A stretch of 64,000 bases of DNA from Bacteroidota bacterium. Lineage in GTDB: Bacteria; Bacteroidota; Bacteroidia; B-17B0; Aurantibacillaceae. Both the position numbers and the translations under genes were made by a program. The stretch is taken from NCBI GenBank assembly GCA_030684395.1, contig JAUXTT010000017.1, positions 310,001-374,000 of the forward strand. Direction: 5' to 3'. Of the stretch, positions 1 through 64,000 are shown one piece after another. The notes beneath the pieces were generated by a model. The model was not told where the DNA came from. It ran no database searches and was given only the letters and a program-made list of their open reading frames with translations. Positions within the stretch are counted from its first letter, which is position 1, and every line of letters starts with the position of its first letter.

Positions 1-1059
1 TTTTTCAAATGACTCTTTTGCTTCCTTGTATTTTTTGTCGCGATATAAAAAATCACCGTTCACACTCCATGCCCTTTCATCTTTTGGATGTGCTTTTATC
101 ATAATGTCTAATAATTCATATGCTTCGGGTTTGTATTTTGGATAAACTTCCGTCATTTCATAATATGAAACCATGATCTTGACTTTATTCTCCACATCCA
201 GTTCTTCACTTTTAAAGGCAGTTTTTACCTCCATAAAAAAGAGGCTGTCTTGTTTTTGTCGCCTGTAATAATCAGCCAAGGCAAGATGAATGTATGGATT
301 GTTTGGCTCTGTCTTTAAAATTTCATTATAGGTAGAAAGCGCTTTTTCGGGCTGTCCGCTATCCTGATAAATCTCTGCTAAAAAACTATAATACTGAGGC
401 TCTTCAGGAAAATCTTTAATAAGCTCTTTCAATGCAATTTCTGCTTCCCCGTATTTTTTTTGCTGGCGATAGATATTAATCCGCTTTATAGCAATTTCCT
501 CGTCCCTTCCGAAGATTTTCTCATAGTCTTGTAAAGTCTTTGCTGCTTTATCCGGCTTATTTGCAAAAAGATATTCTTCTGCTAATCCTTGATAATATTC
601 TGGTTTGGCGGGGCTATTCTTTATCAGTTTTTCATAAACCATTGCTGCCTCATTGAATTGACGTTTGTTATGCAAACATTCTACATACAATAACTGGAAC
701 CAGGGATTTTTCGGATCAGTAGTCGCTGCTTCTTTTGCGTATTTCAGAGCCTCGTCGTATAAACCGGTGAACTTATAAAGATTGGCTATTTCATATTTCG
801 CAGGTGCACTGGTGGGATCAATTTTAAGGCATTCTTTAAAAATATTTTCCGCAATTTCAATATTGCCCTTCATCTTTTCCTTGCAACCATTATAAAAAGC
901 TGATTGAAACTTTACCCTATCCGCTTCTGAAAGACCTTTTCCCTTGTCTGCAAAAGTTGTGGTTGTTTGAGATGATGAAGATTGTTTTGATTTGCAGGCA
1001 AAGCCCAACAATATCAAACCGGTTGAAAGTATAAGTAAATATGTTGTTTTCGCCTTCAT
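1..1059 (-). CDS. Tetratricopeptide-repeat lipoprotein (3' end beyond window)
   Basis: The gene reads leftwards from an ATG at 1059 and is still open at the window edge, so only the first 353 codons are visible. The N-terminus is a lipoprotein signal peptide ending in the lipobox LLGFAC, with Cys22 as the expected lipidated residue. A Ser/Thr-rich linker follows (around residues 25-40). The rest is a run of roughly 34-residue tetratricopeptide repeats with the usual spacing of small and aromatic residues. TPR lipoproteins of this type act as scaffolds at the inner face of an envelope membrane; the partner is unknown. It starts 33 bp after the nucleotidyltransferase stop and probably shares its transcript. 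The exact function cannot be read from the sequence. Confidence 0.8.
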   Translation of the reverse strand, partial: MKAKTTYLLILSTGLILLGFACKSKQSSSSQTTTTFADKGKGLSEADRVKFQSAFYNGCKEKMKGNIEIAENIFKECLKIDPTSAPAKYEIANLYKFTGLYDEALKYAKEAATTDPKNPWFQLLYVECLHNKRQFNEAAMVYEKLIKNSPAKPEYYQGLAEEYLFANKPDKAAKTLQDYEKIFGRDEEIAIKRINIYRQQKKYGEAEIALKELIKDFPEEPQYYSFLAEIYQDSGQPEKALSTYNEILKTEPNNPYIHLALADYYRRQKQDSLFFMEVKTAFKSEELDVENKVKIMVSYYEMTEVYPKYKPEAYELLDIMIKAHPKDERAWSVNGDFLYRDKKYKEAKESFEK

Positions 1060-1092
1060 GTGTTTGCGAAGGCTGCGTTGCCAATGCTGCCT

Positions 1093-2100
1093 TTAGCTGT
1101 AAATGTTGTAATCACCAACGCTCAGATCCAAAGCTTTGCTTCTGATCTCTGCATGGTTACCTACCATTGAATTAACAATATTAGCCGAAATCAGCTTCGC
1201 ATTTGTTTGAACAATGGAGTTTCTGATAACAGAGTTTTCAACAATTGTGCCCTTACCCAAAGATACGTGAGGACCAACTATAGAATTAACGATTTTTACA
1301 TTTTCCCCGATATAACAAGGTTCAATAATAACTGAATTCTCCATTGTTGCCGAAGATGATTTTTGTGATGGCCTTCCTTTATCAAACTCCAAAATACGCT
1401 GATTAGTATAAACAGTGGCATCTTTATTTCCACAATCTAACCACTCGGTAACTTTGCCCGGAACAAACTTGGTTCCTTTGGCTTTCATGTTTTCTAAAGC
1501 ATTTGTTAATTGATATTCGCCTTTTTCTTTGATGTCGTTATCCAATAAATATTTTAATTCGCTTTTCAGATAATCTCCATCTTTGAAGTAATAAATTCCA
1601 ATGATGGCCAAGTCACTAACAAAATGTTCCGGTTTTTCAACGAAGTCGGTAATAATTCCATCTTTATCAACTTTTACAACTCCAAACTGGCGTGGATCTT
1701 CAATTTTTTGAACCCAGATCACGCCTTCCTGGTTAGTATCCATAGTGAAATCGGCTTTGAACAATGTATCTGCAAAAGCAACAACTGTTTTTCCGGCAAT
1801 TGATTTTTCAGCACACATGATAGCATGAGCCGTACCTAAAGCAAGATCCTGATAATAAATACTTCCTTTGGCTCCCTCCGTTCTAGCAATAGCCAGAAGA
1901 TCTGCTTCCACTTCTTTCCCAAATGTTGGCCCAATAATGAAGGCGATCTCATCAACCTTCTCACCACAAACTTTGGTAATATCTTCAACTAAACGCTGTA
2001 CAATTGGTGTTCCTCCAACCGGAATTAAGGGTTTTGGAACTGTAAGTGTGTGCGGGCGCATACGTTTGCCCATACCTGCCATTGGAATAATAATCTTCAT
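1093..2100 (-). CDS. Sugar-phosphate nucleotidyltransferase with C-terminal hexapeptide helix
   Basis: This 335-residue protein has the nucleotidyltransferase signature MAGMGKRMRPHT at residues 7-18, followed by the KPLIPVGGTP loop, so it should join an NTP to a sugar 1-phosphate to make an activated NDP-sugar for cell-surface polymers. The last 80 or so residues (from about 255) contain left-handed beta-helix hexapeptide repeats such as ENVKIVNSIVG. The overall form resembles RmlA/GlmU-type enzymes; the sugar and nucleotide cannot be decided from sequence. I chose the ATG at 2100 because the conserved core begins two residues later. An ATG at 2178 would add 26 hydrophobic residues not expected in this cytoplasmic family. 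It is the first gene of a leftward pair with the TPR lipoprotein. Confidence 0.88.
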   Translation of the reverse strand: MKIIIPMAGMGKRMRPHTLTVPKPLIPVGGTPIVQRLVEDITKVCGEKVDEIAFIIGPTFGKEVEADLLAIARTEGAKGSIYYQDLALGTAHAIMCAEKSIAGKTVVAFADTLFKADFTMDTNQEGVIWVQKIEDPRQFGVVKVDKDGIITDFVEKPEHFVSDLAIIGIYYFKDGDYLKSELKYLLDNDIKEKGEYQLTNALENMKAKGTKFVPGKVTEWLDCGNKDATVYTNQRILEFDKGRPSQKSSSATMENSVIIEPCYIGENVKIVNSIVGPHVSLGKGTIVENSVIRNSIVQTNAKLISANIVNSMVGNHAEIRSKALDLSVGDYNIYS

Positions 2101-2215
2101 AAAGGAAATAAATAGAGTACGAATATAATTAAAGAACTTAAAAGTTAAAAGCAGAAATCGGGAAAAGGTTGAAATCATGAGGAATACTGAAATTTACCAT
2201 TTAATTGACTTCTAG

Positions 2216-2223
2216 TATATTTG
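2216..2223 (+). promoter_or_regulatory. -7 promoter element (TATATTTG)
   Basis: TATATTTG matches the Bacteroidota -7 consensus TAnnTTTG exactly, 14 bases before the ATG at 2238. No clear TTTG -33 element is present at the expected distance. A transcript starting about 6 bases downstream would have a leader under 10 bases and excludes the non-ATG start at 2205. Confidence 0.45.
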
Positions 2224-2237
2224 TACAAATTATAGTA

Positions 2238-2744
2238 ATGAAACCGGAAAAATTTAAATTAGACATTGAATATGATTTCGAGTTTATGTTATTTGCTATT
2301 TCATCACACGAACCTGATTATAAATTATGCTACAAACTTAATCAGGCATTGAATCTTGACTTACACAAGGAAGAACCATTAGAATTAAAAAACAAAAATC
2401 AGGCAGATAATTTATTATTCTCATTTTTTATTTATGTTGAAGACGAAGAACAATTGGAATATAATTTACTCTCCAACAAAAGTTATAATGCTGTTCAAAG
2501 CAACAAACCTGTTACTACTTCACAAGCAGATCTATTTGGTGATAGCGAGCCGGAAGTAAGCGGACAAAAAGGTTTTTTGATAAACGAATTAAGTGCAATT
2601 GATTATTTGCTAATCGTGAGAGTTCCCTACGATCCGGAATTTGCTTACGAATTAGAATCAACTATTAAACAAGTAGATTCAATACTTAATGTGAAATATG
2701 TTGATGTGAATGAATTGGTCTCAAAGAGTAATCTGATCTTTTAA
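2238..2744 (+). CDS. IPExxxVDY family protein
   Basis: This 168-residue protein matches the small Bacteroidota-restricted IPExxxVDY family. The family pattern is visible as a start in DIEYDFEFMLFAISSHEPDYKLCYKLN, written here in parts: IEYDFEFMLFAIS, then HEPDYKLCYKLNQAL, then an acidic FSFFIYVEDEEQ block, and the late motif, which reads INELSAIDYLL instead of the canonical IPExxxVDYxL. There is no signal peptide or membrane segment, so it is probably cytoplasmic; the family has no established function. The start at 2238 is preferred over an upstream TTG/GTG-type start because the family begins near this Met and a -7 promoter element lies just before it. It is transcribed alone, divergently from the nucleotidyltransferase and convergently with the sigma-54 activator gene. 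Confidence 0.75.
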   Translation: MKPEKFKLDIEYDFEFMLFAISSHEPDYKLCYKLNQALNLDLHKEEPLELKNKNQADNLLFSFFIYVEDEEQLEYNLLSNKSYNAVQSNKPVTTSQADLFGDSEPEVSGQKGFLINELSAIDYLLIVRVPYDPEFAYELESTIKQVDSILNVKYVDVNELVSKSNLIF

Positions 2745-2751
2745 GAGTCTC

Positions 2752-2861
2752 AACACAGAGATCACTGAGTTTATAGAGTTACACAGAGTTTTGATTTAGG
2801 ATCTCACAAAAACAGTTAGAAAACCTCCGTGAAACTCTGTTATCTCCGCGACCTCTGTGTT
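2752..2861. repeat. Dispersed inverted-repeat element, ACACAGAG family (copy 1)
   Basis: A 110-bp intergenic element with terminal inverted repeats AACACAGAG (2752-2760) and CTCTGTGTT (2853-2861), starting 8 bp after a stop codon. It contains GAGTTACACAGAGTTT and GTGAAACTC, both of which recur in the element at 29728-29853. It has no coding capacity and resembles REP-type palindromic elements. It fills the gap between two convergent genes. Confidence 0.7.
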
Positions 2862-2870
2862 AAAATAGCG

Positions 2871-4109
2871 TTACTCTTTAATACTATACTCATTAATCTT
2901 TCTGTAAAGCGTACGTTCACTGATTCCTAGCTCCTTTGCTGCGTACTTACGTTTACCTTTGTATTTGGAAAGTGCTTTAGTGATCATATCTTTTTCTTTG
3001 TCCGCAAGAGATAAAGATTCTTCAATAATAATTGGTTGTGATGTTTTTGTGCCTGCAGGAATTATTTGTGGATTATGAATAGTGTACGGAAGATTTGTTT
3101 GAACTGTATCTTCATCGTCGTACATTTTATTGATCAGTTGTGCATCATCAGTTGGCATTTCCATCATTGCTCCCTGATTGTATTGAACAATATTATGCAC
3201 TACTTTTTTGAGATCATTCAGATCCTTTTTGAGATCAAATAAAACTTTATATAAAAGATCACGCTCCGACATATCGCCTGAAGAAGCCGATCCTTCCGCT
3301 CTAACAATGCTTGGCAATACGGAAGTATGTTGTTGTGGTAAATATTTTAAAAATGTATCTGCGTTGATCTCTCTTGACTTTTCTATAATAGAAATTTGTT
3401 CCGCAATGTTTTTTAACTGACGAACATTTCCATGCCAGTAAAAATTCACTAACAGTTGTTCTGCTTCTCCATCCAGTTTAATAACCGGCATTCTGTACTT
3501 TGCCGCAAAGTCGGCTGCAAATTTCCTGAACAATAAAAATATATCTTCTTTGCGTTCTCTTAATGGTGGAAGAAAAATTGGAACCGTATTCAAACGATAA
3601 TAAAGATCTTCTCTGAATTTTCCTTTTTCAATGGCAGTTGGTAAATTTACGTTAGTAGCCGCAACAACACGCACATCTGTTTTCTGAACTTTACTAGATC
3701 CAACACGAATGTATTCACCGGCTTCTAATACACGTAATAAACGTGCCTGCGTTGCTAATGGCAACTCACCTACTTCATCTAAAAATATTGTTCCACCATT
3801 TGCAACTTCAAAATAACCTTTACGTGCTTCGTGAGCTCCGGTAAAAGATCCTTTCTCATGCCCGAATAATTCGCTGTCAATTGTTCCTTCAGGAATAGCC
3901 CCACAGTTAACTGCAATGTATTGTCCGTGTTTACGGGTACTGAACTGATGAATGATCTGAGGAAAAACTTCTTTACCTGTTCCACTTTCACCAGTGATCA
4001 ATACACTTAAATCGGTTGGTGCAACTTGTCGTGCAATGTCAATCGCTCTATCTAATGCAGCAGCAGAGCCTATTATTCCAAATCTTTGTTTAACGTCCTG
4101 AATGGTCAT
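2871..4109 (-). CDS. Sigma-54-interaction AAA+ transcriptional activator, Fis-type HTH
   Basis: This 412-residue protein begins directly with the AAA+ module of bacterial enhancer-binding proteins: Walker A GESGTGKE at 40-47, the sigma-54 contact loop GSFTGA at 87-92 (GAFTGA variant) and Walker B GTIFLDE at 106-112. The C-terminus carries a Fis-type helix-turn-helix (KYAAKELGISERTLYRKI). It should hydrolyse ATP to remodel RNA polymerase-sigma-54 at its target promoters. There is no N-terminal receiver, PAS or GAF domain, so no sensory input is visible in the protein itself. A variable linker of about 90 residues lies between the AAA+ and DNA-binding parts. It is downstream of miaB on the same strand, an arrangement frequent in Bacteroidota, but here a four-helix-bundle gene is interposed. 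Confidence 0.9.
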   Translation of the reverse strand: MTIQDVKQRFGIIGSAAALDRAIDIARQVAPTDLSVLITGESGTGKEVFPQIIHQFSTRKHGQYIAVNCGAIPEGTIDSELFGHEKGSFTGAHEARKGYFEVANGGTIFLDEVGELPLATQARLLRVLEAGEYIRVGSSKVQKTDVRVVAATNVNLPTAIEKGKFREDLYYRLNTVPIFLPPLRERKEDIFLLFRKFAADFAAKYRMPVIKLDGEAEQLLVNFYWHGNVRQLKNIAEQISIIEKSREINADTFLKYLPQQHTSVLPSIVRAEGSASSGDMSERDLLYKVLFDLKKDLNDLKKVVHNIVQYNQGAMMEMPTDDAQLINKMYDDEDTVQTNLPYTIHNPQIIPAGTKTSQPIIIEESLSLADKEKDMITKALSKYKGKRKYAAKELGISERTLYRKINEYSIKE

Positions 4110-4114
4110 AGTTT

Positions 4115-4146
4115 AGATGTGAGATGTAAGACACAAGATGCAAGAC
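4115..4146. repeat. Left imperfect inverted repeat flanking four-helix-bundle gene
   Basis: This 32-bp stretch beginning AGATGTGAGATGTAAGA matches, in inverted orientation, the sequence at 4576-4607 at 22 of 32 ungapped positions, including a ten-base core AGATGTAAGA. It lies between the four-helix-bundle gene and the sigma-54 activator gene. Together the two repeats bracket the small gene as a possible insertion cassette. Confidence 0.5.
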
Positions 4147-4172
4147 GCATTTGTGATTACCATCTTCTTTTA

Positions 4173-4535
4173 TTAAATTTCTCTTTCAATTTTTTCTTTA
4201 AAAACAAATATCATTTTTTGAACCTCTTCAACTAATACAAGAGCTTCTTCCAATTCATCGACTTTTCCATATTTCCTTCTTTTGCAAATCAATAATTGAG
4301 TTTCTGCTTCATATGCTGAAGAAAGCGCAATTGATAAAAATTCGGCAAAGTGCTTTTTTGTTCTTTTTCCGCATCCTTCAGCAATATTGGAAGGAATTGA
4401 CACCGAAGACCGATTTAACTGGTCACACAAAACAAATCGTTCTTTTGAAGGTAACGATTCAGTATAAGTATAAATAAGATCGCTCAAATCCATTGATTTT
4501 TGCCAAATCAATAATTTCTTAAAGTTGTGTCCCAT
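4173..4535 (-). CDS. Four-helix-bundle protein (S23/23S rRNA intervening-sequence family)
   Basis: This 120-residue protein belongs to the four-helix-bundle family first seen in 23S rRNA intervening sequences, which also includes the Avd accessory proteins of diversity-generating retroelements. Family hallmarks seen are the N-terminal FKKLLIWQKSMDLSDLIY, the central LNRSSVSIPSNIAEGCGK and the helix FLSIALSSAYEAETQLLI. No reverse transcriptase or variable repeat is nearby, so a retroelement role is not supported here. The biochemical role of stand-alone members is unknown; the basic helical surface suggests nucleic-acid binding. It lies between miaB and the sigma-54 gene on the same strand, with about 78 bp upstream and 63 bp downstream that contain inverted repeats, which suggests a late insertion. 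Confidence 0.87.
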   Translation of the reverse strand: MGHNFKKLLIWQKSMDLSDLIYTYTESLPSKERFVLCDQLNRSSVSIPSNIAEGCGKRTKKHFAEFLSIALSSAYEAETQLLICKRRKYGKVDELEEALVLVEEVQKMIFVFKEKIEREI

Positions 4536-4575
4536 GTTTTTCGTTTTAGATTATGTAAATTGAATATATACTACA

Positions 4576-4607
4576 GTCTAATGTCTAAAATCTTACATCT
4601 AATATCT
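4576..4607. repeat. Right imperfect inverted repeat flanking four-helix-bundle gene
   Basis: Partner of the repeat at 4115-4146; its reverse complement contains AGATGTAAGA followed by TTTTAGACATTAGAC. It lies between the miaB stop codon and the four-helix-bundle start codon. The match is imperfect (22/32), so the pair may be old or may be two copies of a common intergenic repeat. Confidence 0.5.
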
Positions 4608-4612
4608 GAACC

Positions 4613-6046
4613 CTACTCCACAATTCTCCCAATCAAAGTACTCAATGTACAAGTCTCCGCCAACACATTTACATATTCTCCTTTTTTTGCGTCACCCTTA
4701 TCAAACACAACTGTAATGTTTTGTGAGTTTCTTCCACTCCATTGATCTTTCGATTTTTTTGATTGCCCTTCAATTAAAACGCGGTGTACTTTTCCAAGTC
4801 CTTGTTTTGTTCTTAGTCCGCTGCTTTCCGTTTGAATTTCCATTACTTCCTGCAAGCGTTTCTTCTTCACTTCTTCGGGAACATCATCCGCATACTTACG
4901 TTCTGCCAATGTTTTAGGACGTTCGCTATACATAAACATATATGCAAAATCGTATTGAACTTCTTTCATCAACGACATCGTTTCCGCATGTTGCTCATCT
5001 GTTTCACCACAAAATCCGGTAATCACGTCTGTAGAAATTCCGGCATCCGGCATAATTCTTCTGATCGCCGCAACACGATCCAGGTACCACTCACGCGTGT
5101 AACCACGATTCATTTTTTCTAATATTTCACTGTTACCACTTTGAACCGGCAAGTGAACGTATTTACAAATGTTCTCGTATTTTGCCATGGTGTGCAACAC
5201 ATCGTCGATCATATCTTTTGGATGGGACGTTGAGAAACGCACACGAAGATCGGAATGAATCAATGCAACTTTTTCAAGTAGTTGAGCAAAGGTTGTTGAG
5301 TTTGCTTTTTGTTCTTCAGTAAGAATTTCTTTTTTCAAACCTCCACCTGCCCACAGATATGAATCTACATTTTGTCCGAGCAAGGTAACTTCTCTATATC
5401 CTTTATCAAATGCTTCTTTCGCTTCTTTCACAATACTTTCCGGATCACGGCTTCTTTCTCTTCCACGTGTAAACGGCACTACACAAAAGCTGCACATATT
5501 ATCGCAACCCCGCATAATGCTTATAAATGCGCTTACTCCATTATGATCTAAACGAACAGGAGAAATATCTGCGTAAGTTTCTTCCTTACTTAGAATTACA
5601 TTTACAGCTTTTTGTCCGCTCTCCGCTTGTTCAATTAAATTCGGAAGATCACGGTATGCATCAGGGCCAACTACAATATCGATCAATTTTTCTTCATCTA
5701 AAAACTGAGATTTTAAACGCTCAGCCATACAACCCAAAACTCCAATAATGGCGTTTGGATTTCCCTTTTTTACTTTTTTATAATCCTGTAAACGTTGACG
5801 AACTCTTGACTCAGCATTTTCACGAATTGCGCAGGTATTCACAAAAATCACGTCCGCTTCCAAAAAATTTGTGGTGGTAGAAAAGCCCTCTTTCGTTAAA
5901 ATTGAGGCAACTATCTCACTATCAGCGAAATTCATTTGGCAACCATAACTCTCCAGAAAAAGTTTTTTTCCGGCAGAAGGTCCTGCTTCAACCACCAAAG
6001 CCTCTCCCTGCTTGCTCTCGTCTATTATTTTGTTATCGTTTTGCAT
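4613..6046 (-). CDS. miaB: tRNA-2-methylthio-N6-dimethylallyladenosine synthase
   Basis: MiaB adds a methylthio group to i6A37 of tRNAs that read UNN codons, using two iron-sulfur clusters. The 477-residue protein has the N-terminal UPF0004 domain with cluster cysteines Cys36 ([12 protein letters not shown]), Cys72 and Cys106, a radical-SAM domain with the CxxxCxxC motif CDNMCSFC at 181-188, and a C-terminal TRAM domain of about 65 residues. Length and motif order are those of full-size MiaB rather than RimO or MtaB. I chose the ATG at 6046; a start at 6097 would lie inside the predicted promoter and add a hydrophobic extension. It is the first gene of a leftward group with the four-helix-bundle and sigma-54 activator genes. 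Confidence 0.95.
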
Positions 6047-6064
6047 GAAAATTATTAAGGGAGG

Positions 6065-6098
6065 CAAAGATAGGGAATAAATGACAAATTGACGCAAA
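6065..6098 (-). promoter_or_regulatory. Predicted promoter of miaB
   Basis: On the minus strand, TTTG (6098-6095) is followed after 22 bases by TATCTTTG (6072-6065), an exact -7 consensus. The spacer is one base longer than the usual 19-21. Initiation would fall near 6059, about 13 bases before the ATG at 6046. Confidence 0.5.
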
Positions 6099-6162
6099 AG
6101 CCATCTTTCCTTTGAAAAAATTAACGTTTCGGGCTGCCATTTACCTAATTTTTAAAATCCCA

Positions 6163-6195
6163 TTTGGTTTATTCCGATTTATTTTTTTTTCTTTG
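6163..6195 (+). promoter_or_regulatory. Possible promoter of topA
   Basis: TTTG at 6163-6166 is followed after 21 bases by TTTCTTTG at 6188-6195, which differs from TAnnTTTG by one base. It would give a leader of about 80 bases before the topA ATG. The 237-bp gap between divergent miaB and topA holds nothing else recognisable except AT-rich sequence. Confidence 0.3.
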
Positions 6196-6283
6196 CGGCA
6201 AATTTAAAAACAGCTTAGTCTGTTTTTGAGTAAAATTTGATGGGAAATCGTTTCTCATTTTGGTTCATACATATATATATAGC

Positions 6284-8914
6284 ATGGGTAAGAATTTAGT
6301 AATTGTTGAGTCACCTGCGAAAGCGAAAACGATAGAGGGGTTTTTAGGAAAGGACTTTATAGTTAAATCGAGTTTTGGTCACGTTCGTGATCTGGTAAAA
6401 AAAGGATATGGAGTTGATGTTGACAATAATTTTACACCTACATACGAAGTTCAGCCTGATAAGCAAAGAGTAATAGCTGACCTGATGAAACTTTCGAAAG
6501 ATGCCGACATGGTTTGGTTAGCATCCGATGAGGACCGTGAAGGAGAAGCTATTTCATGGCATCTATATGAGACACTGAAATTAAATCCAAAAAACACAAA
6601 ACGTATTGTATTTCATGAGATCACGAAGCCTGCTATTTTAGCAGCTATTCAAAATCCAAGAAGCATTGATATCAATTTGGTAAATGCGCAACAAGCACGT
6701 CGTATATTAGACAGATTAGTTGGTTTCGAATTATCTCCGATCCTTTGGAAGAAGGTGAGACCAAGCCTTTCAGCAGGTCGTGTGCAATCAGTTGCCGTTC
6801 GTTTGATAGTTGAAAGAGAAAGAGAAATTCAAACATTCGTTTCTACTTCTGCATTTAAAGTATCTGCTATTTTTCAGGTTGGAAAAGCAAATGTAAAAGC
6901 AGAATTAGATACACGTTTTGCAACGGAGAAAGAAGCAAATGATTTCTTAGCAAAATGTTTACAGGCATCTTACACGATAAACAGCGTTGAAACAAAGCCC
7001 GGTAAACGTACACCCGCTGCACCTTTCACAACATCAACGCTCCAACAGGAAGCTGCACGTAAATTAGGATTTTCAGTTGCGCAAACTATGATGGTTGCAC
7101 AACGCTTATATGAGGCCGGAAAGATAACTTATATGCGTACTGATAGTGTGAACTTATCGGAAACTGCACTAAATCAAGCTAAAGAAGCAATTACTTCTAA
7201 CTACGGAGGAAAATACCATCAGGTTCGTCATTTCAAAACAAAAAGCAAAGGCGCGCAAGAGGCTCACGAGGCTATTCGTCCGACCTATATTGCAAACCAA
7301 ACTATTTCAGGTGAGCGTAATGAAGAACGCTTGTATGATCTGATCTGGAAACGTACTATCGCTTCACAGATGGCAGATGCTGAATTGGAAAAAACAACTG
7401 CAAAAATTGGTGTTTCTACAACAAGTGAAGTTTTTATTGCCCAAGGTGAAGTATTAAAATTTGACGGTTTCTTAAAAGTATATTTAGAAGGAACAGATGA
7501 TGAAGAGAATGAAGAAAATTCATCTATACTTCCTCCGATGAATGTTGGAGATAAATTAAATTACTCTGATGTTTCTGCTGTACAACGTTTCACACATCAC
7601 CCTGCACGTTACACGGAGGCAAGTTTGGTTAAGAAATTGGAAGAACTTGGAATCGGTCGTCCATCAACGTATGCACCAACTATCTCTACTGTTCAGAAAC
7701 GTGGTTATGTGGAAAAAACTGACAGAGAAGGAAACCCGAGAAATTACACTGTACTTTCTTTAGCTCAAAACGCGGTTAAGAAAGAAACAAAAACAGAAAA
7801 CACAGGGGCAGAGAAATCAAAATTATTTCCAACTGATATTGGAATGGTTGTTACTGATTTTTTGATCCAATATTTTCCGGAAATTTTAGATTTTAATTTC
7901 ACGGCTCGGGTTGAAGAGGAGTTTGATGAAATAGCAGAAGGAAAATTGAGTTGGTCGAAAATGTTGAAAGAGTTTTATACGCCTTTTCATAAAACAGTAG
8001 AAAAAACAACCGACAATAGTGAACGTGCAAGTGGAGAAAGACAATTAGGTGTTGATCCTGTATCTGGCAAGCCTGTTACCGTTCGTATAGGACGTTTCGG
8101 GCCATTGGCACAAATTGGTGAAACTATTGAAGGCAGTGAAGAGAAACCGCGCTTTGCAAGTTTGAGAAAAGATCAGCGTATGGAAATGATCACGCTTGAA
8201 GAAGCATTGGATCTTTTTAAATTACCATTAAGTTTAGGAGAATACGAAAACAAAGATGTAACCGTTGGTGTTGGGAGATTTGGCCCTTACATTAAATGGG
8301 ATGAAGCATACATTTCAATTCCGCGTACAGAAGATCCGTTGAAGGTGGATATGGACAGAGCAATTGAATTGATCCAGGAAAAACAAACAGCTGATGCTCC
8401 AATCGCGCATTATGAAGGCAAGGGCGTTACAAAAGGCAAAGGACGTTTTGGACCATTCATTAAATATGAAGGAATGTTTATTAATGTTCCAAAAGCATAC
8501 AATTTTGATAATCTTTCTCAGGGAGATATTGAAGAATTAATAGAAAAGAAATTAGCGAAAGAAGCAAATCGTTTTATTCAACAATGGCCGGAAGAAAAAA
8601 TTGCTTTGGAGAACGGGCGTTGGGGACCATTCATCCGTTTCGGAAAAGAAATGTTGAAACTTGGAAAAAATTCGAAGGATGAAAAATATACTCCTGAAGA
8701 ATTAAGCACTTTAACTTTAGATGAAGTTAAAAAAATGATTCTTGATCAAATGCCGAATGCTTTTGATAAGAAAGGCAAGAAGGAGCCTACTAAAAAAGGA
8801 GCAGCAAAGAAAGCAGCTGCACCAAAGAAAGCAAGTGTGAAGAAGGCAGTAGTTAAGAAAGCCACAGTAAAAAGAGCTCCTGCCAAAAAGAAGGCAACAG
8901 CAAAGAAAAAATAA
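6284..8914 (+). CDS. topA: DNA topoisomerase I (type IA)
   Basis: TopA relaxes negative supercoils by cutting and passing one DNA strand. The 876-residue protein starts with the Toprim domain (LVIVESPAKAKTI, residues 4-16; acidic cluster WLASDEDREGE) and has the active-site motif ITYMRTDS with the catalytic Tyr283. After the core, four GRFGP-type C-terminal repeats are visible (IGRFGPLAQIG, VGRFGPYIKWDE, KGRFGPFIKYEG, NGRWGPFIRFG) in place of zinc fingers, typical for this phylum. The last 45 or so residues are almost only Lys, Ala, Pro and Val, like a histone-H1 tail, and should bind DNA non-specifically. I used the ATG at 6284 because the conserved MGKNLVIVES start follows; an upstream start at 6260 adds eight unconserved residues. 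Confidence 0.96.
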   Translation: MGKNLVIVESPAKAKTIEGFLGKDFIVKSSFGHVRDLVKKGYGVDVDNNFTPTYEVQPDKQRVIADLMKLSKDADMVWLASDEDREGEAISWHLYETLKLNPKNTKRIVFHEITKPAILAAIQNPRSIDINLVNAQQARRILDRLVGFELSPILWKKVRPSLSAGRVQSVAVRLIVEREREIQTFVSTSAFKVSAIFQVGKANVKAELDTRFATEKEANDFLAKCLQASYTINSVETKPGKRTPAAPFTTSTLQQEAARKLGFSVAQTMMVAQRLYEAGKITYMRTDSVNLSETALNQAKEAITSNYGGKYHQVRHFKTKSKGAQEAHEAIRPTYIANQTISGERNEERLYDLIWKRTIASQMADAELEKTTAKIGVSTTSEVFIAQGEVLKFDGFLKVYLEGTDDEENEENSSILPPMNVGDKLNYSDVSAVQRFTHHPARYTEASLVKKLEELGIGRPSTYAPTISTVQKRGYVEKTDREGNPRNYTVLSLAQNAVKKETKTENTGAEKSKLFPTDIGMVVTDFLIQYFPEILDFNFTARVEEEFDEIAEGKLSWSKMLKEFYTPFHKTVEKTTDNSERASGERQLGVDPVSGKPVTVRIGRFGPLAQIGETIEGSEEKPRFASLRKDQRMEMITLEEALDLFKLPLSLGEYENKDVTVGVGRFGPYIKWDEAYISIPRTEDPLKVDMDRAIELIQEKQTADAPIAHYEGKGVTKGKGRFGPFIKYEGMFINVPKAYNFDNLSQGDIEELIEKKLAKEANRFIQQWPEEKIALENGRWGPFIRFGKEMLKLGKNSKDEKYTPEELSTLTLDEVKKMILDQMPNAFDKKGKKEPTKKGAAKKAAAPKKASVKKAVVKKATVKRAPAKKKATAKKK

Positions 8915-8926
8915 AAGAAAACCCTG

Positions 8927-8946
8927 CCCTTCGACTACCCTCAGGG
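8927..8946. repeat. CCCTTCGAC-type dispersed repeat
   Basis: CCCTTCGACTACCCTCAGGG, 12 bases after the topA stop. The same unit with small changes is at 22010-22027 and 31326-31345, in all three places just downstream of a gene. Its ends (CCCT/AGGG) can pair. Confidence 0.55.
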
Positions 8947-8963
8947 GCCGGATTTAGTGAAAA

Positions 8964-9000
8964 CAAAAAAACGTCTCACAGTAATATGAGACGTTTTTTA
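8964..9000. terminator. Bidirectional rho-independent terminator
   Basis: Stem ACGTCTCA (8971-8978) pairs with TGAGACGT (8987-8994) around an 8-base loop, with an A-run before and a T-run after, so it can end transcripts from both the rightward topA and the leftward acyl-CoA dehydrogenase gene. Confidence 0.88.
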
Positions 9001-9019
9001 TAAGTCATTTTGTCAATTA

Positions 9020-10204
9020 TTACCCAAAGGCATTAAACCCGGTAACATCCATACCTGTGATCAACAAATGGATATCATGTGTTCCTTCGTATGTAATTAC
9101 TGACTCTAAATTCATCATGTGACGCATGATAGGGTATTCTCCTGTGATTCCCATACCACCATGTATCTGCCGTGCCTCGCGAGCAATCTGCAATGCCATG
9201 TTTACGTTGTTACGTTTCGCCATTGAAATTTGTGCAGGTGTAGCTCTGTTTTCATTTTTCAAGGTGCCCAATCTGTGAGTCAACAATTGCGCTTTAGTGA
9301 TCTCTGTGATCATCTCTGCCAATTTCTTTTGCGTTAATTGAAATGCTCCAATTGGTTTTCCAAACTGGATACGTTCTTTACTATAACGCAAAGCACTATC
9401 ATAACAATCCAAAGCTGCGCCTATAACACCCCATGCGATACCGTAACGTGCACTATTCAAACAACCCAATGGACCTTTTAAACCTTTGATATTTGGGAAA
9501 ATATTTTCTTTAGGAACTTTTACATTATCAAAAACCAACTCTCCGGTTGCACTTGCACGTAAACTCCATTTACCATGTGTTTCAGGAGTAGTGAAGCCCG
9601 GCATTCCACGCTCAACTACTAATCCCCTTATGTCACCTGATTCATCTTTTGCCCATACAACAGCGATGTCTGCAAAGGGTGAATTACTGATCCACATTTT
9701 TGCTCCATTCAATATTACATTTTTCCCGTCGCCTGCATCTTTAAAGTTGGTAAGCATTCCACTTGGGTTAGAACCGTGATCAGGCTCTGTTAAACCAAAA
9801 CAACCCATCAATTCACCCGTTGCTAATTTTGGTAAATATTTTTTACGTTGTTCTTCACTTCCATAAGTATAGATAGGATACATCACTAATGAACTTTGAA
9901 CAGAAGCTGTAGAACGTAATCCACTATCTCCACGCTCAATCTCCTGCATAATGATACCGTAAGAAATTTGATCTAATCCCGGTCCACCGTATTCAGCAGG
10001 AATATATGGTCCAAACGCACCGATCTCCGCTAAACCCTTGATCCAGTGTTTCGGGAATTCTGCCTTTTGAGCATATTCTTCAACTGTTGGAGTAACTTCT
10101 TTTTTTACCCAGGCACGGGCTGTTTCACGGATCAATTTGTGCTCATCGCTAAGCAATTCATCCATTAAATAATAATCGTGGTGTTGATAGTTGTCTGATG
10201 CCAT
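9020..10204 (-). CDS. Acyl-CoA dehydrogenase, glutaryl-CoA dehydrogenase type
   Basis: This 394-residue flavoprotein fits the acyl-CoA dehydrogenase family, and its detailed sequence follows glutaryl-CoA dehydrogenase: ERGDSGLRSTASVQSSLVM, GCFGLTEPDHGSNPSGM, KMWISNSPFADIAVVWA, LRASATGELVFDNVKVP and YEGTHDIH, with Glu373 as the expected catalytic base. The Arg-Ser in GLRS corresponds to the residues that bind the glutaryl carboxylate in the human enzyme. It would oxidise and decarboxylate glutaryl-CoA to crotonyl-CoA in lysine/tryptophan breakdown, passing electrons to ETF. It stands alone, with its own promoter and a shared terminator with topA. Substrate assignment is by family resemblance only. 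Confidence 0.88.
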   Translation of the reverse strand: MASDNYQHHDYYLMDELLSDEHKLIRETARAWVKKEVTPTVEEYAQKAEFPKHWIKGLAEIGAFGPYIPAEYGGPGLDQISYGIIMQEIERGDSGLRSTASVQSSLVMYPIYTYGSEEQRKKYLPKLATGELMGCFGLTEPDHGSNPSGMLTNFKDAGDGKNVILNGAKMWISNSPFADIAVVWAKDESGDIRGLVVERGMPGFTTPETHGKWSLRASATGELVFDNVKVPKENIFPNIKGLKGPLGCLNSARYGIAWGVIGAALDCYDSALRYSKERIQFGKPIGAFQLTQKKLAEMITEITKAQLLTHRLGTLKNENRATPAQISMAKRNNVNMALQIAREARQIHGGMGITGEYPIMRHMMNLESVITYEGTHDIHLLITGMDVTGFNAFG

Positions 10205-10227
10205 TATTCGATTTTTTTAAGAGGTGA

Positions 10228-10258
10228 CAAATTTAATAAAATAAGCCAAAAGGGGCAA
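10228..10258 (-). promoter_or_regulatory. Predicted promoter of acyl-CoA dehydrogenase gene
   Basis: Minus-strand TTG (10258-10256), 20-base spacer, then TAAATTTG (10235-10228), an exact match to the Bacteroidota consensus. The start codon is at 10204. Confidence 0.55.
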
Positions 10259-10321
10259 GGTAAAAAGCGATAAGTTAAAAGGGAGTATTTAACTGAGAGT
10301 CAACAACTTTAATCGTTTTAA

Positions 10322-11260
10322 TTACTCTACTTCCCACTCATTCCAATCCATCTCGTCGCTGTGCATCATTTTGAGATAGTTGAAATAACGCTCAGCATCT
10401 ATTTGTCCTGCTTCAACAGCGGCTTTAACAGCACAGTGCGGTTCATTTTCGTGAGTGCAGTTATTGAATTTACAATCATTGATGAGTTCACGGATCTCAG
10501 GGAAGTAATGCCCTACTTCTTCCTTTTTCATTTCCACTAAACCTAACTCTTTTATTCCCGGACTATCAATAACATATCCTCCAAAATCCAATTCAAACAA
10601 TTCGGTAAAAGTTGTAGTGTGTTTACCTTTCGAGTGCGCATCCGATATTTGTCCGGTCTTTAATTGAAATTGAGGTTGTATTGCGTTAATCAGTGTGGAC
10701 TTACCAACTCCCGAATGCCCGGCAATCAAAGTGGTTTTAGATGCAAGTAATTTTTTTACAGCTTCCAAATCATTTTTATCAATTGCGGAAACCAACAAAC
10801 TATTGTATCCGATTTTTTTATAGACTCCCATAATTTCGTGCTGCACTTGCAACAACTCAGGAGTCATCAAATCCTTTTTATTAAAAACTATTGTAACAGG
10901 AATATTGTAAGCCTCACAGGTAACTAAAAAACGATCTATAAATCCTCTACTGGTTCTCGGAAAAGCAAATGTAGCAACCAATACAGCCTGATCGATGTTT
11001 GAAGCTAAAATATGTGTTTGTTTTGAAAGGTTTAGCGAGCGCCGAATGATGTAATTTTTCCGTGGCTCTATTGCTTGAATAACACCTTTGTTCTCGTTCT
11101 CATCTTCAATATAATCAACCCAATCTCCAACAACAACGGGATTTGTAGATCTACGTCCATCTAAACGGATTTTTCCCGCTAAACGTGCTTCAACATAATG
11201 CCCTGCTTCTGTTCTAAGCTGGTACCAACTTCCGGTAGATTTAGTAACTAAAGCTCTCAT
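10322..11260 (-). CDS. rsgA: Ribosome small-subunit-dependent GTPase A
   Basis: RsgA is a circularly permuted GTPase that helps mature the 30S ribosomal subunit. The 312-residue protein has an N-terminal OB-fold (about 1-70), then G-motifs in permuted order: G4 NKKD at 127-130 precedes the P-loop GHSGVGKST at 181-189 and the DSPG motif. A C-terminal zinc site is visible as CKFNNCTHENEPHC. Its ATG overlaps the TGA of the DUF3109 gene (ATGA), so the two are translationally coupled. The length and all key residues are normal. Confidence 0.95.
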   Translation of the reverse strand: MRALVTKSTGSWYQLRTEAGHYVEARLAGKIRLDGRRSTNPVVVGDWVDYIEDENENKGVIQAIEPRKNYIIRRSLNLSKQTHILASNIDQAVLVATFAFPRTSRGFIDRFLVTCEAYNIPVTIVFNKKDLMTPELLQVQHEIMGVYKKIGYNSLLVSAIDKNDLEAVKKLLASKTTLIAGHSGVGKSTLINAIQPQFQLKTGQISDAHSKGKHTTTFTELFELDFGGYVIDSPGIKELGLVEMKKEEVGHYFPEIRELINDCKFNNCTHENEPHCAVKAAVEAGQIDAERYFNYLKMMHSDEMDWNEWEVE

Positions 11261-11844
11261 TTTTTCTTCAACTCCTTGCTGCGTTCCTTGGCAACAAGTT
11301 CCAGTTCTTTAAACCACTCTTCGCCATACTTGCGAACCAATGGGCCTTTTAGAAATTTATAAACAGGGACATCCAATTTAGATCCGCACTCACATGCAGG
11401 TTTGCACACGCTCCAACTGTGGTAGTTTACAGCATCAAATGTTTTATTGGGAGTAATTCTAATCGGATACAAATGACAAGAGATTGGTTTTTTCCAATCA
11501 ATCACACCATCGTTGTAAGCTTGTTCGATTGCACATTTAGCAATTTTATTTTCATCAAAGATCACAAAAGCACATTCCTTTTCTTTTCCTACAAGTGTGG
11601 TAGTGTAATCTCCATCACTGTCTAAAACATAAGGACCATGTTTTTTAATAGCCTTTAATCCTTTTTCATTCAGATAAGGTTTTACTTTGTCCAACACTTC
11701 CATCAAACGCGGAAGTTCGTCTTCATCTAATGGTGCTCCTGATTCTCCTGCTACACAACATTCGCCCTTGCATGCATTAAGGTCGCACACAAATTTTTTA
11801 TCGAGTACATCGTCGGAGATAATGGTATTTTTAATTGCAATCAT
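11257..11844 (-). CDS. DUF3109 family protein
   Basis: This 195-residue soluble protein belongs to DUF3109, common in Bacteroidota. It is cysteine-rich, with CDLNACKGECCVAGESG near the N-terminus and CHLYPIRI and CKPACECGS further on, a pattern that suggests a metal centre (related to the CxxxCxxCC zinc- or iron-cluster families), but no function is established. I chose the ATG at 11844; a TTG at 11853 is possible, but a consensus -7 element occupies 11851-11858 and would place the transcript start after it. It is translationally coupled to rsgA by an ATGA overlap, so a link to ribosome biogenesis is possible but is inference. Confidence 0.82.
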   Translation of the reverse strand: MIAIKNTIISDDVLDKKFVCDLNACKGECCVAGESGAPLDEDELPRLMEVLDKVKPYLNEKGLKAIKKHGPYVLDSDGDYTTTLVGKEKECAFVIFDENKIAKCAIEQAYNDGVIDWKKPISCHLYPIRITPNKTFDAVNYHSWSVCKPACECGSKLDVPVYKFLKGPLVRKYGEEWFKELELVAKERSKELKKK

Positions 11845-11850
11845 GAACCG

Positions 11851-11858
11851 CAAAAATA
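11851..11858 (-). promoter_or_regulatory. -7 promoter element (TATTTTTG) close to start codon
   Basis: Minus-strand TATTTTTG fits TAnnTTTG and ends 6 bases before the ATG at 11844. Initiation at the usual 5-7 base distance would give a leaderless or nearly leaderless transcript. No clear -33 element is seen. Confidence 0.4.
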
Positions 11859-11926
11859 CGGAAATTTATGGAGTGTATAAGAGGGAATTACGTTGAATGT
11901 AGATATTTCGACGATTAAATACTTTT

Positions 11927-12017
11927 CCCGCAGATTGCGCAGATAAACGCAGATTTTTTCTTTTGTCTTTTGAGATTAAAAACAGATTGCTCTGCGAGAA
12001 TCAGTGAAATCTGCGGG
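11927..12017. repeat. Dispersed inverted-repeat element, CCCGCAGATT family
   Basis: A 91-bp intergenic element bounded by perfect 10-bp inverted repeats CCCGCAGATT (11927-11936) and AATCTGCGGG (12008-12017). Internal pieces (GCAGATAAACGCAGAT, CAGATTGCTCTGCGAG) repeat the same theme. It has no coding capacity and lies upstream of the DUF3109-rsgA pair and just downstream of pgeF. Confidence 0.7.
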
Positions 12018-12023
12018 ACACAT

Positions 12024-12764
12024 TTAGCCAATAAGTCCAATTGCCGCGAGCATCCTACCCGTTACACCTTTTTCCTTTCGATAAGAAAAGTACTCTTCAT
12101 TATTTATCACAGTACATGTTTTAGCAATCTCAATTTGTGAAGGTGGAATTCCAAATGCTTTTAATTGTTGTTCATTATCGCTTTTCAGGTCCACAAAATA
12201 TTTTTGTTTATACTCATCAAAACGCACAAATTTTTTATCAAACTGTGACGCAACTTCCTCTCCGACTTCAAAAGATTCATATGAGATGCAGGTTCCTACA
12301 TAAGCGTAACAATCAGCTCCAATAGTCCCATATTGTTTTTGCATTTCATTCAACGTGTGTGTTACAATTTTTGCAACAGTTCCTTTCCAACCTGAATGAA
12401 CGGCTGCCACTGCTTTTTGTTTGTGATCATAAATTAAAATGGGCGTGCAATCCGCAACAGTTACACAAACAAACAATCCGGGCTTGTTTGTTATTATAGC
12501 ATCGTAACCATCGGCATGTTGTGGATAATCTGCAAGCAATATTTTATTGTCATGAACCTGGTGAGAATGTGCCACATAATTAACATCAGCACCTAATGCT
12601 TCAAAAAAAAGTTTCCGGTTTTTTGCAATTATCTCTGCTTCATCATTAGTAGAAAGCCCTAAGTTTAGTGAGTAAAAAGGTTTAGAGCTAAAACCACCCG
12701 TTCGTTTGCTTTGCCCGGCCTTAACGTTAGCGAATTGCTTAAAAATTTCGGGAACATCGATCAT
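12024..12764 (-). CDS. pgeF: Peptidoglycan editing factor / multicopper polyphenol oxidase-like protein
   Basis: This 246-residue protein belongs to the YfiH/YlmD/LACC1 family. In E. coli PgeF keeps cell-wall precursors free of wrongly incorporated L-Ser, and homologues have purine-nucleoside phosphorylase or hydrolase activity. The family motifs are present: AHSHQVH around residue 65, VTVADCTPILIYD, and AAVHSGWKGT, giving the conserved His/Cys/His metal-type site. There is no signal peptide. The start at 12764 lies 2 bp after the stop of the alpha/beta hydrolase gene, so the two are co-transcribed. Confidence 0.9.
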   Translation of the reverse strand: MIDVPEIFKQFANVKAGQSKRTGGFSSKPFYSLNLGLSTNDEAEIIAKNRKLFFEALGADVNYVAHSHQVHDNKILLADYPQHADGYDAIITNKPGLFVCVTVADCTPILIYDHKQKAVAAVHSGWKGTVAKIVTHTLNEMQKQYGTIGADCYAYVGTCISYESFEVGEEVASQFDKKFVRFDEYKQKYFVDLKSDNEQQLKAFGIPPSQIEIAKTCTVINNEEYFSYRKEKGVTGRMLAAIGLIG

Positions 12765-12766
12765 CC

Positions 12767-13570
12767 TTAAATATCTTTTATAAACTCTTTTATAAGTGCT
12801 AGTGTTTGCGGCACAGCTTCCAGGTTTAATGTATGTCCGACATTTGGAATAATTTCTAAATGAGAATTTGAAATGTTTTTATGAATCTCCATCGGAAATT
12901 CACGTGGCAATAAAAAATCCTTTTCTCCGTGAATGATCAAAGTGGGCGTGATTATTTTTTTTAGCTTTTCCCTGTAGTCTTCCCTTGCTTCAGTAGCTTT
13001 CATTAATTTAATGATTGGTTCCGGATGCATTCCCGCTTGTAGCCGGGCATCTTTCATAGCTTCAATAGGTATCAATGGGTTTTTAAAATAGGTATCGCTT
13101 AATACCGAAGGAAGCATCACATCAAACATTAAAGTATAGCCACCTGATTCTAATGCGCGCCACCACGAATTTCCAATAGCATTAAAAATAGGTGTTTTGT
13201 GTGCCAGTGTGCCCATCAGAACAAGTTTCTTAAGCACATTTGGATACAAAACAGCAAAATGTTGGGCAACCATTCCGCCATAAGATAATCCTATCATCAC
13301 CAGGTTTTCCGGTTTAAGTTCATCTACCAAACTTTTAACATCCGCAGCATGCTGATCAAATGTTCTCCATTCCGCATCTTTATCCGAACTCCCCTGAAAA
13401 ACCAAATCCATTAATACAATCTGATAATCACTTGCCAGGTATGGAACTGTTAAGGCCCAGGCAATAGTTCCTTGTGTGAGACCGTTCAAAAAAATCAAGG
13501 TTGTTTTTGCATCCTTTTTTCCATGTATCTCGTAGTAAAGGTGTAATCCTTCTTTAGTTTGGTGTATCAT
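12767..13570 (-). CDS. Alpha/beta-fold hydrolase
   Basis: This 267-residue protein has the alpha/beta-hydrolase plan. The nucleophile elbow is GLSYGG with Ser96, the oxyanion-hole region is FLNGLTQG near residue 30, the acid is expected in IIHGEKDFLLP and the catalytic His is in NVGHTLNLE near the C-terminus. It most resembles the 3-oxoadipate enol-lactonase/proline-iminopeptidase-like group, but the substrate cannot be assigned. I chose the ATG at 13570; the GTG at 13621 would add 17 residues with no family support. There is no signal peptide, so it is cytoplasmic. It is the first gene of a two-gene operon with pgeF. Confidence 0.85.
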   Translation of the reverse strand: MIHQTKEGLHLYYEIHGKKDAKTTLIFLNGLTQGTIAWALTVPYLASDYQIVLMDLVFQGSSDKDAEWRTFDQHAADVKSLVDELKPENLVMIGLSYGGMVAQHFAVLYPNVLKKLVLMGTLAHKTPIFNAIGNSWWRALESGGYTLMFDVMLPSVLSDTYFKNPLIPIEAMKDARLQAGMHPEPIIKLMKATEAREDYREKLKKIITPTLIIHGEKDFLLPREFPMEIHKNISNSHLEIIPNVGHTLNLEAVPQTLALIKEFIKDI

Positions 13571-13654
13571 AACGAGTTCGTTTACGGGTTTTCTTGCTTT
13601 TTGGTTGCAAATTATCCCCACGTTTGTTAAATCGCATGAAGGTAGCGGTAAAAA

Positions 13655-13687
13655 TTTGTTTTTTAGATAAATTTAGTTTTACATTTG
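13655..13687 (+). promoter_or_regulatory. Predicted promoter of Lon-substrate-binding-domain gene
   Basis: TTTG (13655-13658), 21-base spacer, TACATTTG (13680-13687): an exact Bacteroidota consensus promoter. Initiation near 13693 excludes translation from the GTG at 13695 and supports the ATG at 13770. Confidence 0.6.
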
Positions 13688-13769
13688 TCAAATCGTGAAA
13701 ATGCTAAGACAAACCCGAATTTTCGGTTCGGTTTTTGTTGTTGTTTTCCAAATTATAATCTTATCAGTA

Positions 13770-14372
13770 ATGGAACCGAAAATACTCACTTTACCAATGT
13801 TTCCTCTTAATACTATTGTATTACCGGGCGAAACAACGGTGTTGCACATATTTGAGGATAGGTATAAAGAGTTGATCGTAGATTGCATGAGGAATATGGC
13901 TAATTTTGGCATTCCTTACGTAAAAAACGATATGATCTCTGAATACGGTATGGAAGTTAGGATCAAACGTATCTTAAAAACATACGAAAATGGCGAATTA
14001 GATATTGAAGTAGTGGGTGTTGAACCCTTCAAAATATTACAGTATACCGAAGTATTAAAACCAAAATTATACGGAGCTGCCAGCATTGAGGAATATGAAG
14101 ATGATATGACCTCTGTACGATACAAAATGTTCCGCTCTCTGAAAAAATACATTAAGTCAGCAAAACAAAAAGAGATACCGGTAGAAACCTTTACCAATGT
14201 TTCAGTGTACAACGTTGCAATTTTGCTTGATCTTACCAATGAAGAAAAAATCCAACTAATAGCATTTCAAACATTAAAAGAAAAAGAAGATTTTTTAATT
14301 GCGAAACTAAAACTGTTCATGCATATGCTAAAAACAGAACAGCAATTGCAAGGCAAATTTTGGATGAATTAA
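13770..14372 (+). CDS. LON peptidase substrate-binding domain protein
   Basis: This 200-residue protein matches the N-terminal substrate-binding domain of Lon protease without the ATPase or protease parts. Visible features are the start ILTLPMFPLNTIVLPGETTVLHIFEDRY, given here as LPMFPLNTIVLPG then LHIFEDRYKELI, the central region where related proteins read GTxxRI (here MEVRIKRI), and a helical C-terminal third. Stand-alone Lon-N proteins are common in Bacteroidota and have no settled role; they may deliver or sense unfolded substrates. The ATG at 13770 is chosen because the family starts there and because of the promoter at 13655-13687. An upstream GTG at 13695 would add 25 hydrophobic residues. 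Confidence 0.85.
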   Translation: MEPKILTLPMFPLNTIVLPGETTVLHIFEDRYKELIVDCMRNMANFGIPYVKNDMISEYGMEVRIKRILKTYENGELDIEVVGVEPFKILQYTEVLKPKLYGAASIEEYEDDMTSVRYKMFRSLKKYIKSAKQKEIPVETFTNVSVYNVAILLDLTNEEKIQLIAFQTLKEKEDFLIAKLKLFMHMLKTEQQLQGKFWMN

Positions 14373-14411
14373 CAATTTGTTCTACACTTTTTCATCAGAC
14401 TCTTTATCAAT

Positions 14412-15914
14412 TTATTTCTCCAAAACAATCCTGAAAGTAGTTCCTTGACCGGGCTCTGTGCGTTTTACAAAGATCTTTCCATTGTGATAATTTTCTATTA
14501 TACGCTTACATAAAGACAAGCCTAATCCCCAACCTCTTTGTTTGGTAGTAAAGCCTGGTTCAAAAACAGTTTTTGCTTTTCCTTTCGGGATTCCTTTTCC
14601 TGTGTCACTAAAGTCGATGTAAACATATTGGGTCGCATCCGTAACATCAACGGTAATGCTTCCTTTTCCATCCATTGCATCAACAGCATTCTTACAAAGA
14701 TTTTCTACAACCCATTCAAACAAAGGAATACTTATTTTTGCAGTCACATTTTTTTCAGAGCAGTTTACCGCGAAGCTCACATTACGTGATGTACGTAGCT
14801 TGATATAATCTACAGCGTGATCCAATACCTGTTTGATATTTTCGCTTTGCATGTTAGGAACGGAGCCAATCTTGGAAAAACGCTCTGTTATAGTGTTTAA
14901 ACGATCTACATCTCTATTCAATTCTTTTATAATATCATCTTCTACACCTTGAGCTTTCAATAATTCCACCCAAGCCATTAATGAAGAAAGAGGGGTTCCT
15001 AATTGGTGAGCTGTTTCCTTACTCATACCTACCCAAACCTGATTTTGCTCAGATTTTCGGGCTGTACTAAATAAAGAGTAAGCTATCAATAAAAATAAAC
15101 CGATCACACCAAACTGAACATAAGGATAGTATTTGAGTTGTGTTAATAAAGTAGATTGCTCATAATAAATATAATTTTTTCCGCCTTCACCTAAATCAAT
15201 CTCTATCACCGGATTTTGAGAAGCCATGGATTGTAAACGTTCCTCCATTTTTATTGGGTCCGAAAATACAGAAGAATCCAAGTTACCATAAGCTAGAATA
15301 TTCTTCTTGGTGGAGTCAGTATAGATAACCGGCACAGATGCTGTATTTACAGCTACTTCGGAGATAAATGATTTTATTAAACTATCAAAAACAAGTTTGA
15401 TGTCGGTAAATACTTTGGAATCATTATAATACAAATAGTTTTTCTTACCCTTAAAATACTCCACTTCAATCGGAGGATATTTTTTCTTCATATCCAGAAA
15501 TTGCTGCCTTACGTAACTTGTATCTTTCTCTCTTAAAGTGTCAAGATTTCTGAACCCCGCTATCTTTTCTTTCTCGTTGGTAAGTATAACCGGAACGGTT
15601 GTGTTACTTTGAATCACTTTTAAAATAAAAGTAAGATCACTCATTTCAGCTGATGCTAAACGCTGTGTAGCCTGAGCGTACAACTCAGCTTTTTTTCGTT
15701 CTTCGAGTTTTATTTTTGTAAAAAGTTCGTTGGTAAAACGTACCAGTTTAGCTTTTTTCTGAACCGCTTCTGCCCACAATTTTACTTTGGTGCGCTCTTC
15801 GTCGGCGATCTTTTTCACTAAACTATTGGTGTACCACAACGAAACTATAATGATAACAATAGCGATCACAAAGAGTACTATTTTCCATTGTTGTTTGCGT
15901 GTGTAGATGTTCAT
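14412..15914 (-). CDS. Membrane sensor histidine kinase
   Basis: This 500-residue kinase has two membrane segments (about residues 11-30 and 272-290) bounding a periplasmic sensor region of about 240 residues that shows two similar halves (VPVILTNEKEKIAGFRNLD and VPVIYTDSTKKNILAYGNLD, each read in part). The catalytic part has the H-box KETAHQLGTPLSSL with phosphoacceptor His303, the N-box ENLCKNAVDAM, the D-box DTGKGIP and the G-box GWGLGLSL, ending in FRIVLEK. It should autophosphorylate and signal to a response regulator, but none is encoded nearby, so the partner is unlinked. It starts 14 bp after rlmN on the same strand and is probably co-transcribed with it. Confidence 0.92.
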   Translation of the reverse strand: MNIYTRKQQWKIVLFVIAIVIIIVSLWYTNSLVKKIADEERTKVKLWAEAVQKKAKLVRFTNELFTKIKLEERKKAELYAQATQRLASAEMSDLTFILKVIQSNTTVPVILTNEKEKIAGFRNLDTLREKDTSYVRQQFLDMKKKYPPIEVEYFKGKKNYLYYNDSKVFTDIKLVFDSLIKSFISEVAVNTASVPVIYTDSTKKNILAYGNLDSSVFSDPIKMEERLQSMASQNPVIEIDLGEGGKNYIYYEQSTLLTQLKYYPYVQFGVIGLFLLIAYSLFSTARKSEQNQVWVGMSKETAHQLGTPLSSLMAWVELLKAQGVEDDIIKELNRDVDRLNTITERFSKIGSVPNMQSENIKQVLDHAVDYIKLRTSRNVSFAVNCSEKNVTAKISIPLFEWVVENLCKNAVDAMDGKGSITVDVTDATQYVYIDFSDTGKGIPKGKAKTVFEPGFTTKQRGWGLGLSLCKRIIENYHNGKIFVKRTEPGQGTTFRIVLEK

Positions 15915-15928
15915 AAACCGAGCAAATT

Positions 15929-16993
15929 TTATGCTTTTAAAATCGGACTAGCAACTTTGTTTTTATTGGCAAGCTGTCCGCAGGCTGCATCAATATCTTT
16001 TCCTCTGCTTCTTCTTACATTTACTACAACTCCTTTATCCGCAAGGTATCTGAAAAAAGTATTCAATCGTTCAGGTGTGGTTTGTTGAAATTCCCCATCA
16101 TCAATTGGATTATACTCAATGATGTTTACTTTAGATGGAACTCTTGCACAGAATTTTGCCAGATCTTTCGCATCCTGCAAACTATCATTAAAATCTTTAA
16201 AAGCAATATATTCAAACGTTACTTTATTCCCTGTTTTGTTATAATAATAATTCATCGCATCCGCCAAATTATCCAATGTATTGGTTTCATTGATCGGCAT
16301 GATGTGATTGCGCTTTTCATCATCGGCTGCATGTAGTGACAAAGCCAAATTAAATTTTACGTCATCATCTCCCAAAGCTTGGATCATTTTTGCAACACCC
16401 GCTGTAGAAACGGTAATACGCTTAGCCGCCATGCCCAATCCGTTTTGAGATGTAATGTGGTTTACGGAATTAATTACTTCTTTATAATTTAATAAAGGTT
16501 CGCCCATTCCCATGTAAACAATATTGGTAAGTGGTTGTCCGTATTTTTCTTCTGATAATTTTTTTACTAAAGCAACCTGATCATAGATCTCACCTGCAGT
16601 TAGGTTACGTAAACGTTTTAATCTGCCCGTTGCGCAAAATTTACAAGTTAAACTGCATCCAACCTGAGAAGAGATGCAAACCGTCATGCGTGTGTCGGTT
16701 GGAATCAATACACTTTCCACAATTTTGTTGTCCTGCAATTTCATGGCGCATTTAATAGTCCTATCACCACTAATCTGCATTTCGCTAATAGTAACCGGAC
16801 TGATCTCAAAACCATTTTCAAGTTTGGCTCTTGTGTCTTTCGAAAGATTGGTCATTTCACCAAAGCTGATAGCACTTTTCTGCCACAACCATTGATAAAC
16901 CTGCTTTGCACGAAATGCTGGTTCGCCCATTGTTTTAAAAACCCCGGTAAGTTCTTCTTGAGTTAAACTACGTATGTCTTTTAAATTTTCCAA
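15929..16993 (-). CDS. rlmN: Dual-specificity 23S rRNA A2503 / tRNA A37 C2-methyltransferase
   Basis: RlmN is a radical-SAM enzyme that methylates C2 of A2503 in 23S rRNA and A37 in some tRNAs. The 354-residue protein has the CxxxCxxC cluster motif CSLTCKFC at 113-120 and the methyl-transfer Cys338 in AACGQLANK, plus the GMGEPLLN SAM-binding segment. The start is unusual: conserved N-terminal residues (DIRSLTQEEL) lie directly after a TTG at 16993, and the next ATG is at residue 22, inside the conserved helix. A perfect promoter ends 6 bases before this TTG, so the message may be leaderless. It is the first gene before the histidine kinase and divergent from uppS. Confidence 0.93.
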   Translation of the reverse strand: MENLKDIRSLTQEELTGVFKTMGEPAFRAKQVYQWLWQKSAISFGEMTNLSKDTRAKLENGFEISPVTISEMQISGDRTIKCAMKLQDNKIVESVLIPTDTRMTVCISSQVGCSLTCKFCATGRLKRLRNLTAGEIYDQVALVKKLSEEKYGQPLTNIVYMGMGEPLLNYKEVINSVNHITSQNGLGMAAKRITVSTAGVAKMIQALGDDDVKFNLALSLHAADDEKRNHIMPINETNTLDNLADAMNYYYNKTGNKVTFEYIAFKDFNDSLQDAKDLAKFCARVPSKVNIIEYNPIDDGEFQQTTPERLNTFFRYLADKGVVVNVRRSRGKDIDAACGQLANKNKVASPILKA

Positions 16994-16998
16994 GTCTG

Positions 16999-17031
16999 CA
17001 AAGATACGGAGGAAAAATGCCTTTTCCCAAA
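16999..17031 (-). promoter_or_regulatory. Predicted promoter of rlmN
   Basis: Minus-strand TTTG (17031-17028), 21-base spacer, TATCTTTG (17006-16999): an exact consensus match. The expected initiation point, around 16993-16994, coincides with the proposed TTG start codon. Confidence 0.6.
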
Positions 17032-17134
17032 TCCGCGTGTTAATTATTGCTTGAAAATCAGCACTTTTTGAGCGTTTTAAACACCCGTTTTATCGCTTAA
17101 AATGAGTATATTCGCAGACATTTTTTGGGACTTA

Positions 17135-17875
17135 ATGGACTACAAGAGCAAAATAAACGCTGAAAAACTACCAAAGCATATTGCCATCATCATGGATGGT
17201 AATGGCAGATGGGCAAAACAGCAAGGAGAACAGCGGATTTTTGGACATCATAATGGTGTTTCCTCAGTGCGCGATACAACTGAAGCTGCGGCAGAACTGG
17301 GAGTTAAGTACTTAACCTTGTATGCTTTTAGTACCGAAAACTGGAACCGCCCGAAAGATGAAGTGGAGGCTTTGATGGAATTGTTGGTGATGACCATCAG
17401 CAAAGAAACTGAAACCTTATTGAAAAACGGGATCAGATTAGAAACCATTGGTGATATTGATTCATTGCCTGCATCCTGCAAATACCAATTACAGGAAGCA
17501 AAAGAGGCAACAAAGGCAGGAGACAGAATGACCTTAGTGCTTGCATTAAGTTATTCTTCCAAATGGGAGATCGTTAAAGCGGTTAAAGAAATTGCCCAGG
17601 AGGCTAAAGACGGGAAACTAAAGCCCGAAGACATTACAGAAGAGTTGTTTGCAGGAAAGCTTTGTACAAGCGGAATGCCCGATCCTGAATTGATGATCCG
17701 TACAAGCGGAGAACACCGTATTAGCAACTTTTTATTGTGGCAATTATCCTACGCTGAATTTTATTTCACCGAAAAATTATGGCCGGATTTCCGCAAAGAA
17801 GATCTTTACGAAGCCATCTATAACTACCAAAATCGCGAAAGACGCTTTGGAAAAACAAGCGAGCAGATACAATAA
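17135..17875 (+). CDS. uppS: Isoprenyl (undecaprenyl) diphosphate synthase
   Basis: UppS condenses isopentenyl diphosphate units onto farnesyl diphosphate in cis to make the C55 carrier lipid for peptidoglycan and O-antigen. The 246-residue protein has the signature HIAIIMDGNGRWA with the magnesium-binding Asp21, then TLYAFSTENWNRP and the C-terminal MIRTSGEHRISNFLLWQ block with the conserved Arg residues. I chose the ATG at 17135, 15 residues before the conserved core; an ATG at 17102 would add 11 residues. It heads the outer-envelope cluster uppS-bamA-ompH-ompH, a conserved Bacteroidota order. Confidence 0.95.
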   Translation: MDYKSKINAEKLPKHIAIIMDGNGRWAKQQGEQRIFGHHNGVSSVRDTTEAAAELGVKYLTLYAFSTENWNRPKDEVEALMELLVMTISKETETLLKNGIRLETIGDIDSLPASCKYQLQEAKEATKAGDRMTLVLALSYSSKWEIVKAVKEIAQEAKDGKLKPEDITEELFAGKLCTSGMPDPELMIRTSGEHRISNFLLWQLSYAEFYFTEKLWPDFRKEDLYEAIYNYQNRERRFGKTSEQIQ

Positions 17876-17943
17876 ATCCTGTTAATTCATGTTAATCCAT
17901 TTTACCACCTAAAACCAATTAAAGATATTTGTTACCTACCGAA

Positions 17944-20514
17944 ATGAACGTGAATCAGATTAAAAGACTAATCCCATTATTTGTTCTTGCATTATTTGCA
18001 TTTACATCGCAGGCGCAAATAAAACCAATTGGAAGTACCGATAGCATCGATTACTTACACCCTAAAGATTATACCATTGGTGCAATTGAAATTAAAGGAC
18101 TGAAGTCTCTTGACAAAAACGTGATCAAATTAATGTCGGGTTTGTACGAAGGACAAAAGATAAAAGTTCCGGGAGATGCTACTGCCGATGCTATTAAAAA
18201 ATTATGGAAGGCAGGTTTTTTTGATGATGTAAAAATTTATCAGGAAAAAGTTATTGGAAACGACATCTTCTTAACCATTGAATTACAGGAACGTCCGCGT
18301 CTTTCAAAGTTTTCATTTAAAGGCGTAAAGAAAAATGAAGCTGATGATATTCGTGAAAAGGTTCGTTTGGTTCGTCAGAAGATTGTAACAGATTACCTGT
18401 TGGCTAATGTAAAAACACAGATCAAAGAGTTTTATGTTGACAAGGGGTATTACAATGCGGATGTAGAGATCATCAGTGAAGAAGATAAAGACTCGAAAAA
18501 CAAAGATGTAATTCTTACCATTAAAGTAACCAAAGGAAAAAAGGTTCGCATTGAAGATGTAGTTTTTTATGGCAACACTGTTATGAAAACCGGCAAACTT
18601 CGCCGTAAGATGAAAGAAACAAAACGTTACAGGTGGTACACCTTTTTTAATAGCGGAAAATTTCTGGAAGAAAACTACGAAGCAGACAAGCCAACTCTTC
18701 TTACAAAATATCTTTCTTTGGGATACAGGGATGCACGCATAGCAAAAGACACTTTTTATTTTGTTTCTCCAAATCGTGTTAAAATTGAGATTACTATGGA
18801 TGAAGGAAGGAAGTATTATTTCCGTAATATATCCTGGTTGGGTAATAGTAAATTCAGAACCGGGCAATTAGATACTATCCTCGGAATTAAAAAAGGTGAT
18901 ACCTACGATCAATCTGTACTCGAACAAAAATTATACATGAACCCAAGTGGTATTGATGTGAGTTCGCTTTACATGGATGACGGGTACTTATTCTTCCAGG
19001 TAAATCCAACCGAAACAAATGTAGAGAACGATTCTATTGATATGGAAATCCATATATACGAAGGAAAACAAGCTATCATCAACAAAGTAACTGTAGTAGG
19101 AAATACCAAAACGAACGATCATGTGATTTACCGCGAAATCCGTACACGCCCGGGGCAATTGTTCCGCCGTTCGGATATCATGCGTACACAACGAGAACTT
19201 TCTCAGTTAGGATATTTTGATCCCGAAAAACTAGGTGTTACACCAACACCAAATGCTGCGGATGGCACAGTAGATATTGAGTACAAAGTAGAAGAAAAAC
19301 CTTCTGATCAATTAGAACTATCTGGTGGTTGGGGAGCAGGTCAGTTGGTTGGAACATTAGGGGTTTCCTTCAATAATTTCTCTGCCCGCAATTTCTTCAA
19401 AAAAGGATCGTGGCAGCCACTTCCTTCCGGTGATGGACAGAAGTTAAGCATTCGTGCACAAAGTTCAGGTGTATATTATCAAAGTTATAACGCCTCTTTT
19501 ACTGAGCCATGGCTTGGAGGTAAAAAACCAAATTCATTAAGCTTTAGTGTTTTCAAAAACGTTCAATCTAACGGACAAAAGAAACGTATTAAAGATAGTG
19601 AAGGAACAAAAATTGCAAACCCATTACGTGCAGATATTAATATCACAGGGGTTTCAATGGGATTTGGTAAACGTTTGAAATGGCCGGATGATTATTTCAG
19701 TATTTATGCCGAACAGTATTTCGGGCATTATAATTTACACAACTATACTTCGGTGTTTACCTTTGGTAATGGTGTTGCTAATAACATTCGTACCACACTT
19801 AACTTTAGCAGAAACTCTTTACAAGGAAATCCAATTTTCCCAACAGGTGGTTCTAATATTGTTTTCTCAGCAATGTTAACGCCTCCTTATTCTGCTTTCA
19901 ACAAAAAAGACTATTCCGTTATTTCTGACCAAGAGCGTTACAAATTTTTAGAATATCAGAAATACAAATTCACCACACAATGGTATATGCAGCTTACCAA
20001 TAAGCGTGCGCCCGAAGGCAAGGAAGCACGTAACTTGATTTTACGCGCAAGTTATGGTTTTGGTATTTTAGGAATGTACAATAAGAAAGTTGGTGTTTCT
20101 CCTTTCGAACGCTTTTATTTAGGAGGAAGTGGTTTAACCGGTTTTGCTTTGGATGGACGTGAGATCATTGCATTGAGAGGTTATCAGGATAACTCTATTG
20201 CTGGTGGAAGTAATCAGGGAGCAGCTATCATTTCTAAATACACTATGGAATTACGTTATCCTATTTCCTTGAATCCGCAGGCTACCGTATTTGCATTGGC
20301 TTTTGCTGAAGCAGGAAATGCAGTTGACAATATGAAACAGTTTCAACCGTTTAATGTGAAACGAAGCGCCGGAGCAGGTGTAAGAATTTTCTTACCTATG
20401 TTTGGTTTACTTGGTTTTGATTATGGCTGGAATTTTGATAAAACACCTAACAATGCTCAATTGTATAAAGGACAATTCCACTTTACAATTGGGGCACAAA
20501 TTGGAGAATTATAA
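17944..20514 (+). CDS. bamA: Outer membrane protein assembly factor BamA
   Basis: BamA is the central subunit of the machine that folds beta-barrel proteins into the outer membrane. The 856-residue protein begins with a signal peptide cleaved near FTSQAQ, followed by about five POTRA domains (to roughly residue 450; the first reads YTIGAIEIKGLKSLDKNVIK, the last KQAIINKVTVVGNTKTNDHVI) and a C-terminal 16-strand Omp85 barrel with the LSGGWGAGQLVGTLG strand and the late GLLGFDYGWNFD region. It ends in a hydrophobic/aromatic strand as expected. The ATG at 17944 gives a proper signal peptide; a TTG at 17929 is less likely. It lies 68 bp after uppS and just before two Skp-like chaperone genes. Confidence 0.94.
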   Translation: MNVNQIKRLIPLFVLALFAFTSQAQIKPIGSTDSIDYLHPKDYTIGAIEIKGLKSLDKNVIKLMSGLYEGQKIKVPGDATADAIKKLWKAGFFDDVKIYQEKVIGNDIFLTIELQERPRLSKFSFKGVKKNEADDIREKVRLVRQKIVTDYLLANVKTQIKEFYVDKGYYNADVEIISEEDKDSKNKDVILTIKVTKGKKVRIEDVVFYGNTVMKTGKLRRKMKETKRYRWYTFFNSGKFLEENYEADKPTLLTKYLSLGYRDARIAKDTFYFVSPNRVKIEITMDEGRKYYFRNISWLGNSKFRTGQLDTILGIKKGDTYDQSVLEQKLYMNPSGIDVSSLYMDDGYLFFQVNPTETNVENDSIDMEIHIYEGKQAIINKVTVVGNTKTNDHVIYREIRTRPGQLFRRSDIMRTQRELSQLGYFDPEKLGVTPTPNAADGTVDIEYKVEEKPSDQLELSGGWGAGQLVGTLGVSFNNFSARNFFKKGSWQPLPSGDGQKLSIRAQSSGVYYQSYNASFTEPWLGGKKPNSLSFSVFKNVQSNGQKKRIKDSEGTKIANPLRADINITGVSMGFGKRLKWPDDYFSIYAEQYFGHYNLHNYTSVFTFGNGVANNIRTTLNFSRNSLQGNPIFPTGGSNIVFSAMLTPPYSAFNKKDYSVISDQERYKFLEYQKYKFTTQWYMQLTNKRAPEGKEARNLILRASYGFGILGMYNKKVGVSPFERFYLGGSGLTGFALDGREIIALRGYQDNSIAGGSNQGAAIISKYTMELRYPISLNPQATVFALAFAEAGNAVDNMKQFQPFNVKRSAGAGVRIFLPMFGLLGFDYGWNFDKTPNNAQLYKGQFHFTIGAQIGEL

Positions 20515-20520
20515 AACAGT

Positions 20521-20563
20521 CCCGATAGCCCCGCCTGAATGACTCAGTCGGGCAGGTATCGGG
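20521..20563. repeat. CCCGATA...TATCGGG inverted repeat
   Basis: Inverted arms CCCGATA (20521-20527) and TATCGGG (20557-20563) lie in the short gap between bamA and the first ompH. The same arms form the perfect palindrome at 45191-45208. No T-run follows, so it is not an obvious terminator and may instead affect mRNA stability. Confidence 0.5.
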
Positions 20564-20579
20564 ATTAAAATTAAAAAAC

Positions 20580-21104
20580 ATGAAAAGATTAATTGGCACA
20601 CTTTTAGTAATTGCAACCATCGGAGTTGGTTCTTTGAAAGCTCAAAAATTCGGCTACGTTGATTCGGAATATATTTTAAACAGTATTCCTGAATACAAAG
20701 CTGCAAAAACCGAAATGGATAAACTATCAGCTGACTGGCAAAAAGAGATCGAGTTAAAATATGCTGAGATCGATAAATTGTATAAAGCATATCAGGCAGA
20801 ACAAATCTTACTTACTGATGAAATGAAAAAGAAACGTGAGAATGAGATCGTGAACAGAGAAGCAGAAGCAAAAGACCTGCAAAAAGCTAAATTTGGAGTA
20901 GACGGGGAATTATTCAAAAAACGAATGGAATTAATAAAACCCATTCAGGATAAAGTATACAATGCGGTAAAAGCCGTGGCAGACAAGGGCGGATTAGCAG
21001 TGATTTTCGATAAAAATAGTGACTTAACCATTTTGTACTCTAATCCTAAATTCGATAAAAGTGAGGCAGTATTAGATTATTTGGGCTATAACAAAAAGAA
21101 ATAA
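20580..21104 (+). CDS. OmpH/Skp family periplasmic chaperone (first copy)
   Basis: This 174-residue protein has a signal peptide (cleavage near SLKAQ) and the Skp/OmpH plan: a short strand KFGYVDSEYILNSIPEY, a long charged coiled coil (about residues 45-125), and the closing GLAVIFDKNSDLTILYSNP strands. Skp trimers hold unfolded outer-membrane proteins in the periplasm and hand them to BamA. Its position directly after bamA supports this role. The start ATG at 20580 gives a good signal peptide. It is one of two tandem copies. Confidence 0.9.
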   Translation: MKRLIGTLLVIATIGVGSLKAQKFGYVDSEYILNSIPEYKAAKTEMDKLSADWQKEIELKYAEIDKLYKAYQAEQILLTDEMKKKRENEIVNREAEAKDLQKAKFGVDGELFKKRMELIKPIQDKVYNAVKAVADKGGLAVIFDKNSDLTILYSNPKFDKSEAVLDYLGYNKKK

Positions 21105-21136
21105 TAAATTCGTACAATATTAGAATAAAACAAACA

Positions 21137-21182
21137 GGCTACAGCGTAGCCAAACATTATTAACCAAAGGCTACAGCGTAGC
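21137..21182. repeat. Paired GGCTACAGCGTAGCC palindromes
   Basis: Two copies of the hairpin-forming unit GGCTACAGCGTAGC lie at 21137-21151 and 21169-21182 in the gap between the two ompH genes. Each can form a 6-bp stem with a 3-base loop. Confidence 0.6.
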
Positions 21183-21195
21183 AAAAATAAGTAAG

Positions 21196-21807
21196 ATGAA
21201 AAAAGTAACAAAAACACTGGCTTTAATTTTAGTAGGATTAGCGGTTAACTCGGCTGTAATGGCTCAAAAAATAGCTCATATTCAATTAGATTCATTGATC
21301 ACTTTAATGCCTGAAACCAAAAAAGCACAGGACATTGCACAGGAGTATTTGAAGCAATTGGAAAAAGAGATTACTATGATGCAAACGGAGTTTCAAACGA
21401 AACTTACCGATTACCAAACAAACGGGGCAACATACAGCGATTTAGTAAAGAAAAACAAAGAAGAAGAATTGCAGATGTTACAGCAACGTATTGAAGGATT
21501 CAGAGAGCAGGCTCAGCAGGATTACCAAAAAAAATATGGTGAGTTATCAAAACCAATTTACGACAAGGCTAAAAAAGGTATTGATGCAGTTGCTAAAGAA
21601 TCAGGTTACAAATATGTGTTAGATACAAGCACAGGTTTAGTTCTTTATTCAGAAGCATCAGATGATATTCTCCCTTTAGTAAAAAAGAAATTAGACACTA
21701 TGCCTGAAGCGGTATTACCGGGAGCAACTCCAAGCAACACTCCACCAAAAGGTGGTACAACTCCACCAAAAGGCGGAACTACACCTCCTAAATCAGGTGG
21801 GAAATAA
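21196..21807 (+). CDS. OmpH/Skp family periplasmic chaperone (second copy)
   Basis: This 203-residue Skp-like protein has a signal peptide (cleavage near AVMAQK), the OmpH start KIAHIQLDSLITLMPETKKA, a long coiled coil and the KYVLDTSTGLVLYSE closing strands. It differs from its upstream neighbour by a C-terminal tail of about 28 residues made of repeated TPPKGGT units, which is probably flexible. It should act with the first copy as a periplasmic holdase for BamA substrates. It is followed by a clear terminator at 21834-21862, marking the end of the uppS-bamA-ompH-ompH unit. Confidence 0.9.
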   Translation: MKKVTKTLALILVGLAVNSAVMAQKIAHIQLDSLITLMPETKKAQDIAQEYLKQLEKEITMMQTEFQTKLTDYQTNGATYSDLVKKNKEEELQMLQQRIEGFREQAQQDYQKKYGELSKPIYDKAKKGIDAVAKESGYKYVLDTSTGLVLYSEASDDILPLVKKKLDTMPEAVLPGATPSNTPPKGGTTPPKGGTTPPKSGGK

Positions 21808-21833
21808 TTGAATTAAGGTTTATGAATGCAGAA

Positions 21834-21862
21834 AGCTGTGAGATAATTCTCACGGCTTTTTT
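21834..21862 (+). terminator. Rho-independent terminator after ompH
   Basis: Stem AGCTGTGAGA (21834-21843) pairs with TCTCACGGCT (21848-21857), with one G-U pair, followed by a six-T run. Confidence 0.85.
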
Positions 21863-21987
21863 GTTGCTATTAGAAGGGGGCGTAAAATCAGTTGTCCTAA
21901 AAGAGCGGACAACTCAAAAGATATATGAAAACTACCGTTTCAAGGCAATATATTTAACTTCGTCACAACTTGTAACCAACCGAATTC

Positions 21988-22006
21988 TATAAAAACAAAA
22001 AATCCC
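21988..22006. repeat. 19-bp terminator-tail repeat, copy A
   Basis: TATAAAAACAAAAAATCCC is identical to 23029-23047. Both copies lie on the leftward side of a copy of the atpG 3' end, extending the similarity of the two flanks of the Bro-N gene past the coding sequence. Confidence 0.7.
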
Positions 22007-22038
22007 GCCCCCTTCGACAAGCTCAGGATGACGGGATT
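22001..22038 (-). terminator. Hairpin terminator downstream of the Bro-N gene, built on a CTTCGAC repeat
   Basis: Read on the minus strand, AATCCCG (22038-22032) pairs with CGGGATT (22007-22001), followed by a TTTTTGTTTTT tract. The loop carries the CCCTTCGACAAGCTCAGG repeat (22010-22027). The T-tract is part of a 19-bp sequence repeated beside the atpG terminator. Confidence 0.65.
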
Positions 22039-22063
22039 ACTTAAAATAAAACGATCAACTCCC

Positions 22064-22117
22064 ACCCATTCAACGCTTCAGCACCTGCAACGATCTCGAG
22101 GATCTCGGTGGTGATGG
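22064..22117. repeat. Displaced copy of the atpG 3' end (direct repeat A)
   Basis: This 54-bp stretch matches the last codons of atpG (23094-23147) at 53 of 54 bases, in the same orientation. Read on the minus strand it encodes ITTEILEIVAGAEALNG, then continues in frame for WELIVLF to a TAA at 22041-22043. It has no start codon of its own and lies 12 bp after the Bro-N stop codon. Confidence 0.95.
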
Positions 22118-22129
22118 TTTCCCTCTGCA

Positions 22130-22963
22130 CTATTTCAATTTCCTTTTAACATCGATTAGACTTTTTGCCGATTGTTTGGTTACGATTTTTTTACCTGTTT
22201 TTGCTTCAATTTGTTTACGTGTGTTACCTGCAATAGTGCCCCCTTGTTTCGCAATTACTTTGCTTTCTTTAAAGCTTTTTGGTTTTTTCTCTTTACTTAT
22301 TTCTGTTGTTGATGCTTCGGCAAGCATATTCAAAACCAATTCCAAATTGGTCATATTATCACGAAGATTTTCCTTTTTAAGATCTTTGAATTGTTTGTAT
22401 TGCTTAACTGTTAATCCACTCCATGCCTTTGTTATTTCATCGGTTAATATTGCAAACTCTTGTCCCTTTTGCACCCCTCGACTCTCCCATTCATCTGTCA
22501 GGTCTTTTCTAACTTCAATACTCTTAAGACGTTGATTCACCCACTCTTTGCTGTAACCCTTTTTAAGATAGGTTTCGATTAAGCGATCAATGCCAATTTC
22601 CGGGTCTTCTATTTCATCAATGCGTTCTCGTGCTACTTTGGCTATCCACAGTTTAAAGGGCTCGGCTTTAGGAGAAGGAATGGATTGGATCAAGCGGAAT
22701 AACTGCTCTGTATCGGCAACATCTGTTACCCTCATTTTACCATCAGCTGCTTGCATTTTGAAAGCGTTACAATTTGTAACGGTTTCATTTCCTTCATCCT
22801 TTAGTCGCATTTTCAGCACCCTCCAATATACTTGTGGATTTGGACTATCAGTTAAAATGCTTATTACATCAACTATAGAGAAGTACCATTTCTCCTCTTC
22901 TTCATTCCAAACAGAGCGAACTTGTTTTTGCTCGAATAATTTTATTGCTGTTTCCTTTGACAT
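22130..22963 (-). CDS. Bro-N domain protein (phage antirepressor-like)
   Basis: This 277-residue protein has an N-terminal Bro-N domain (about residues 1-110; IKLFEQKQVRSVWNEEEEKW, then YFSIVDVISILTDS and the late TDVADTEQLFRLIQSIPSPKA), the DNA-binding domain of phage antirepressors and viral BRO proteins. A helical middle section (VNQRLKSIEVRKDLTDEWESRG) and a basic C-terminus (IAKQGGTIAGNTRKQIEAKTG) follow. Solitary genes of this type are widespread in bacteria and their role is not established. It is not a normal part of ATP synthase operons: it sits after atpG, between a complete atpG 3' end and a second copy of it. An operator-like palindrome lies 49 bp upstream. I cannot tell whether it mobilises the locus or is only carried. 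Confidence 0.85.
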   Translation of the reverse strand: MSKETAIKLFEQKQVRSVWNEEEEKWYFSIVDVISILTDSPNPQVYWRVLKMRLKDEGNETVTNCNAFKMQAADGKMRVTDVADTEQLFRLIQSIPSPKAEPFKLWIAKVARERIDEIEDPEIGIDRLIETYLKKGYSKEWVNQRLKSIEVRKDLTDEWESRGVQKGQEFAILTDEITKAWSGLTVKQYKQFKDLKKENLRDNMTNLELVLNMLAEASTTEISKEKKPKSFKESKVIAKQGGTIAGNTRKQIEAKTGKKIVTKQSAKSLIDVKRKLK

Positions 22964-23011
22964 AGGTTAATTTCTTAGAGTAAATTTAGCTCTATTTATA
23001 GCACGGTGTAG

Positions 23012-23024
23012 CTACAAATTGTAG
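23012..23024. promoter_or_regulatory. Operator-like palindrome upstream of the Bro-N gene
   Basis: CTACAAATTGTAG is a perfect 6-bp inverted repeat around one base, between the atpG terminator and the Bro-N start codon. It could bind a dimeric regulator, possibly the Bro-N protein itself; this is inference. Confidence 0.35.
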
Positions 23025-23028
23025 TATT

Positions 23029-23047
23029 TATAAAAACAAAAAATCCC
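23029..23047. repeat. 19-bp terminator-tail repeat, copy B
   Basis: Identical to 21988-22006. It forms the U-tract and base of the atpG terminator. Confidence 0.7.
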
Positions 23048-23069
23048 CCCGAATACTCGAGAGGATTTT
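23040..23069 (-). terminator. Rho-independent terminator of the atp operon
   Basis: On the minus strand a 13-bp stem (with two G-U pairs) with outer arms AAAATCC and GGATTTT and a 4-base loop is followed by TTTGTTTTT. It lies 23 bp after the atpG stop and separates atpG from the Bro-N gene. Confidence 0.82.
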
Positions 23070-23091
23070 CAATATAAACTAAGTTCTATTA

Positions 23092-23976
23092 TTACCCATT
23101 CAACGCCTCAGCACCTGCAACGATCTCGAGGATCTCGGTGGTGATGGCAGCCTGACGTGCTTTGTTGTATGAGATCTTAAGATCACGTAACATTTCTTTT
23201 GCGTTATCGGTTGCTTTGTGCATCGCTGTCATACGCGCTCCGTGCTCTGATGCAACCGAATCTAAAATAGCTTTGTATAACTGGATCTTTAATGATTTTG
23301 GTATTAAATCTCCAACAATGTATTCTTTACTTGGTTCAAAAATGTATTCAACAGCTGATGTAGATTTTGTATCAGTTGCAGGGTTTACCTCAACAGGTAA
23401 ATAAGGTTCTGCAGTAGTGATCTGAACCGCAGCGTTACGAAACTGATTGTAAATTACATCTACTTTATCAAACTGATTTGCTTTGAAAGCTTCCATGATC
23501 TTTTCAGCAACCGGAGCAACAGTATCAAATTTTAAATTGTCGAATAGTTCGCTTAAATTAGAAGGAAGAATAGTGTCAGCAATTGCATGTTCCGTTCTGC
23601 GGAAAGCATCGTTCGCTTTTTTCCCGATAGGTAATACAGAAACTTTTTTACCTGCGTATTCGTTCTTAATTAAGCTCCATGCTTTTTTAATAACGTTAGC
23701 ATTAAAAGCTCCAGCCAAACCTCTGTTAGAAGAAACAACTACCAACAACACATGGTCGCCGTTTGTAGGGCGGGCATAAGCGTTTTCGGAAACATCTAAA
23801 CTAGCGCTCAGGTTTTGAAGGATCTCTTTCAGCTTGTTGGCATACGGGCGCATCTGCGTGATCGCATCCTGCGCACGTTTCAATTTTGCAGCACTCACCA
23901 TTTTCATAGCGCTTGTGATCTGCATAGTAGAACCTACTGAGGTGATCCTGTTTCTTACTTCTTTTAAATTTGCCAT
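23092..23976 (-). CDS. atpG: ATP synthase F1 subunit gamma
   Basis: The gamma subunit is the rotor shaft that couples ion flow through Fo to the catalytic F1 head. The 294-residue protein has the conserved N-terminal helix LKEVRNRITSVGSTMQITSAMKMVSAAKLKRAQ (read here as the LKEVRNRITSV, then MQITSAMKMVSAAKLKRA) and C-terminal helix YNKARQAAITTEILEIVAGAEAL, which together form the coiled-coil shaft. Its length is normal. It is the last subunit gene of the leftward atp operon. Its final 54 bp are repeated about 1 kb downstream beyond the Bro-N gene, so the present 3' end may have been supplied by an inserted element. Confidence 0.96.
   Translation of the reverse strand: MANLKEVRNRITSVGSTMQITSAMKMVSAAKLKRAQDAITQMRPYANKLKEILQNLSASLDVSENAYARPTNGDHVLLVVVSSNRGLAGAFNANVIKKAWSLIKNEYAGKKVSVLPIGKKANDAFRRTEHAIADTILPSNLSELFDNLKFDTVAPVAEKIMEAFKANQFDKVDVIYNQFRNAAVQITTAEPYLPVEVNPATDTKSTSAVEYIFEPSKEYIVGDLIPKSLKIQLYKAILDSVASEHGARMTAMHKATDNAKEMLRDLKISYNKARQAAITTEILEIVAGAEALNG
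23094..23147. repeat. Functional atpG 3' end (direct repeat B)
   Basis: The last 54 bp of atpG, matching 22064-22117 with a single base difference (C/T in the GCC/GCT position). It includes the codons for ITTEILEIVAGAEALNG and most of the stop region. Confidence 0.95.
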
Positions 23977-24084
23977 TCCAAATTAATTTGAAAATTAGTT
24001 GATTTGATAATTTGATAATGGGTTTTATACTTTATTGGAGATTTCATTTCCAAATTGCCTCATTACCAAATTTCCAAATTAATA
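23977..24084. repeat. AAATTTGAAAATTAG-type intergenic repeat between atpA and atpG
   Basis: The 108-bp gap is AT-rich and contains CAAATTAATTTGAAAATTAG, then AATTTGATAATGGG, and inverted pieces CCAAATTTCCAAATTAAT. This is the type of dispersed self-complementary sequence common in Bacteroidota intergenic regions. Confidence 0.4.
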
Positions 24085-25665
24085 TTAAGCTTTGAATTTT
24101 TTAGAAACTTCTTTTGATACTGCTTCCAATGTATTTGTGATCTCATCAGTATACTGACCTGCTTTTAACGCATCCAACACACCTTTGTGATTTCTTTCCA
24201 ATACATCTAAGTAATCTCTTTCAAATTCTCTTACTTTATTTACAGGAACCTCACGTAACAAGTTACGAGTACCACAGTAAATAATTGCAATTTGTTGTTC
24301 AACACGTAGTGGAGAGAATTGTCCTTGTTTAAGGATCTCTACGTTACGTGCACCTTTATCTAATACCGCTTTTGTAGTAGCATCCAAATCAGAACCGAAC
24401 TTCGCAAACGCTTCTAATTCGCGGTATTGAGCCTGATCTAATTTTAATGTACCTGCAACTTTTTTCATTGACTTGATCTGAGCGTTACCACCTACACGAG
24501 ATACAGAAATACCTACGTTGATAGCGGGACGAACACCTGCGTTGAACAAGTTCGACTCAAGGAAGATCTGACCATCTGTAATAGAAATTACGTTGGTTGG
24601 AATATACGCTGATACGTCACCTGCTTGTGTTTCGATAATAGGAAGAGCTGTTAATGATCCGCCACCTTTAACAATAGCTCTGATAGAATCAGGAAGATCG
24701 TTCATTCCTTGTGCAATTGCATCTGATGCGTTGATCTTTGCAGCACGCTCTAACAAACGACTGTGAAGGTAGAATACATCACCAGGATAAGCCTCACGCC
24801 CAGGAGGACGACGAAGCAATAAAGAAACCTCACGGTAAGCAACTGCTTGTTTAGAAAGATCATCAAACACGATCAATGCCGGACGACCGGTATCGCGGAA
24901 GAACTCACCAATTGCAGCACCTGCAAACGGAGCGTAGAATTGTAATGGAGCAGGATCAGAAGCGTTTGCAGCTACGATAATGGTATAAGCCATTGCACCT
25001 GCATCTTCTAATACTCTTTGAACGTTAGCTACCGTAGAACCTTTTTGCCCGATAGCAACGTATATACAAAATACAGGTTTACCTGCATCAAAAAATTCTT
25101 TTTGGTTGATGATAGCATCGATACAAACCGCAGTTTTACCTGTTTGACGATCACCAATTACAAGCTCACGTTGACCACGACCGATTGGAATCATAGCATC
25201 GATTGACTTGATACCTGTTTGAAGAGGCTCAGTAACCGGCTGACGATAAATAACACCGGGTGCTTTACGCTCTAATGGCATTTCGTAAGTAGTTCCTGTG
25301 ATAGGACCTTTACCATCAATTGGCAAACCTAATGTATCAACTACACGACCTAACATTCCTTCACCTACTTTAAGAGAAGCAATTTTACCTGTACGTTTAC
25401 AAGTAGAGCCTTCGCTAATTCCAGCGCTGTCTCCAAGTAATACAGCACCAACGTTATCTTCTTCAAGGTTCATTACTATACCGCGAAGACCTGTAGCGAA
25501 CTCGATAAGCTCACCTGACTGTACCTTAGAAAGTCCATAAATACGAGCGATACCGTCACCCACTTGTAACACGGTACCCACTTCTTCCAATTCAGCTGCT
25601 GATTTAAAGCCTGATAGTTGTTGACGTAGAATTGCAGATACTTCTGCCGGTTTAATTTCTGCCAT
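24085..25665 (-). CDS. atpA: ATP synthase F1 subunit alpha
   Basis: Alpha alternates with beta in the F1 hexamer and holds the non-catalytic nucleotide sites. The 526-residue protein has the P-loop [10 protein letters not shown] and the [12 protein letters not shown] segment, with the signature [14 protein letters not shown] near residue 375. The N-terminus ([15 protein letters not shown]) and C-terminus are complete and the length is usual for the family. It is separated from atpH by an unrelated lipoprotein gene, which breaks the normal atpH-atpA adjacency. The beta and epsilon genes are not in this window. Confidence 0.97.
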
Positions 25666-25733
25666 GATTGATTTGTTTTTTATTTTTTCACCACTGAGAC
25701 ATGGAGGTTCACTTTGATTATATTCTAAAATTA

Positions 25734-26444
25734 TTACATGTTTTTAAATCGCCCAACTACTAATCCATTCGTAATTGTTTTCATATTTTGTCCATTGCTA
25801 TCATATACCTTGCAAGCAAATGTTGCTTTAAACTTAACGTAATGTGTTCCCGATATATTTTGAGTTAATGTATCTGTTATAGCAAATGTACTACCGGCCT
25901 GTGAGCCATTCTCTGACCTGAAAACAAATCCCCCTACATCAACAAACAGGTCTAAGCCATTTCCAGTTATGCTACCATATGGAACAGATCCATTAGGGAA
26001 AAAGCTATCAAAATTACTATTTGGAGCAATTCCCGAAGTTCCGTTAAAAATCAGTGATCCCTTCTCAAGATAAAAATGAATATTCCCAGAGAGATTATTT
26101 ACAAAATAGGCTTTATAATTTGCAGTACCCGTGCTTCCAGTGAAAGAAATAGCAGATCCATTTGCTGCCATTTCAAAGTTAGAGCCATCAGTGTATGTAT
26201 AATTTGTTCCATCTAAAGTATAAGTAACTTGCAAAGGTGTTGAAGCACTAAGGCCACCAGTTGTTGTGCCACTTGTTGTGGTTCCGGAGGTTGTAGTACC
26301 ACTAGTGGTGGTTCCAGAAGCAGTGGTTGTTGTTCCTGATGTTGTAGTCGAGCTTGTAGTTGTTGTTTTATCTTCCTTTTTACATGCAAAAATCACCACT
26401 GTAATTAGTGTGATCAGACAAAGCGCCGTGGTGATTTTTTTCAT
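25734..26444 (-). CDS. Unknown lipoprotein inserted in the atp operon
   Basis: This 236-residue protein has a lipoprotein signal (lipobox VIFAC, Cys20 approximately) followed by charged KKEDK and a low-complexity linker of about 45 residues built from repeated TTTSG units. The remaining 170 residues look like a beta-rich globular domain ([20 protein letters not shown], then [21 protein letters not shown]) with no family I recognise; similar Bacteroidota lipoproteins carry a DUF-type domain that holds YTLDGT-like openings. It lies on the operon strand, 15 bp after atpH and 68 bp before atpA, so it should be co-transcribed with the ATP synthase. Nothing in the sequence suggests an ATP synthase role; an insertion is more likely. 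Confidence 0.75.
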
Positions 26445-26459
26445 TGGTTTATAGTTTTA

Positions 26460-27008
26460 TTAAAATTCTTTTACAAAAGGGTTCTCAGAAAAATTCTTTC
26501 TTAGATCGTTCAATGTTCTTGAAACACTTGCATCAACTTGATTATCTCCGATCTTGATTACAAATCCACCGATAAGGTCTTTGTCAATTTTTTCTGTTAA
26601 CTCAACTTCACCTGTTGTTGTTGCTTTTACAAGTTCCATAACCTTAGCTCTTGTAGTTGCATCTATTCCGGCTGCAGAAGTAATTACTGCTGATAAAATA
26701 TTCTTATGCTTTTTGTATTCTCCGTCAAATGCTTTTGCGATATCATCTACATAACCTTCACGACGTTTTTCTGTAATGATGTTGATGAAAGCGAAAGTAA
26801 GATCATTGATCTTTCCTTTGAAAAGTTCAGTAAGGATCTCTTGTTTTTTATCGGTTTTAATAACCGGGCTTTCAAGGAATGCTACAAAATCACGATTCGA
26901 ATAACAGATCTCTCTGATATGCATCATGTCTTTGTAAACCTCTTCCAACAGTCCTCTCTCAACCGCCAGGCCTAACAATGATTTTGCGTATCTTATTGCT
27001 ACTACCAT
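26460..27008 (-). CDS. atpH: ATP synthase F1 subunit delta
   Basis: Delta (OSCP in mitochondria) joins the peripheral stalk to the top of F1. The 182-residue protein has the typical N-terminal helical domain (IRYAKSLLGLAVERGLLEEV) and the C-terminal signature DLIGGFVIKIGDNQVDASVSRTL, given in part as GGFVIKIGDNQVDASV. The length is normal. It starts 7 bp after the atpF stop on the same strand, as expected for the operon. Confidence 0.93.
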   Translation of the reverse strand: MVVAIRYAKSLLGLAVERGLLEEVYKDMMHIREICYSNRDFVAFLESPVIKTDKKQEILTELFKGKINDLTFAFINIITEKRREGYVDDIAKAFDGEYKKHKNILSAVITSAAGIDATTRAKVMELVKATTTGEVELTEKIDKDLIGGFVIKIGDNQVDASVSRTLNDLRKNFSENPFVKEF

Positions 27009-27015
27009 GTTTTTA

Positions 27016-27510
27016 TTAGTTAAGAGTAACCTCTTTCATTAAATTATTAATGTGCGCTTTTTGCTTTTCGTCGCTTGAGAATTGTTCTCTTAAAATTTTC
27101 TCAGCGATATCAATTGAAAGTGTTGCCACCTGATTTTTCAATTCAGTAATTGCAGCTAATTTTTCGTTATTGATAGTTTCTCGTGCCTGAGCAACCAAAC
27201 GATCAGCTTCTGATTTAGCTTTTGTTTTTGCTTCAGCAATGATAGCATCTTTTGCATCTCGTGCGTCTTTTAACAATGTGTCGCTTGCTGCACGAGCTTC
27301 TGCAAGAATACGCTCGTTACCTGCCTGTAGTTCTTTCATCTCCTGACGTGCTTTTTCAGCTGACTGAATCGCGCTATCAATTGAATCTTCACGTTCCTTG
27401 ATCATTTTAAGGATCGGTTTCCATGCAAATTTCTTAAGCAATAAAAAGATAATCGCGAAAGTCACGAACATCCAAAACATGAGGCCTAATGCGGGGGTTA
27501 CTAATTCCAT
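27016..27510 (-). CDS. atpF: ATP synthase Fo subunit b
   Basis: Subunit b forms the peripheral stalk. The 164-residue protein has one N-terminal membrane helix (about residues 8-26, GLMFWMFVTFAIIFLLLKKF) followed by a long, heptad-rich charged coiled coil reaching the C-terminus, as usual. It lies 77 bp after atpE and 7 bp before atpH. Two copies per enzyme are expected. Confidence 0.94.
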   Translation of the reverse strand: MELVTPALGLMFWMFVTFAIIFLLLKKFAWKPILKMIKEREDSIDSAIQSAEKARQEMKELQAGNERILAEARAASDTLLKDARDAKDAIIAEAKTKAKSEADRLVAQARETINNEKLAAITELKNQVATLSIDIAEKILREQFSSDEKQKAHINNLMKEVTLN

Positions 27511-27587
27511 GTATTTCTATTTTTTTAAATTTTCTTTTTAAATAAAAAAGTAAAAAGCGACAACCAACCGTTGTCGCTTTATTACAA

Positions 27588-27836
<249 letters not shown>

Positions 27837-27900
27837 TTATTTAAATTGTTTAACAATACGCTGTTTTTCTTAAAAACAACAAAAAAGTATTTTTAATTTC

Positions 27901-29103
27901 TTAAGCGATCACGTGCGTTGCTTCATGTCCTTTTTCAACATGGTGCTCATGCTCGTGATGACCTTCTTCAACTGCTGCTCCAATGTATATTGCCGATAAT
28001 AATGTAAATACGTAAGCTTGTAAAAAGGCAACCAATAATTCAAGGAAACCCATGAACACTGTAAAAGCAATAGAAACAACAGATACTCCATAACCTGCTC
28101 CCGTGCTTTTTTCTCCGAAAATAAAAATCAAACTAAAGAAAGCCAATGCAATGATGTGGCCCGCAGTGATGTTTGCGAACAAACGAATCATTAATACAAA
28201 CGGACGAAGAACAACACCTATCAACTCAATTGGAGTTAAAATGATCAACACAGGAATTGGAACGCCAGGCATTGCAAAAATATGTCTCCAATAATGCCCA
28301 TTTCCGCTAATTAATGTAACAACTAAAGTGATTCCTGCTAATACTAAACAAACAGATATGTTTCCTGTTAAGTTAGCTCCGAATGGGAAGATTGGAATCA
28401 AACCCATTAAATTATTAAAGAAGATAAAGAAGAATGCAGTTAATAAATAAGGCATATAACGCTCATATTTTTTCTCACCGATAGAAGTTTTGGCAACATC
28501 ATCACGGATAAAAAGAATAAGCGGCTCCATAAATGACTGTAAACCTTTAGGTGCCATACCTTCACGACGCTTGTACGATTTAGCAACTTTAATAAAGATC
28601 AATAACATGATCAAAGCGCTAACAATAATAGTTAAGGCATTTTTCGTTATAGAGAAATCTTTGATTTTAGCAGTTGCTTCTTCATCAACATTACCAAAGT
28701 TATCTACCACTTCAATATGTTCATTATGCAACATATACTTGTAGTGTGTTCCTTCATAAATATCTTCATGGTGTTCTACTTTGGAAGAGGAGAAAATCTC
28801 TAAACCTTTGTCGGTCCATAAAATTACCGGAAGAGGAATGTGAACCGCGTGCCCATGATCACCCCACAAATGCCATTGATGAGAATCTCCAATATGCTCG
28901 ATGATCATTTCACCTGCGTTAAAAGCAGTGGAGTTCCCTTCAGCGTGCTTTGCTGCAGACACCGTATCAATTACTTCATCATGGTTGTTTTCTTCTTCAA
29001 TAGGCTCGTAAGCGAATGTTTTTGCAGGTAACAAAGTTAGAACTGCTACAAATAAAGAAAAACAGAAGTTTTTTACCGAAAATATGTTGATTTTATTACT
29101 CAT
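27901..29103 (-). CDS. atpB: ATP synthase Fo subunit a
   Basis: Subunit a provides the half-channels against the c ring. The 400-residue protein is longer than the E. coli form because of an N-terminal signal-like segment (to about residue 32, TFAYEP) and a periplasmic extension of about 125 residues, a known Bacteroidota feature. Five or six membrane helices follow, with the essential Arg in MIRLFANITAGHI and the C-terminal helix QAYVFTLLSAIYIG. A His/Glu-rich tail ends the protein. It is the first gene of the leftward operon; no atpI or atpZ precedes it. A consensus -7 element is 37 bp upstream. Confidence 0.95.
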   Translation of the reverse strand: MSNKINIFSVKNFCFSLFVAVLTLLPAKTFAYEPIEEENNHDEVIDTVSAAKHAEGNSTAFNAGEMIIEHIGDSHQWHLWGDHGHAVHIPLPVILWTDKGLEIFSSSKVEHHEDIYEGTHYKYMLHNEHIEVVDNFGNVDEEATAKIKDFSITKNALTIIVSALIMLLIFIKVAKSYKRREGMAPKGLQSFMEPLILFIRDDVAKTSIGEKKYERYMPYLLTAFFFIFFNNLMGLIPIFPFGANLTGNISVCLVLAGITLVVTLISGNGHYWRHIFAMPGVPIPVLIILTPIELIGVVLRPFVLMIRLFANITAGHIIALAFFSLIFIFGEKSTGAGYGVSVVSIAFTVFMGFLELLVAFLQAYVFTLLSAIYIGAAVEEGHHEHEHHVEKGHEATHVIA

Positions 29104-29140
29104 TGCTCTTGATTGAAGGTTATACCCTAAAATTCGGGTG

Positions 29141-29148
29141 CAAAGGTA
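29141..29148 (-). promoter_or_regulatory. -7 promoter element of the atp operon (TACCTTTG)
   Basis: Minus-strand TACCTTTG is an exact TAnnTTTG match, 37 bases upstream of the atpB ATG, followed by CACCC. No TTG is seen at the -33 position. Confidence 0.45.
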
Positions 29149-29304
29149 GGTATAGAAAATGAATTTAGAAAATTTTTAAAGACCTAATTTCGAGGCATTT
29201 CAATTCTTCGATAAACGACTGTTAATAAGCGGTATAGAGGCATTGTTGGTTGCCGAAAAAACACACCCAAATATTCCTTACCTTTACGAAAAGAGTTTTG
29301 TGAA

Positions 29305-29724
29305 ATGGCAGGAGTAAATAAAGTGATATTGGTTGGTTATTTGGGCAAGGATCCGGAAATAAGAAACCTGGAAGTGGGTCTGATTAGGGCTAGTTTTAGT
29401 ATGGCTACAACGGAGGTGCATAAAGATAAAAACGGGAACAAAATAGAACATACCGAATGGCATAACATTTTATTATGGCGTGGATTGGCTGAAAATGCTG
29501 AAAAATTGCTTAAAAAAGGTTCAATGATATACCTGGAAGGCAAGTTACAAACCCGTGACTGGATGGATAAAGAAGGTCGCAAGCATTATATAACTGAAAT
29601 TGTAGGTGATTCTTTTCAGCTTTTGGACAGAAAAGAACATTCGGGAAATCAAAACAATCCTCAACACATTGATCCACCAAAGATGACGGATATTAATGGT
29701 GGGAGTAGTGACCTGCCTTTTTAA
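29305..29724 (+). CDS. ssb: Single-stranded DNA-binding protein
   Basis: SSB coats single-stranded DNA during replication and repair. The 139-residue protein has the OB-fold (NKVILVGYLGKDPEIR, the EWHNILLWRGLAENAEKLL segment, MIYLEGKLQTRDWMDKEG) and a short disordered tail ending in the acidic tip DLPF, which contacts partner proteins. It is somewhat shorter than E. coli SSB because of the reduced linker. In many Bacteroidota ssb is followed by gldE and gldD; here only gldD follows, after a repeat element. Confidence 0.94.
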   Translation: MAGVNKVILVGYLGKDPEIRNLEVGLIRASFSMATTEVHKDKNGNKIEHTEWHNILLWRGLAENAEKLLKKGSMIYLEGKLQTRDWMDKEGRKHYITEIVGDSFQLLDRKEHSGNQNNPQHIDPPKMTDINGGSSDLPF

Positions 29725-29727
29725 AGC

Positions 29728-29853
29728 TTCAACACAGAGACTCAGAGAAACATGAGTTACACAGAGTTTGTATTTGAAATCAAAAGAACATAATAATTAG
29801 GGCGTTTTCGTTTCTCTGTGAAACTCCATTCACTTTGTGTGCTCTGTGTTGAA
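29728..29853. repeat. Dispersed inverted-repeat element, ACACAGAG family (copy 2)
   Basis: A 126-bp element with perfect 12-bp terminal inverted repeats TTCAACACAGAG (29728-29739) and CTCTGTGTTGAA (29842-29853), starting 3 bp after the ssb stop. It shares GAGTTACACAGAGTTT and GTGAAACTC with the element at 2752-2861, while the centres differ. It has no coding capacity. Confidence 0.75.
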
Positions 29854-29879
29854 AGGATTTTGCGTTTTCGATATGATTT

Positions 29880-29910
29880 TTTGATCCGCAAAACGTATCT
29901 TCGTACTTTG
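29880..29910 (+). promoter_or_regulatory. Possible promoter of gldD
   Basis: TTTG (29880-29883), 20-base spacer, then TACTTTG (29904-29910), one base shorter than the -7 consensus. The gldD ATG is 13 bases further on. Confidence 0.4.
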
Positions 29911-29922
29911 TAAATCACATTC

Positions 29923-30537
29923 ATGAAATTGAGCACTTTCTTAAAATTAACCCTCTTTTTACCGATAGTTTTTTTGATTGCTTGCGGTGATGATGAAGAT
30001 GAGGTGTTTACCCCAAAACCAAGAGCCTATTATCGTATTGATTTTCCGCAAAAAAAATATGTTACTTACGATAGTGCTTGCCCCTTTACTTTTGAAACAC
30101 CTGTTTATTCGGTTGTAGAAAAAGATCAGGATCCAAACTCCAAACCATGCTGGATCAACATTAAATATCCTCAGTTCAAAGCGCAGTTGCATGTGAGTTA
30201 TGCTTTATTAAACAACGACCTCAACACTTATATTGAAACATCGCGTGAATTGGCCATAAAACATCAGATAAAAGCAAGCGGTTTGGATCAACAGGTTATC
30301 ATTAGGGATTCTGCAAAAGTATATGGCTTGTTTTATGACATTGCAGGAAACACAGCTTCATCTATGCAGTTTTATGTAACAGATAGTACCAATCATTTTT
30401 TAAGAGGCTCTTTATATTTTAATGTTGCCCCAAATATCGACTCTATGAAAATTGTAGTTGATTATTTAAAGACGGATGTATTACACATGATACAGACGTT
30501 TAAGTGGAAACAGGCAGTTGCGACGAAAAAAAGTTAA
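29923..30537 (+). CDS. gldD: Gliding motility lipoprotein GldD
   Basis: This 204-residue lipoprotein (lipobox FLIAC, acidic DDEDE after it) matches GldD, first found in Flavobacterium gliding. The family signature is seen in KPRAYYRIDFPQKKYVTYD, CPFTFETPVYSV, CWINIKYPQFKAQLHVSY and FLRGSLYFNVAPNIDSM. GldD is needed for gliding in F. johnsoniae, but homologues also occur in non-motile Bacteroidota and its molecular role is unknown. It usually sits next to gldE and ssb; gldE is missing here. Its stop codon overlaps the stop of a convergent gene by 4 bp. Confidence 0.85.
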   Translation: MKLSTFLKLTLFLPIVFLIACGDDEDEVFTPKPRAYYRIDFPQKKYVTYDSACPFTFETPVYSVVEKDQDPNSKPCWINIKYPQFKAQLHVSYALLNNDLNTYIETSRELAIKHQIKASGLDQQVIIRDSAKVYGLFYDIAGNTASSMQFYVTDSTNHFLRGSLYFNVAPNIDSMKIVVDYLKTDVLHMIQTFKWKQAVATKKS

Positions 30538-31271
30538 TTTTCCTTTTTAAGCCTGAAACATTTATTAAACCCTACCAGCAAAAAGGCCTGATGATTTTTA
30601 AATGAAATATCAGCTCTGCAGGTTATCTCGGCTTTTATCTTTTCGAGCGGGAACTCCAGTATCAATGCACTTGATCCGTAGGAAGAAAGATGAGTTTTCT
30701 GATACGTTCTTGCCGGACCACTATACGATTCACCGGTGCCGCCTGATCCCCCAGAGTACCAGTTTTGGGTATATGTTTCATAAGCGTCCTCGTTTTTTTT
30801 GAGCTCGAAAATTGCAGCAAAACCCAGTCCTACATGAATATACCGTGTTTTCAGAAAAAAGGCGATCCTGGTCTGGTTTGAAAAATGCTGCTTATGTATA
30901 TCGTACTTCTGAGTAACATACATGCCGCTACCCAATCCGCCATTTCTGTATTTGAGAACCTCTGTATATGCACTTTTATAAAACAGAAAAGAAGTACCGA
31001 CCTTAAACTTGAATTTATTTATTACTGAGCACACATCGCCTTGTATAACTGCCATTGGTGACCACTTCGGCTCCCCTTTTAATGCGCTGAAAGTTGTATT
31101 ATTATCATTTGTCTGTATCGAATTGGCTATCGCATTATTATAGTCGTAGCCCATAAAGGTATTGTTAACGCCTCCCGAAACACCTGCTGCCAGATAATTG
31201 TACGACCTTGAGCTATCTTGCGCACAAAGCCATGAGCTATAAAGAAAAATCAAAAGAAATAAATATTTCAT
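30534..31271 (-). CDS. Exported protein of unknown function, beta-rich
   Basis: This 245-residue protein has a signal peptide (cleavage near WLCAQ) and a beta-strand-rich body with alternating hydrophobic and polar residues (FKFKVGTSFLFYKSAY, YIHVGLGFAAIFELKK, HQAFLLVGFNKCFRL), consistent with a small outer-membrane beta barrel. A Gly/Ser/Tyr-rich loop occurs around residues 170-185. I recognise no family. It is transcribed alone, convergent with gldD, whose stop codon it overlaps. The function is unknown. Confidence 0.6.
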   Translation of the reverse strand: MKYLFLLIFLYSSWLCAQDSSRSYNYLAAGVSGGVNNTFMGYDYNNAIANSIQTNDNNTTFSALKGEPKWSPMAVIQGDVCSVINKFKFKVGTSFLFYKSAYTEVLKYRNGGLGSGMYVTQKYDIHKQHFSNQTRIAFFLKTRYIHVGLGFAAIFELKKNEDAYETYTQNWYSGGSGGTGESYSGPARTYQKTHLSSYGSSALILEFPLEKIKAEITCRADISFKNHQAFLLVGFNKCFRLKKEN

Positions 31272-31312
31272 ATGCTGCGAAGATATATAATTCCTTTTAT
31301 GGTTATGCTAAT

Positions 31313-31355
31313 AAAAAAGCCCCGCCCCTTCGACTACGCTCAGGGACCGGGCTTT
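31313..31355 (-). terminator. Terminator hairpin carrying a CTTCGAC repeat
   Basis: On the minus strand AAAGCCC pairs with GGGCTTT across a loop containing the CCCTTCGACTACGCTCAGGG repeat (31326-31345), followed by a TTTTTTA run. It ends the transcript of the lipoprotein gene at 31378-32301. Confidence 0.7.
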
Positions 31356-31377
31356 CATTGTTTTATAGAAGAAAAAA

Positions 31378-32301
31378 TTATTTAATATCTAATCCTGTGG
31401 TTATGTCACCATAAGGAATAAAATAATCATCCGGGAAAGCATCAAATTTAACTACTACACGGCCGTATTCTTTGTTCACGCTTTTAACTGTACAATTTTT
31501 AATTGTTCCAACCCAAGGAGCCTGAACTTTGTCGCCTGCTTTTACGTTTGGAATAACCTCCATTGGTGTACAATCAGCTTTGTTAAACATTGCCATTCTA
31601 CCTGCAAATCCAATACATAATACTTTATCTCCTTGTATATTTACAATGATCCAGTTTTTGTATTTACCGTCAGCATCTTTTACTGCAACACCCGATCCAA
31701 TATCCCATAGTTTGCTGATCTTAACAAAAGTGTTTGGTTTGATCTTCTCTTTCATTTGCCCGAAACCAACACCATCGCGTTTTGCCGGATTGTTCCAATC
31801 GATGTCGATATAGTTTACTTCCGGTTCAGCTGGGTTTTTATCGTTGGTTACGATAGCACGTTGCATGCCTGAACCACTTTGCCACCAGGTAAGTACGATA
31901 TCCCCTTTTTTAGCTGTTCCACCACTCGCAATAGGAACTATCATATAATTAGGAACTTCTTTTTTTCCGTCGAACATATAATCAACAGTTGAGTTTCCAT
32001 CACCCGGCTCACCCATTGTTGCACTGTAGTATATATAAGTTGTTTGATCATTCCCTTTTGTGGTACCATCTATCAACCAATTGTAAGAAGGAATTAAAAT
32101 GCTTTCCCCTGCTTTAGCAGTAGTTGACCCGCTTGGATAATCTTTAAAAGGGTTTGGTTTGTCGGGTGTAGCGGTAGCTACTGAATCTGTTTTTACAACT
32201 GCCGTTGAGTCAGTTGTAGTTGTTGCTTCTTCCGATTTTGCACCGCCACAAGCAGTTGCTAAAATTGCAAGGCCAAGTACTGGTAAAATAAGTTTTTTCA
32301 T
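31378..32301 (-). CDS. Unknown lipoprotein
   Basis: This 307-residue protein has a lipoprotein signal (lipobox ILATAC), then a Thr/Ala/Glu-rich linker (about residues 22-48, with TTTTDSTAVVKTDS) and a globular domain. The globular part contains two related halves with short beta strands, including KKGDIVLTWWQSGSGMQRAIV near residue 125 and KAGDKVQAPWVGTIKNCTV near residue 260, the latter like a small SH3/Tudor-type barrel. No family is recognised and no catalytic motif is seen. It has its own consensus promoter and a terminator, so it is a single-gene unit. Confidence 0.7.
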   Translation of the reverse strand: MKKLILPVLGLAILATACGGAKSEEATTTTDSTAVVKTDSVATATPDKPNPFKDYPSGSTTAKAGESILIPSYNWLIDGTTKGNDQTTYIYYSATMGEPGDGNSTVDYMFDGKKEVPNYMIVPIASGGTAKKGDIVLTWWQSGSGMQRAIVTNDKNPAEPEVNYIDIDWNNPAKRDGVGFGQMKEKIKPNTFVKISKLWDIGSGVAVKDADGKYKNWIIVNIQGDKVLCIGFAGRMAMFNKADCTPMEVIPNVKAGDKVQAPWVGTIKNCTVKSVNKEYGRVVVKFDAFPDDYFIPYGDITTGLDIK

Positions 32302-32324
32302 ATTAGTTTTGGATTTTGATGAAT

Positions 32325-32354
32325 CAAAAATAGGTAAAAAACAATCTCTTCCAA
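32325..32354 (-). promoter_or_regulatory. Predicted promoter of lipoprotein gene
   Basis: Minus-strand TTG (32354-32352), 19-base spacer, TATTTTTG (32332-32325), an exact consensus; the start codon is 24 bases downstream. Confidence 0.58.
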
Positions 32355-32387
32355 CTATTAATTTGGTGAAATGACTTTATCAAATGG

Positions 32388-34706
32388 TTAAACTCTGAAT
32401 CCGATCAAACAAACGTCGTCAATTTGATCATAACCTTCTTTCCATTCAAGAAAAGCTTCTTCTATCAATGCCATTTGAATCTGCATATTTTTATCATACA
32501 TGGACAAAAGCAGGTCTTTCAGGGTTTTATATTTGAATTTTTTTCCTTGCGGTCCACCAAACTGATCTGCGTAACCATCGGTAAACATATAAACACAATC
32601 ACCTTCTTCCAATTGAATTGTGTGATTAGTGAATGGTTTACGATAATCAAATTTTCCTATCGGTTGTTTGTCGGCTTTTGTTTCAAGCAGTTCCAGCCCT
32701 TCTGCTCCATTTCTAACAATCCATAGCGGATTGTTGGCTCCGGCATATTGAAGTTTTTTGTTTTTTCTATCAAGTGCAACTAAACTTATATCCATACCAT
32801 CTTTTACTTCATGATCGGAAGTTTCGAATGTAGCAATTACCAGATCGGTTAGTTTATCTAGTATATCTGAGGGTTTATGTAGCTTAAATTCTTTTACACA
32901 TCTTTCCAAACCGTTTACTCCAACCACACTTACCATAGCACCGGGAACACCATGTCCGGTACAGTCTGCTGCTGCCACCAAAATTTCTTCTCCGCCTGCC
33001 TCTGCCGGCGAGATTTCTACCCAATAAAAATCTCCTGCTACAATATCCTTTGGTTTATAGAAAATAAAAGACGAAGGCAAATGCTGATCTACAAAACTTA
33101 AAGGGGGTAAAATAGCTTGCTGTAAACGTTTAGCGTAGTTAATAGAGTCAACCACTTCTTTGTTTTTATGCTCCACAATTTCTTTCTGTAGCTGTATTTC
33201 CTTGGTACGTTCGTTTACCTTTTCTTCCAGATTGTGATTAATATCTTTCAAATCATAGATCAGCTTCCTCATAGACTGCTGCATTTTCCTGAAGCTCTGT
33301 GCCAATTCCCCAATTTCATCTTTTTGGTTAATGTTAATTTCTACATTAAAATTTCCTTTTCGTAATTCTTTGGCGTCATTTGTAAGTTCCTTTATTGGCT
33401 TGGTGATTTGGCGTGAAATAATAAAAGAAGCGACAAATATGAGAAGCACCATTGCCACACTAAAAATGATAATTTGCCTGCGCAGTGAATACACATGAGC
33501 AAATGCTTCGGCTTCGTCCAATTCGCTCATTATTGCCCATTTCATTCCTTCTATTTTTAAGGGCTTGTAGGAAGAAAGTACCGGAAGGTTTCTGTAGTCA
33601 TTAAATATTCTTGTATCTGATTTACCTTCTAAAGCTGCAATTGTACCCTCTGTTTTCACTTCCTGCAATCCAATGGTGCTTTTAAAATTACGCATTTTGT
33701 GAATGGTGACTTCAGGTGTTCCAATTTCTTTGAGCATTGCAAAATAACCTGTGCTGTCTTCAATAAAAAATCGTGACTGGCTTCTTAATGTATAATCGCC
33801 TCCGGCTATATAAGTTTCACCTGATTTTCCCAAACCCATATCTTCCCAATGATGCTTGCTTGTCATAATATCATTAATACGATCAATAGGCATTTGAAAC
33901 ACAAGTACTCCTATTTTTTTTCCACTATCAATAATTGGCGCGGCAATAAATGATGCAGGTGAGTTGTAAGACGGATGATAGGGTTTAAAATCTTCAAATT
34001 GTACCTGATCCTTTTTATCAGAATAATCGGCATGCCGGAAAGCATCTGCCAGATTGGTGTTTTTAAAAGGTCCGTTATGAAGAGAAGTTGCAAAATCTAC
34101 TTCCTTAAAAACGGTGTAAACTATATTGCCTGTTTTATTATCAATTAAAAAAATATCATAAAATCCATATCTCTCCTGATAGTCTTTAAAAAAAGGGTGA
34201 AATCTTTTGTGTGTCTTAGCATATCCAACCGTATCAGCAGTAGAAAGCATCTCTTGTTTTTTACCCGGAGGATTAGGATTAGCTACAATATAATCATATT
34301 GAAGTAAGATCCCTTTTTCATTCTTACACAACTCTTCTTCTAACCCAATATGCTTGTCGCTGTTTGAATTTAAACGAGGTAAAAATTCCTTTTTTATGTA
34401 ATCTGCTACAGCGGCTTTTTTTGCTTCTTTTGTTTCGTCTTCCTTGTACTCGTCAAACCCTTTCTTAAAACGTTTCATTGCCCTGATAACAGTTGGGTCG
34501 TGTGAAAAGCCTATGACCTGATCTCTGATTTGAGAAAAATAATCTTCTATTTGATTTGCTTTCATTTCCCTAACCGCTGTGAGGCGATTAAATGATTCTT
34601 CTTCAAGCGATTGTTTTCCTTTACGGTAAGAAATAATTCCTATTACCAGCATGGAAATAAAAGCGACGCTAAAAAAGGTGAGGGTAAGTTTTACTCCGAT
34701 CTTCAT
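32388..34706 (-). CDS. SpoIIE-type PP2C phosphatase with Cache sensor and HAMP domain
   Basis: This 772-residue membrane protein has an N-terminal membrane helix (about 9-26), a periplasmic dCache-like sensor (to about residue 400), a second helix (IIIFSVAMVLLIFVASFII), a HAMP domain (RQITKPIKELTNDAKELRKG), a coiled coil and a C-terminal SpoIIE/RsbU-type phosphatase. The metal-binding acidic motifs are present: DIVAGDFYWVE, AADCTGHGVPGAMVS, MFTDGYADQFGG and DDVCLIGF. It should sense a periplasmic signal and dephosphorylate a serine or threonine on a cytoplasmic partner, often an anti-sigma antagonist. No STAS or anti-sigma gene lies nearby, so the partner is unknown. Confidence 0.92.
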   Translation of the reverse strand: MKIGVKLTLTFFSVAFISMLVIGIISYRKGKQSLEEESFNRLTAVREMKANQIEDYFSQIRDQVIGFSHDPTVIRAMKRFKKGFDEYKEDETKEAKKAAVADYIKKEFLPRLNSNSDKHIGLEEELCKNEKGILLQYDYIVANPNPPGKKQEMLSTADTVGYAKTHKRFHPFFKDYQERYGFYDIFLIDNKTGNIVYTVFKEVDFATSLHNGPFKNTNLADAFRHADYSDKKDQVQFEDFKPYHPSYNSPASFIAAPIIDSGKKIGVLVFQMPIDRINDIMTSKHHWEDMGLGKSGETYIAGGDYTLRSQSRFFIEDSTGYFAMLKEIGTPEVTIHKMRNFKSTIGLQEVKTEGTIAALEGKSDTRIFNDYRNLPVLSSYKPLKIEGMKWAIMSELDEAEAFAHVYSLRRQIIIFSVAMVLLIFVASFIISRQITKPIKELTNDAKELRKGNFNVEININQKDEIGELAQSFRKMQQSMRKLIYDLKDINHNLEEKVNERTKEIQLQKEIVEHKNKEVVDSINYAKRLQQAILPPLSFVDQHLPSSFIFYKPKDIVAGDFYWVEISPAEAGGEEILVAAADCTGHGVPGAMVSVVGVNGLERCVKEFKLHKPSDILDKLTDLVIATFETSDHEVKDGMDISLVALDRKNKKLQYAGANNPLWIVRNGAEGLELLETKADKQPIGKFDYRKPFTNHTIQLEEGDCVYMFTDGYADQFGGPQGKKFKYKTLKDLLLSMYDKNMQIQMALIEEAFLEWKEGYDQIDDVCLIGFRV

Positions 34707-34764
34707 GTTCTGTTCTTAAGGATAAAAGTACTATTTTTATTTACATCGGTAAGAATGATATGCC

Positions 34765-36324
34765 TCATTTCTCATATTTCACCATATAATGCAATCCGAC
34801 GCTTTCTTTTCTCAGCATCGCGTGCTTAATAATCAAGTAACCTATGCAAATCAAATTACGCAGTTCGCAAAGTTTAGGTGAAACCGTTGTTTTTTCATAG
34901 AGAGCTTCATTTTCCTTATACAGAATCTCCAGTCGGTCGAAAGCTCTTTTCAAACGCAATTCGGATCGAACAATACCAACATAGTTACTCATAATCTGTT
35001 GGACTTCGCGTTTGCTTTGAGTGATAAGAATCATCTCTTCCGGGTTATCGGTTCCTTCCGCGTCCCAATCAGGGATATTTTGATTGTATTCGGTTTTTTT
35101 AACCGATTTAATTGCCAATAAGGCTGCACGGTGGGCAAAAACAACTGCTTCTAAAAGTGAGTTACTCGCTAAACGATTGGCGCCATGCAAACCAGTTGCT
35201 GCACATTCACCAACTGCAAACAAATTATTAATAGTTGATTTGGCATTTTCATCTACTATAATTCCTCCGCATAAATAATGGGCGGCCGGCACTACCGGAA
35301 TCATTGTTTTGAATGGGTCGATACCACTATTCATGCACTTATTATAAATGTTTGGAAAATGCTCTATAAACCCTTTTCTGTCCAAATGCCTGCAATCTAA
35401 ATATACAAAATCTTCTCCTCTTATTTTCATCTCCGTATCAATGGCGCGCGCAACAATATCACGTGGAGCAAGGCTTTCCCGTTTATCATACTTGCTCATA
35501 AATTCTTTCCCGTCTATACCCCTCAATACACCACCGTATCCTCTTACTGCTTCCGATATCAAAAAACTTGGGTTCTCATTCGGATTGTATAAAGAAGTTG
35601 GATGAAACTGCATAAACTCCATATCACGCACATGACCTTTTGCTCTATAAACCATAGCGATTCCATCACCTGTGGCAATAATAGGATTGGTGGTTGTAGC
35701 ATACACGTGCCCTGCACCGCCTGTTGCCATTAAGGTTGTTTTTGCCAAAATGGTTTCTGTTTTCCCGGTACGGGTATTTAACACATAAGCTCCAAAACAA
35801 TTAATATCCGGCGTTTTTGAGGTCACTTCTTTTCCAAGATGATGTTCTGTTATAATATCAATTGCGAAATAATGATCGTAAACCGTAATGTTTTTGTGGT
35901 TATGAATTTTATTAAGAAGAGCTCTTTCTATTTCATAACCTGTGGTGTCTTTATAATGTAAGATTCGGCTTTCTGAGTGTCCACCTTCTTTTGCAAGATC
36001 GTATTCACCACCCGGCTTTTTATCGAAATTAGCTCCGATTTCGATTAATTCCTTTACCCGGGCTGTGCCTTCTTCTACAACAATTTTAACGATTTTCTCA
36101 TCGCACAATCCTGCTCCGGCAATCAAAGTATCCTGCACATGTTTTTGGTGAGAATCGCCATTGTATAAAACTGCTGCTATTCCACCCTGAGCATATTTAG
36201 TGTTTGATTCATCTTCATTTGATTTGGTAATAATGGTAACCGATCCATGCTCTGCCACCTTAAGCGCATAACTAAGACCCGCAATACCCGAACCAATTAC
36301 CAAAAAATCTGTTTTTTGCTGCAT
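34765..36324 (-). CDS. nadB: L-aspartate oxidase
   Basis: NadB oxidises L-aspartate to iminoaspartate, the first step of de novo NAD synthesis. The 519-residue flavoprotein has the FAD-binding GxGxxG as VIGSGIAGLSYA at residues 9-20, the NTKYAQGGIAAV segment, the substrate-site motif EGGHSESRILH and the MQFHPTSLYN and GANRLASNSLLE blocks typical of the fumarate reductase/aspartate oxidase group. The NadB C-terminal helical domain is present. nadA and nadC are not adjacent. It is divergent from nfu. Confidence 0.95.
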   Translation of the reverse strand: MQQKTDFLVIGSGIAGLSYALKVAEHGSVTIITKSNEDESNTKYAQGGIAAVLYNGDSHQKHVQDTLIAGAGLCDEKIVKIVVEEGTARVKELIEIGANFDKKPGGEYDLAKEGGHSESRILHYKDTTGYEIERALLNKIHNHKNITVYDHYFAIDIITEHHLGKEVTSKTPDINCFGAYVLNTRTGKTETILAKTTLMATGGAGHVYATTTNPIIATGDGIAMVYRAKGHVRDMEFMQFHPTSLYNPNENPSFLISEAVRGYGGVLRGIDGKEFMSKYDKRESLAPRDIVARAIDTEMKIRGEDFVYLDCRHLDRKGFIEHFPNIYNKCMNSGIDPFKTMIPVVPAAHYLCGGIIVDENAKSTINNLFAVGECAATGLHGANRLASNSLLEAVVFAHRAALLAIKSVKKTEYNQNIPDWDAEGTDNPEEMILITQSKREVQQIMSNYVGIVRSELRLKRAFDRLEILYKENEALYEKTTVSPKLCELRNLICIGYLIIKHAMLRKESVGLHYMVKYEK

Positions 36325-36358
36325 TTGTATCTATTAATAATGAAAAGCTATTTATCCG

Positions 36359-36366
36359 TACTTTTG
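36359..36366 (+). promoter_or_regulatory. -7 promoter element of nfu (TACTTTTG)
   Basis: TACTTTTG is an exact TAnnTTTG match, 28 bases before the ATG at 36395. No -33 TTTG is found at 19-21 bases. Confidence 0.45.
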
Positions 36367-36394
36367 TATTACAAAGTAAACTAATTATTTTAAA

Positions 36395-37018
36395 ATGGAA
36401 ACGCAAAAATTACCATATACTTTTTACACCGAAAGCACTCCAAATCCTTCATCTACTAAGTTTGTAGCAAATAAATTATTGATAGAAAACGGGGCAACGG
36501 CAGGTTATACTTCAGCAAAAGAAGCAGAAAAAGCCCCTTTAATTAAAAAATTATTTGAATTCCCTTTCGTAAAACAACTTTTTGTTTCTCAGAATTATAT
36601 TACCGTTACCAAAACAGATGATGTTTCATGGGATGATGTCATGCTTGAATTACGCTTATTCATTACTGATTACTTAAGCAAAGGTGGAGAAGTTATTTCT
36701 GAACTTCCGAGTAAAGAAGTTGCAGCCGATTCATCGTTCGCAAATACACAAACGGTTTTTACCGAACATGCAGCGCCATCAAATGATGTTGAAAATAAAA
36801 TTGTAGAGATATTGGAACAATACATTCGTCCTGCTGTTGAACAGGATGGCGGCTTAATAGTTTTTAAATCATTTAAGGAAGGTGTGGTTACTGTGCAAAT
36901 GAAGGGTGCCTGCAGCGGTTGCCCAAGCAGTACTATGACATTGAAGGCGGGAATTGAAGCATTACTTAAAAGATTACTTCCTGAAGATATAAAAGAGGTG
37001 ATTAGCGAAGCTGCCTAG
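36395..37018 (+). CDS. nfu: NifU-like iron-sulfur scaffold protein
   Basis: Nfu proteins carry Fe-S clusters to target enzymes. The 207-residue protein has an N-terminal Nfu domain (TESTPNPSSTKFVANK, residues 12-27) and a C-terminal NifU-type domain (VEQDGGLIVFKSF) with the cluster-binding CxxC as CSGCP, Cys173 and Cys176. Both domains are complete, so it is a two-domain form of the kind found in Bacteroidota and mitochondria. The window encodes many Fe-S proteins (complex I, MiaB, RlmN) that are plausible clients. It ends at a strong terminator. Confidence 0.93.
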   Translation: METQKLPYTFYTESTPNPSSTKFVANKLLIENGATAGYTSAKEAEKAPLIKKLFEFPFVKQLFVSQNYITVTKTDDVSWDDVMLELRLFITDYLSKGGEVISELPSKEVAADSSFANTQTVFTEHAAPSNDVENKIVEILEQYIRPAVEQDGGLIVFKSFKEGVVTVQMKGACSGCPSSTMTLKAGIEALLKRLLPEDIKEVISEAA

Positions 37019-37102
37019 ATGATGTCATTTTAGCATTGGATAAAATAACACTAAAGCCGTGTATATTGAGCCCATTCATTAGTAAAGACAACATGGCAAT
37101 AA

Positions 37103-37134
37103 AAAAAGCGGGATTCTTTCGGATCCCGCTTTTT
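37103..37134. terminator. Bidirectional terminator
   Basis: Stem AAAAAGCGGGAT (37103-37114) pairs perfectly with ATCCCGCTTTTT (37123-37134) around an 8-base loop, with T-runs on both strands. It separates nfu from the convergent T9SS-cargo gene. Confidence 0.92.
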
Positions 37135-37151
37135 ATTTTTATTCCTGCCGT

Positions 37152-40085
37152 TTACTGAATAACTATACGTGAGTGATAAACTTTTCCATCAACACTAACA
37201 CCAATTTCATACGCTCCTTTAGTTAATCCTGAAGTAGAGATTGCTTTGTTCATGTTTGCGGTTGCTTTATATGTTTCACTATACACTTGTTTTCCTAAAA
37301 GGTCATGAATTGCAACGGTTGCCTGGGAATCTTTTACATCTTTTAAAACAACATTTACAAAATCAGAAGCAGGGTTAGGGTAAATGCTTATTGCGTTGGA
37401 ACCATTTACTTCTTTTATTCCTACAGGATTAACAAATACATAAACAGGAGTACGAGGGCTTGTACAAACAACCGGAGCCGTTTCAAGTTCCCAATCAAAA
37501 TAATAGTAGAATACAGTTCCTGTTGGACTAGTTCCGGTAATAGAAACCAATGTATCAGCAGCAAGGATAATATTGTATGGGTAAGCCACACCTGAATTAT
37601 TAACACGTTTCAATCTTGGAGAATTAAATCCGAAAGAGGTATTATTTTGCGCTGTATTTGTTCCCAACTGATAAGCTGTTCCTGCAGTTAAAGTGAAATT
37701 TAAAGTCACAAACGATGTATCAATAGGGATGTTTACGGTTTGGCTTTGTAATACAATACCGGTTGAACTTCTCAATTCTACTTTTCTTGTACCTGGTGTA
37801 TCCGTATAAACTTTTACCTTTTTTAAAGTACAATTTGAATGAGCCGTAAAAATCAAGTAACCATTTGTAGTATTTCCGGCATAGTTACTGGCTCCAAAAT
37901 GATATTTGGGAGCACCAAAAACAGTTCCACCACCATAGTTATAAGAATCCTCAGCATAGAACACAGTATCAGTTGTAATCATTGGAGTATTATATGTACT
38001 GCCCGTTGCTAAAGCAGAACCACCTGTTGGATCAGCGTACCAAACAACTGCGTTTCCGGTTGCCGTTAAAGTAGTTGTAGATGGTGCCGGAAGCGTTACA
38101 TCAGATGAAACCGGAGCCGGAGCCGGGTGAACATTTACACTAATACTGTTTGAATTCCATTGCTGACAAAGTCCTTGTGTTTGAACTGAATAAGTTCCTG
38201 ACTGAGAAGCATAAGTACTTTGTGTAGTTGCCCCGTTTGACCACAAATAAGAGGTAGCAGAAGTTGAAGAAAGCATAATGCTATCTCCTGCACAAAATAC
38301 TGTATCAGCAAGCGCAGAAATACCTGGCGTTTCATTTGGATCCACAACCACTATCATACTTGAAGATGTTGCATTACATTGTACTGATTCAGTAATAGTA
38401 ACAGCGTAACTTCCTGCATTTGTAACATTTATTGTTTGTGTAGTTGCCCCATTAGACCATAAATAGGTATATCCTGTTCCTGATCCACTAGCATTGGCAG
38501 TTAAGTCAACGTTTTGTCCGGTACAAAAAGTTAGTGGCCCGCTTGCATTAACTGTTGCTCCACTGAGTGTGCAGGAGTTTTGTTCTATCACATTTAAAAA
38601 CTGATCGGCAACCGGCAATACTACAACAGTTTGCTCGCCTGATGGCCAGTTAACAACTACTGAATCAATCACCGTTTCTGCTCCTAAACCAAAATGTAAT
38701 TGAGAAGAATTTAATGTTCCATAACTTTCTCCTGCTCTTACTTCACGGGTTTGAACTCCCCATGCTCCGTATATATAAGCTCTGGCACCCAAACTTCCTG
38801 CATTAGAAATTGTTGAAGTAAGATTTAATGTTAAATAATGATTGGAATTGCTGGTTGAGTTTTGCCAATAAATATCATCAATTGAATTAGATGGGTTGTT
38901 ATACGTACTTCCGTAGCTTCCATAAATATCTATTTTACCATCGTGATTAAGATCGCCACTTGCAAAAGATAGAAGATTGGATCCTGCATTTAAATTGACC
39001 GGAGTTGTATTAGTGAAAGTACTGTTTCCATTATTGTGATATAAACGGTGGTCGTTATCACCCGTAATAAAGAGATCAACAAATCCGTCGTTATCAAAAT
39101 CTTCGAACTGCGCCTGCATTGGCATACTTCCAAAAGCTATGGCATTAGGGCTTATTGTAAAATTCCCGTTACCATCATTTATATAGTATCTTGACGTTAC
39201 ATCATGTTTGGTCATAAACAAATCAAAATCCCCATCATTATCTATATCTCCAAAACTTGCAGTCCAGTCCTGGTCATTACTAGCCATCCCATGAGCCGCT
39301 GCGTTTGAAGTATAAGTTCCGTTGCCATTGTTTTCAAACAATACGTTTGTTCTTCTTATATCACCGGGGCCATATGCCTGCCTGCAATGAGCTATATAAA
39401 AATCAACATCTCCATCATTATCAAAATCGGTCCACACAGTTCCGTAATTACCTGATTCATCATTTGGAGCAGCTGTTCCTGCGTTAATGTCAAAGTTTAT
39501 TACCGAATTATTTTGCTCTGCAGGAAAATTACCAAAACCGTCATTTACCCATATTTTACTTTCATTCACATCATTACAAACAAAAATATCTTCCCAGCCG
39601 TCATTATTCACATCCATAAAGTTGGCGTTTTGAGAAGCAATATCGCCATTTGGCAAATATATAATCGAACCCAAAATGCCGGTTCCTGTGGCGTCTAATT
39701 TCATTAAACGAACTCCTGTTCCCCAACCACAATACAAAACATCTTTGTATCCGTTGTGATCTACATCGGCCAAACACATTGCCCAGCCATCTTCATCTAC
39801 AAAATCACCTATATACTGCTGGGTAAATGTTCCACCTGCTTGTTGATACTCTATTCTAACATATCTGTTTTGATCTAACTTAACAACATCATCCAAGCCA
39901 TCACCATTCACATCAACAATTGCGACGCTATTTCCGCTTCTCACACTTGCATTACTCCCCAAAACTCCTGTTTCACTATGAAGCAAGTTGTTTTTATTGG
40001 TAAATGTAATTTGAGCATTTATTGTGTTTTGTGTAATGATAGCACAAGACAATAAACCGGTTATTTTTAGTAAATTTTTTCTCAT
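37152..40085 (-). CDS. FG-GAP/ASPIC repeat protein with T9SS sorting domain
   Basis: This 977-residue exported protein starts with a signal peptide (cleavage near TINAQ). A beta-propeller of VCBS/FG-GAP repeats follows to about residue 420, with recurrent DVNGDGLDD-type calcium-binding loops (DVDHNGYKD, DFDNDGDVD, DIDNDGDFD, DLNHDGKID). Next are an ASPIC/UnbV domain (YGAWGVQTREVRAG, LHFGLGAE), two immunoglobulin-like repeats each containing YLWSNGATTQ, a 180-residue beta-rich region, and a C-terminal type A T9SS sorting domain (ISIYPNPASDFVNV). It should be secreted by T9SS and attached to the cell surface, possibly binding polysaccharide or other cells. It is monocistronic with a consensus promoter. 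Confidence 0.93.
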   Translation of the reverse strand: MRKNLLKITGLLSCAIITQNTINAQITFTNKNNLLHSETGVLGSNASVRSGNSVAIVDVNGDGLDDVVKLDQNRYVRIEYQQAGGTFTQQYIGDFVDEDGWAMCLADVDHNGYKDVLYCGWGTGVRLMKLDATGTGILGSIIYLPNGDIASQNANFMDVNNDGWEDIFVCNDVNESKIWVNDGFGNFPAEQNNSVINFDINAGTAAPNDESGNYGTVWTDFDNDGDVDFYIAHCRQAYGPGDIRRTNVLFENNGNGTYTSNAAAHGMASNDQDWTASFGDIDNDGDFDLFMTKHDVTSRYYINDGNGNFTISPNAIAFGSMPMQAQFEDFDNDGFVDLFITGDNDHRLYHNNGNSTFTNTTPVNLNAGSNLLSFASGDLNHDGKIDIYGSYGSTYNNPSNSIDDIYWQNSTSNSNHYLTLNLTSTISNAGSLGARAYIYGAWGVQTREVRAGESYGTLNSSQLHFGLGAETVIDSVVVNWPSGEQTVVVLPVADQFLNVIEQNSCTLSGATVNASGPLTFCTGQNVDLTANASGSGTGYTYLWSNGATTQTINVTNAGSYAVTITESVQCNATSSSMIVVVDPNETPGISALADTVFCAGDSIMLSSTSATSYLWSNGATTQSTYASQSGTYSVQTQGLCQQWNSNSISVNVHPAPAPVSSDVTLPAPSTTTLTATGNAVVWYADPTGGSALATGSTYNTPMITTDTVFYAEDSYNYGGGTVFGAPKYHFGASNYAGNTTNGYLIFTAHSNCTLKKVKVYTDTPGTRKVELRSSTGIVLQSQTVNIPIDTSFVTLNFTLTAGTAYQLGTNTAQNNTSFGFNSPRLKRVNNSGVAYPYNIILAADTLVSITGTSPTGTVFYYYFDWELETAPVVCTSPRTPVYVFVNPVGIKEVNGSNAISIYPNPASDFVNVVLKDVKDSQATVAIHDLLGKQVYSETYKATANMNKAISTSGLTKGAYEIGVSVDGKVYHSRIVIQ

Positions 40086-40125
40086 TTTGACTGCTTGATT
40101 AAATTGGTTTAGCTTACTAACTGGG

Positions 40126-40156
40126 CAAATGTATTAAAACGAAACACAAATCCAAA
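40126..40156 (-). promoter_or_regulatory. Predicted promoter of T9SS-cargo gene
   Basis: Minus-strand TTTG (40156-40153), 19-base spacer, TACATTTG (40133-40126): exact consensus. The ATG is 41 bases downstream. Confidence 0.6.
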
Positions 40157-40207
40157 TTAATATCGACGTTTTTGAACTATTAGGAGGTGGTGAAATCGTT
40201 AAAATTC

Positions 40208-40239
40208 TTTGTTCAATTGTATTTTAATATATATCTTAG
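40208..40239 (+). promoter_or_regulatory. Predicted promoter of PorP/SprF-like gene
   Basis: TTTG (40208-40211), 20-base spacer, TATCTTAG (40232-40239), one mismatch to TAnnTTTG. It ends 8 bases before the ATG at 40248 and overlaps the alternative upstream start at 40209, which it therefore disfavours. Confidence 0.5.
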
Positions 40240-40247
40240 TGACTTAT

Positions 40248-41264
40248 ATGCGCTTTAACCTAAGAAATATATTCCTTATCACTCTATTTTGTAGTGCGTT
40301 TTCGTTATTCTCTCAGGACATTCATTTTACCCAGTATTATTTTTCTCCTTTAAGTTTGAATCCTGCCAATACAGGCAATTATGCAGGCGATTACAGAGGA
40401 ATGGCAAATTACCGAAGTCAGTGGAAAGAAATTGATAAAGCATACAAAACCATTTCAGTTGGCGGTGATATGAACTTTTATCCGATGAATCAAAAAGTTT
40501 CCGGAGGCTTATATATATTAAATGACAAATCGGGTGGAAATTTGGTTCAGAACAAAATCCTTATTTCGGGTGCGGCACATAAAAAAATAGCAGGATTTGA
40601 ACTTAATCTGGGAATTCAACCGGGTGTTGTAATGAAATCCATCGATTTTAATGCACATTCTTTTCCAAATCAATTAAACTGGGGCACAGGGCAATTTGAC
40701 AATACATTACCAAACAATGAAACTAATATTCAACCAAAAACTACCTATTTTGATATGAATGCAGGCTTTGTTGTTTCCAGAAAATTTACCGATAAGTTTG
40801 AAGCAGAACTCGGTTTCGCCTTTTTCCATTTAAATAAACCGAAAGAAACTTTTTTGGCTAACGATAACAAACTTCCTGTTCGTCAAATTTATCATGCAGA
40901 AATACGGTATTTTGTAAGCCCAAAACTTGCAATAAAACCGCACACTATGATCAATGCTACCAGTAAAGCCAGTGATTGGGTAACCGGTGTAACTGCTGAA
41001 TATACACTTTCCAAAACACCGTTTTTCACTAATACCGTTTTTGCCGGGTTTATGTGGAGGGATGGTTTCAAACGCATTATGGATGCTGGTATGTTTACTG
41101 CCGGTATGAAATACCAGAATTATACCTTTGGCGTAAGTTACGATGTTAACACTTCGCAACTTCATACAGCAACAAATTATAAAGGTGCTTTAGAACTTGC
41201 ACTTATTTACACTGCAAAAAACACCCGTTTAATTAAAAAAGAAATCTCTTGTGATCGTTACTAG
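40248..41264 (+). CDS. PorP/SprF family T9SS-associated outer membrane protein
   Basis: This 338-residue protein has a signal peptide (cleavage near SLFSQ) and the PorP/SprF opening DIHFTQYYFSPLSLNPANTG, followed by a beta-barrel body. In T9SS machines PorP/SprF-family barrels dock PorE/SprE-type proteins or surface adhesins such as SprB. Bacteroidota genomes carry many paralogues. It overlaps the following OmpA-family gene by 14 bp, an arrangement typical of PorP-OmpA pairs. I chose the ATG at 40248 because it gives a proper signal peptide and lies just after the predicted promoter. Confidence 0.9.
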   Translation: MRFNLRNIFLITLFCSAFSLFSQDIHFTQYYFSPLSLNPANTGNYAGDYRGMANYRSQWKEIDKAYKTISVGGDMNFYPMNQKVSGGLYILNDKSGGNLVQNKILISGAAHKKIAGFELNLGIQPGVVMKSIDFNAHSFPNQLNWGTGQFDNTLPNNETNIQPKTTYFDMNAGFVVSRKFTDKFEAELGFAFFHLNKPKETFLANDNKLPVRQIYHAEIRYFVSPKLAIKPHTMINATSKASDWVTGVTAEYTLSKTPFFTNTVFAGFMWRDGFKRIMDAGMFTAGMKYQNYTFGVSYDVNTSQLHTATNYKGALELALIYTAKNTRLIKKEISCDRY

Positions 41265-43302
41265 ATACATATATATAGTATTGTTTTTCCTTTCTTATAT
41301 TGGTATTGCGCAAGTTGATACTTTGGCGATTAAACACATGAACGAAGGCACTCTCAAAAAACTGGGAAAAAATGCCATGTTACAAAAGGACTATAATACT
41401 GCTATTCCATATTTCGAACAGTTTTTAAAACTTAAAAAAAATGATGGTGCCGTAGAGTTTAAGTTGGCTGAGTGTTACAGAGAAACCCGCAATTACAAAA
41501 AAGCTGAGGTGATGTATGCTAAGGCTTACAAAAGTGATCCGGAGAAAAATAAAACAGCACTTTACTACCATGGGCAAATGCTAAAATCAAATGGTGAATA
41601 TGATAAGGCCCAGGAAGAATTCAAAAAATTTAAAAAAGAATACAAGGGATCTGATAAGGCTTTAAAAAAAGCAGCGGCGCACGAGGCTGAATATTGTGAC
41701 TCAGCAAAAATGATCTTAACGCTTGATAAAAAAACAATTGTCATGCATTTAGATACTACCATAAATAAAGTTCATGTAGAATCTTCGCCGGTATCCCTTG
41801 ATGAAAACACCCTGTTGTTTTCTTCTTTACGCACCAACAAACGTGAATATGCAATTGAAGGCGACACTAATAATTTATTAGTACGAAAATTTTATACTGC
41901 TAAGAAAACAAATGACGAGTGGAAATTTGAAGGGGAATGGAATGAGAGCTTTAATGTTCCCGGAGAAAATGTAGGTAACGCAACTTTTACTCCCGATGGC
42001 AAAAAAATGTACTTCTCTCGTTGTAAACCTGATTGGACAGGCAACATGATCTGTGCGATTTATATGTCTGAAAATGCGAATGGAACCTGGAGCGAACCTG
42101 TAAAACTAGATAAGAAAATAAATAACCCAAAATTCAACAGCACGCAACCCGCTGTAGCTATTGATCCTGCCAAAGGAAATGAAGTGGTGTATTTTGTTTC
42201 GAACAGAAAAGAGAAAAGTAAAGGCGGTACTGATATTTGGTATTTTGTTTACGATAAAAAGAAAAAAGCATACAAAGAGCCAAAAAATGCAGGTGCAAAA
42301 GTTAATACACCAAAAGACGAATTAAGTCCTTATTTTGACAACTCAACCAGAACGCTTTATTTCAGTTCAGAAGGCTTGCCGGGATTGGGTGGTTTTGATG
42401 TATTTAAATCTCATGTTGAAGGAAGTAGCATTACTTTGGTAGAAAATATTGGCAAACCGGTTAATTCAGGCGCTGATGATATTTTTTATACTATATCTAA
42501 AAATAGAGAAGAAGGATTTTTTGTTTCGAACCGTGAAGGTGGAAATGCAATAAAAAACAAAACCTGCTGTGATGATATTTATTCTTACAAGCACACTCAA
42601 TATATTCACATCAGTATTGAAGGAACTGTGGCAGATGTAACCGATTCTATTAACAAAAAAATGCTGGAAGATGCTACTGTTGAGCTATACAGGGTTAATA
42701 AAACAACAGGTGAAAAAACATTGATCAATTCCGTATCAACAAACAAGCAAGGAAAATATGACCTCATACTTGAAGCAGATAAGGATTATTTTATTGCTGT
42801 AAAAAAAGATGGCTTCTTAAACAATTCAGGTAACGAAATTTCAACTCATGAAATTTCTTCTTCAAAAACACTTAAGCAGGATTTTACTGTGGCCTCTCTT
42901 CCAAAAGAACCTATTCGTATTAAAAACATTGAATATGAATTTGACCGGTCTGAATTACTGCCAAATTCGAAAATAGTTATTGATACTACTATTTTACCTC
43001 TTCTATTAGCCAACCCGCAAATTATTGTTGAGCTTTCTTCACACACCGATAACAAAGGAGCTGATACCTATAATCAAAAGCTATCGCAAAAACGTGCTGA
43101 AAGTGTTGTTAATTACCTGATCACAAAAGGTATCGACAAGAAACGTCTTCAGGCTGTTGGATACGGTGAAAGTAAGCCCATTGCACCAAACGAAAAACCG
43201 GATGGAAGTGATGATCCGGAAGGAAGACAACACAATAGAAGAACCGAATTTCGTATAATAGGTAATTTGGATGTGGAAGTAATTAATGAAGATGATCATT
43301 AG
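41251..43302 (+). CDS. OmpA-family protein with TPR and PD40 repeats (PorE-like)
   Basis: This 683-residue protein has a signal sequence (cleavage near YIGIAQ), TPR repeats (about residues 30-130), a WD40-like PD40 beta-propeller (about 165-430, with VGNATFTPDGKKMYFSRC and PYFDNSTRTLYFSSEGLPG), a carboxypeptidase-regulatory-like beta domain (about 450-545) and a C-terminal OmpA peptidoglycan-binding domain (IVELSSHTDNKGADTYNQKL, QKRAESVVNYL). It resembles PorE/SprE, which links the T9SS ring to the cell wall, but many paralogues exist. The start is GTG at 41251 because no ATG precedes the signal peptide. This start overlaps the end of the PorP-like gene by 14 bp, so translation is coupled. 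Confidence 0.88.
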   Translation: MIVTRYIYIVLFFLSYIGIAQVDTLAIKHMNEGTLKKLGKNAMLQKDYNTAIPYFEQFLKLKKNDGAVEFKLAECYRETRNYKKAEVMYAKAYKSDPEKNKTALYYHGQMLKSNGEYDKAQEEFKKFKKEYKGSDKALKKAAAHEAEYCDSAKMILTLDKKTIVMHLDTTINKVHVESSPVSLDENTLLFSSLRTNKREYAIEGDTNNLLVRKFYTAKKTNDEWKFEGEWNESFNVPGENVGNATFTPDGKKMYFSRCKPDWTGNMICAIYMSENANGTWSEPVKLDKKINNPKFNSTQPAVAIDPAKGNEVVYFVSNRKEKSKGGTDIWYFVYDKKKKAYKEPKNAGAKVNTPKDELSPYFDNSTRTLYFSSEGLPGLGGFDVFKSHVEGSSITLVENIGKPVNSGADDIFYTISKNREEGFFVSNREGGNAIKNKTCCDDIYSYKHTQYIHISIEGTVADVTDSINKKMLEDATVELYRVNKTTGEKTLINSVSTNKQGKYDLILEADKDYFIAVKKDGFLNNSGNEISTHEISSSKTLKQDFTVASLPKEPIRIKNIEYEFDRSELLPNSKIVIDTTILPLLLANPQIIVELSSHTDNKGADTYNQKLSQKRAESVVNYLITKGIDKKRLQAVGYGESKPIAPNEKPDGSDDPEGRQHNRRTEFRIIGNLDVEVINEDDH

Positions 43303-43491
43303 ATATTAAACCTTTTTTTCGCTCCTTTTCTGTTTTTTTCATCATGCCTCAAATGAGGTCGAAACTTCGTTTAAACCCGACGAAAATCAAAGATTTCAAC
43401 CCTTATTTGTAATTAATCTAAATTAGACTCGAAAAGTTGAAGATTTCCAATAAAATCGCTAACCTTACGGTCTATTTTAACGTTATCAGAT
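43303..43491. other. Gap before the nuo operon
   Basis: This 189-bp gap holds a T-rich stretch after the OmpA-family gene but no clear hairpin terminator. A weak match TTG (43436-43438) plus TAACCTTA (about 43459) to the promoter consensus is present, but I do not call it. The nuo promoter must lie in or near this gap. Confidence 0.3.
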
Positions 43492-43866
43492 ATGAACTCA
43501 ACCGGAACCCCAATTGATTATCTTCCCATCGTTTTAATGTTTTTGGTTGCACTAGGATTTGTTGTTACAACCATTGTTGCAACACACCTTTTAGGTCCAA
43601 AACGCAAATCAAAAGTTAAGGACGCGGTTTTTGAGTGCGGTATCGAAAGTAAAGGAAACGCCCGTTTCCCTTTTTCAGTTAAATATTTTCTTGTAGCTAT
43701 TTTATTTGTACTGTTCGATGTGGAGGTTATCTTCATGTATCCTTGGGCAGTTAATTTCAAAGAATTAGGTTGGTTAGGGATTATAGAAATGTTCACGTTC
43801 ATTGCTTTGTTATTGGTTGGGTTTTATTACCTGATGGCAAAGAAAGCTTTGAAGTGGGAGGATTAA
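43492..43866 (+). CDS. nuoA: NADH-quinone oxidoreductase subunit A
   Basis: NuoA is a membrane subunit near the quinone site of complex I. The 124-residue protein has three membrane helices (about 10-32, 63-85, 92-115) with the conserved loop KVKDAVFECGIESKGNARFPF, in which the Cys and Glu are typical of the family. It is the first gene of the nuoA-N operon. A 140-bp gap with repeats separates it from nuoB. Confidence 0.94.
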   Translation: MNSTGTPIDYLPIVLMFLVALGFVVTTIVATHLLGPKRKSKVKDAVFECGIESKGNARFPFSVKYFLVAILFVLFDVEVIFMYPWAVNFKELGWLGIIEMFTFIALLLVGFYYLMAKKALKWED

Positions 43867-44006
43867 AACTGTTTCAGGTTACACGTTTCTTGTTTCAGGT
43901 TGAAACATATTTGTAGCCAAAGTAAAACAATTAAAAAGAGAAAATAGGTTGGAAGTGGAGGCAGATAGTTTAGCCTTTTTAAACCAGAAACCTTAAATAT
44001 TTTATA
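43867..44006. repeat. GTTTCAGGTT-type intergenic repeat between nuoA and nuoB
   Basis: GTTTCAGGTT occurs twice (about 43871-43906), and near the right end AACCAGAAACC is an inverted copy with one mismatch. It has no coding capacity. Confidence 0.4.
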
Positions 44007-44576
44007 ATGAGTAAGGAAATAACAAAAAGATCAAAAGTAGAAATTGCAAAAGCTCCTGATGGAATGGAAGGTCCGGGCTTTTTCGCTACTAAGGTGGGTG
44101 ATGTAATTGGTTTGGCAAGAGCAAACTCTTTATGGCCTTTACCATTTGCAACATCCTGTTGTGGTATTGAGTTTATGGCAACTGTTGCTTCCAATTATGA
44201 CTTAGCGCGTTTCGGTATGGAGCGTTTAAGTTTTTCTCCTCGCCAGGCAGATTTACTAATGGTGATGGGAACCATTGCAAAAAAAATGGGCCCTACTCTT
44301 CGTCAGGTTTACGAACAAATGGCTGAACCACGTTGGGTAATTGCTGTTGGTGCATGTGCAAGCAGCGGTGGTATTTTTGATACTTACAGTGTGTTGCAAG
44401 GGATTGATCGTATCATTCCGGTTGACGTTTATGTTCCGGGTTGCCCTCCGCGTCCTGAACAATTCATTGATGGTATTATGAAGATTCAGGAATTAGCGAA
44501 GAACGAAACATTGAGAAGAAGAAACAATCCTGAATACAAAAAATTACTGAAGAGTTACGGAATTGATATAGAGTAA
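44007..44576 (+). CDS. nuoB: NADH-quinone oxidoreductase subunit B
   Basis: NuoB holds the terminal cluster N2 that reduces quinone. The 189-residue protein has the adjacent cysteines Cys51-Cys52 in TSCCGIEFMA and the later GACASSGG and CPPRPEQFIDG ligand motifs, so all four N2 ligands can be seen. The C-terminus is extended with basic residues. It is followed by nuoC after a 75-bp repeat-bearing gap. Confidence 0.96.
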   Translation: MSKEITKRSKVEIAKAPDGMEGPGFFATKVGDVIGLARANSLWPLPFATSCCGIEFMATVASNYDLARFGMERLSFSPRQADLLMVMGTIAKKMGPTLRQVYEQMAEPRWVIAVGACASSGGIFDTYSVLQGIDRIIPVDVYVPGCPPRPEQFIDGIMKIQELAKNETLRRRNNPEYKKLLKSYGIDIE

Positions 44577-44651
44577 ACCATTTTAGAATTATGATTTTAG
44601 ATTTCTGATATAAAAAATCAAAAATTATAAATCAAAAATCAGACATACCAA
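44577..44651. repeat. ATTTTAGATTTCTGAT-type intergenic repeat between nuoB and nuoC
   Basis: ATTTTAGATTTCTGAT (44594-44609) and TAAATCAAAAATCA near 44628-44641 occur in the same order as in the nuoM-nuoN gap (56647-56662 and 56718-56731). The two blocks are partly complementary, so they could pair. Confidence 0.6.
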
Positions 44652-45152
44652 ATGAGCCAAGACACATTAAATAAAATTTCAGAAAAATTAAACCAGCACT
44701 TTGGTAGCGATGTTTTAGTTGCTGAGTTGTTGTACGATTTTCCCTGCTTTACCATAAATCACACTAAGATTCACGAAGTACTTACTTTTCTGAAGAATGA
44801 TGAAGAATTGAACTTCCATTTCTTAACGGATCTTACAGGCATGCAAACTGCCGACGAAAAACAATTAGGAGTTATTTATCATTTGCATAATATGATGAAG
44901 AACATACGTGTTCGTATCAGAACATTTGTTGACATCAACAAACCTGATGTTCCAACTGCAACTGACCTGTGGCCGGGGGCAAACTGGATGGAGCGCGAAA
45001 CATTTGATTTTTATGGTGTTCGTTTCAAAGGACACCCTAACTTAAAACGTATTTTGAATGTTGATGAAATGGATATTTTCCCAATGAGAAAAGAATATCC
45101 GCTGGAAGATCAAAGTCGCGATGACAAGAGCGATAAAATGTTTGGACGATAA
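44652..45152 (+). CDS. nuoC: NADH-quinone oxidoreductase subunit C
   Basis: NuoC is a peripheral-arm subunit without cofactor. The 166-residue protein has the 30-kDa signature region LWPGANWMERETFDFYGVRFKGHPNLKRIL, read in part as ANWMERETFDFYGV then GHPNLKRIL, and a C-terminal PLEDQSRDDKSD. It is separate from NuoD, not fused. The gap to nuoD contains an 18-bp palindrome. Confidence 0.94.
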   Translation: MSQDTLNKISEKLNQHFGSDVLVAELLYDFPCFTINHTKIHEVLTFLKNDEELNFHFLTDLTGMQTADEKQLGVIYHLHNMMKNIRVRIRTFVDINKPDVPTATDLWPGANWMERETFDFYGVRFKGHPNLKRILNVDEMDIFPMRKEYPLEDQSRDDKSDKMFGR

Positions 45153-45190
45153 TATTTAAGTAATTGAAGTTTTGATTAAACAAAACATGA

Positions 45191-45208
45191 TCCCGATAGC
45201 TATCGGGA
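45191..45208. repeat. Perfect 18-bp palindrome between nuoC and nuoD
   Basis: TCCCGATAGCTATCGGGA reads the same on both strands. Its arms also occur at 20521-20563. No T-run follows, so it is unlikely to terminate the operon. Confidence 0.7.
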
Positions 45209-45239
45209 CAGAAACAAAGAAACTTGAAACGCATTTAAG

Positions 45240-46451
45240 ATGAGTAAAAAAGAAAATAAAAACCCGGATGAAGTAGTACAGGAAAAAGAATATTCCATTC
45301 TTAATCTTGGGCCAACACATCCTGCTACACATGGTATCTTTCAGAACGTTCTTAAAATGGACGGTGAGATCATTGTTGAAGCAGAACCAACTGTTGGATA
45401 CATTCACCGTGCATTTGAAAAACTAGCAGAACGTCGTCCGTATGCACAAATTACTCCACTTACTGATCGTTTAAATTATTGCTCTTCTCCTATCAATAAT
45501 ATGGGTTGGTACATGACAGTTGAAAAATTGTTAGGTGCTAAACTTCCGAAGCGTGCAGAATACATGCGTGTTATAATTATGGAGTTGGCGCGTATTGCTG
45601 ATCATATTGTTTGTAATACCGTTATCGGACAAGATACAGGAGCAACTACAGGTTTCTTATACTTGTTTCAGTGGAGAGAAAAAATTTACGACATCTACGA
45701 AAACATTTGTGGAGCACGCTTAACAACAAACATTGGTCGCATTGGTGGTTTCGACAGAGACTGGAGTCCGAAAACATGGCAACTGATCAACGACTTTCTC
45801 GAAGGCTTTCCAAAAGCGTTCCGTGAGTTCACTGCTTTATTAGAACGTAACAAAATTTTTATGGACCGGACCATTAACTGCGGACCAATAAGTGCAGAGA
45901 TGGCATTGTCATATAGTTTCACCGGACCAAACTTACGTGCGGCAGGTGTTGATTATGATGTACGTGTTGCAACTCCATATTCATCTTATGAAGATTTTGA
46001 TTTTATTATTCCAACAGGAAAAAGTGGAGATACGTATGATCGTTTTATGGTTCGTCAGCAAGAAATGTGGGAATCATTAAGTATCATCCAACAGGCAATT
46101 AAAAAAATGCCGAAAGATCAACCGACACATGCTGACTTGCCTGATTTCTTTTTGCCTCCGAAAGAACAAGTTTATAATAACATGGAAGCATTGATCTATC
46201 ACTTTAAAATTGTGATGGGTGAAATGGATATTCCAAAAGGAGAAGTATATAGTTGCGTTGAAGGTGGAAACGGTGAATTAGGTTTTTACTTAATTAGTGA
46301 CGGTGGAAGAACACCTTTCCGTTTGCATTTCCGCAGACCATGTTTCATCTACTATCAGGCTTATCCTGAAATGGTAAAAGGTATCATGTTGAGTGATGCG
46401 ATCATTACAATGAGTAGTATGAATGTTATCGCAGGAGAGCTGGATGCGTAA
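45240..46451 (+). CDS. nuoD: NADH-quinone oxidoreductase subunit D
   Basis: NuoD forms the quinone-binding pocket with NuoB and descends from the large subunit of Ni-Fe hydrogenases. The 403-residue protein has GPTHPATHGIFQNVLKMDGE near the N-terminus (hydrogenase-like His loop), GATTGFLYLFQWREK and the C-terminal SMNVIAGELDA. The nickel-binding cysteines of hydrogenases are absent, as expected. Length is normal. Confidence 0.96.
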   Translation: MSKKENKNPDEVVQEKEYSILNLGPTHPATHGIFQNVLKMDGEIIVEAEPTVGYIHRAFEKLAERRPYAQITPLTDRLNYCSSPINNMGWYMTVEKLLGAKLPKRAEYMRVIIMELARIADHIVCNTVIGQDTGATTGFLYLFQWREKIYDIYENICGARLTTNIGRIGGFDRDWSPKTWQLINDFLEGFPKAFREFTALLERNKIFMDRTINCGPISAEMALSYSFTGPNLRAAGVDYDVRVATPYSSYEDFDFIIPTGKSGDTYDRFMVRQQEMWESLSIIQQAIKKMPKDQPTHADLPDFFLPPKEQVYNNMEALIYHFKIVMGEMDIPKGEVYSCVEGGNGELGFYLISDGGRTPFRLHFRRPCFIYYQAYPEMVKGIMLSDAIITMSSMNVIAGELDA

Positions 46452-46560
46452 ACGCAATGAAAAATTAATAATGAAAAATTGAGAATTAATAGCTAAGTAA
46501 AAAATCAATCGGTCATGCCGATTTTTAATTCTTAATTACTAATTTATAATTCAAAAAGAA
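46452..46560. repeat. AATTAATAATGAAAAATTG-type intergenic repeat between nuoD and nuoE
   Basis: The gap is made of short AT-rich self-complementary words (AATGAAAAATTGAGAATTAA and ATTTTTAATTCTTAATTACT), with a small perfect stem AATCGG/CCGATT near 46507-46523. No coding sequence is seen. Confidence 0.4.
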
Positions 46561-47142
46561 ATGAGTGCACAAGTACACGGAACACAAAACTTCGATAAGG
46601 CTAAACGCGCTGAAATAAAATTCGGTGAAGAAGCAATGGCTACGGTTCAAAAGATCATTAGTCACTATCCAGCCGACAAACGCAAATCTGCTTTACTTCC
46701 TGTATTGCATATTGCGCAAGCAGAATTTGGCGGATGGCTAAGTGCTGAAACAATGGATTACGTTGCAGAAGTGTTAGCCATTAAACCAATCGAGGTATTT
46801 GAAGTTGCTTCATTCTACACCATGTACAATTTGAAGCCGGTTGGTAAATGTACATTGGAAGTTTGTCAAACAAGTTCATGTTGGTTAAACGGAGCTGAAG
46901 ATATTGTTCGTTACATCGAGAAAAAATTAAACATCAAAGTTGGTGAAACAACTAAGGATGGAATGTTTACTTTAAAAACTGCTGAGTGTTTAGGTTCATG
47001 CGGAACTGCACCTATGCTACAGTGTGGTGCATCATTCCACGAAAATCTAACTTTCGAAAAAGTAGACAACCTACTTGAAAAATACAGAAGCGAAGGTCGT
47101 TTAAGAAGTTACACAGATAAAGATTATCACAACACATTATAA
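46561..47142 (+). CDS. nuoE: NADH-quinone oxidoreductase subunit E
   Basis: NuoE is a thioredoxin-like subunit holding the [2Fe-2S] cluster N1a beside NuoF. The 193-residue protein has ligand motifs CQTSSCWLNG and CLGSCGTAPM, giving the four cysteines. The N-terminal helical part contains SALLPVLHIAQAEFGGWL. It lies 13 bp before nuoF and forms the NADH-dehydrogenase module with it. Confidence 0.95.
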   Translation: MSAQVHGTQNFDKAKRAEIKFGEEAMATVQKIISHYPADKRKSALLPVLHIAQAEFGGWLSAETMDYVAEVLAIKPIEVFEVASFYTMYNLKPVGKCTLEVCQTSSCWLNGAEDIVRYIEKKLNIKVGETTKDGMFTLKTAECLGSCGTAPMLQCGASFHENLTFEKVDNLLEKYRSEGRLRSYTDKDYHNTL

Positions 47143-47155
47143 TTGGCGTTAAGCG

Positions 47156-48499
47156 ATGGGCAAAAAATTATTAATACACAACGATAAGGTTCCGAACATT
47201 CACACACTGGATGTTTATCGTGCGCACGGTGGTTATGCTTCTGTAGAGAAAGCATTAAAAACCATGACACCTGATCAGGTTACTGATGAAGTAAAAAAAT
47301 CAGGCTTACGCGGAAGAGGTGGAGCAGGTTTCCCTACCGGAATGAAATGGAGTTTCCTTGCAAAGCCCGAAGGCGTTCCACGTTACTTAGTTTGTAACGC
47401 TGATGAATCAGAGCCGGGAACTTTCAAAGATCGTTACTTAATGGAAAAAATTCCTCATGCATTAATTGAAGGAATGATTACTTCATCTTATGCATTGGGA
47501 GCAAAAACTTCTTACATCTACATCCGCGGAGAATATTTTTATGTTGCACGTATTGTAGAAAAAGCAATTGAAGAAGCATACGCTGCAGGTTGGTTAGGAA
47601 AAAATATTTTAGGAACCGATTTCTCTCACGACTGTTATGTACAAGTTGGTGGTGGAGCTTATATCTGCGGAGAAGAAACTGCATTATTAGAATCACTGGA
47701 AGGTAAACGTGGTAATCCGCGTATCAAGCCACCATTCCCGGCTGTAGCTGGTTTGTGGGGTTGCCCAACTGTGGTAAACAATGTTGAAACAATTGCCGCT
47801 GTTTGTCCGATCGTGAACATGGGTGGAGAAGAGTACGCTAAAATCGGAATTGGAAAATCAACCGGAACAAAATTAATTTCTGCATCAGGCCACATTAACA
47901 AACCGGGTGTTTACGAAATTGAATTAGGAATTCCAGTTGAAGAATTTATTTATAGCGAAGAGTATTGCGGAGGAATTCGTAATGGTAAAAAATTAAAAGC
48001 GGTTGTTGCAGGTGGATCTTCGGTTCCAATTTTACCAACTGAATTGATTTTAAAAACCGCTAAAGGCGAGCCACGTTTAATGAGCTACGAAAGCCTTGGT
48101 GACGGTGGTTTCCAAACAGGTACTATGTTGGGTTCAGGTGGATTTATTGCAATGGACGAAGACACCAGCATTGTAAAAAATCTGTTTACCTTCTCTCGTT
48201 TCTATCATCACGAGTCTTGCGGGCAGTGTTCGCCATGCCGTGAAGGAACAGGTTGGATGGAAAGAATATTGAAGAAAATTTTGGATGGAAGAGGAACAGA
48301 AGCAGATGTTGAATTGTTGTGGGATATCCAAAGTAAGATAGAAGGAAAAACAATTTGTCCTTTGGGAGAAGCTGCTGCATGGCCTGTAGCTGCTGCATTA
48401 CGTCACTTTAAACATGAGTTTATCGACTACGTAAAAAATCCGAAGAATATTAAAGATGTGAAGCATTATTTTAGACTAAACAATCTTGTAGAAGCGTAA
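47156..48499 (+). CDS. nuoF: NADH-quinone oxidoreductase subunit F
   Basis: NuoF binds NADH and FMN and carries the [4Fe-4S] cluster N3. The 447-residue protein has the FMN/NADH loop GLRGRGGAGFPTGMKW, CNADESEPGTFKDR and the cluster motif ESCGQCSPCREGTGWMER with a fourth ligand in GKTICPLGEAAAWP. The chain is complete. Only three bases separate its stop from the start of an unrelated exported protein gene placed before nuoG. Confidence 0.97.
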   Translation: MGKKLLIHNDKVPNIHTLDVYRAHGGYASVEKALKTMTPDQVTDEVKKSGLRGRGGAGFPTGMKWSFLAKPEGVPRYLVCNADESEPGTFKDRYLMEKIPHALIEGMITSSYALGAKTSYIYIRGEYFYVARIVEKAIEEAYAAGWLGKNILGTDFSHDCYVQVGGGAYICGEETALLESLEGKRGNPRIKPPFPAVAGLWGCPTVVNNVETIAAVCPIVNMGGEEYAKIGIGKSTGTKLISASGHINKPGVYEIELGIPVEEFIYSEEYCGGIRNGKKLKAVVAGGSSVPILPTELILKTAKGEPRLMSYESLGDGGFQTGTMLGSGGFIAMDEDTSIVKNLFTFSRFYHHESCGQCSPCREGTGWMERILKKILDGRGTEADVELLWDIQSKIEGKTICPLGEAAAWPVAAALRHFKHEFIDYVKNPKNIKDVKHYFRLNNLVEA

Positions 48500-48502
48500 T
48501 TA

Positions 48503-49516
48503 GTGAAGAAACTGATCTACATATTAATTTTGTTGTTTTCGTTTGGAATTGCAAATGCATTTTCACAGAAGGATTCTGTTATTGAAACTATGCCTGACTA
48601 TCCAGGAGGAATGAATGCTCTAGTGGAATATCTTCGAGTAAATATTAAATACCCTCAAGATTCAAAAGAAAATGGATACATGGGTAAGCCACTTTACAAA
48701 TTTGTTATAGATACCCTTGGGTCAATTGGAAACGTTGAGCTGTGTATATCTTCTGAGCACGCAGACCTTGATGCTGAAGGAATGAGAGTGATTTTAGGAA
48801 TGCCAAAATGGAAGCCTGGAACACAAAATGGGAAAAAAGTACCGGTCTACTTCAATCTACCAATAAATTTTAAACTAGGTCCGAATAGTGAAAAAGCAGA
48901 GCTTGCATATAAAATAAAATGGCAAAACAAATACGCTGATTATTACTTTAATAAAGGTGTTAAGTTGTTTAGTGAAGAGAAATACAAAGAAGCTTTAGAA
49001 TCTTTTGAGAGCACGCTCGCTATATCTCGTAACGATATTGATGCATTATACAACAAATCAACTACATTAATAAAACTCGGCCGTAATGATGAAGCTTGTG
49101 AAACCTTAGAAAGAATTAAGAAATTAGGAAAGACTGATGGTGATGCTTTAATCAAAAAATATTGTGAAAATTATACTCCTCAACCTGTTGACACTAACAT
49201 AGTTTATACTGTTGTTGAAAAAATGCCTACTTATCCAGAAGGGGATAAAGGCTTATCTAAATTTGTCAAACAGAATTTTGATTATAATAAAACTAAGAAC
49301 GAGAAGTACGAGCTTTCAAATGTATCGGTGAGGTTTGTAATTAATACTCTGGGGAATGTTGAGAAAGCAACAATTTTAAGAAGTTGTGGGAATCCAATTA
49401 TAGATCAAGAGGCGATAAGGGTTGTAAATTCTATTACGGGCTGGATTCCTGGAATGCAAAACGGAACGAAAGTTAAAGTATATTATAACCTTACCGTACC
49501 GGCAAAAAAAGTTTAA
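48503..49516 (+). CDS. Exported protein with two TonB-C domains and a TPR region
   Basis: This 337-residue protein has a signal peptide (cleavage near ANAFSQ), a first TonB C-terminal-like domain (about residues 25-130, ETMPDYPGGMNALVEYL, GMPKWKPGTQNGKKVPVYFNLP), a TPR-like helical region (about 145-225, ALESFESTLAISRNDIDALY), and a second TonB-C domain (about 235-335, EKMPTYPEGDKGLSKFV, WIPGMQNGTKVKVYYNL). Proteins with the PxYPGG...WxPGxQNGKxVxV pattern are common in Bacteroidota and may take part in envelope energy transduction or protein binding. The start is GTG at 48503. Its position between nuoF and nuoG breaks the operon order; nothing suggests that it is a complex I subunit. Confidence 0.82.
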   Translation: MKKLIYILILLFSFGIANAFSQKDSVIETMPDYPGGMNALVEYLRVNIKYPQDSKENGYMGKPLYKFVIDTLGSIGNVELCISSEHADLDAEGMRVILGMPKWKPGTQNGKKVPVYFNLPINFKLGPNSEKAELAYKIKWQNKYADYYFNKGVKLFSEEKYKEALESFESTLAISRNDIDALYNKSTTLIKLGRNDEACETLERIKKLGKTDGDALIKKYCENYTPQPVDTNIVYTVVEKMPTYPEGDKGLSKFVKQNFDYNKTKNEKYELSNVSVRFVINTLGNVEKATILRSCGNPIIDQEAIRVVNSITGWIPGMQNGTKVKVYYNLTVPAKKV

Positions 49517-49534
49517 AAGAAATTATTTAGAATA

Positions 49535-50524
49535 ATGAAAGTAACAATAGACGGAATAGAAATAGATGTACCAAAAGGTACTACTATTCTACAGGCAGCA
49601 AGGATGATTGGTCCGGAGGTAGCTCCACCAACCATGTGCTACCATAGCGAACTAAAAACAAGTGGCGGTTATTGCCGTACTTGTATTGTGAAAGTAACGC
49701 AGGGAAGTACTGCTAATCCTAACCCAATGCCTAAACCGGTTGCATCTTGCAGAACGGAAGTAATGGACGGAATGGTTGTACAAAATGTTACTTCACCAGA
49801 AGTATTGGAAGCGCGTAAAGGTGTGGTTGAATTTTTATTATTGAACCATCCTTTGGATTGCCCTGTGTGTGATCAGGCCGGAGAATGTAATTTACAGGAT
49901 CTTGCTTACGGACACGGTGCTGCAAACACACGTTACGAATTTGAAAGAAGAGAATTTGATCCGATCGATATTGGTGACAAAATAAAATTACACATGAACA
50001 GATGTATCATGTGTTTCCGTTGTGTAAAAGTTTGCGAACAAATTACTGACGGACGCGTACATGGTGTTGTTCACCGTGGTGAGAATGCAGAGATCTCTAC
50101 ATACATTGAGAAAGCAATTGATAACGATTTTTCAGGAAACGTAATTGATGTTTGTCCGGTAGGAGCATTAACAGACAAAACATTCCGTTTTAAACAACGT
50201 GTATGGTTTACCAATCCAATGGATGCTCACAGAAATTGTGAGAACCCGAAATGTAAAGGCTTGGTTCGTTTGTGGTTAAAAGGAGATGAGATACTAAGAG
50301 TTACTGCACGTAAAGATCAGTGGGATGAAGTGCATGACTTTATTTGCAACACATGTCGTTACGACAAAAAGAAAAAAACGGATTGGGTAATTGAAGGTCC
50401 AACACAAGTGAACAGGCATTCAGTTATCTCTCAAAATCATTACAATCACTTGAACGAATTAAAAGTGCAGGTAATGAAACAACAAAAAGCATTAGGATTC
50501 ATGGACATTAACAAACAACCATAA
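49535..50524 (+). CDS. nuoG: NADH-quinone oxidoreductase subunit G, short form
   Basis: NuoG carries three Fe-S clusters of the electron wire. The 329-residue protein has the [2Fe-2S] motif CYHSELKTSGGYCRTC and a more distal Cys, the His-Cys3 motif HPLDCPVCDQAGEC and the [4Fe-4S] motif CIMCFRCVKVC with a distal Cys in DVCPVGAL. It ends after about 330 residues and lacks the molybdopterin-oxidoreductase-like domain of the E. coli form. This short form is usual in Bacteroidota, so I do not regard it as truncated. It is followed by nuoH one base later. Confidence 0.93.
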   Translation: MKVTIDGIEIDVPKGTTILQAARMIGPEVAPPTMCYHSELKTSGGYCRTCIVKVTQGSTANPNPMPKPVASCRTEVMDGMVVQNVTSPEVLEARKGVVEFLLLNHPLDCPVCDQAGECNLQDLAYGHGAANTRYEFERREFDPIDIGDKIKLHMNRCIMCFRCVKVCEQITDGRVHGVVHRGENAEISTYIEKAIDNDFSGNVIDVCPVGALTDKTFRFKQRVWFTNPMDAHRNCENPKCKGLVRLWLKGDEILRVTARKDQWDEVHDFICNTCRYDKKKKTDWVIEGPTQVNRHSVISQNHYNHLNELKVQVMKQQKALGFMDINKQP

Positions 50525-50525
50525 T

Positions 50526-51587
50526 ATGTTAATTATTTGGAGTTTTATCATTTACAAAGCAATCATGTGTGTGGCAGTATTTGCCGTAGCACTTGGAATT
50601 GCAGCTTATTCAACATGGTGGGAGCGTAAGTTCGCCGGGCTTTTACAAGATCGTTACGGACCAAAACGTGCAGGACCTTTTGGTTTATTGCAACCATTGG
50701 CTGATGGAGGAAAATTATTTTTCAAAGAAGAGATTATTCCGAATGTTTCGAATAAATTTTTATTTATCCTCGGGCCATCATTGGTAATGATCACTGCATT
50801 AATGACCGGAGCAGTTATTCCCTGGGGCAGACCATTGCATTTAGATAACGGAGATCTTTTCCATTTACAGATCACTGATTTAAATATTGGTTTCCTTTAT
50901 TTATTAGGAGTTGTTTCAGTTGGTGTTTACGGAATTATGATCGGAGGCTGGGCATCTAATAATAAGTATGCATTGCTTGGTGCTATCCGTGCTTCTTCAC
51001 AAATGATCAGTTATGAAGTTGCAATGGGCTTGGCAGTTGTTGCTTTAATTATTTCTTCAGGCGGATCTTTAAGTTTAAATGATATCGTTACTGCACAAGG
51101 TGATGGCGGCGTAGCAAACGTTTGCTGGCAACCACTTGGCTTTATTATTTTCTTCGTGTGTGCATTAGCAGAAACCAATCGTGCACCATTTGACTTACCT
51201 GAGTGTGAGGCAGAATTAGTTGGTGGTTACCACACTGAGTACTCTTCTATGAAATTAGGATTGTTCTTGTTTGCTGAATATATCAACATGTTCATCTCTT
51301 CTGCGATCATGGCAGCTGTTTATTTCGGCGGTTACAATATGCCGGAGTGGTTCGAGAATTTATACAGAGGATCTGTTTCTTTGGACACGTTCGCATTAAT
51401 CGGAATGGTTTGTTTTGTAGCTAAGATCTTTATTTTCATTTCGGTATTTATGTGGATTCGTTGGACGATCCCAAGATTCCGTTACGATCAGTTAATGAAC
51501 TTAGGATGGAAAGTTTTAATTCCTCTTTCATTATTAAACTTAGGAATAACTGCATTAGTGCAGGCTTGGAGAAATGGTCTGTTTTAA
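50526..51587 (+). CDS. nuoH: NADH-quinone oxidoreductase subunit H
   Basis: NuoH is the membrane subunit that forms the quinone entry channel with NuoB and NuoD. The 353-residue protein has about eight membrane helices and the signatures WWERKFAGLLQDRYGPKRAGP (read in part as ERKFAGLLQDRYGPKRAG) and AETNRAPFDLPECEAELVGGYHTEYSS, given as ETNRAPFDLPE and GYHTEYSS. The start lies one base after the nuoG stop. Confidence 0.96.
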   Translation: MLIIWSFIIYKAIMCVAVFAVALGIAAYSTWWERKFAGLLQDRYGPKRAGPFGLLQPLADGGKLFFKEEIIPNVSNKFLFILGPSLVMITALMTGAVIPWGRPLHLDNGDLFHLQITDLNIGFLYLLGVVSVGVYGIMIGGWASNNKYALLGAIRASSQMISYEVAMGLAVVALIISSGGSLSLNDIVTAQGDGGVANVCWQPLGFIIFFVCALAETNRAPFDLPECEAELVGGYHTEYSSMKLGLFLFAEYINMFISSAIMAAVYFGGYNMPEWFENLYRGSVSLDTFALIGMVCFVAKIFIFISVFMWIRWTIPRFRYDQLMNLGWKVLIPLSLLNLGITALVQAWRNGLF

Positions 51588-51604
51588 TTTTAATATAAGA
51601 AGAC

Positions 51605-52207
51605 ATGCAACTTACAAATAGAAGTAGAGACGTATCAAATAAAGAACAAAGCTTCATGGAGAAGTTATATCTCCCGGGCTTGTTGAAAGGTATGGCTATC
51701 ACCGGAAGTCACTTGTTCAAAAAACGGGCGACTATAGATTACCCGGATAAGAAAAGAGATATTGCTGCAGTTTACCGTGGACTTCATGTATTGAAGCGTG
51801 ACGAGAACGGAGCCGAACGTTGTACTGCATGCGGAATGTGTGCTGTAGCTTGTCCTGCAGAAGCGATCACCATGGAAAGTGCTGAGCGTAAAAAAGGTGA
51901 AGAAGGATTATACAGAGAAGAAAAATATGCAAAGATCTATGAGATCAATATGCTTCGTTGCATCTTCTGTGGTTTGTGCGAAGAAGCTTGTCCTAAAGAG
52001 GCAATTTTCTTAACCGACAGATTAGTTCCAACAGAATTTGAACGTGAAGACTTTATTTACGGAAAAGATAAATTGGTGGAAAAAATTGACAAACGTATTG
52101 ATGTTTCCGCACGTCAAACTCCAGAAGTATTAGAATTTAAAAAGATCAAAGGATTAAAACACAACGAACTTTTTGAAGGAAAAAAAATTAGCGATAAAAA
52201 ACACTAA
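51605..52207 (+). CDS. nuoI: NADH-quinone oxidoreductase subunit I
   Basis: NuoI carries the two [4Fe-4S] clusters N6a and N6b. The 200-residue protein has the ferredoxin motifs CTACGMCAVACPAEAI and CIFCGLCEEACPKEAI. An amphipathic N-terminal helix (GLLKGMAITGSHLFKKRATI) lies against the membrane arm. The C-terminal extension is charged. It lies 17 bp after nuoH. Confidence 0.95.
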   Translation: MQLTNRSRDVSNKEQSFMEKLYLPGLLKGMAITGSHLFKKRATIDYPDKKRDIAAVYRGLHVLKRDENGAERCTACGMCAVACPAEAITMESAERKKGEEGLYREEKYAKIYEINMLRCIFCGLCEEACPKEAIFLTDRLVPTEFEREDFIYGKDKLVEKIDKRIDVSARQTPEVLEFKKIKGLKHNELFEGKKISDKKH

Positions 52208-52228
52208 AAGATTTACGACCCTAACAGT

Positions 52229-52756
52229 ATGAGTACATTACTTTTAAATATTCCAGTAACACAGTACATGTTTTACTTCTTATCATTTGTCGCTATTTTA
52301 TGCGGAATGATGGTGGTAATTTCAAAGAATCCGATCCATAGTATATTGTATCTGATTCTTACTTTCTTTTCAATCGCAGGTCACTACCTTTTGTTAAATG
52401 CGCAGTTTTTAGCAGTCGTACATATTATAGTATATGCAGGTGCCATCATGGTATTGTTCTTATATGTGATCATGATGATGAACTTAAATGAGAAGGATGA
52501 ACCTAATAAAAAAGTGTTCTTAAAAATTGCAGCAGTAGGTTCGGCAGGATTGTTATTACTTACGCTTGTTGGGTCATTGAAGGGTGCAGAGAAAATGGTT
52601 GCTGCGGCTCCATTAAACACCAACGTTGGTTTAATCAAAAATTTAGGGCAAACATTATTCGGAGAGTTTTTATTTCCGTTTGAGATCTCATCTATCTTGT
52701 TGCTTGCGGCAATGGTAGGTGCTATCATGATAGGTAAAAAAGATCCAGTAAAATAA
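52229..52756 (+). CDS. nuoJ: NADH-quinone oxidoreductase subunit J
   Basis: NuoJ is a five-helix membrane subunit next to NuoK. The 175-residue protein has FFSIAGHYLLLNAQFLAVVHIIVYAGAIMVLFLYVIMMMNL as the conserved third and fourth helices (read as LNAQFLAVVHIIVYAGAIMV), with the pi-bulge region typical of the family. Length is normal. A 152-bp gap with repeat sequence follows before nuoK. Confidence 0.94.
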   Translation: MSTLLLNIPVTQYMFYFLSFVAILCGMMVVISKNPIHSILYLILTFFSIAGHYLLLNAQFLAVVHIIVYAGAIMVLFLYVIMMMNLNEKDEPNKKVFLKIAAVGSAGLLLLTLVGSLKGAEKMVAAAPLNTNVGLIKNLGQTLFGEFLFPFEISSILLLAAMVGAIMIGKKDPVK

Positions 52757-52908
52757 TATTAGATATATGATTTTTGATTTCTAATATTTAGAAATAAATG
52801 ACAAAAGAAGAATTAAAAAAAATAGAACAAAAAGAAACGCTGAATTAAAAAGGAAACAAACAAATTAAGGAAATACAAAAATATCAGACATCAAAAATTT
52901 AAAATCAA
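52757..52908. repeat. Repeat-rich gap between nuoJ and nuoK with a tiny ORF remnant
   Basis: The 152-bp gap contains TTTTTGATTTCTAATATTT near the left end and AATATCAGACATCAAAAATT near the right end, words related to those in the nuoB-nuoC and nuoM-nuoN gaps. Between them an ATG at 52798 opens 16 codons (MTKEELKKIEQKETLN) to a stop at 52848, too short to call as a gene. Confidence 0.4.
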
Positions 52909-53244
52909 ATGAGAGGAATTTTACTTCAATCCGCGATCATCTCCACTCCAATTGAGTGGTATATAATGTTGAGCGCGGTGTTATTTACAATAGGTGCGTG
53001 TGGCGTAATGGTTAAAAGAAATGCCATTATCATTTTCGCATGCGTTGAGTTAATGTTGAATGCGGTAAATTTATTATTGGTTGCTTTTTCGAGTTACCAT
53101 AGTGATGCTTCAGCGCAGGTGTTTGTGTTCTTTATTATGGCCGTAGCTGCAGCAGAGGTTGCCGTTGGTTTGGCTATTTTAAGTATGATTTACAGGAATC
53201 TGAAGAGCATTGATATTAATGTGTTAAGTAAATTAAAACACTAA
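52909..53244 (+). CDS. nuoK: NADH-quinone oxidoreductase subunit K
   Basis: NuoK is a three-helix, MrpC-like membrane subunit. The 111-residue protein has the essential Glu residues in ACVELMLNAVNLLLVAF and AAAEVAVGLAILSMIYR. The N-terminus is about ten residues longer than in E. coli. It lies between a repeat-filled gap and nuoL. Confidence 0.94.
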   Translation: MRGILLQSAIISTPIEWYIMLSAVLFTIGACGVMVKRNAIIIFACVELMLNAVNLLLVAFSSYHSDASAQVFVFFIMAVAAAEVAVGLAILSMIYRNLKSIDINVLSKLKH

Positions 53245-53281
53245 TAAATTTAATAGTAATTAAGAAAATTAGAAAGAGATT

Positions 53282-55168
53282 ATGATAAAGTTAATTGGTT
53301 TAGTTCCCTTGTTTCCTTTAATAGGTTTCGCGATCAACGGATTCTTCGGGAAGAAATTGGGCAAAAAGCTTTCAGGTGGAATTGCAGTTTTAAGTATCGC
53401 AGCTTCGTTTGTAGTTTCACTCCTTGTTTTTATGGAGTTGAATGGAATAGCGAACAAATCTCAGGTGGTGAATTTATTTTCCTGGATCAATTCGGATACA
53501 TTATCAATCCCCTTTTCATTTTTAGTTGATCCATTATCTTCTATTTTCCTGATGATCATCACAGGAATAGGATTATTGATTCACATCTATTCTCTTGGTT
53601 ACATGAGCCACGATGAAGGATTTGCACGATTCTTTACGTATCTGAACCTTTTCGTTTTCTTTATGTTGTTGCTGGTATTAGGAAACAACTACTTAGTAAT
53701 GTTTGTGGGTTGGGAAGGTGTTGGTTTATGTTCTTATTTATTGATCGGTTTCTGGTTCAAGAATACAGAATACAACAAAGCAGCTAACAAAGCATTCATC
53801 ATGAACCGTATTGGTGACTTAGGTTTCTTATTAGGGATCATTTTAATTTTCTTCACTTACGGAACAATTACTTACGGAGATGTATTTGCAAAAGCACACA
53901 CCGGAAGTGAAACAATTATCACTGCAATTGCATTATTATTATTTGTTGGTGCAATGGGTAAATCAGCGCAGATTCCATTATACACCTGGTTACCGGATGC
54001 AATGGCAGGTCCAACTCCTGTATCGGCATTGATCCACGCTGCAACTATGGTAACAGCTGGTATCTATATGATCGTTCGTTCAAACATTTTTTATTCTTCT
54101 TCTGAAGATGCGAGTGAGATTGTTGCAGTAGTAGGAGCGGCAACAGCATTAATGGCTGCTATCATCGGTTGTGTGCAAACGGATATTAAAAAGGTGCTTG
54201 CCTACTCTACTGTTTCTCAATTAGGATTAATGTTTTTAGCATTAGGCGTTGGCGCATACAGCACTGCGGTATTCCATGTTACTACTCACGCTTTCTTTAA
54301 AGCATTGTTATTCTTAGGTGCAGGTTCTGTTATCCATGCAATGAGTGGCGAACAGGATATTCGTAAAATGGGCGGATTAAAAAAAGCATTACCTATTACT
54401 TATTTAACTATGGGATTGGCAACTCTGGCCATCAGTGGTATCTTCCCGTTCTCAGGTTTCTTCAGTAAGGATGAAATTTTAGCTTATGCTTATGAAGAGA
54501 ACAAGGCACTCTGGTTTGTAGGATCAATTACTTCATTATTAACAGCATTCTATATGTTCCGTATGTTCTTCCTTACTTTCCACACCAGTTTCCGTGGAAC
54601 GGCCGAACAAAAACATCACTTGCACGAGTCTCCAAAGTCGATGACAATACCATTAATCATTTTAGCAGTACTTTCTGTTGCAGGTGGTTTATTAGGTATT
54701 CCTGCTGCGTTTCATGGAAGCAATTGGATCAGCACTTATCTGAATCCAATCATCATGCACAAAAATCCTTCTACACTTTCTCACGAAACTGAATTCTTGT
54801 TGATGGGAATTGCAACTGCAGTTGCTTTGGTTGCTATCTATACCGCATACAACGTTTATCAAAAATCAAATGTACTTCCTGCAGAAAACGAAAAAGACAT
54901 GCGTCCATTCGAACGTTTTGCTTTCCACAAATTTAAAGTAGATGAGTTCTATGCTTTCACAATTACACGTCCTTTAAATATGTTCTCTACTGCTCTTGGT
55001 AAATTCTTCGACAATCAATTGGTTGATGGATTTATTGAAGGCATTGGAGTGGTGGTAAAATGGTTGAGCGGAGTTGTTCGCCAGTTACAAACAGGAAATA
55101 TTGGTTTCTATATTTTCTCAATGGTATTAGGAATTGTTGCAATTATTTTTTGGAGTATTTTAAAATAA
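53282..55168 (+). CDS. nuoL: NADH-quinone oxidoreductase subunit L
   Basis: NuoL is the distal antiporter-like proton pump subunit. The 628-residue protein has about 14 membrane helices, the core motifs NYLVMFVGWEGVGLCSYLLIGFWF (GWEGVGLCSYLLIGFW), LPDAMAGPTPVSALIHAATMVTAG (AMAGPTPVSALIHAATMV) with the channel Lys and His, and the long lateral helix near the C-terminus followed by a final membrane helix (IGFYIFSMVLGIVAIIFW). Length is normal. Confidence 0.96.
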   Translation: MIKLIGLVPLFPLIGFAINGFFGKKLGKKLSGGIAVLSIAASFVVSLLVFMELNGIANKSQVVNLFSWINSDTLSIPFSFLVDPLSSIFLMIITGIGLLIHIYSLGYMSHDEGFARFFTYLNLFVFFMLLLVLGNNYLVMFVGWEGVGLCSYLLIGFWFKNTEYNKAANKAFIMNRIGDLGFLLGIILIFFTYGTITYGDVFAKAHTGSETIITAIALLLFVGAMGKSAQIPLYTWLPDAMAGPTPVSALIHAATMVTAGIYMIVRSNIFYSSSEDASEIVAVVGAATALMAAIIGCVQTDIKKVLAYSTVSQLGLMFLALGVGAYSTAVFHVTTHAFFKALLFLGAGSVIHAMSGEQDIRKMGGLKKALPITYLTMGLATLAISGIFPFSGFFSKDEILAYAYEENKALWFVGSITSLLTAFYMFRMFFLTFHTSFRGTAEQKHHLHESPKSMTIPLIILAVLSVAGGLLGIPAAFHGSNWISTYLNPIIMHKNPSTLSHETEFLLMGIATAVALVAIYTAYNVYQKSNVLPAENEKDMRPFERFAFHKFKVDEFYAFTITRPLNMFSTALGKFFDNQLVDGFIEGIGVVVKWLSGVVRQLQTGNIGFYIFSMVLGIVAIIFWSILK

Positions 55169-55181
55169 GAATCAAGTATTT

Positions 55182-56645
55182 ATGTTAACAGGATTATTAA
55201 TTATTGTTCCACTCATCGCAGCCTTTTTGGTTTTCTTTCTCAAAGGAAAAAATGCGCGTATCGCTGCTTTAGGATTTTCGGTTGTAGAATTTGCCTTGTC
55301 GGTTTTTGCCTGGTATCAGTTTAAAAGCGATCCGCTCAGCAAACAACTTTATTTGAATTGCACCTGGATAGAATCTTTGGGCGTGAACTTCGCAGTTGGT
55401 TTAGACGGCATGAGTTTATTAATGGTATTGCTAACTACTTTTTTAGTTCCTATCATTATTCTTTCTTCGTTCAAAACTGATTACGAAAGGCCAAATGCTT
55501 TTTACGGATTGATGCTCATTATGCAAATGGCATTGGTTGGTGTATTTACTGCTAATGATGGCTTCTTGTTTTATGTGTTCTGGGAATTAGCACTTATACC
55601 AATTTACTTTATTTGTTTATTGTGGGGTGGAGAAAACAGAGCACGTATCACTTTCAAATTTTTCGTTTACACTTTATTCGGTTCTTTATTCATGTTGGTT
55701 GCTTTGGTATTCTTATATCACCACACTGGAATGCAAAGCGGAATTAAATCATGGGCGATCAATGATCTGTACCAATCAGGAAGATCTTTAACTGAGACTC
55801 AACAAGGATATGTTTTCTGGGCAATGTTTTTAGCCTTCGCTATTAAAATGCCGATATTCCCTTTCCATACTTGGCAGCCTGATACATACGTAAACGCACC
55901 AACACAAGGAACGATGTTGCTTTCAGGGATCATGTTGAAGATGGGAACTTTCGGATTAATCAAATGGTTATTACCTGTTGTTCCATTAGGAGTAGCAAAT
56001 TGGGGTAACGTTGCAATGATACTTTCTGTTATAGGAATTATTTACGCCTCTTGCATTGCGATTGTTCAAACAGATTACAAACGTTTGATCGCATATTCTT
56101 CTATTGCTCACGTTGGTTTAATTGCAGCAGGTATCTTAGCCTGGAACCAACAAGGTGTGCAAGGTGCATTAATTCAAATGGTGAGTCACGGTATCAACGT
56201 AGTTGGTTTATTTTTAATTGCAGATATTTTATTCCGTCACACAGGTACAAGAGAGATTAGCAAACTTGGTGGTATCAGAAATGTGAACCCGAAATTTGCA
56301 GTTATGTTTCTGATCATTTTATTAGGATCGGTTGCTTTACCATTAACAAACGGATTCATTGGTGAGTTCTTATTGATCACCGGAGTGTATGGTTACAATG
56401 CATGGATGGCTGCATTTGCAGGTTTGACTGTTATTTTAGGAGCAGTTTACATGCTGAGAAGTTACCAGGGAATTATGCTTGGAGAAAGCAACACTGTTAC
56501 TGCCGGGTTTGGTGAATTAGCAGCAAGCGATAAAGCAGTATTGATTATTGTATGCGCGGCGATCTTAGTGTTTGGAGTTTATCCTCAGCCACTAACAGAC
56601 TTAGCAGAGCCTGCAGTGAAAACATTATTAATGAGTACAAAATAA
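55182..56645 (+). CDS. nuoM: NADH-quinone oxidoreductase subunit M
   Basis: NuoM is the second antiporter-like pump subunit. The 487-residue protein has about 14 membrane helices with FYVFWELALIPIYFICLLWGG (VFWELALIPIYFI, with the channel Glu), FHTWQPDTYVNAPTQGTMLLSG and YKRLIAYSSIAHVGLIAAG. It lies 13 bp after nuoL. A repeat-filled gap of 96 bp leads to nuoN. Confidence 0.96.
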   Translation: MLTGLLIIVPLIAAFLVFFLKGKNARIAALGFSVVEFALSVFAWYQFKSDPLSKQLYLNCTWIESLGVNFAVGLDGMSLLMVLLTTFLVPIIILSSFKTDYERPNAFYGLMLIMQMALVGVFTANDGFLFYVFWELALIPIYFICLLWGGENRARITFKFFVYTLFGSLFMLVALVFLYHHTGMQSGIKSWAINDLYQSGRSLTETQQGYVFWAMFLAFAIKMPIFPFHTWQPDTYVNAPTQGTMLLSGIMLKMGTFGLIKWLLPVVPLGVANWGNVAMILSVIGIIYASCIAIVQTDYKRLIAYSSIAHVGLIAAGILAWNQQGVQGALIQMVSHGINVVGLFLIADILFRHTGTREISKLGGIRNVNPKFAVMFLIILLGSVALPLTNGFIGEFLLITGVYGYNAWMAAFAGLTVILGAVYMLRSYQGIMLGESNTVTAGFGELAASDKAVLIIVCAAILVFGVYPQPLTDLAEPAVKTLLMSTK

Positions 56646-56741
56646 AATTTTAGATTTCTGATTTGAAACAAATAAAATAAATATAAAAATTAATGGTTTG
56701 CGATATATCAAAAATCGTAAATCAAAAATCATAAATAAAGT
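56646..56741. repeat. ATTTTAGATTTCTGAT-type intergenic repeat between nuoM and nuoN
   Basis: ATTTTAGATTTCTGAT (56647-56662) and TAAATCAAAAATCA (56718-56731) are shared with the nuoB-nuoC gap in the same order. It has no coding capacity. Confidence 0.6.
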
Positions 56742-58148
56742 ATGAAAGGTCTTTTTATAATATGCGGTTTAGGAATTTTTGCAATGCTTGCGGAAATTTT
56801 CAAAGGATTCGGTTTGAAAAAAATCCTACAACCTGTGGTGTTACTTGGTATCGTTGTAGCGTTTGTGCTTAACATTTTGACTGAATGGAACAATCCAATG
56901 TCGATCTCCTATTTCAACAACATGATCGTGTTCGATAATTTTGCACTTGCATTCAGCGGAGTAATTTTAGCGACTGCTTTCTTCTGGTTTGTGTTTGCAA
57001 ACGATTATTTTGAGAACTCATCGGATGTTACAGATCATTTTGCATTGGTATTGTTTGCATTGGTTGGAGCATTGATGTTAACCGCATACAAAAACATGAC
57101 AACTCTTTTCTTAGGCATTGAGATCATGTCTATTCCACTTTATGTTTTAGCAGCAAGCAGAAAGAATGATGTTAAATCGAATGAGGCAGGTTTTAAATAT
57201 TTGATCTTAGGTTCATTTGCAACAGGTTTCTTATTGTTTGGTATTGCTTTGGTTTACGGAGCTACCGGCTCATTCGACATTATGGTGATTCGCGCAAAGA
57301 TCTCTGCCGCTCAGGGTGGATTACCATTATTCTTTCACGCAGGTGTTATTATGATGTTAGTTGCCATGTGTTTTAAAGTAGCCGCTGCACCTTTCCACTT
57401 CTGGACTCCAGATGTATACCAAGGTTCACCAACTGTGATCACAGCATTCATGAGTACAATCGTTAAGACTGCAGCATTTACTGCATTCATTCGTTTATTC
57501 TTAGTAGGTTTTGGTGGCATCAGCGAGAAATGGGAAATGGTAATGGCTGCAATTATTGCTTTGTCATTAGTTATAGCAAACGTTACTGCAGTATCTCAGG
57601 GAAGTGTAAAGCGTATGCTTGCTTACTCAAGTATTTCTCACGCTGCATTTATGTTAATGGGAGTTTTAGCTGTTCAACCGGGCATGTCAATTCCCGGAAT
57701 ACTATATTACACATTAGCTTATTCTGTTGGTTCAATTACAGCGTTCTCTGTTCTTTACAATGTTAGTAAAGACAGCGGAGAAGGCTTTGAAGGATTTAAT
57801 GGCTTAGGAAAAAGGAATCCTGTAATGGCATTTTGTATGGCTGTAGCAATGCTTTCACTGGCTGGTATTCCGGTAACTGCAGGTTTCTTTGCAAAGTATT
57901 TCATCTTCGCAACCATTATGGCAACATCATTTAAATGGTTATTGGTATTAGCAGTATTAACCTCAGCAATTGGTGTGTACTACTATTTCAAAGTGATCAT
58001 CGCCATGTATTTCAAACCTGCTGATAAAACAGAAAAGGTTCCTGTAGAAATGCAGGTGATGTTGATCATGATCATAACAACTTTATTGACCATTGCTATC
58101 GGAGTTGTTCCGGGTTACGTGATCGATATGCTGGGGAATAGCCATTAA
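56742..58148 (+). CDS. nuoN: NADH-quinone oxidoreductase subunit N
   Basis: NuoN is the third antiporter-like subunit and closes the operon. The 468-residue protein has about 14 membrane helices with LGIEIMSIPLYVLAASRK (channel Glu), AAPFHFWTPDVYQGSPTVITAF and SVKRMLAYSSISHAAFMLMG. All fourteen subunits from NuoA to NuoN are therefore present, with one unrelated gene inside the set. Confidence 0.96.
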   Translation: MKGLFIICGLGIFAMLAEIFKGFGLKKILQPVVLLGIVVAFVLNILTEWNNPMSISYFNNMIVFDNFALAFSGVILATAFFWFVFANDYFENSSDVTDHFALVLFALVGALMLTAYKNMTTLFLGIEIMSIPLYVLAASRKNDVKSNEAGFKYLILGSFATGFLLFGIALVYGATGSFDIMVIRAKISAAQGGLPLFFHAGVIMMLVAMCFKVAAAPFHFWTPDVYQGSPTVITAFMSTIVKTAAFTAFIRLFLVGFGGISEKWEMVMAAIIALSLVIANVTAVSQGSVKRMLAYSSISHAAFMLMGVLAVQPGMSIPGILYYTLAYSVGSITAFSVLYNVSKDSGEGFEGFNGLGKRNPVMAFCMAVAMLSLAGIPVTAGFFAKYFIFATIMATSFKWLLVLAVLTSAIGVYYYFKVIIAMYFKPADKTEKVPVEMQVMLIMIITTLLTIAIGVVPGYVIDMLGNSH

Positions 58149-58153
58149 TTACT

Positions 58154-58273
58154 ATGAATTTCTCAGAAAACAGGGCTCAAATTACAATGCTATTTGTTGG
58201 GCTTGCTGTTATTGCCGCATTTATCCTTGTAAAAGTTTTTTATCTCTTAACACTTCAAAAAGCTTTAGAGTAA
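58154..58273 (+). CDS. Small single-pass membrane protein (39 residues)
   Basis: An ATG five bases after the nuoN stop opens 39 codons ending at TAA 58271-58273. The product begins MNFSENRAQITMLFVGLAVI and has one predicted membrane helix (about residues 10-30), ending in LQKALE. It is in the nuo operon direction and close to nuoN, so co-transcription is likely. It could be a real small protein, or the N-terminal relic of a longer one whose remaining part is gone. I recognise no family. Confidence 0.45.
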   Translation: MNFSENRAQITMLFVGLAVIAAFILVKVFYLLTLQKALE

Positions 58274-58294
58274 GTTGCGCAAGAACGCAGAGAA

Positions 58295-58609
58295 ATGACA
58301 ACCGGTCAGGTTTGGTTAGAACTTATACCTCTATTTGGACTTGTATGGCAGTTTTTCAATGTGAACCGTGTTATGCGTTCTGTTGAAAACGAATTTAAAG
58401 TGCGAGGCATGAACTATTCCGAAATTTCAGGCGCAACTAATTTGGGAAAGGCATCATGCATATTAAGTTGTTGCGGCATAATTCCCATAATTGGCGGATT
58501 GATAAGGCTAGCCTCTATAATCTGCTGGATCATTTTTTGGGTAAAGACCTCAAACTTAAAAAAGCAGTTAGAGAACTACCAGCTACATAAAATTGAGCAC
58601 ATCAAATAA
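58295..58609 (+). CDS. Small membrane protein of unknown function
   Basis: This 104-residue protein opens with VWLELIPLFGLVWQFFNVNRVMRSV, has a Cys-Gly-Cys-rich second helix (GKASCILSCCGIIPIIGGLI) and a third hydrophobic stretch (ASIICWIIFWVKTSNLKKQL). Similar sequence occurs as the membrane part of larger Bacteroidota proteins that have an N-terminal zinc-ribbon or GYF-type domain; here that domain is missing. The role is unknown. It follows the nuo operon on the same strand, 21 bp after the 39-codon gene. Confidence 0.65.
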   Translation: MTTGQVWLELIPLFGLVWQFFNVNRVMRSVENEFKVRGMNYSEISGATNLGKASCILSCCGIIPIIGGLIRLASIICWIIFWVKTSNLKKQLENYQLHKIEHIK

Positions 58610-58629
58610 TTAATAGCACCTTTTTTCTC

Positions 58630-59208
58630 TCAAAAAAACTTAGCCAAACAATAGATATAACTATCCAATTGATCGGTTTTAAAATGTACTAGCTTAGCTG
58701 TTGTATCAATTCTCGTTATTGCCAATTCTTCCCAATTACTTCTTATTTTTAGGTCTGAAAGCATTGCAGACACATTACTGATCTTAATACGGTAAGGTTT
58801 ATAATTGTGTGTTTGATTAAAAATAGTAACATTGTTAAAGGGAAACTTTATGAGCGCATCCTTATCCAAACTCTCAGCGCTACTGGTAAAAAACACCAAA
58901 CCGTTTTTACCTCCATTTATATAAGTGTTTGGTATATCTCCGGTTTCTACCATATAGTGTTTCCAGTAAAAGGACTGATTAGTTTTAACAGAGCCGGGCT
59001 CCACCGATAAATATCCATACTTTACATAAACTATGTTCGCAACCGAATCATAGGAGTCGGGCACATAAAATGACAATTCGGAGCCCCCTGATTTGATCTG
59101 TAATTTTTTATCCTCCGGAATAAAGTATTCCGTATGATCCTTATTGCATGCGCAAAACATCAACAGCGATAAAACACCGCATACTATTAATTTATTTAAT
59201 TGTCCCAT
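58630..59208 (-). CDS. Unknown lipoprotein, third gene of the caspase operon
   Basis: This 192-residue protein has a lipoprotein signal (lipobox LMFCAC, then NKDH). The body looks beta-rich (LQIKSGGSELSFYVPDSYDS, LVFFTSSAESLDKDALIKF) with no recognised family or catalytic motif. Its start at 59208 overlaps the end of the upstream outer-membrane-protein gene by 13 bp, so it is translationally coupled to it. The coupling suggests that it acts with that protein and with the caspase-like protein at the envelope. Function unknown. Confidence 0.7.
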   Translation of the reverse strand: MGQLNKLIVCGVLSLLMFCACNKDHTEYFIPEDKKLQIKSGGSELSFYVPDSYDSVANIVYVKYGYLSVEPGSVKTNQSFYWKHYMVETGDIPNTYINGGKNGLVFFTSSAESLDKDALIKFPFNNVTIFNQTHNYKPYRIKISNVSAMLSDLKIRSNWEELAITRIDTTAKLVHFKTDQLDSYIYCLAKFF

Positions 59209-60635
59209 CTTTGAATATCATAATTAAACTGAATGCCTACACTATAAAAACTTTTGTAATACTTATTTCTATCCGGAGAAATAACCGAATGTTCTCCGGT
59301 AACACCAACAGAGAATTTATTTGTTTTGTACAATAGTCCGATATTGGCTGTCGGACTGATAAATCGAACTTTCGAAGTAAAATTGTTCCAGTGCTTTAGT
59401 CTCCAGTTCATCCTAAGCCCTGCGTTTAATACAAAATAATTCGGCTTACTACTATTTATAAATCGATACCCTATTCTATGTTCATTTATCAACATAGAAT
59501 AGGTGTTTTTAACATCAATCTCGTTATAAGATGCGTCGGCGATTCCTTTACTTGTGCTTAAAAATAACAGAAAATTATCCTGATAATTCTTAGCTGCCCG
59601 TTCATAAATAAAAGTGTATGAACGAAATGCAAGCGCATGCCGGATAAACCAATTATTAGATTTCCCAATTGAACGATCGTAATAAAGTGAAAGTAATGGA
59701 CTGAATTTTGTTTTTGCCCTTTCCTTAATTTCCACACTTAAGAATCCGTCGTATGAATAACCATCCCCAGCTGAGTAAGGCGTCTCTAATCCACCGTACT
59801 CAATCTCAAAACCAGTAAGCGAATCTTTTAAAATCTCAAATCCTGAACTAAATGGGTGCTCAACAGAAACCCCAAAAGCGTTCGGTTTAACATAAGCTTT
59901 TCTTTTTGTAATAGAGCCTAGATCTTCCCGCTCTACTTTGATCTTCTTAACAATGTTTTTACTTAAAATATCTGCTTTAAAAACAAGATATGCACTGGAA
60001 GAAAAAGAATGCATATACTGATTTATAGGTCCATAACTCTGATCGTAATAAGCATAGATGCCATAAATCTTCATTTTAAAGCCCACACCAAAACTCAACA
60101 CATTAACAGATTTCATGTTTGAATTTAGCCAGTTTACGTAATTTTTAAAATCATACCTAATTGCGCCGTTAACCGGGTTGTCAAAATAATGCTTTGTAAA
60201 GCGGTAATTCCCGAAACCAAGAGACACCCAAGGTTGAACCAATTTATTCACTAAAAACTCCTTCCCAACATAGAGTCTGGTGTAGACATATTTATTTTCA
60301 TAGTAATCACTATAGGAAAAATCATCAATGTGCTTCCCATTAGCACCCTTATCATCAAAATTATACCTTTTCGATCCATAGCTAAACCTAGCTCCCATAA
60401 AAAATTTATTCTTGGTTTCCAGCTCTAAATAAATTCCCGGTATATCAATCGAAGATTGCGCCTTCAGATCCTTTATATAAAAAAATGTTGCATTGTTGTA
60501 AACAGTATCAATATTAATTATATCGTGTTTGATATTATTAGTTGTAGACAAGGACCAATCAGTCCCTAACGAAAGGCTCTGGGCACTAAGCATGCCCGAA
60601 CAAAAAAATGCAAGTATAAATAACGATTTTCTCAT
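59196..60635 (-). CDS. Unknown outer-membrane beta-barrel-like protein, second gene of the caspase operon
   Basis: This 479-residue protein has a signal peptide (cleavage near MLSAQS) and a long body of alternating amphipathic strands rich in Tyr and Phe (KFFMGARFSYGSKRYNF, VQPWVSLGFGNYRFTKHYF, YFVLNAGLRMNWRLKHW, KFSVGVTGEHSVISPD), ending in the strand VGIQFNYDIQRW. This fits an outer-membrane beta barrel of unknown type. Its ATG overlaps the caspase stop (ATGA), and its end overlaps the next lipoprotein gene by 13 bp. I recognise no family. Confidence 0.7.
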   Translation of the reverse strand: MRKSLFILAFFCSGMLSAQSLSLGTDWSLSTTNNIKHDIINIDTVYNNATFFYIKDLKAQSSIDIPGIYLELETKNKFFMGARFSYGSKRYNFDDKGANGKHIDDFSYSDYYENKYVYTRLYVGKEFLVNKLVQPWVSLGFGNYRFTKHYFDNPVNGAIRYDFKNYVNWLNSNMKSVNVLSFGVGFKMKIYGIYAYYDQSYGPINQYMHSFSSSAYLVFKADILSKNIVKKIKVEREDLGSITKRKAYVKPNAFGVSVEHPFSSGFEILKDSLTGFEIEYGGLETPYSAGDGYSYDGFLSVEIKERAKTKFSPLLSLYYDRSIGKSNNWFIRHALAFRSYTFIYERAAKNYQDNFLLFLSTSKGIADASYNEIDVKNTYSMLINEHRIGYRFINSSKPNYFVLNAGLRMNWRLKHWNNFTSKVRFISPTANIGLLYKTNKFSVGVTGEHSVISPDRNKYYKSFYSVGIQFNYDIQRWDN

Positions 60636-63571
60636 TTGATCAGCATATTGTTATAGATATTCTCGCTCCTGCTAGTAGGCACCTGTAATCCGTTAGATAA
60701 TCTTTTCACTTCTGTCATTAAATACTGTTGCAATTCATCCAAAAATATTTTACCGTCTTTATTACTATCGCACTTATTCTTCTTCAACCCGTTGAGCAAA
60801 CAATATGTGAACACACCGTTGTTCCATTTATCACCTTCAATAGCGTACTCAGCTCCACCTGCCGAAGAAACAACTGTAACACCATTGTTTTGCCTGAGGT
60901 CAGCAAATAAAATTTTGGAAACCTCAAGTGAATTTTTCAATCCAACAGCATTCTCTTTTGCAACAACACCACCCGACACCGAACGAAATACCAGGCCATC
61001 ATCGCTTACAGTGGTTTCATTTGTTTTTACAAGATCCTCTTTATCTACTTCGCCCGAATGACATGCGTCTATATAAACGATCTTATTACGAGCAGGAATT
61101 TTTTCAAGGAACGCTATTAAAGAATCGTAAGCAATTCCCCTTTTTTCCGGGTGATTAAAATCCACATCAAAAGTACTTAGATAATAATTCAGCTCCTTAT
61201 CTAACAAGCCGTGTCCTGCATAAAACAGAACAATTTCGTCATTTACAGATATCTTATCCCACGATTGAAGTGCGCTAAACACTGCGCTTTTTGTAACACC
61301 TGTACTACTAATGTTTTTAACTTCTACTGTTCGATATTTCTTATTCTTTACATAGGATTTAGAAAAGTCCTCCGCATCTTTGGCCGGATATTTAAGGTCT
61401 CCACCTGCCTGTTCAAATTTATTTGCTCCTATTGCCAATATGTATAGAGAAGGTTTTTGATGGTTAATTCTTGTGATACTAAGGTCTTCCTTTACCGAGC
61501 TAAAACCATTTCCGCTAATTGCATACACTTGAATAAAATTGTTACCCGAACTCAATTCTACCTGGATACTATCCTTTAAGGAAAAATTGTTCGAATAGGT
61601 TTTTTGTGCAATTGCTCCTCCGTTTATCAAAATATGAACAGAGGCAATGCCTGCATTAGCATCAGATGCTGTATAAACAATCGTGTAAAATTTATTTTTT
61701 GTGGTCTTCTCAGAAAAGAGTTTCAGTCCTATCTGAGGCGCGTCTTTAAAATCTATTGTGGTTTTGCTTTCATCAATTCCCAGGCGTTTGATTCGTTTTT
61801 TATATGCATTGGCATACAAAGCTTGTTGTTGTTCGTCAAAAAAGGGAAGTTTTGCAATGATCTTTTCAGGATGATTGTACTGCAAATCAAATTGCTCAAA
61901 TGGATAAACAGATAAACCATTTTTAAAGCCCACATTTTTTAAACCACCCTTAGAGGCATAATAGTAGTTTTCGGGTGTGATGTATAGATAATTGCTCTTA
62001 TAAGAAAGCAAAGTAAGCATTTGCACACCACTCATAAGATCCCATGTTTTAACAGACCCATCAATGCAGGAGGTATAAAGTATATTGTTTTTTTCATCAA
62101 TCCTTACACAACTTATTTCATCTTTATGTGCTTGCACTATTTTGAATTCTTTCCCTTGTATTTTCCATTCAAGGATTGTTCCTGAAGCATTTACTTTGCA
62201 ATTTTGTTTTGTGATATCAGCGCTTAATAACTTTGTTTTATTTACAAAATAGGTGGGATCAAAAGCTGAATACTGTTTCACCGGATTGAGAGAAATGCGG
62301 TTAGTGTTTATTGACCAGGTGCCGCTGTAAGTAGCTGCTTTTTTAAAACCGGCTCCCTCTTGTTGGCCAAATACCAAATCCAATTCAGCTAACGAATCGT
62401 TCAGATATTTAATAGTGCTGATATGAACGCTTATTCCCGCGTTTCTTTTAGAGGCCGATAATTCCACTACACCCTGACGAATCTCATTGGTTTCCATGTT
62501 CCAAAATTTCAACTCTCCATTTGAGGTTCCACTCACGATTTTTTTACCATCGCCACTCAGATCAAAACACGAAATTGCTTGTGACATACTTGAGAACCAA
62601 TGAACAGGTTTAAATTGTTGCATGTCCCACAATACAATTTCCTTCGAACTACTACTTGCAAAATACTTTTGGTCAGGGCTGATAGAAAGGCAATTCACCT
62701 TTTCTTCATGCAGGTTTAATGTTTCAATGTGTTTTCCCTTTTTTGCAGTATACACATAAATAAATCCTTTATTGGTGGCAGCCAACACGTACGTGTTGGA
62801 TACAGCCATTGATGAGTATGACTCAAAGAGTGTTCTGGTAGCAATAGAAAACGGGTGATTGTATTTATTCACTTCTACCTGTTCTTCCATTTTTTTACAT
62901 TGGATCAGGTGGGCTGTTTTAAAATATACCAAGGGTAGTTCAGGGTTTACCAAGGCATCCTGTCGTCCACCTAACTTCTGCATGCTCTTTTCTTCAAGAA
63001 CACTAAGATTCGGCTGTTGAAATGCTTGCCCATTCGGATACGCTACAGTGTACCCACAATTAAATGTTTGATGCAACAAGATTAGTTTATCTCTTGAAAC
63101 CAATCCTACATTAAATGAACCGGGTAGATCGGTTGAGAATTTTTCACTAAAATCTCTATTGTTCAATACAATAAAATTACCTCCGCTAATTATTAAAATT
63201 TCATCCTTTGTTCCTTGCGTGCAATTATTAATGGGCTTTACAAAAGAGTTTTCCTTTTTTCCGGTTGAGAGACTCCATTTACAAACCTGATTTTTCTCAA
63301 CTGTTACAAGGAATGAATCATTTTGTGTAAAAAAAATCTGGCCGCAAGGCTCAGCAGTTATAATAGAAATCAATTGTTTATTAGATCGAAGATCCCAAAC
63401 AATGGTTTTTTTATCGAGTCCTGAACTTGCTAGAAGTGTAGAGTTACAACTAAAAACTAGTTTACTTATGTTTTCTGTATGCCCGGATTGTACGGTAAAT
63501 TCAAATTGCTGACCAAACACACCCGTCGTCTTAATCAACACCAACCAAATCAACACTACAACTCTTCTCAT
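60632..63571 (-). CDS. Exported WD40-repeat protein with C-terminal caspase-like protease
   Basis: This 979-residue protein starts with a signal peptide (cleavage near GVFGQQ). WD40-type repeats lie in the N-terminal half (about residues 25-110, 265-350 and 470-520, for example VFSCNSTLLASSGLDKKTI then VWDL, ISPDQKYFASSSSKEIVLWD, KSGTSNGELKFWN in part). From about residue 720 a caspase/metacaspase domain follows (LYILAIGANKFE...), with the catalytic dyad His787 in FYAGHG and Cys837 in DACHSG. A canonical EF-hand loop DSNKDGKIFLDE at 935-946 suggests calcium control. It should be a cysteine endopeptidase in the periplasm or at the surface; substrates are unknown. It heads an overlapping three-gene operon. 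Confidence 0.9.
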   Translation of the reverse strand: MRRVVVLIWLVLIKTTGVFGQQFEFTVQSGHTENISKLVFSCNSTLLASSGLDKKTIVWDLRSNKQLISIITAEPCGQIFFTQNDSFLVTVEKNQVCKWSLSTGKKENSFVKPINNCTQGTKDEILIISGGNFIVLNNRDFSEKFSTDLPGSFNVGLVSRDKLILLHQTFNCGYTVAYPNGQAFQQPNLSVLEEKSMQKLGGRQDALVNPELPLVYFKTAHLIQCKKMEEQVEVNKYNHPFSIATRTLFESYSSMAVSNTYVLAATNKGFIYVYTAKKGKHIETLNLHEEKVNCLSISPDQKYFASSSSKEIVLWDMQQFKPVHWFSSMSQAISCFDLSGDGKKIVSGTSNGELKFWNMETNEIRQGVVELSASKRNAGISVHISTIKYLNDSLAELDLVFGQQEGAGFKKAATYSGTWSINTNRISLNPVKQYSAFDPTYFVNKTKLLSADITKQNCKVNASGTILEWKIQGKEFKIVQAHKDEISCVRIDEKNNILYTSCIDGSVKTWDLMSGVQMLTLLSYKSNYLYITPENYYYASKGGLKNVGFKNGLSVYPFEQFDLQYNHPEKIIAKLPFFDEQQQALYANAYKKRIKRLGIDESKTTIDFKDAPQIGLKLFSEKTTKNKFYTIVYTASDANAGIASVHILINGGAIAQKTYSNNFSLKDSIQVELSSGNNFIQVYAISGNGFSSVKEDLSITRINHQKPSLYILAIGANKFEQAGGDLKYPAKDAEDFSKSYVKNKKYRTVEVKNISSTGVTKSAVFSALQSWDKISVNDEIVLFYAGHGLLDKELNYYLSTFDVDFNHPEKRGIAYDSLIAFLEKIPARNKIVYIDACHSGEVDKEDLVKTNETTVSDDGLVFRSVSGGVVAKENAVGLKNSLEVSKILFADLRQNNGVTVVSSAGGAEYAIEGDKWNNGVFTYCLLNGLKKNKCDSNKDGKIFLDELQQYLMTEVKRLSNGLQVPTSRSENIYNNMLIK

Positions 63572-63676
63572 ATGTCTGCAAGTTAGGCCTTATGTGACAA
63601 CAAATGTTGCATGTCTTTCCCCTAATTATAAACATTTCGTAAAACTCTTTGAAAGTTAAATCAATCAAATCACTAC

Positions 63677-64000
63677 TTAATCTTTAAACCAACTCGAATA
63701 CATCAGATAGTTATTTGCAATTCTATCTATTTCCCCGCTCATTAATTCGGGATTGATATCCTTTACTTTTTTTGCGGGAACTCCGGCATAAACACTTCCT
63801 GCTTCCACTTTGGTTCCTTCTAAAACAACAGCACCGGCTGCAATGATAGTATTAGAGCCAATTTCACAATTATCCATTACAATTGCTCCCATCCCAATCA
63901 ATACATTATCATGAACGGTGCAACCATGCACAATAGCATTATGACCAACAGAAACATTATTTCCCAAATACACCTTGGTTTTCTGATACGTACAATGAAT
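63677..64000 (-). CDS. Gamma carbonic anhydrase family protein (5' end beyond window)
   Basis: The frame is open to the right edge, so the first part is missing; 107 codons plus stop are visible. The sequence has left-handed beta-helix hexapeptide repeats with the gamma-carbonic-anhydrase/YrdA pattern: IHCTYQKTKVYLGNN at the edge, then VSVGHNAIVHGCTVHDNVLIGMGAIV, read in part as GHNAIVHGCTV, and VYAGVPAKKVKDI. The three metal-ligand His positions can be seen in IHC, GHN and VHG. About 60 N-terminal residues are expected beyond the window. The enzyme activity of many YrdA-like proteins is unproven. Confidence 0.88.
   Translation of the reverse strand: MHCTYQKTKVYLGNNVSVGHNAIVHGCTVHDNVLIGMGAIVMDNCEIGSNTIIAAGAVVLEGTKVEAGSVYAGVPAKKVKDINPELMSGEIDRIANNYLMYSSWFKD

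Follow-up and report, generated by a model that had tools for sequence, protein, structure and literature searches.

Inverted heptad arrays flank an S23-family gene at a miaB junction in Bacteroidota and at related loci in other phyla

The window analysed here is the whole stretch of 64,000 nucleotides taken from contig JAUXTT010000017.1 of a Bacteroidota bacterium. Within it, a small gene of the 23S-rRNA-intervening-sequence (IVS)/S23 family, whose product is called IVP below, lies 77 bp past the miaB stop and 63 bp ahead of the start of an activator gene, all three being on the same strand. Both spacers are occupied by an arm made of tandem heptads, five on one side and five plus an extra AG on the other. 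The features of the locus are as follows.

2871..4109, minus strand: sigma-54-dependent AAA+ activator with a Fis-type HTH; downstream host gene, marks the insertion site
4115..4149, plus strand: arm downstream of the IVP gene, AGATGTG AGATGTA AGACACA AGATGCA AGACGCA; inverted match to 4573-4607
4173..4535, minus strand: IVP gene, 120 aa, 23S-rRNA-intervening-sequence/S23 family (PF05635, TIGR02436) by profile matches and model
4570..4607, minus strand: arm upstream of the IVP gene, AGATATT AGATGTA AGATTTT AGACATT AGACTGT AGT; inverted match
4613..6097, minus strand: miaB (TIGR01574); upstream host gene, marks the insertion site; bounds are those of the mechanically listed open reading frame

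The AG heptads of the downstream arm, written here on the plus strand, are CT heptads on the gene-sense strand.

In profile searches the window IVP scored 124.8 bits against PF05635 (cut-off 33.8) and 117.9 bits against TIGR02436 (cut-off 24). Its AlphaFold2 monomer model consists of four helices with a mean pLDDT of 95.5, and the closest folds in a structure comparison are 2gsc and 2rld, followed by the Avd proteins of diversity-generating retroelements (4dwl, 8ub7). The four-helix-bundle gene proposed by a sequence-only reading of this locus is thereby confirmed. The same reading had set the gene between miaB and the gene for sigma-54; the miaB assignment stands (TIGR01574, 453.5 bits), whereas the other neighbour encodes a sigma-54-dependent activator and not sigma-54 itself. 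A homologue of this activator is present in 78 of the 87 genomes of the GTDB family. We know of no function for PF05635 genes. There are five of them in this genome and at least one copy in 75 of the 87 family genomes. In the wider phylum, 235 of the 296 genomes sampled carry them, with a maximum of 15 per genome.

The inverted match reported earlier for the flanking 32-mers was reproduced precisely: once reverse-complemented, 4576-4607 agrees with 4115-4146 at exactly 22 of 32 positions. The match is in heptad register and includes the ten-base core AGATGTAAGA (4122-4131 on the plus strand and 4591-4600 on the minus strand). The top pair of 32-mers reaches 24 of 32. The local score between the two spacers is 16; dinucleotide shuffles average 7.8, and 3 of 5000 scored as high. 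A promoter and terminator scan found sites no more numerous than in shuffles, and an Rfam search of the window gave no match. Elsewhere in the window (2752-2861), a solo hairpin devoid of any open reading frame lies between convergent genes, its 41-nt arms being 78% complementary and built of CACAGAG/CTCTGTG units. Repeats of this kind resemble those around the GxxExxY genes described below, and similar units were observed.

Flanks of IVP genes were compared in four sets of loci, namely 69 from the window's family (110-nt flanks), 29 from the phylum, 80 named loci and 80 hold-out loci fetched afterwards; 30 PIN-domain genes from the window's family served as a control. The sets may share genomes. 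Periodicity was measured as autocorrelation by lag, and the pairing of own arms was compared with that of swapped arms over 20,000 permutations. Most tests were shaped by the first loci seen and just the hold-out heptad count was fixed beforehand. The phylum set began as 30 loci, two of which had a wrong open reading frame; L111 was lost because it had no flank, L117 is among the 29, and both were excluded from later phylum analyses (28 loci).

Lags of 7, 14 and 21 dominate in the family loci (z of 17, 12 and 8 upstream and 20, 12 and 6 downstream), and the same lags stand out in the phylum loci (10.5, 6.8 and 5.7; 9.7, 5.8 and 5.4), the named loci (20, 15 and 11; 24, 17 and 10) and the hold-out loci (17, 14 and 9; 18, 14 and 7). 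The arms of one locus also pair with each other better than swapped arms do, at 14.3 versus 9.0 in the family, 15.2 versus 9.0 in the phylum, 16.5 versus 8.9 in the named and 16.2 versus 9.0 in the hold-out loci, each with 0 of 20,000 permutations as high; 54 of the 80 named and 47 of the 80 hold-out loci exceed the 95th percentile of swaps. Seventeen of the named loci lie outside Bacteroidota, in the candidate phyla radiation, Planctomycetota, Ignavibacteriae, Clostridia and other Bacillota, Kiritimatiellaeota, SAR324 and Polyangiaceae, and there own arms reach 16.5 as compared to 8.2 for swapped ones. The PIN-domain control genes show no heptad period and a pairing of 9.4 versus 9.0 (1873 of 20,000 permutations). 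Chance or low complexity as the source of the arms is ruled out by the swapped-arm and PIN controls. One arm comparison at the 30 filled miaB junctions omitted L076 because of its short arm. The signal of a single locus is often weak, with either arm above a z of 3 in 106 of 253 loci, and in one cyanobacterial plasmid (L361) the nearest arms are direct and not inverted; both observations count against reading gene and arms as a cassette.

On the gene-sense strand of 177 loci, the dinucleotide that exceeds its background most at lag 7 is AG in upstream arms (462 versus 129 at other lags) and CT in downstream arms (372 versus 57); 54% of upstream arms contain AG chains of at least three, as compared to 5% of downstream ones. 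The core is therefore usually AG upstream and CT downstream, and its polarity is fixed. Among strongly periodic arms, such chains are found in 103 of 136 (76%) as compared to 37% when heptad columns are permuted. Two observations count against the cassette reading: the other 33 of the 136 have no AG core and often use GT or GTA instead, and a 9-nt unit such as GGGACTAAA is found in some arms at the miaB site. Upstream AG chains of length 5, 4 and 6 number 31, 19 and 10 in the 177 loci, and the hold-out loci give 12, 8 and 5 upstream and 11, 11 and 4 downstream; there is no excess of five-heptad upstream chains among the 69 loci of the window's family (6, 7 and 3). A five-heptad mode would fit a pentamer, but the signal is too weak to claim.

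Arms were further swapped by relatedness among the 253 loci passing a length filter. Nearest relatives with more than 65% protein identity share their arms. At 55-65% identity own arms pair at 15.9 and neighbour-swapped arms at 11.0 (51 to 7, p 8e-10), and at 45-55% the values are 15.8 and 9.1 (32 to 1). Arms that differ below 65% identity and still pair within the locus indicate that the arms turn over faster than the gene while their match is kept. Flanks of related copies, on whose kinship the sequence-only reading had staked its case, are thus related above 65% identity, and below it only the match within each locus persists. The IVP gene itself is under strong purifying selection, dN/dS being 0.02-0.08 in eight of nine pairs tested, the ninth having a saturated dS. 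This anatomy occurs widely with the PF05635 family, and we lean towards viewing the locus as a cassette of the IVS type, about 0.5 kb long, in which an IVP (S23) gene lies between inverted arrays of degenerate heptads in the spacer of co-directional genes.

There are 70 activator loci in the window's family, 69 of them with a readable miaB end. An IVP gene is present at 30 of these junctions and absent from 39, in agreement with the earlier claim that the gene interrupts a conserved neighbourhood. Spacers without IVP are mostly 0-170 bp long and arm-less, and under a strict rule (three or more AG or CT heptads) heptads are found in just 3 of the 39, so the flanks are generally not conserved without the gene. 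On the activator tree the filled state requires 19 changes, at least 14 of them on supported branches, as compared to 22.8 with shuffled labels (34 of 500 shuffles are as low as 19); gain or loss at this one site is frequent. Set beside 39 IVPs of other sites, the 30 miaB-site IVPs group as a single clade (support 100/99), so this subfamily belongs to the site. Site-specific clades imply that movement between sites is rare or old, and this counts against the cassette reading. Compared with transposons and MITEs, the inverted arms are present, and inspection of empty/filled pairs by eye revealed neither a target-site duplication nor a shared target motif, which likewise speaks against a cassette. 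Six junctions without IVP contain other inserts (L017, L020, L086, L102, L103 and L107); that of L017 is a HepT/nucleotidyltransferase pair, L020 looks alike by eye, and the insert of L086 is a PIN gene as judged from its position coinciding with a PIN hit. The miaB-activator junction is an insertion hotspot. At three more IVP-less junctions (L074, L082 and L090) a gene-less hairpin, TTTCAC...GTGGCA or similar, was observed, which is another solo repeat family.

At the miaB site, IVP identity is nearly uncorrelated with host identity (Spearman 0.08). The arms follow the IVP with the host held constant (0.43, p 0.0005) and, more weakly, the host with the IVP held constant (0.21, p 0.0005). The activators of L076 and L081 are 98% identical and their IVPs 50%, while L071 and L100 share 83% in IVP, 77% in the activator and 70% in miaB, and their upstream arms align unit by unit. 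The cleanest case is the pair L081/L084, with an IVP dS of 0.057 versus an activator dS of 0.430 and an identity that falls within both arms; the arrays of this pair differ by 23 nt though the gene is 99% identical. Each junction lies on a single contig, so the discordance is not a product of binning errors. Arms and gene are exchanged laterally as a unit with its edges in the arms, and the proposal that the repeats belong to the gene, both passing between species as one cassette, is upheld.

Such transfers are open to a serious rival explanation, in which the element has no mobility of its own and is carried by natural transformation and homologous recombination through its arms or the flanking genes, the function of the protein being unrelated. 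Every transfer found joins the same junctions, and exchange of this kind could be ordinary recombination; arms of like flavour would provide the homologous ends, as in L081/L084 where the tract ends within the arms, and no mobility enzyme correlates specifically. However, identity in miaB and the activator does not rise consistently beside the cassette in discordant pairs, and the arms of many same-junction cassettes differ so strongly that they give little homology. The element is also present in many unrelated operons, which indicates that new sites have been entered. We consider passive exchange possible, if doubtful, as the full explanation, and the IVS-type cassette remains the reading that we prefer.

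Family-profile searches of six loci were used to identify the host operons. Cassettes sit in the spacers of sdhA/sdhB, an iscA/sufA-type gene/sufB, sufB/sufC, sufS/sufE and hisB/hisH, and another lies between an enoyl-CoA hydratase-type gene and a thiolase. In two of three cyanobacterial plasmids examined (L361 and L363), an IVP gene separates cas6 from cas4 in type I-D CRISPR operons; these two loci have long heptad arrays (AAAAGCT; CAGGTGA). Iron-sulphur proteins (suf, sdhB, miaB, cas4) recur in the host operons of L043, L060, L063, L069, the window, L361 and L363. This theme may be a coincidence. The window locus and the 17 loci from outside Bacteroidota all lie outside rRNA, and no match was found among 50,697 phage records.

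Both neighbours are on the IVP strand at 58 of the 80 hold-out loci and both on the opposite strand at 10, about six of which resemble one shared site by neighbour lengths; placement in the sense of the transcript is thus not obligatory. The co-directional majority would suit a resident regulatory module, in which IVP is a host gene, the paired arms form a cis-acting RNA tuning the downstream gene, and the protein acts as an autoregulator like TRAP. The strong purifying selection on IVP, the fixed polarity of the AG heptads and the presence in operons such as sdhA/sdhB, sufB/sufC, sufS/sufE and hisB/hisH fit this idea as well. It is difficult to reconcile with the gains and losses at the miaB junction, at least 14 in one family and nearly unrelated to host phylogeny, with the lateral exchange of the cassette and with close relatives that do without it, and we regard it as improbable.

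A period of another length was found around GxxExxY (PF13366) genes (L141-L170), whose inverted flanks have a 9-nt period (z of 4.1 and 7.2 at lag 9) and pair at 15.7 versus 10.4 when swapped (0 of 20,000 permutations). These genes are a second cassette class. The period is 7 nt with IVP, 9 nt with GxxExxY and none with PIN, and unit length therefore tracks the encoded protein. The arms could alternatively be a mutational by-product, made and matched by slippage and by switching of template from one imperfect inverted repeat to the other, the protein playing no part. Unit number does vary among close relatives, as by the 23 nt of L081/L084. A second point in its favour comes from the Nostoc tRNA-Leu intron, a group I intron of which the repeats make up a small part and are not known to enclose a gene. 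According to the excerpts of PMC3488679 used here, its heptanucleotide repeats are degenerate, pair into a transcript hairpin and differ in copy number; the cassette arms likewise vary in number of units and are predicted to pair. Dependence of unit length on the protein family and the heptads of IVP genes in distant phyla are not expected from such a process, which makes it a rather remote explanation compared with an IVS-type cassette.

Among enzymes that might move the element, IVP number is unrelated to the number of RVT_1 reverse-transcriptase hits (partial -0.02, p 0.59); 45 of the 75 IVP genomes have no RVT_1 hit and carry up to 10 IVPs, and the sole RVT_1 hit of this genome lies on a contig other than the window's. 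Mobilisation in trans was suggested earlier; in the form of a reverse transcriptase acting as Avd's retroelement enzyme does, it has in its favour the Avd-like fold (4dwl, 8ub7) and is scarcely credible given these counts and an Avd model score of 25.4 bits for the window IVP, against a cut-off of 80. A reverse-transcriptase domain was noted within a 2687-aa open frame at G021:C7:6566-7024. For Y1 transposases (Y1_Tnp), this genome has no hit on the window's contig and 21 of the 75 IVP genomes have none, so the locus does not belong with REP/RAYT elements. IVP number correlates with Y1 transposases (partial 0.29, p 0.0055), and GxxExxY genes do so more strongly (0.36), so the correlation probably reflects general genome plasticity and the Y1 transposase was rejected as the mover. 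The cassette requires no dedicated reverse transcriptase or Y1 transposase. As a whole, the sequence-only interpretation is partly supported.

The closest known parallel is the IVS of 23S rRNA, of which the cassette looks like a counterpart in protein-coding operons. As described in excerpts of PMC4990558, 23S IVSs contain an S23 open reading frame, have complementary ends that are cut by RNase III, and occur sporadically at conserved sites, and the Xanthomonas S23p is a pentamer; the origin and function of rRNA IVSs are still called unclear there. In Coxiella burnetii, the IVS in helix 45 of 23S rRNA is bounded by inverted repeats, is cleaved by RNase III and carries GACAGAT heptamers upstream of S23p (same excerpts), and this array reads CAGATGA in another register, fitting NAGNNNN. 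Shared features are an S23/IVP frame in sense orientation inside a transcribed unit, complementary ends able to pair around it, a size of about 0.4-0.5 kb, tandem heptamers upstream and lateral spread, which for the IVS has been proposed (PMC4990558, excerpts). The window cassette differs in being located in a spacer of protein genes and not in an rRNA helix. In contrast to the Coxiella IVS as excerpted, whose frame is described as decaying (PMC4990558), the protein here is under purifying selection and the arms are heptad arrays on both sides. The four-helix-bundle fold predicted for IVP is like that of Avd, whereas the window IVP falls below the Avd cut-off and its contig has no RVT_1 hit. 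TAACTGA heptamers of Beggiatoaceae, Cyanobacteria and Bacteroidetes (PMC4679880, excerpts) are likewise tandem heptamers in intergenic DNA; unlike the cassette arms, they are direct repeats of one fixed word mainly upstream of start codons, and the terms "four helix", "S23" and "23S rRNA" are absent from the text of that paper. Searches of the open-access literature listed no description of IVP genes outside rRNA that lie between inverted heptad arrays.

It seems plausible to hypothesize that the arms of the transcript pair into an imperfect stem with the IVP gene in its loop, as in the RNase III-cut 23S IVSs, and such a stem might allow the insertion to be tolerated in an operon. In the predicted fold of the window transcript the arms form the closing stem; its z of -2.2 is only mildly unusual and counts against the cassette reading. 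A pentameric IVP ring may further recognise its own NAGNNNN heptads, either as RNA or as DNA at the ends of the cassette, and such recognition would account for the lasting association of arms and protein. TRAP, the tryptophan RNA-binding attenuation protein, is an unrelated 11-mer ring that binds NAG triplets. If IVP binds in the manner suggested, the two would be alike in being rings that read regularly spaced NAG triplets. The sequence data are consistent with the earlier idea that the protein binds the repeat. We offer only tentatively the fuller proposal that IVP/S23 rings read their own arm, one NAG per subunit over five heptads, and that the ring-arm complex spreads and maintains an entire class of minimal selfish cassettes in operons and rRNA across phyla.

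The heptad arms provide PF05635 proteins with a candidate nucleic-acid partner, and the PF05635 genes located outside rRNA are now linked to the intervening sequences of rRNA. Cassettes of about 0.5 kb, having no recognisable mobility enzyme, swap between species within housekeeping operons.

Follow-up and report, generated by a model that had tools for sequence, protein, structure and literature searches.

Three overlapping genes on the minus strand of the window (the whole 64,000-nucleotide stretch of Bacteroidota DNA analyzed here) encode an exported WD40-caspase, an outer-membrane-barrel-like protein, and a lipoprotein. Distant Bacteroidota share this trio in two gene orders, one of which is also found in Chlorobiota, and its distribution points to an outer-membrane protease complex. 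We assign a probability of roughly 0.55 to the reading that the operon specifies a single outer-membrane-associated protease complex of three proteins, as suggested by the export of all three products and by the kinds of protein combined: an outer-membrane barrel, a lipid-anchored protein, and a propeller-caspase that is soluble.

The window ORF list places the caspase, barrel, and lipoprotein genes in that order (Table 1), with overlaps of 4 bp (60632-60635) and 13 bp (59196-59208), as an earlier first-pass annotation had described, and the export signals that it had read on all three products are visible as signal peptides in the protein sequences. Upstream of the caspase gene, after a gap of 105 bp, lies an acyltransferase-like gene, and on the other side of the three genes is a nuo operon. 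A genome of the same genus (G001) has other genes after nuoN, with the local order not conserved, and no relatives of the barrel protein or the lipoprotein were found in it, so we regard the operon as accessory. A convergent, membrane-protein-like ORF of 104 aa on the plus strand (58295-58609), with no Pfam match, stops 20 bp from the lipoprotein stop codon.

Table 1. Features of the caspase-barrel-lipoprotein operon (window coordinates)
Feature	Position	Strand	Basis
WD40-caspase gene, 979 aa, exported	60632..63571	-	Pfam WD40 E 7.5e-25, Peptidase_C14 E 1.1e-12
WD40 beta-propeller region, approximately residues 28-540	61952..63490	-	Pfam WD40 stretches
Caspase (C14) domain, residues about 705-979	60635..61459	-	Peptidase_C14 match at residues 712-970
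Catalytic His787 codon (AGHG)	61211..61213	-	Invariant in 110/110 aligned caspases
Catalytic Cys837 codon (DACHSG)	61061..61063	-	Invariant in 110/110 aligned caspases
EF-hand-like loop, residues 935-946 (DSNKDGKIFLDE)	60734..60769	-	Conserved in 110/110 aligned caspases
Outer-membrane-barrel-like protein (479 aa); SLSLG follows the signal peptide	59196..60635	-	Homologous to other caspase-linked barrels
Conserved N-terminal barrel domain (predicted), residues 18-245	59901..60584	-	AF2 strands, VIA-align, profile match to order-B barrels
Variable C-terminal part (residues 246-479), which L080 and L088 lack	59199..59900	-	Low-confidence beta-rich model
Lipoprotein gene, 192 aa	58630..59208	-	Relatives beside caspases
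Putative lipidation Cys21 codon	59146..59148	-	Same residue in every relative of two alignments (4 and 11 sequences); lipidation inferred
Possible promoter TTCAAA-17-TATAAT	63625..63653	-	Consensus scan, 105-bp gap upstream of caspase gene; count of such sites in region not above chance

Pfam recognizes WD40 and Peptidase_C14, both above cut-off, in the caspase and no family at E ≤ 1 in the barrel protein or the lipoprotein, and an NCBIfam scan of the three proteins returned nothing but a sub-cut-off caspase model. The first-pass claim that the two partners belong to no known family therefore stands for Pfam and NCBIfam, but not in the wider sense, since both are distant members of the caspase-linked families defined here.

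The caspase carries the signal peptide MRRVVVLIWLVLIKTTGVFGQ, putatively cut before Q, and its Peptidase_C14 score of 48.6 bits against a curated cut-off of 21.4 places it in that family. The His787/Cys837 dyad, previously called intact, is invariant in all 110 aligned caspases; loss of the dyad in homologues, which the first-pass annotation had named as evidence against its own proposal, was seen in none of them. Residues D935 to E946 carry the ligand pattern of an EF-hand (acidic or amide residues at positions 1, 3, and 5 and Glu at 12), with D1 and E12 invariant and positions 3 and 5 always D or N across the same 110 sequences. The loop does lie near the end of the caspase, as had been claimed, but it is no special sign of the operon because it occurs in every caspase compared, with or without partner genes. 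Judged from this alignment, the dyad and the loop are traits of the whole sampled family of exported caspases rather than of the operon, and they support an active, possibly calcium-binding enzyme. No PDB sequence match was found for the caspase domain.

The barrel protein carries the signal peptide MRKSLFILAFFCSGMLSAQ, putatively cut before S. Its AlphaFold model has a mean pLDDT of 53, within which residues about 17-227 form a meander of long strands at moderate confidence, and VIA-align places this region at a Z of about 17 (16-18) and an rmsd of 2.5-3.8 against OmpW, OprF, NspA, and OmpA. With moderate confidence, these residues are predicted to adopt an OmpW/OmpA-like eight-stranded barrel fold, and structure prediction thus agrees with the beta-barrel proposed at first pass, placing it in the N-terminal part. 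Unlike OmpW/OmpA-type barrels, the window protein has no Pfam match (neither OMP_b-brl_2 nor OmpW), possesses an extra variable C-terminal half, and is linked to a caspase; its relatives in the opposite gene order described below show weak, sub-cut-off Pfam matches to OMP_b-brl_2 or OmpW. Profile comparison of the C-terminal half gave no match to any of the other parts and no support for its being a duplicate of the N-terminal half. Single-sequence searches with the window barrel found no relative in 60 related genomes or in the genome contig database, and BLASTP against its nearest counterparts gives no significant match (E 0.04-0.8), so that barrel homology rests on profiles; relatives were reached solely by profiles and gene neighborhood. 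One match, a 218-aa barrel-like protein in G131 with no caspase nearby, was set down to general barrel likeness. A perfect inverted repeat of 13 bp lies inside the barrel gene (window 59470-59503); with its T-rich tail, on the plus strand, it may be an antisense terminator, or it may be due to chance.

The lipoprotein signal, LSLLMFCAC21NK, contains a cysteine that is invariant in four close relatives, and the matching Cys is likewise invariant in 11. The structure model of this protein is poor (pLDDT 56), and a fold search with it returned nothing below E 0.05. Lipoproteins of relatives carry recognizable additions, with PepSY_like repeats (E 3e-27) after the shared domain in L116 and L118 and a VWA domain over cut-off in L126. 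Four PepSY_like repeats are present in each of the two former proteins (L116:2271-4496 and L118:5019-6974). The PepSY_like fold is linked to peptidase inhibition, and these repeats hint, on sequence grounds, at a tethered inhibitor; PepSY-like or VWA domains in relatives' lipoproteins would fit a tethered regulator or sensor. The lipoproteins of the opposite gene order look, we presume, ZU5-like (GPEGG, PxGALD); no ZU5 match was found for them in Pfam, and this identity was not retained.

Copies in the gene order of the window (caspase-barrel-lipoprotein) include a second trio in the same genome (C37; 981, 503, and 174 aa) and two trios on two contigs of G017, a member of the same family; in one of these two, the contig ends within the caspase gene. 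Across 87 genomes of the order, barrel relatives in this arrangement were found solely in these two genomes (G000 and G017), beside caspases. The lipoprotein profile led back to these four trios and gave three further, weak matches in G069, G102, and G108; the match in G108, which was set aside, falls in a lipoprotein ORF of 280 aa whose 3.3-kb locus contains no caspase. We further collected 79 public loci with a caspase profile; these are the best matches to one caspase, so frequencies among them are biased, and several contigs end near the genes. Seven further caspase genes, from Cytophagales to Flavobacteriales, are directly followed by a barrel-like gene, mostly with 4-7 bp overlaps (L078, L080, L081, L084, L088, and two in tandem at L089). 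A lipoprotein follows the barrel in L080 (Reichenbachiella faecimaris DSM 26133, a named strain with a version of the operon) and L088, the lipoproteins of the latter not matching that of the window, and L078, L081, L084, and L089 encode 600-aa barrels with no adjacent lipoprotein. At L089 (2196-11997), the first caspase of the tandem pairs is split into frames of 292 and 673 aa, so one copy may be broken. Two loci flagged by script as coupled, L122 and L153, were rejected because their neighbors look unrelated (a 300-aa protein with no signal peptide and a repeat-type protein).

A caspase tree that made no use of gene order groups the caspase-then-barrel loci together, and constraining them to one clade gave the better tree (p-AU 0.93). 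In a second tree, 74 of 107 caspases had no recognized partner, some of these lying at contig ends.

The opposite order (order B), in which a barrel gene and then a lipoprotein gene lie upstream of a caspase gene with small gaps, occurs in other caspase clades, at about 20 loci. Ten belong to a first type (L100, L113, L116, L118, L129, L136, L138, L139, L142, and L152, three Chlorobiota among them) and six to a second (L082 twice, L093, L096, L101, and L114), with further loci at L086, L103, L126, and L187. Profiles of the first type match the window partners for both the lipoprotein (probability 96, E 3e-9) and the barrel (probability 96.8, E 2.5e-10), and mature N-terminal barrel domains of the two orders, compared without their signal peptides, still match at a profile probability of 95.4. 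A scan of 976 ORFs used profiles built without the window sequences: the barrel profile from L078, L081, L084, and L089 recovered the window barrel with an E of 1.2e-5 (best match away from caspases, 0.4), and the order-B lipoprotein profile found the window lipoprotein at 3.9e-4 (best match away from caspases, 0.18). These profile comparisons show both partners of the first order-B type to be homologues of the window barrel and lipoprotein. The k-type barrels and VWA-type lipoproteins match the window partners weakly, and therefore at some loci, those of the second type and those in the VWA group, the parts may be analogous rather than homologous. The order-B barrel profile had no match in 395 genomes of the class, a search that is uninformative for want of a positive control there. 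At L082, L093, L096, L101, L103, and L114, two barrel-like or exported small proteins stand in a row before the lipoprotein and caspase. A different conserved gene set (∼256, 391, and 304 aa) precedes ∼1,710-aa caspases at L117, L119, L140, and L141 (Leeuwenhoekiella and Winogradskyella).

The first-pass annotation had proposed the three genes as a candidate module for calcium-controlled surface proteolysis or cell death, to be checked by gene neighborhood, and had named two findings that would count against it. The trio does turn up again in further genomes and with its genes in a second order, which makes it more than chance; relatives of the caspase that never occur with both partners, the first such finding, are contradicted by the trios at C37, in G017, and at the order-B loci. 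Since neither this nor loss of the dyad came true, we regard the three genes as a module, of which calcium control, a caspase at the cell surface, and a part in cell death would be no more than candidate properties. It is very improbable, and largely refuted by this recurrence, that they are unrelated neighbors overlapping by chance, a view with which the several loci lacking a lipoprotein and the unconserved order beside nuoN would agree, but against which stand two gene orders with both partners homologous across them.

Between full-length module copies, identity is 48-70% in the caspase domain, 20-47% in the propeller, 20-34% in the barrel, and 21-35% in the lipoprotein. This pattern fits a constant cutting part combined with changing recognition or regulatory parts, although the low conservation of propeller, barrel, and lipoprotein could instead reflect relaxed constraint.

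We hypothesize that all three proteins exit the cytoplasm by Sec, as their signal peptides suggest, after which the predicted N-terminal eight-stranded barrel would insert in the outer membrane and the lipoprotein would be tethered through its putatively lipidated cysteine. The WD40-caspase would stay soluble, either within the periplasm or along the membrane face, and would dock on the barrel and lipoprotein via its propeller. Its caspase domain would be the conserved cutting part, the shape of which is probably held by calcium in the EF-hand-like loop, and the complex is on the evidence of this loop probably calcium-binding. The fast-evolving propeller, barrel, and lipoprotein would set what is recognized or when the protease is released.

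Other functions can be assigned to the same parts. The T9SS attachment complex PorU-PorV-PorQ-PorZ, which trims or anchors surface proteins, likewise combines a clan CD protease, in this case of family C25, with a propeller and outer-membrane barrels, and the window caspase could similarly process proteins crossing or on the outer membrane. We consider this unlikely, given that the protease matches C14, with C25 absent among the 25 of 50 families listed, that the NCBIfam scan detected no T9SS C-terminal sorting domain in any of the three proteins (the caspase domain runs to the C terminus), and that the module is rare and accessory, not being found in G001. The intact dyad in a caspase fold, the sensing-type WD40 domain in the caspase and VWA domain in relatives' lipoproteins, and the fast divergence of the partners would all suit an envelope death or self-lysis module in which damage or a ligand frees the caspase to open the envelope. 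This is a still less probable account, as no toxic partner, immunity pair, or cell-death domain was found, the source genome has seven caspase genes of which most lack partners, and the PADLOC match of the window caspase is to the first 130 of 453 positions of a generic caspase model, its partners having no match.

Less plausible again is an outward-facing nutrient or scavenging protease whose cut peptides enter through the barrel. A protease encoded with an outer-membrane barrel and a lipoprotein may resemble the layout of an uptake locus, but the predicted barrel is small and eight-stranded rather than SusC/TonB-type, and the operon contains no transporter.

Exported caspases and surface-linked caspase operons have precedents. 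A survey of prokaryotic caspase homologues describes many with N-terminal helices that are possible signal peptides and 28 homologues in one Bacteroidetes genome, and it records operons with OmpA and surface functions (PMC3501461). Bacterial metacaspases and orthocaspases (Peptidase C14, PF00656) thus share with the window protein the C14 domain with its His/Cys dyad, exported members, and surface-function operons, but in the accessible part of that survey we found no sign that caspase genes are repeatedly joined, in two orders, to genes for a barrel and a lipoprotein (PMC3501461). No description of a caspase-barrel-lipoprotein module was found there or in the literature searched, the coverage of which is incomplete. 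Prokaryotic WD40-caspases similarly join a propeller and a caspase domain in one chain; the combination given in the available portion of the survey is Metacaspase-NACHT-WD40, whereas the window protein has a signal peptide, envelope partners, and no NACHT among the families listed (PMC3501461). The model for EACC1-associated caspases (NF047832) matches the window caspase at 66.8 bits, under its cut-off of 140, and no such partner was found. By analogy, RcsF-type sensors also pair a lipoprotein with outer-membrane barrels and may offer a parallel as envelope monitors; unlike in the window, no protease is named in that complex (PMC4942254).

Beyond the complex itself, we more tentatively suggest, at odds clearly below even, an undescribed class of envelope caspases in Bacteroidota and Chlorobiota, in which a conserved executor would be joined to a diversifying propeller/barrel/lipoprotein receptor so that surface sensing leads to envelope proteolysis. 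Bacterial caspases have mostly been treated as cytoplasmic death or defense proteases. A recurrent operon whose caspase would act at the outer membrane beside membrane partners of its own provides a defined, testable setting for exported bacterial caspases.
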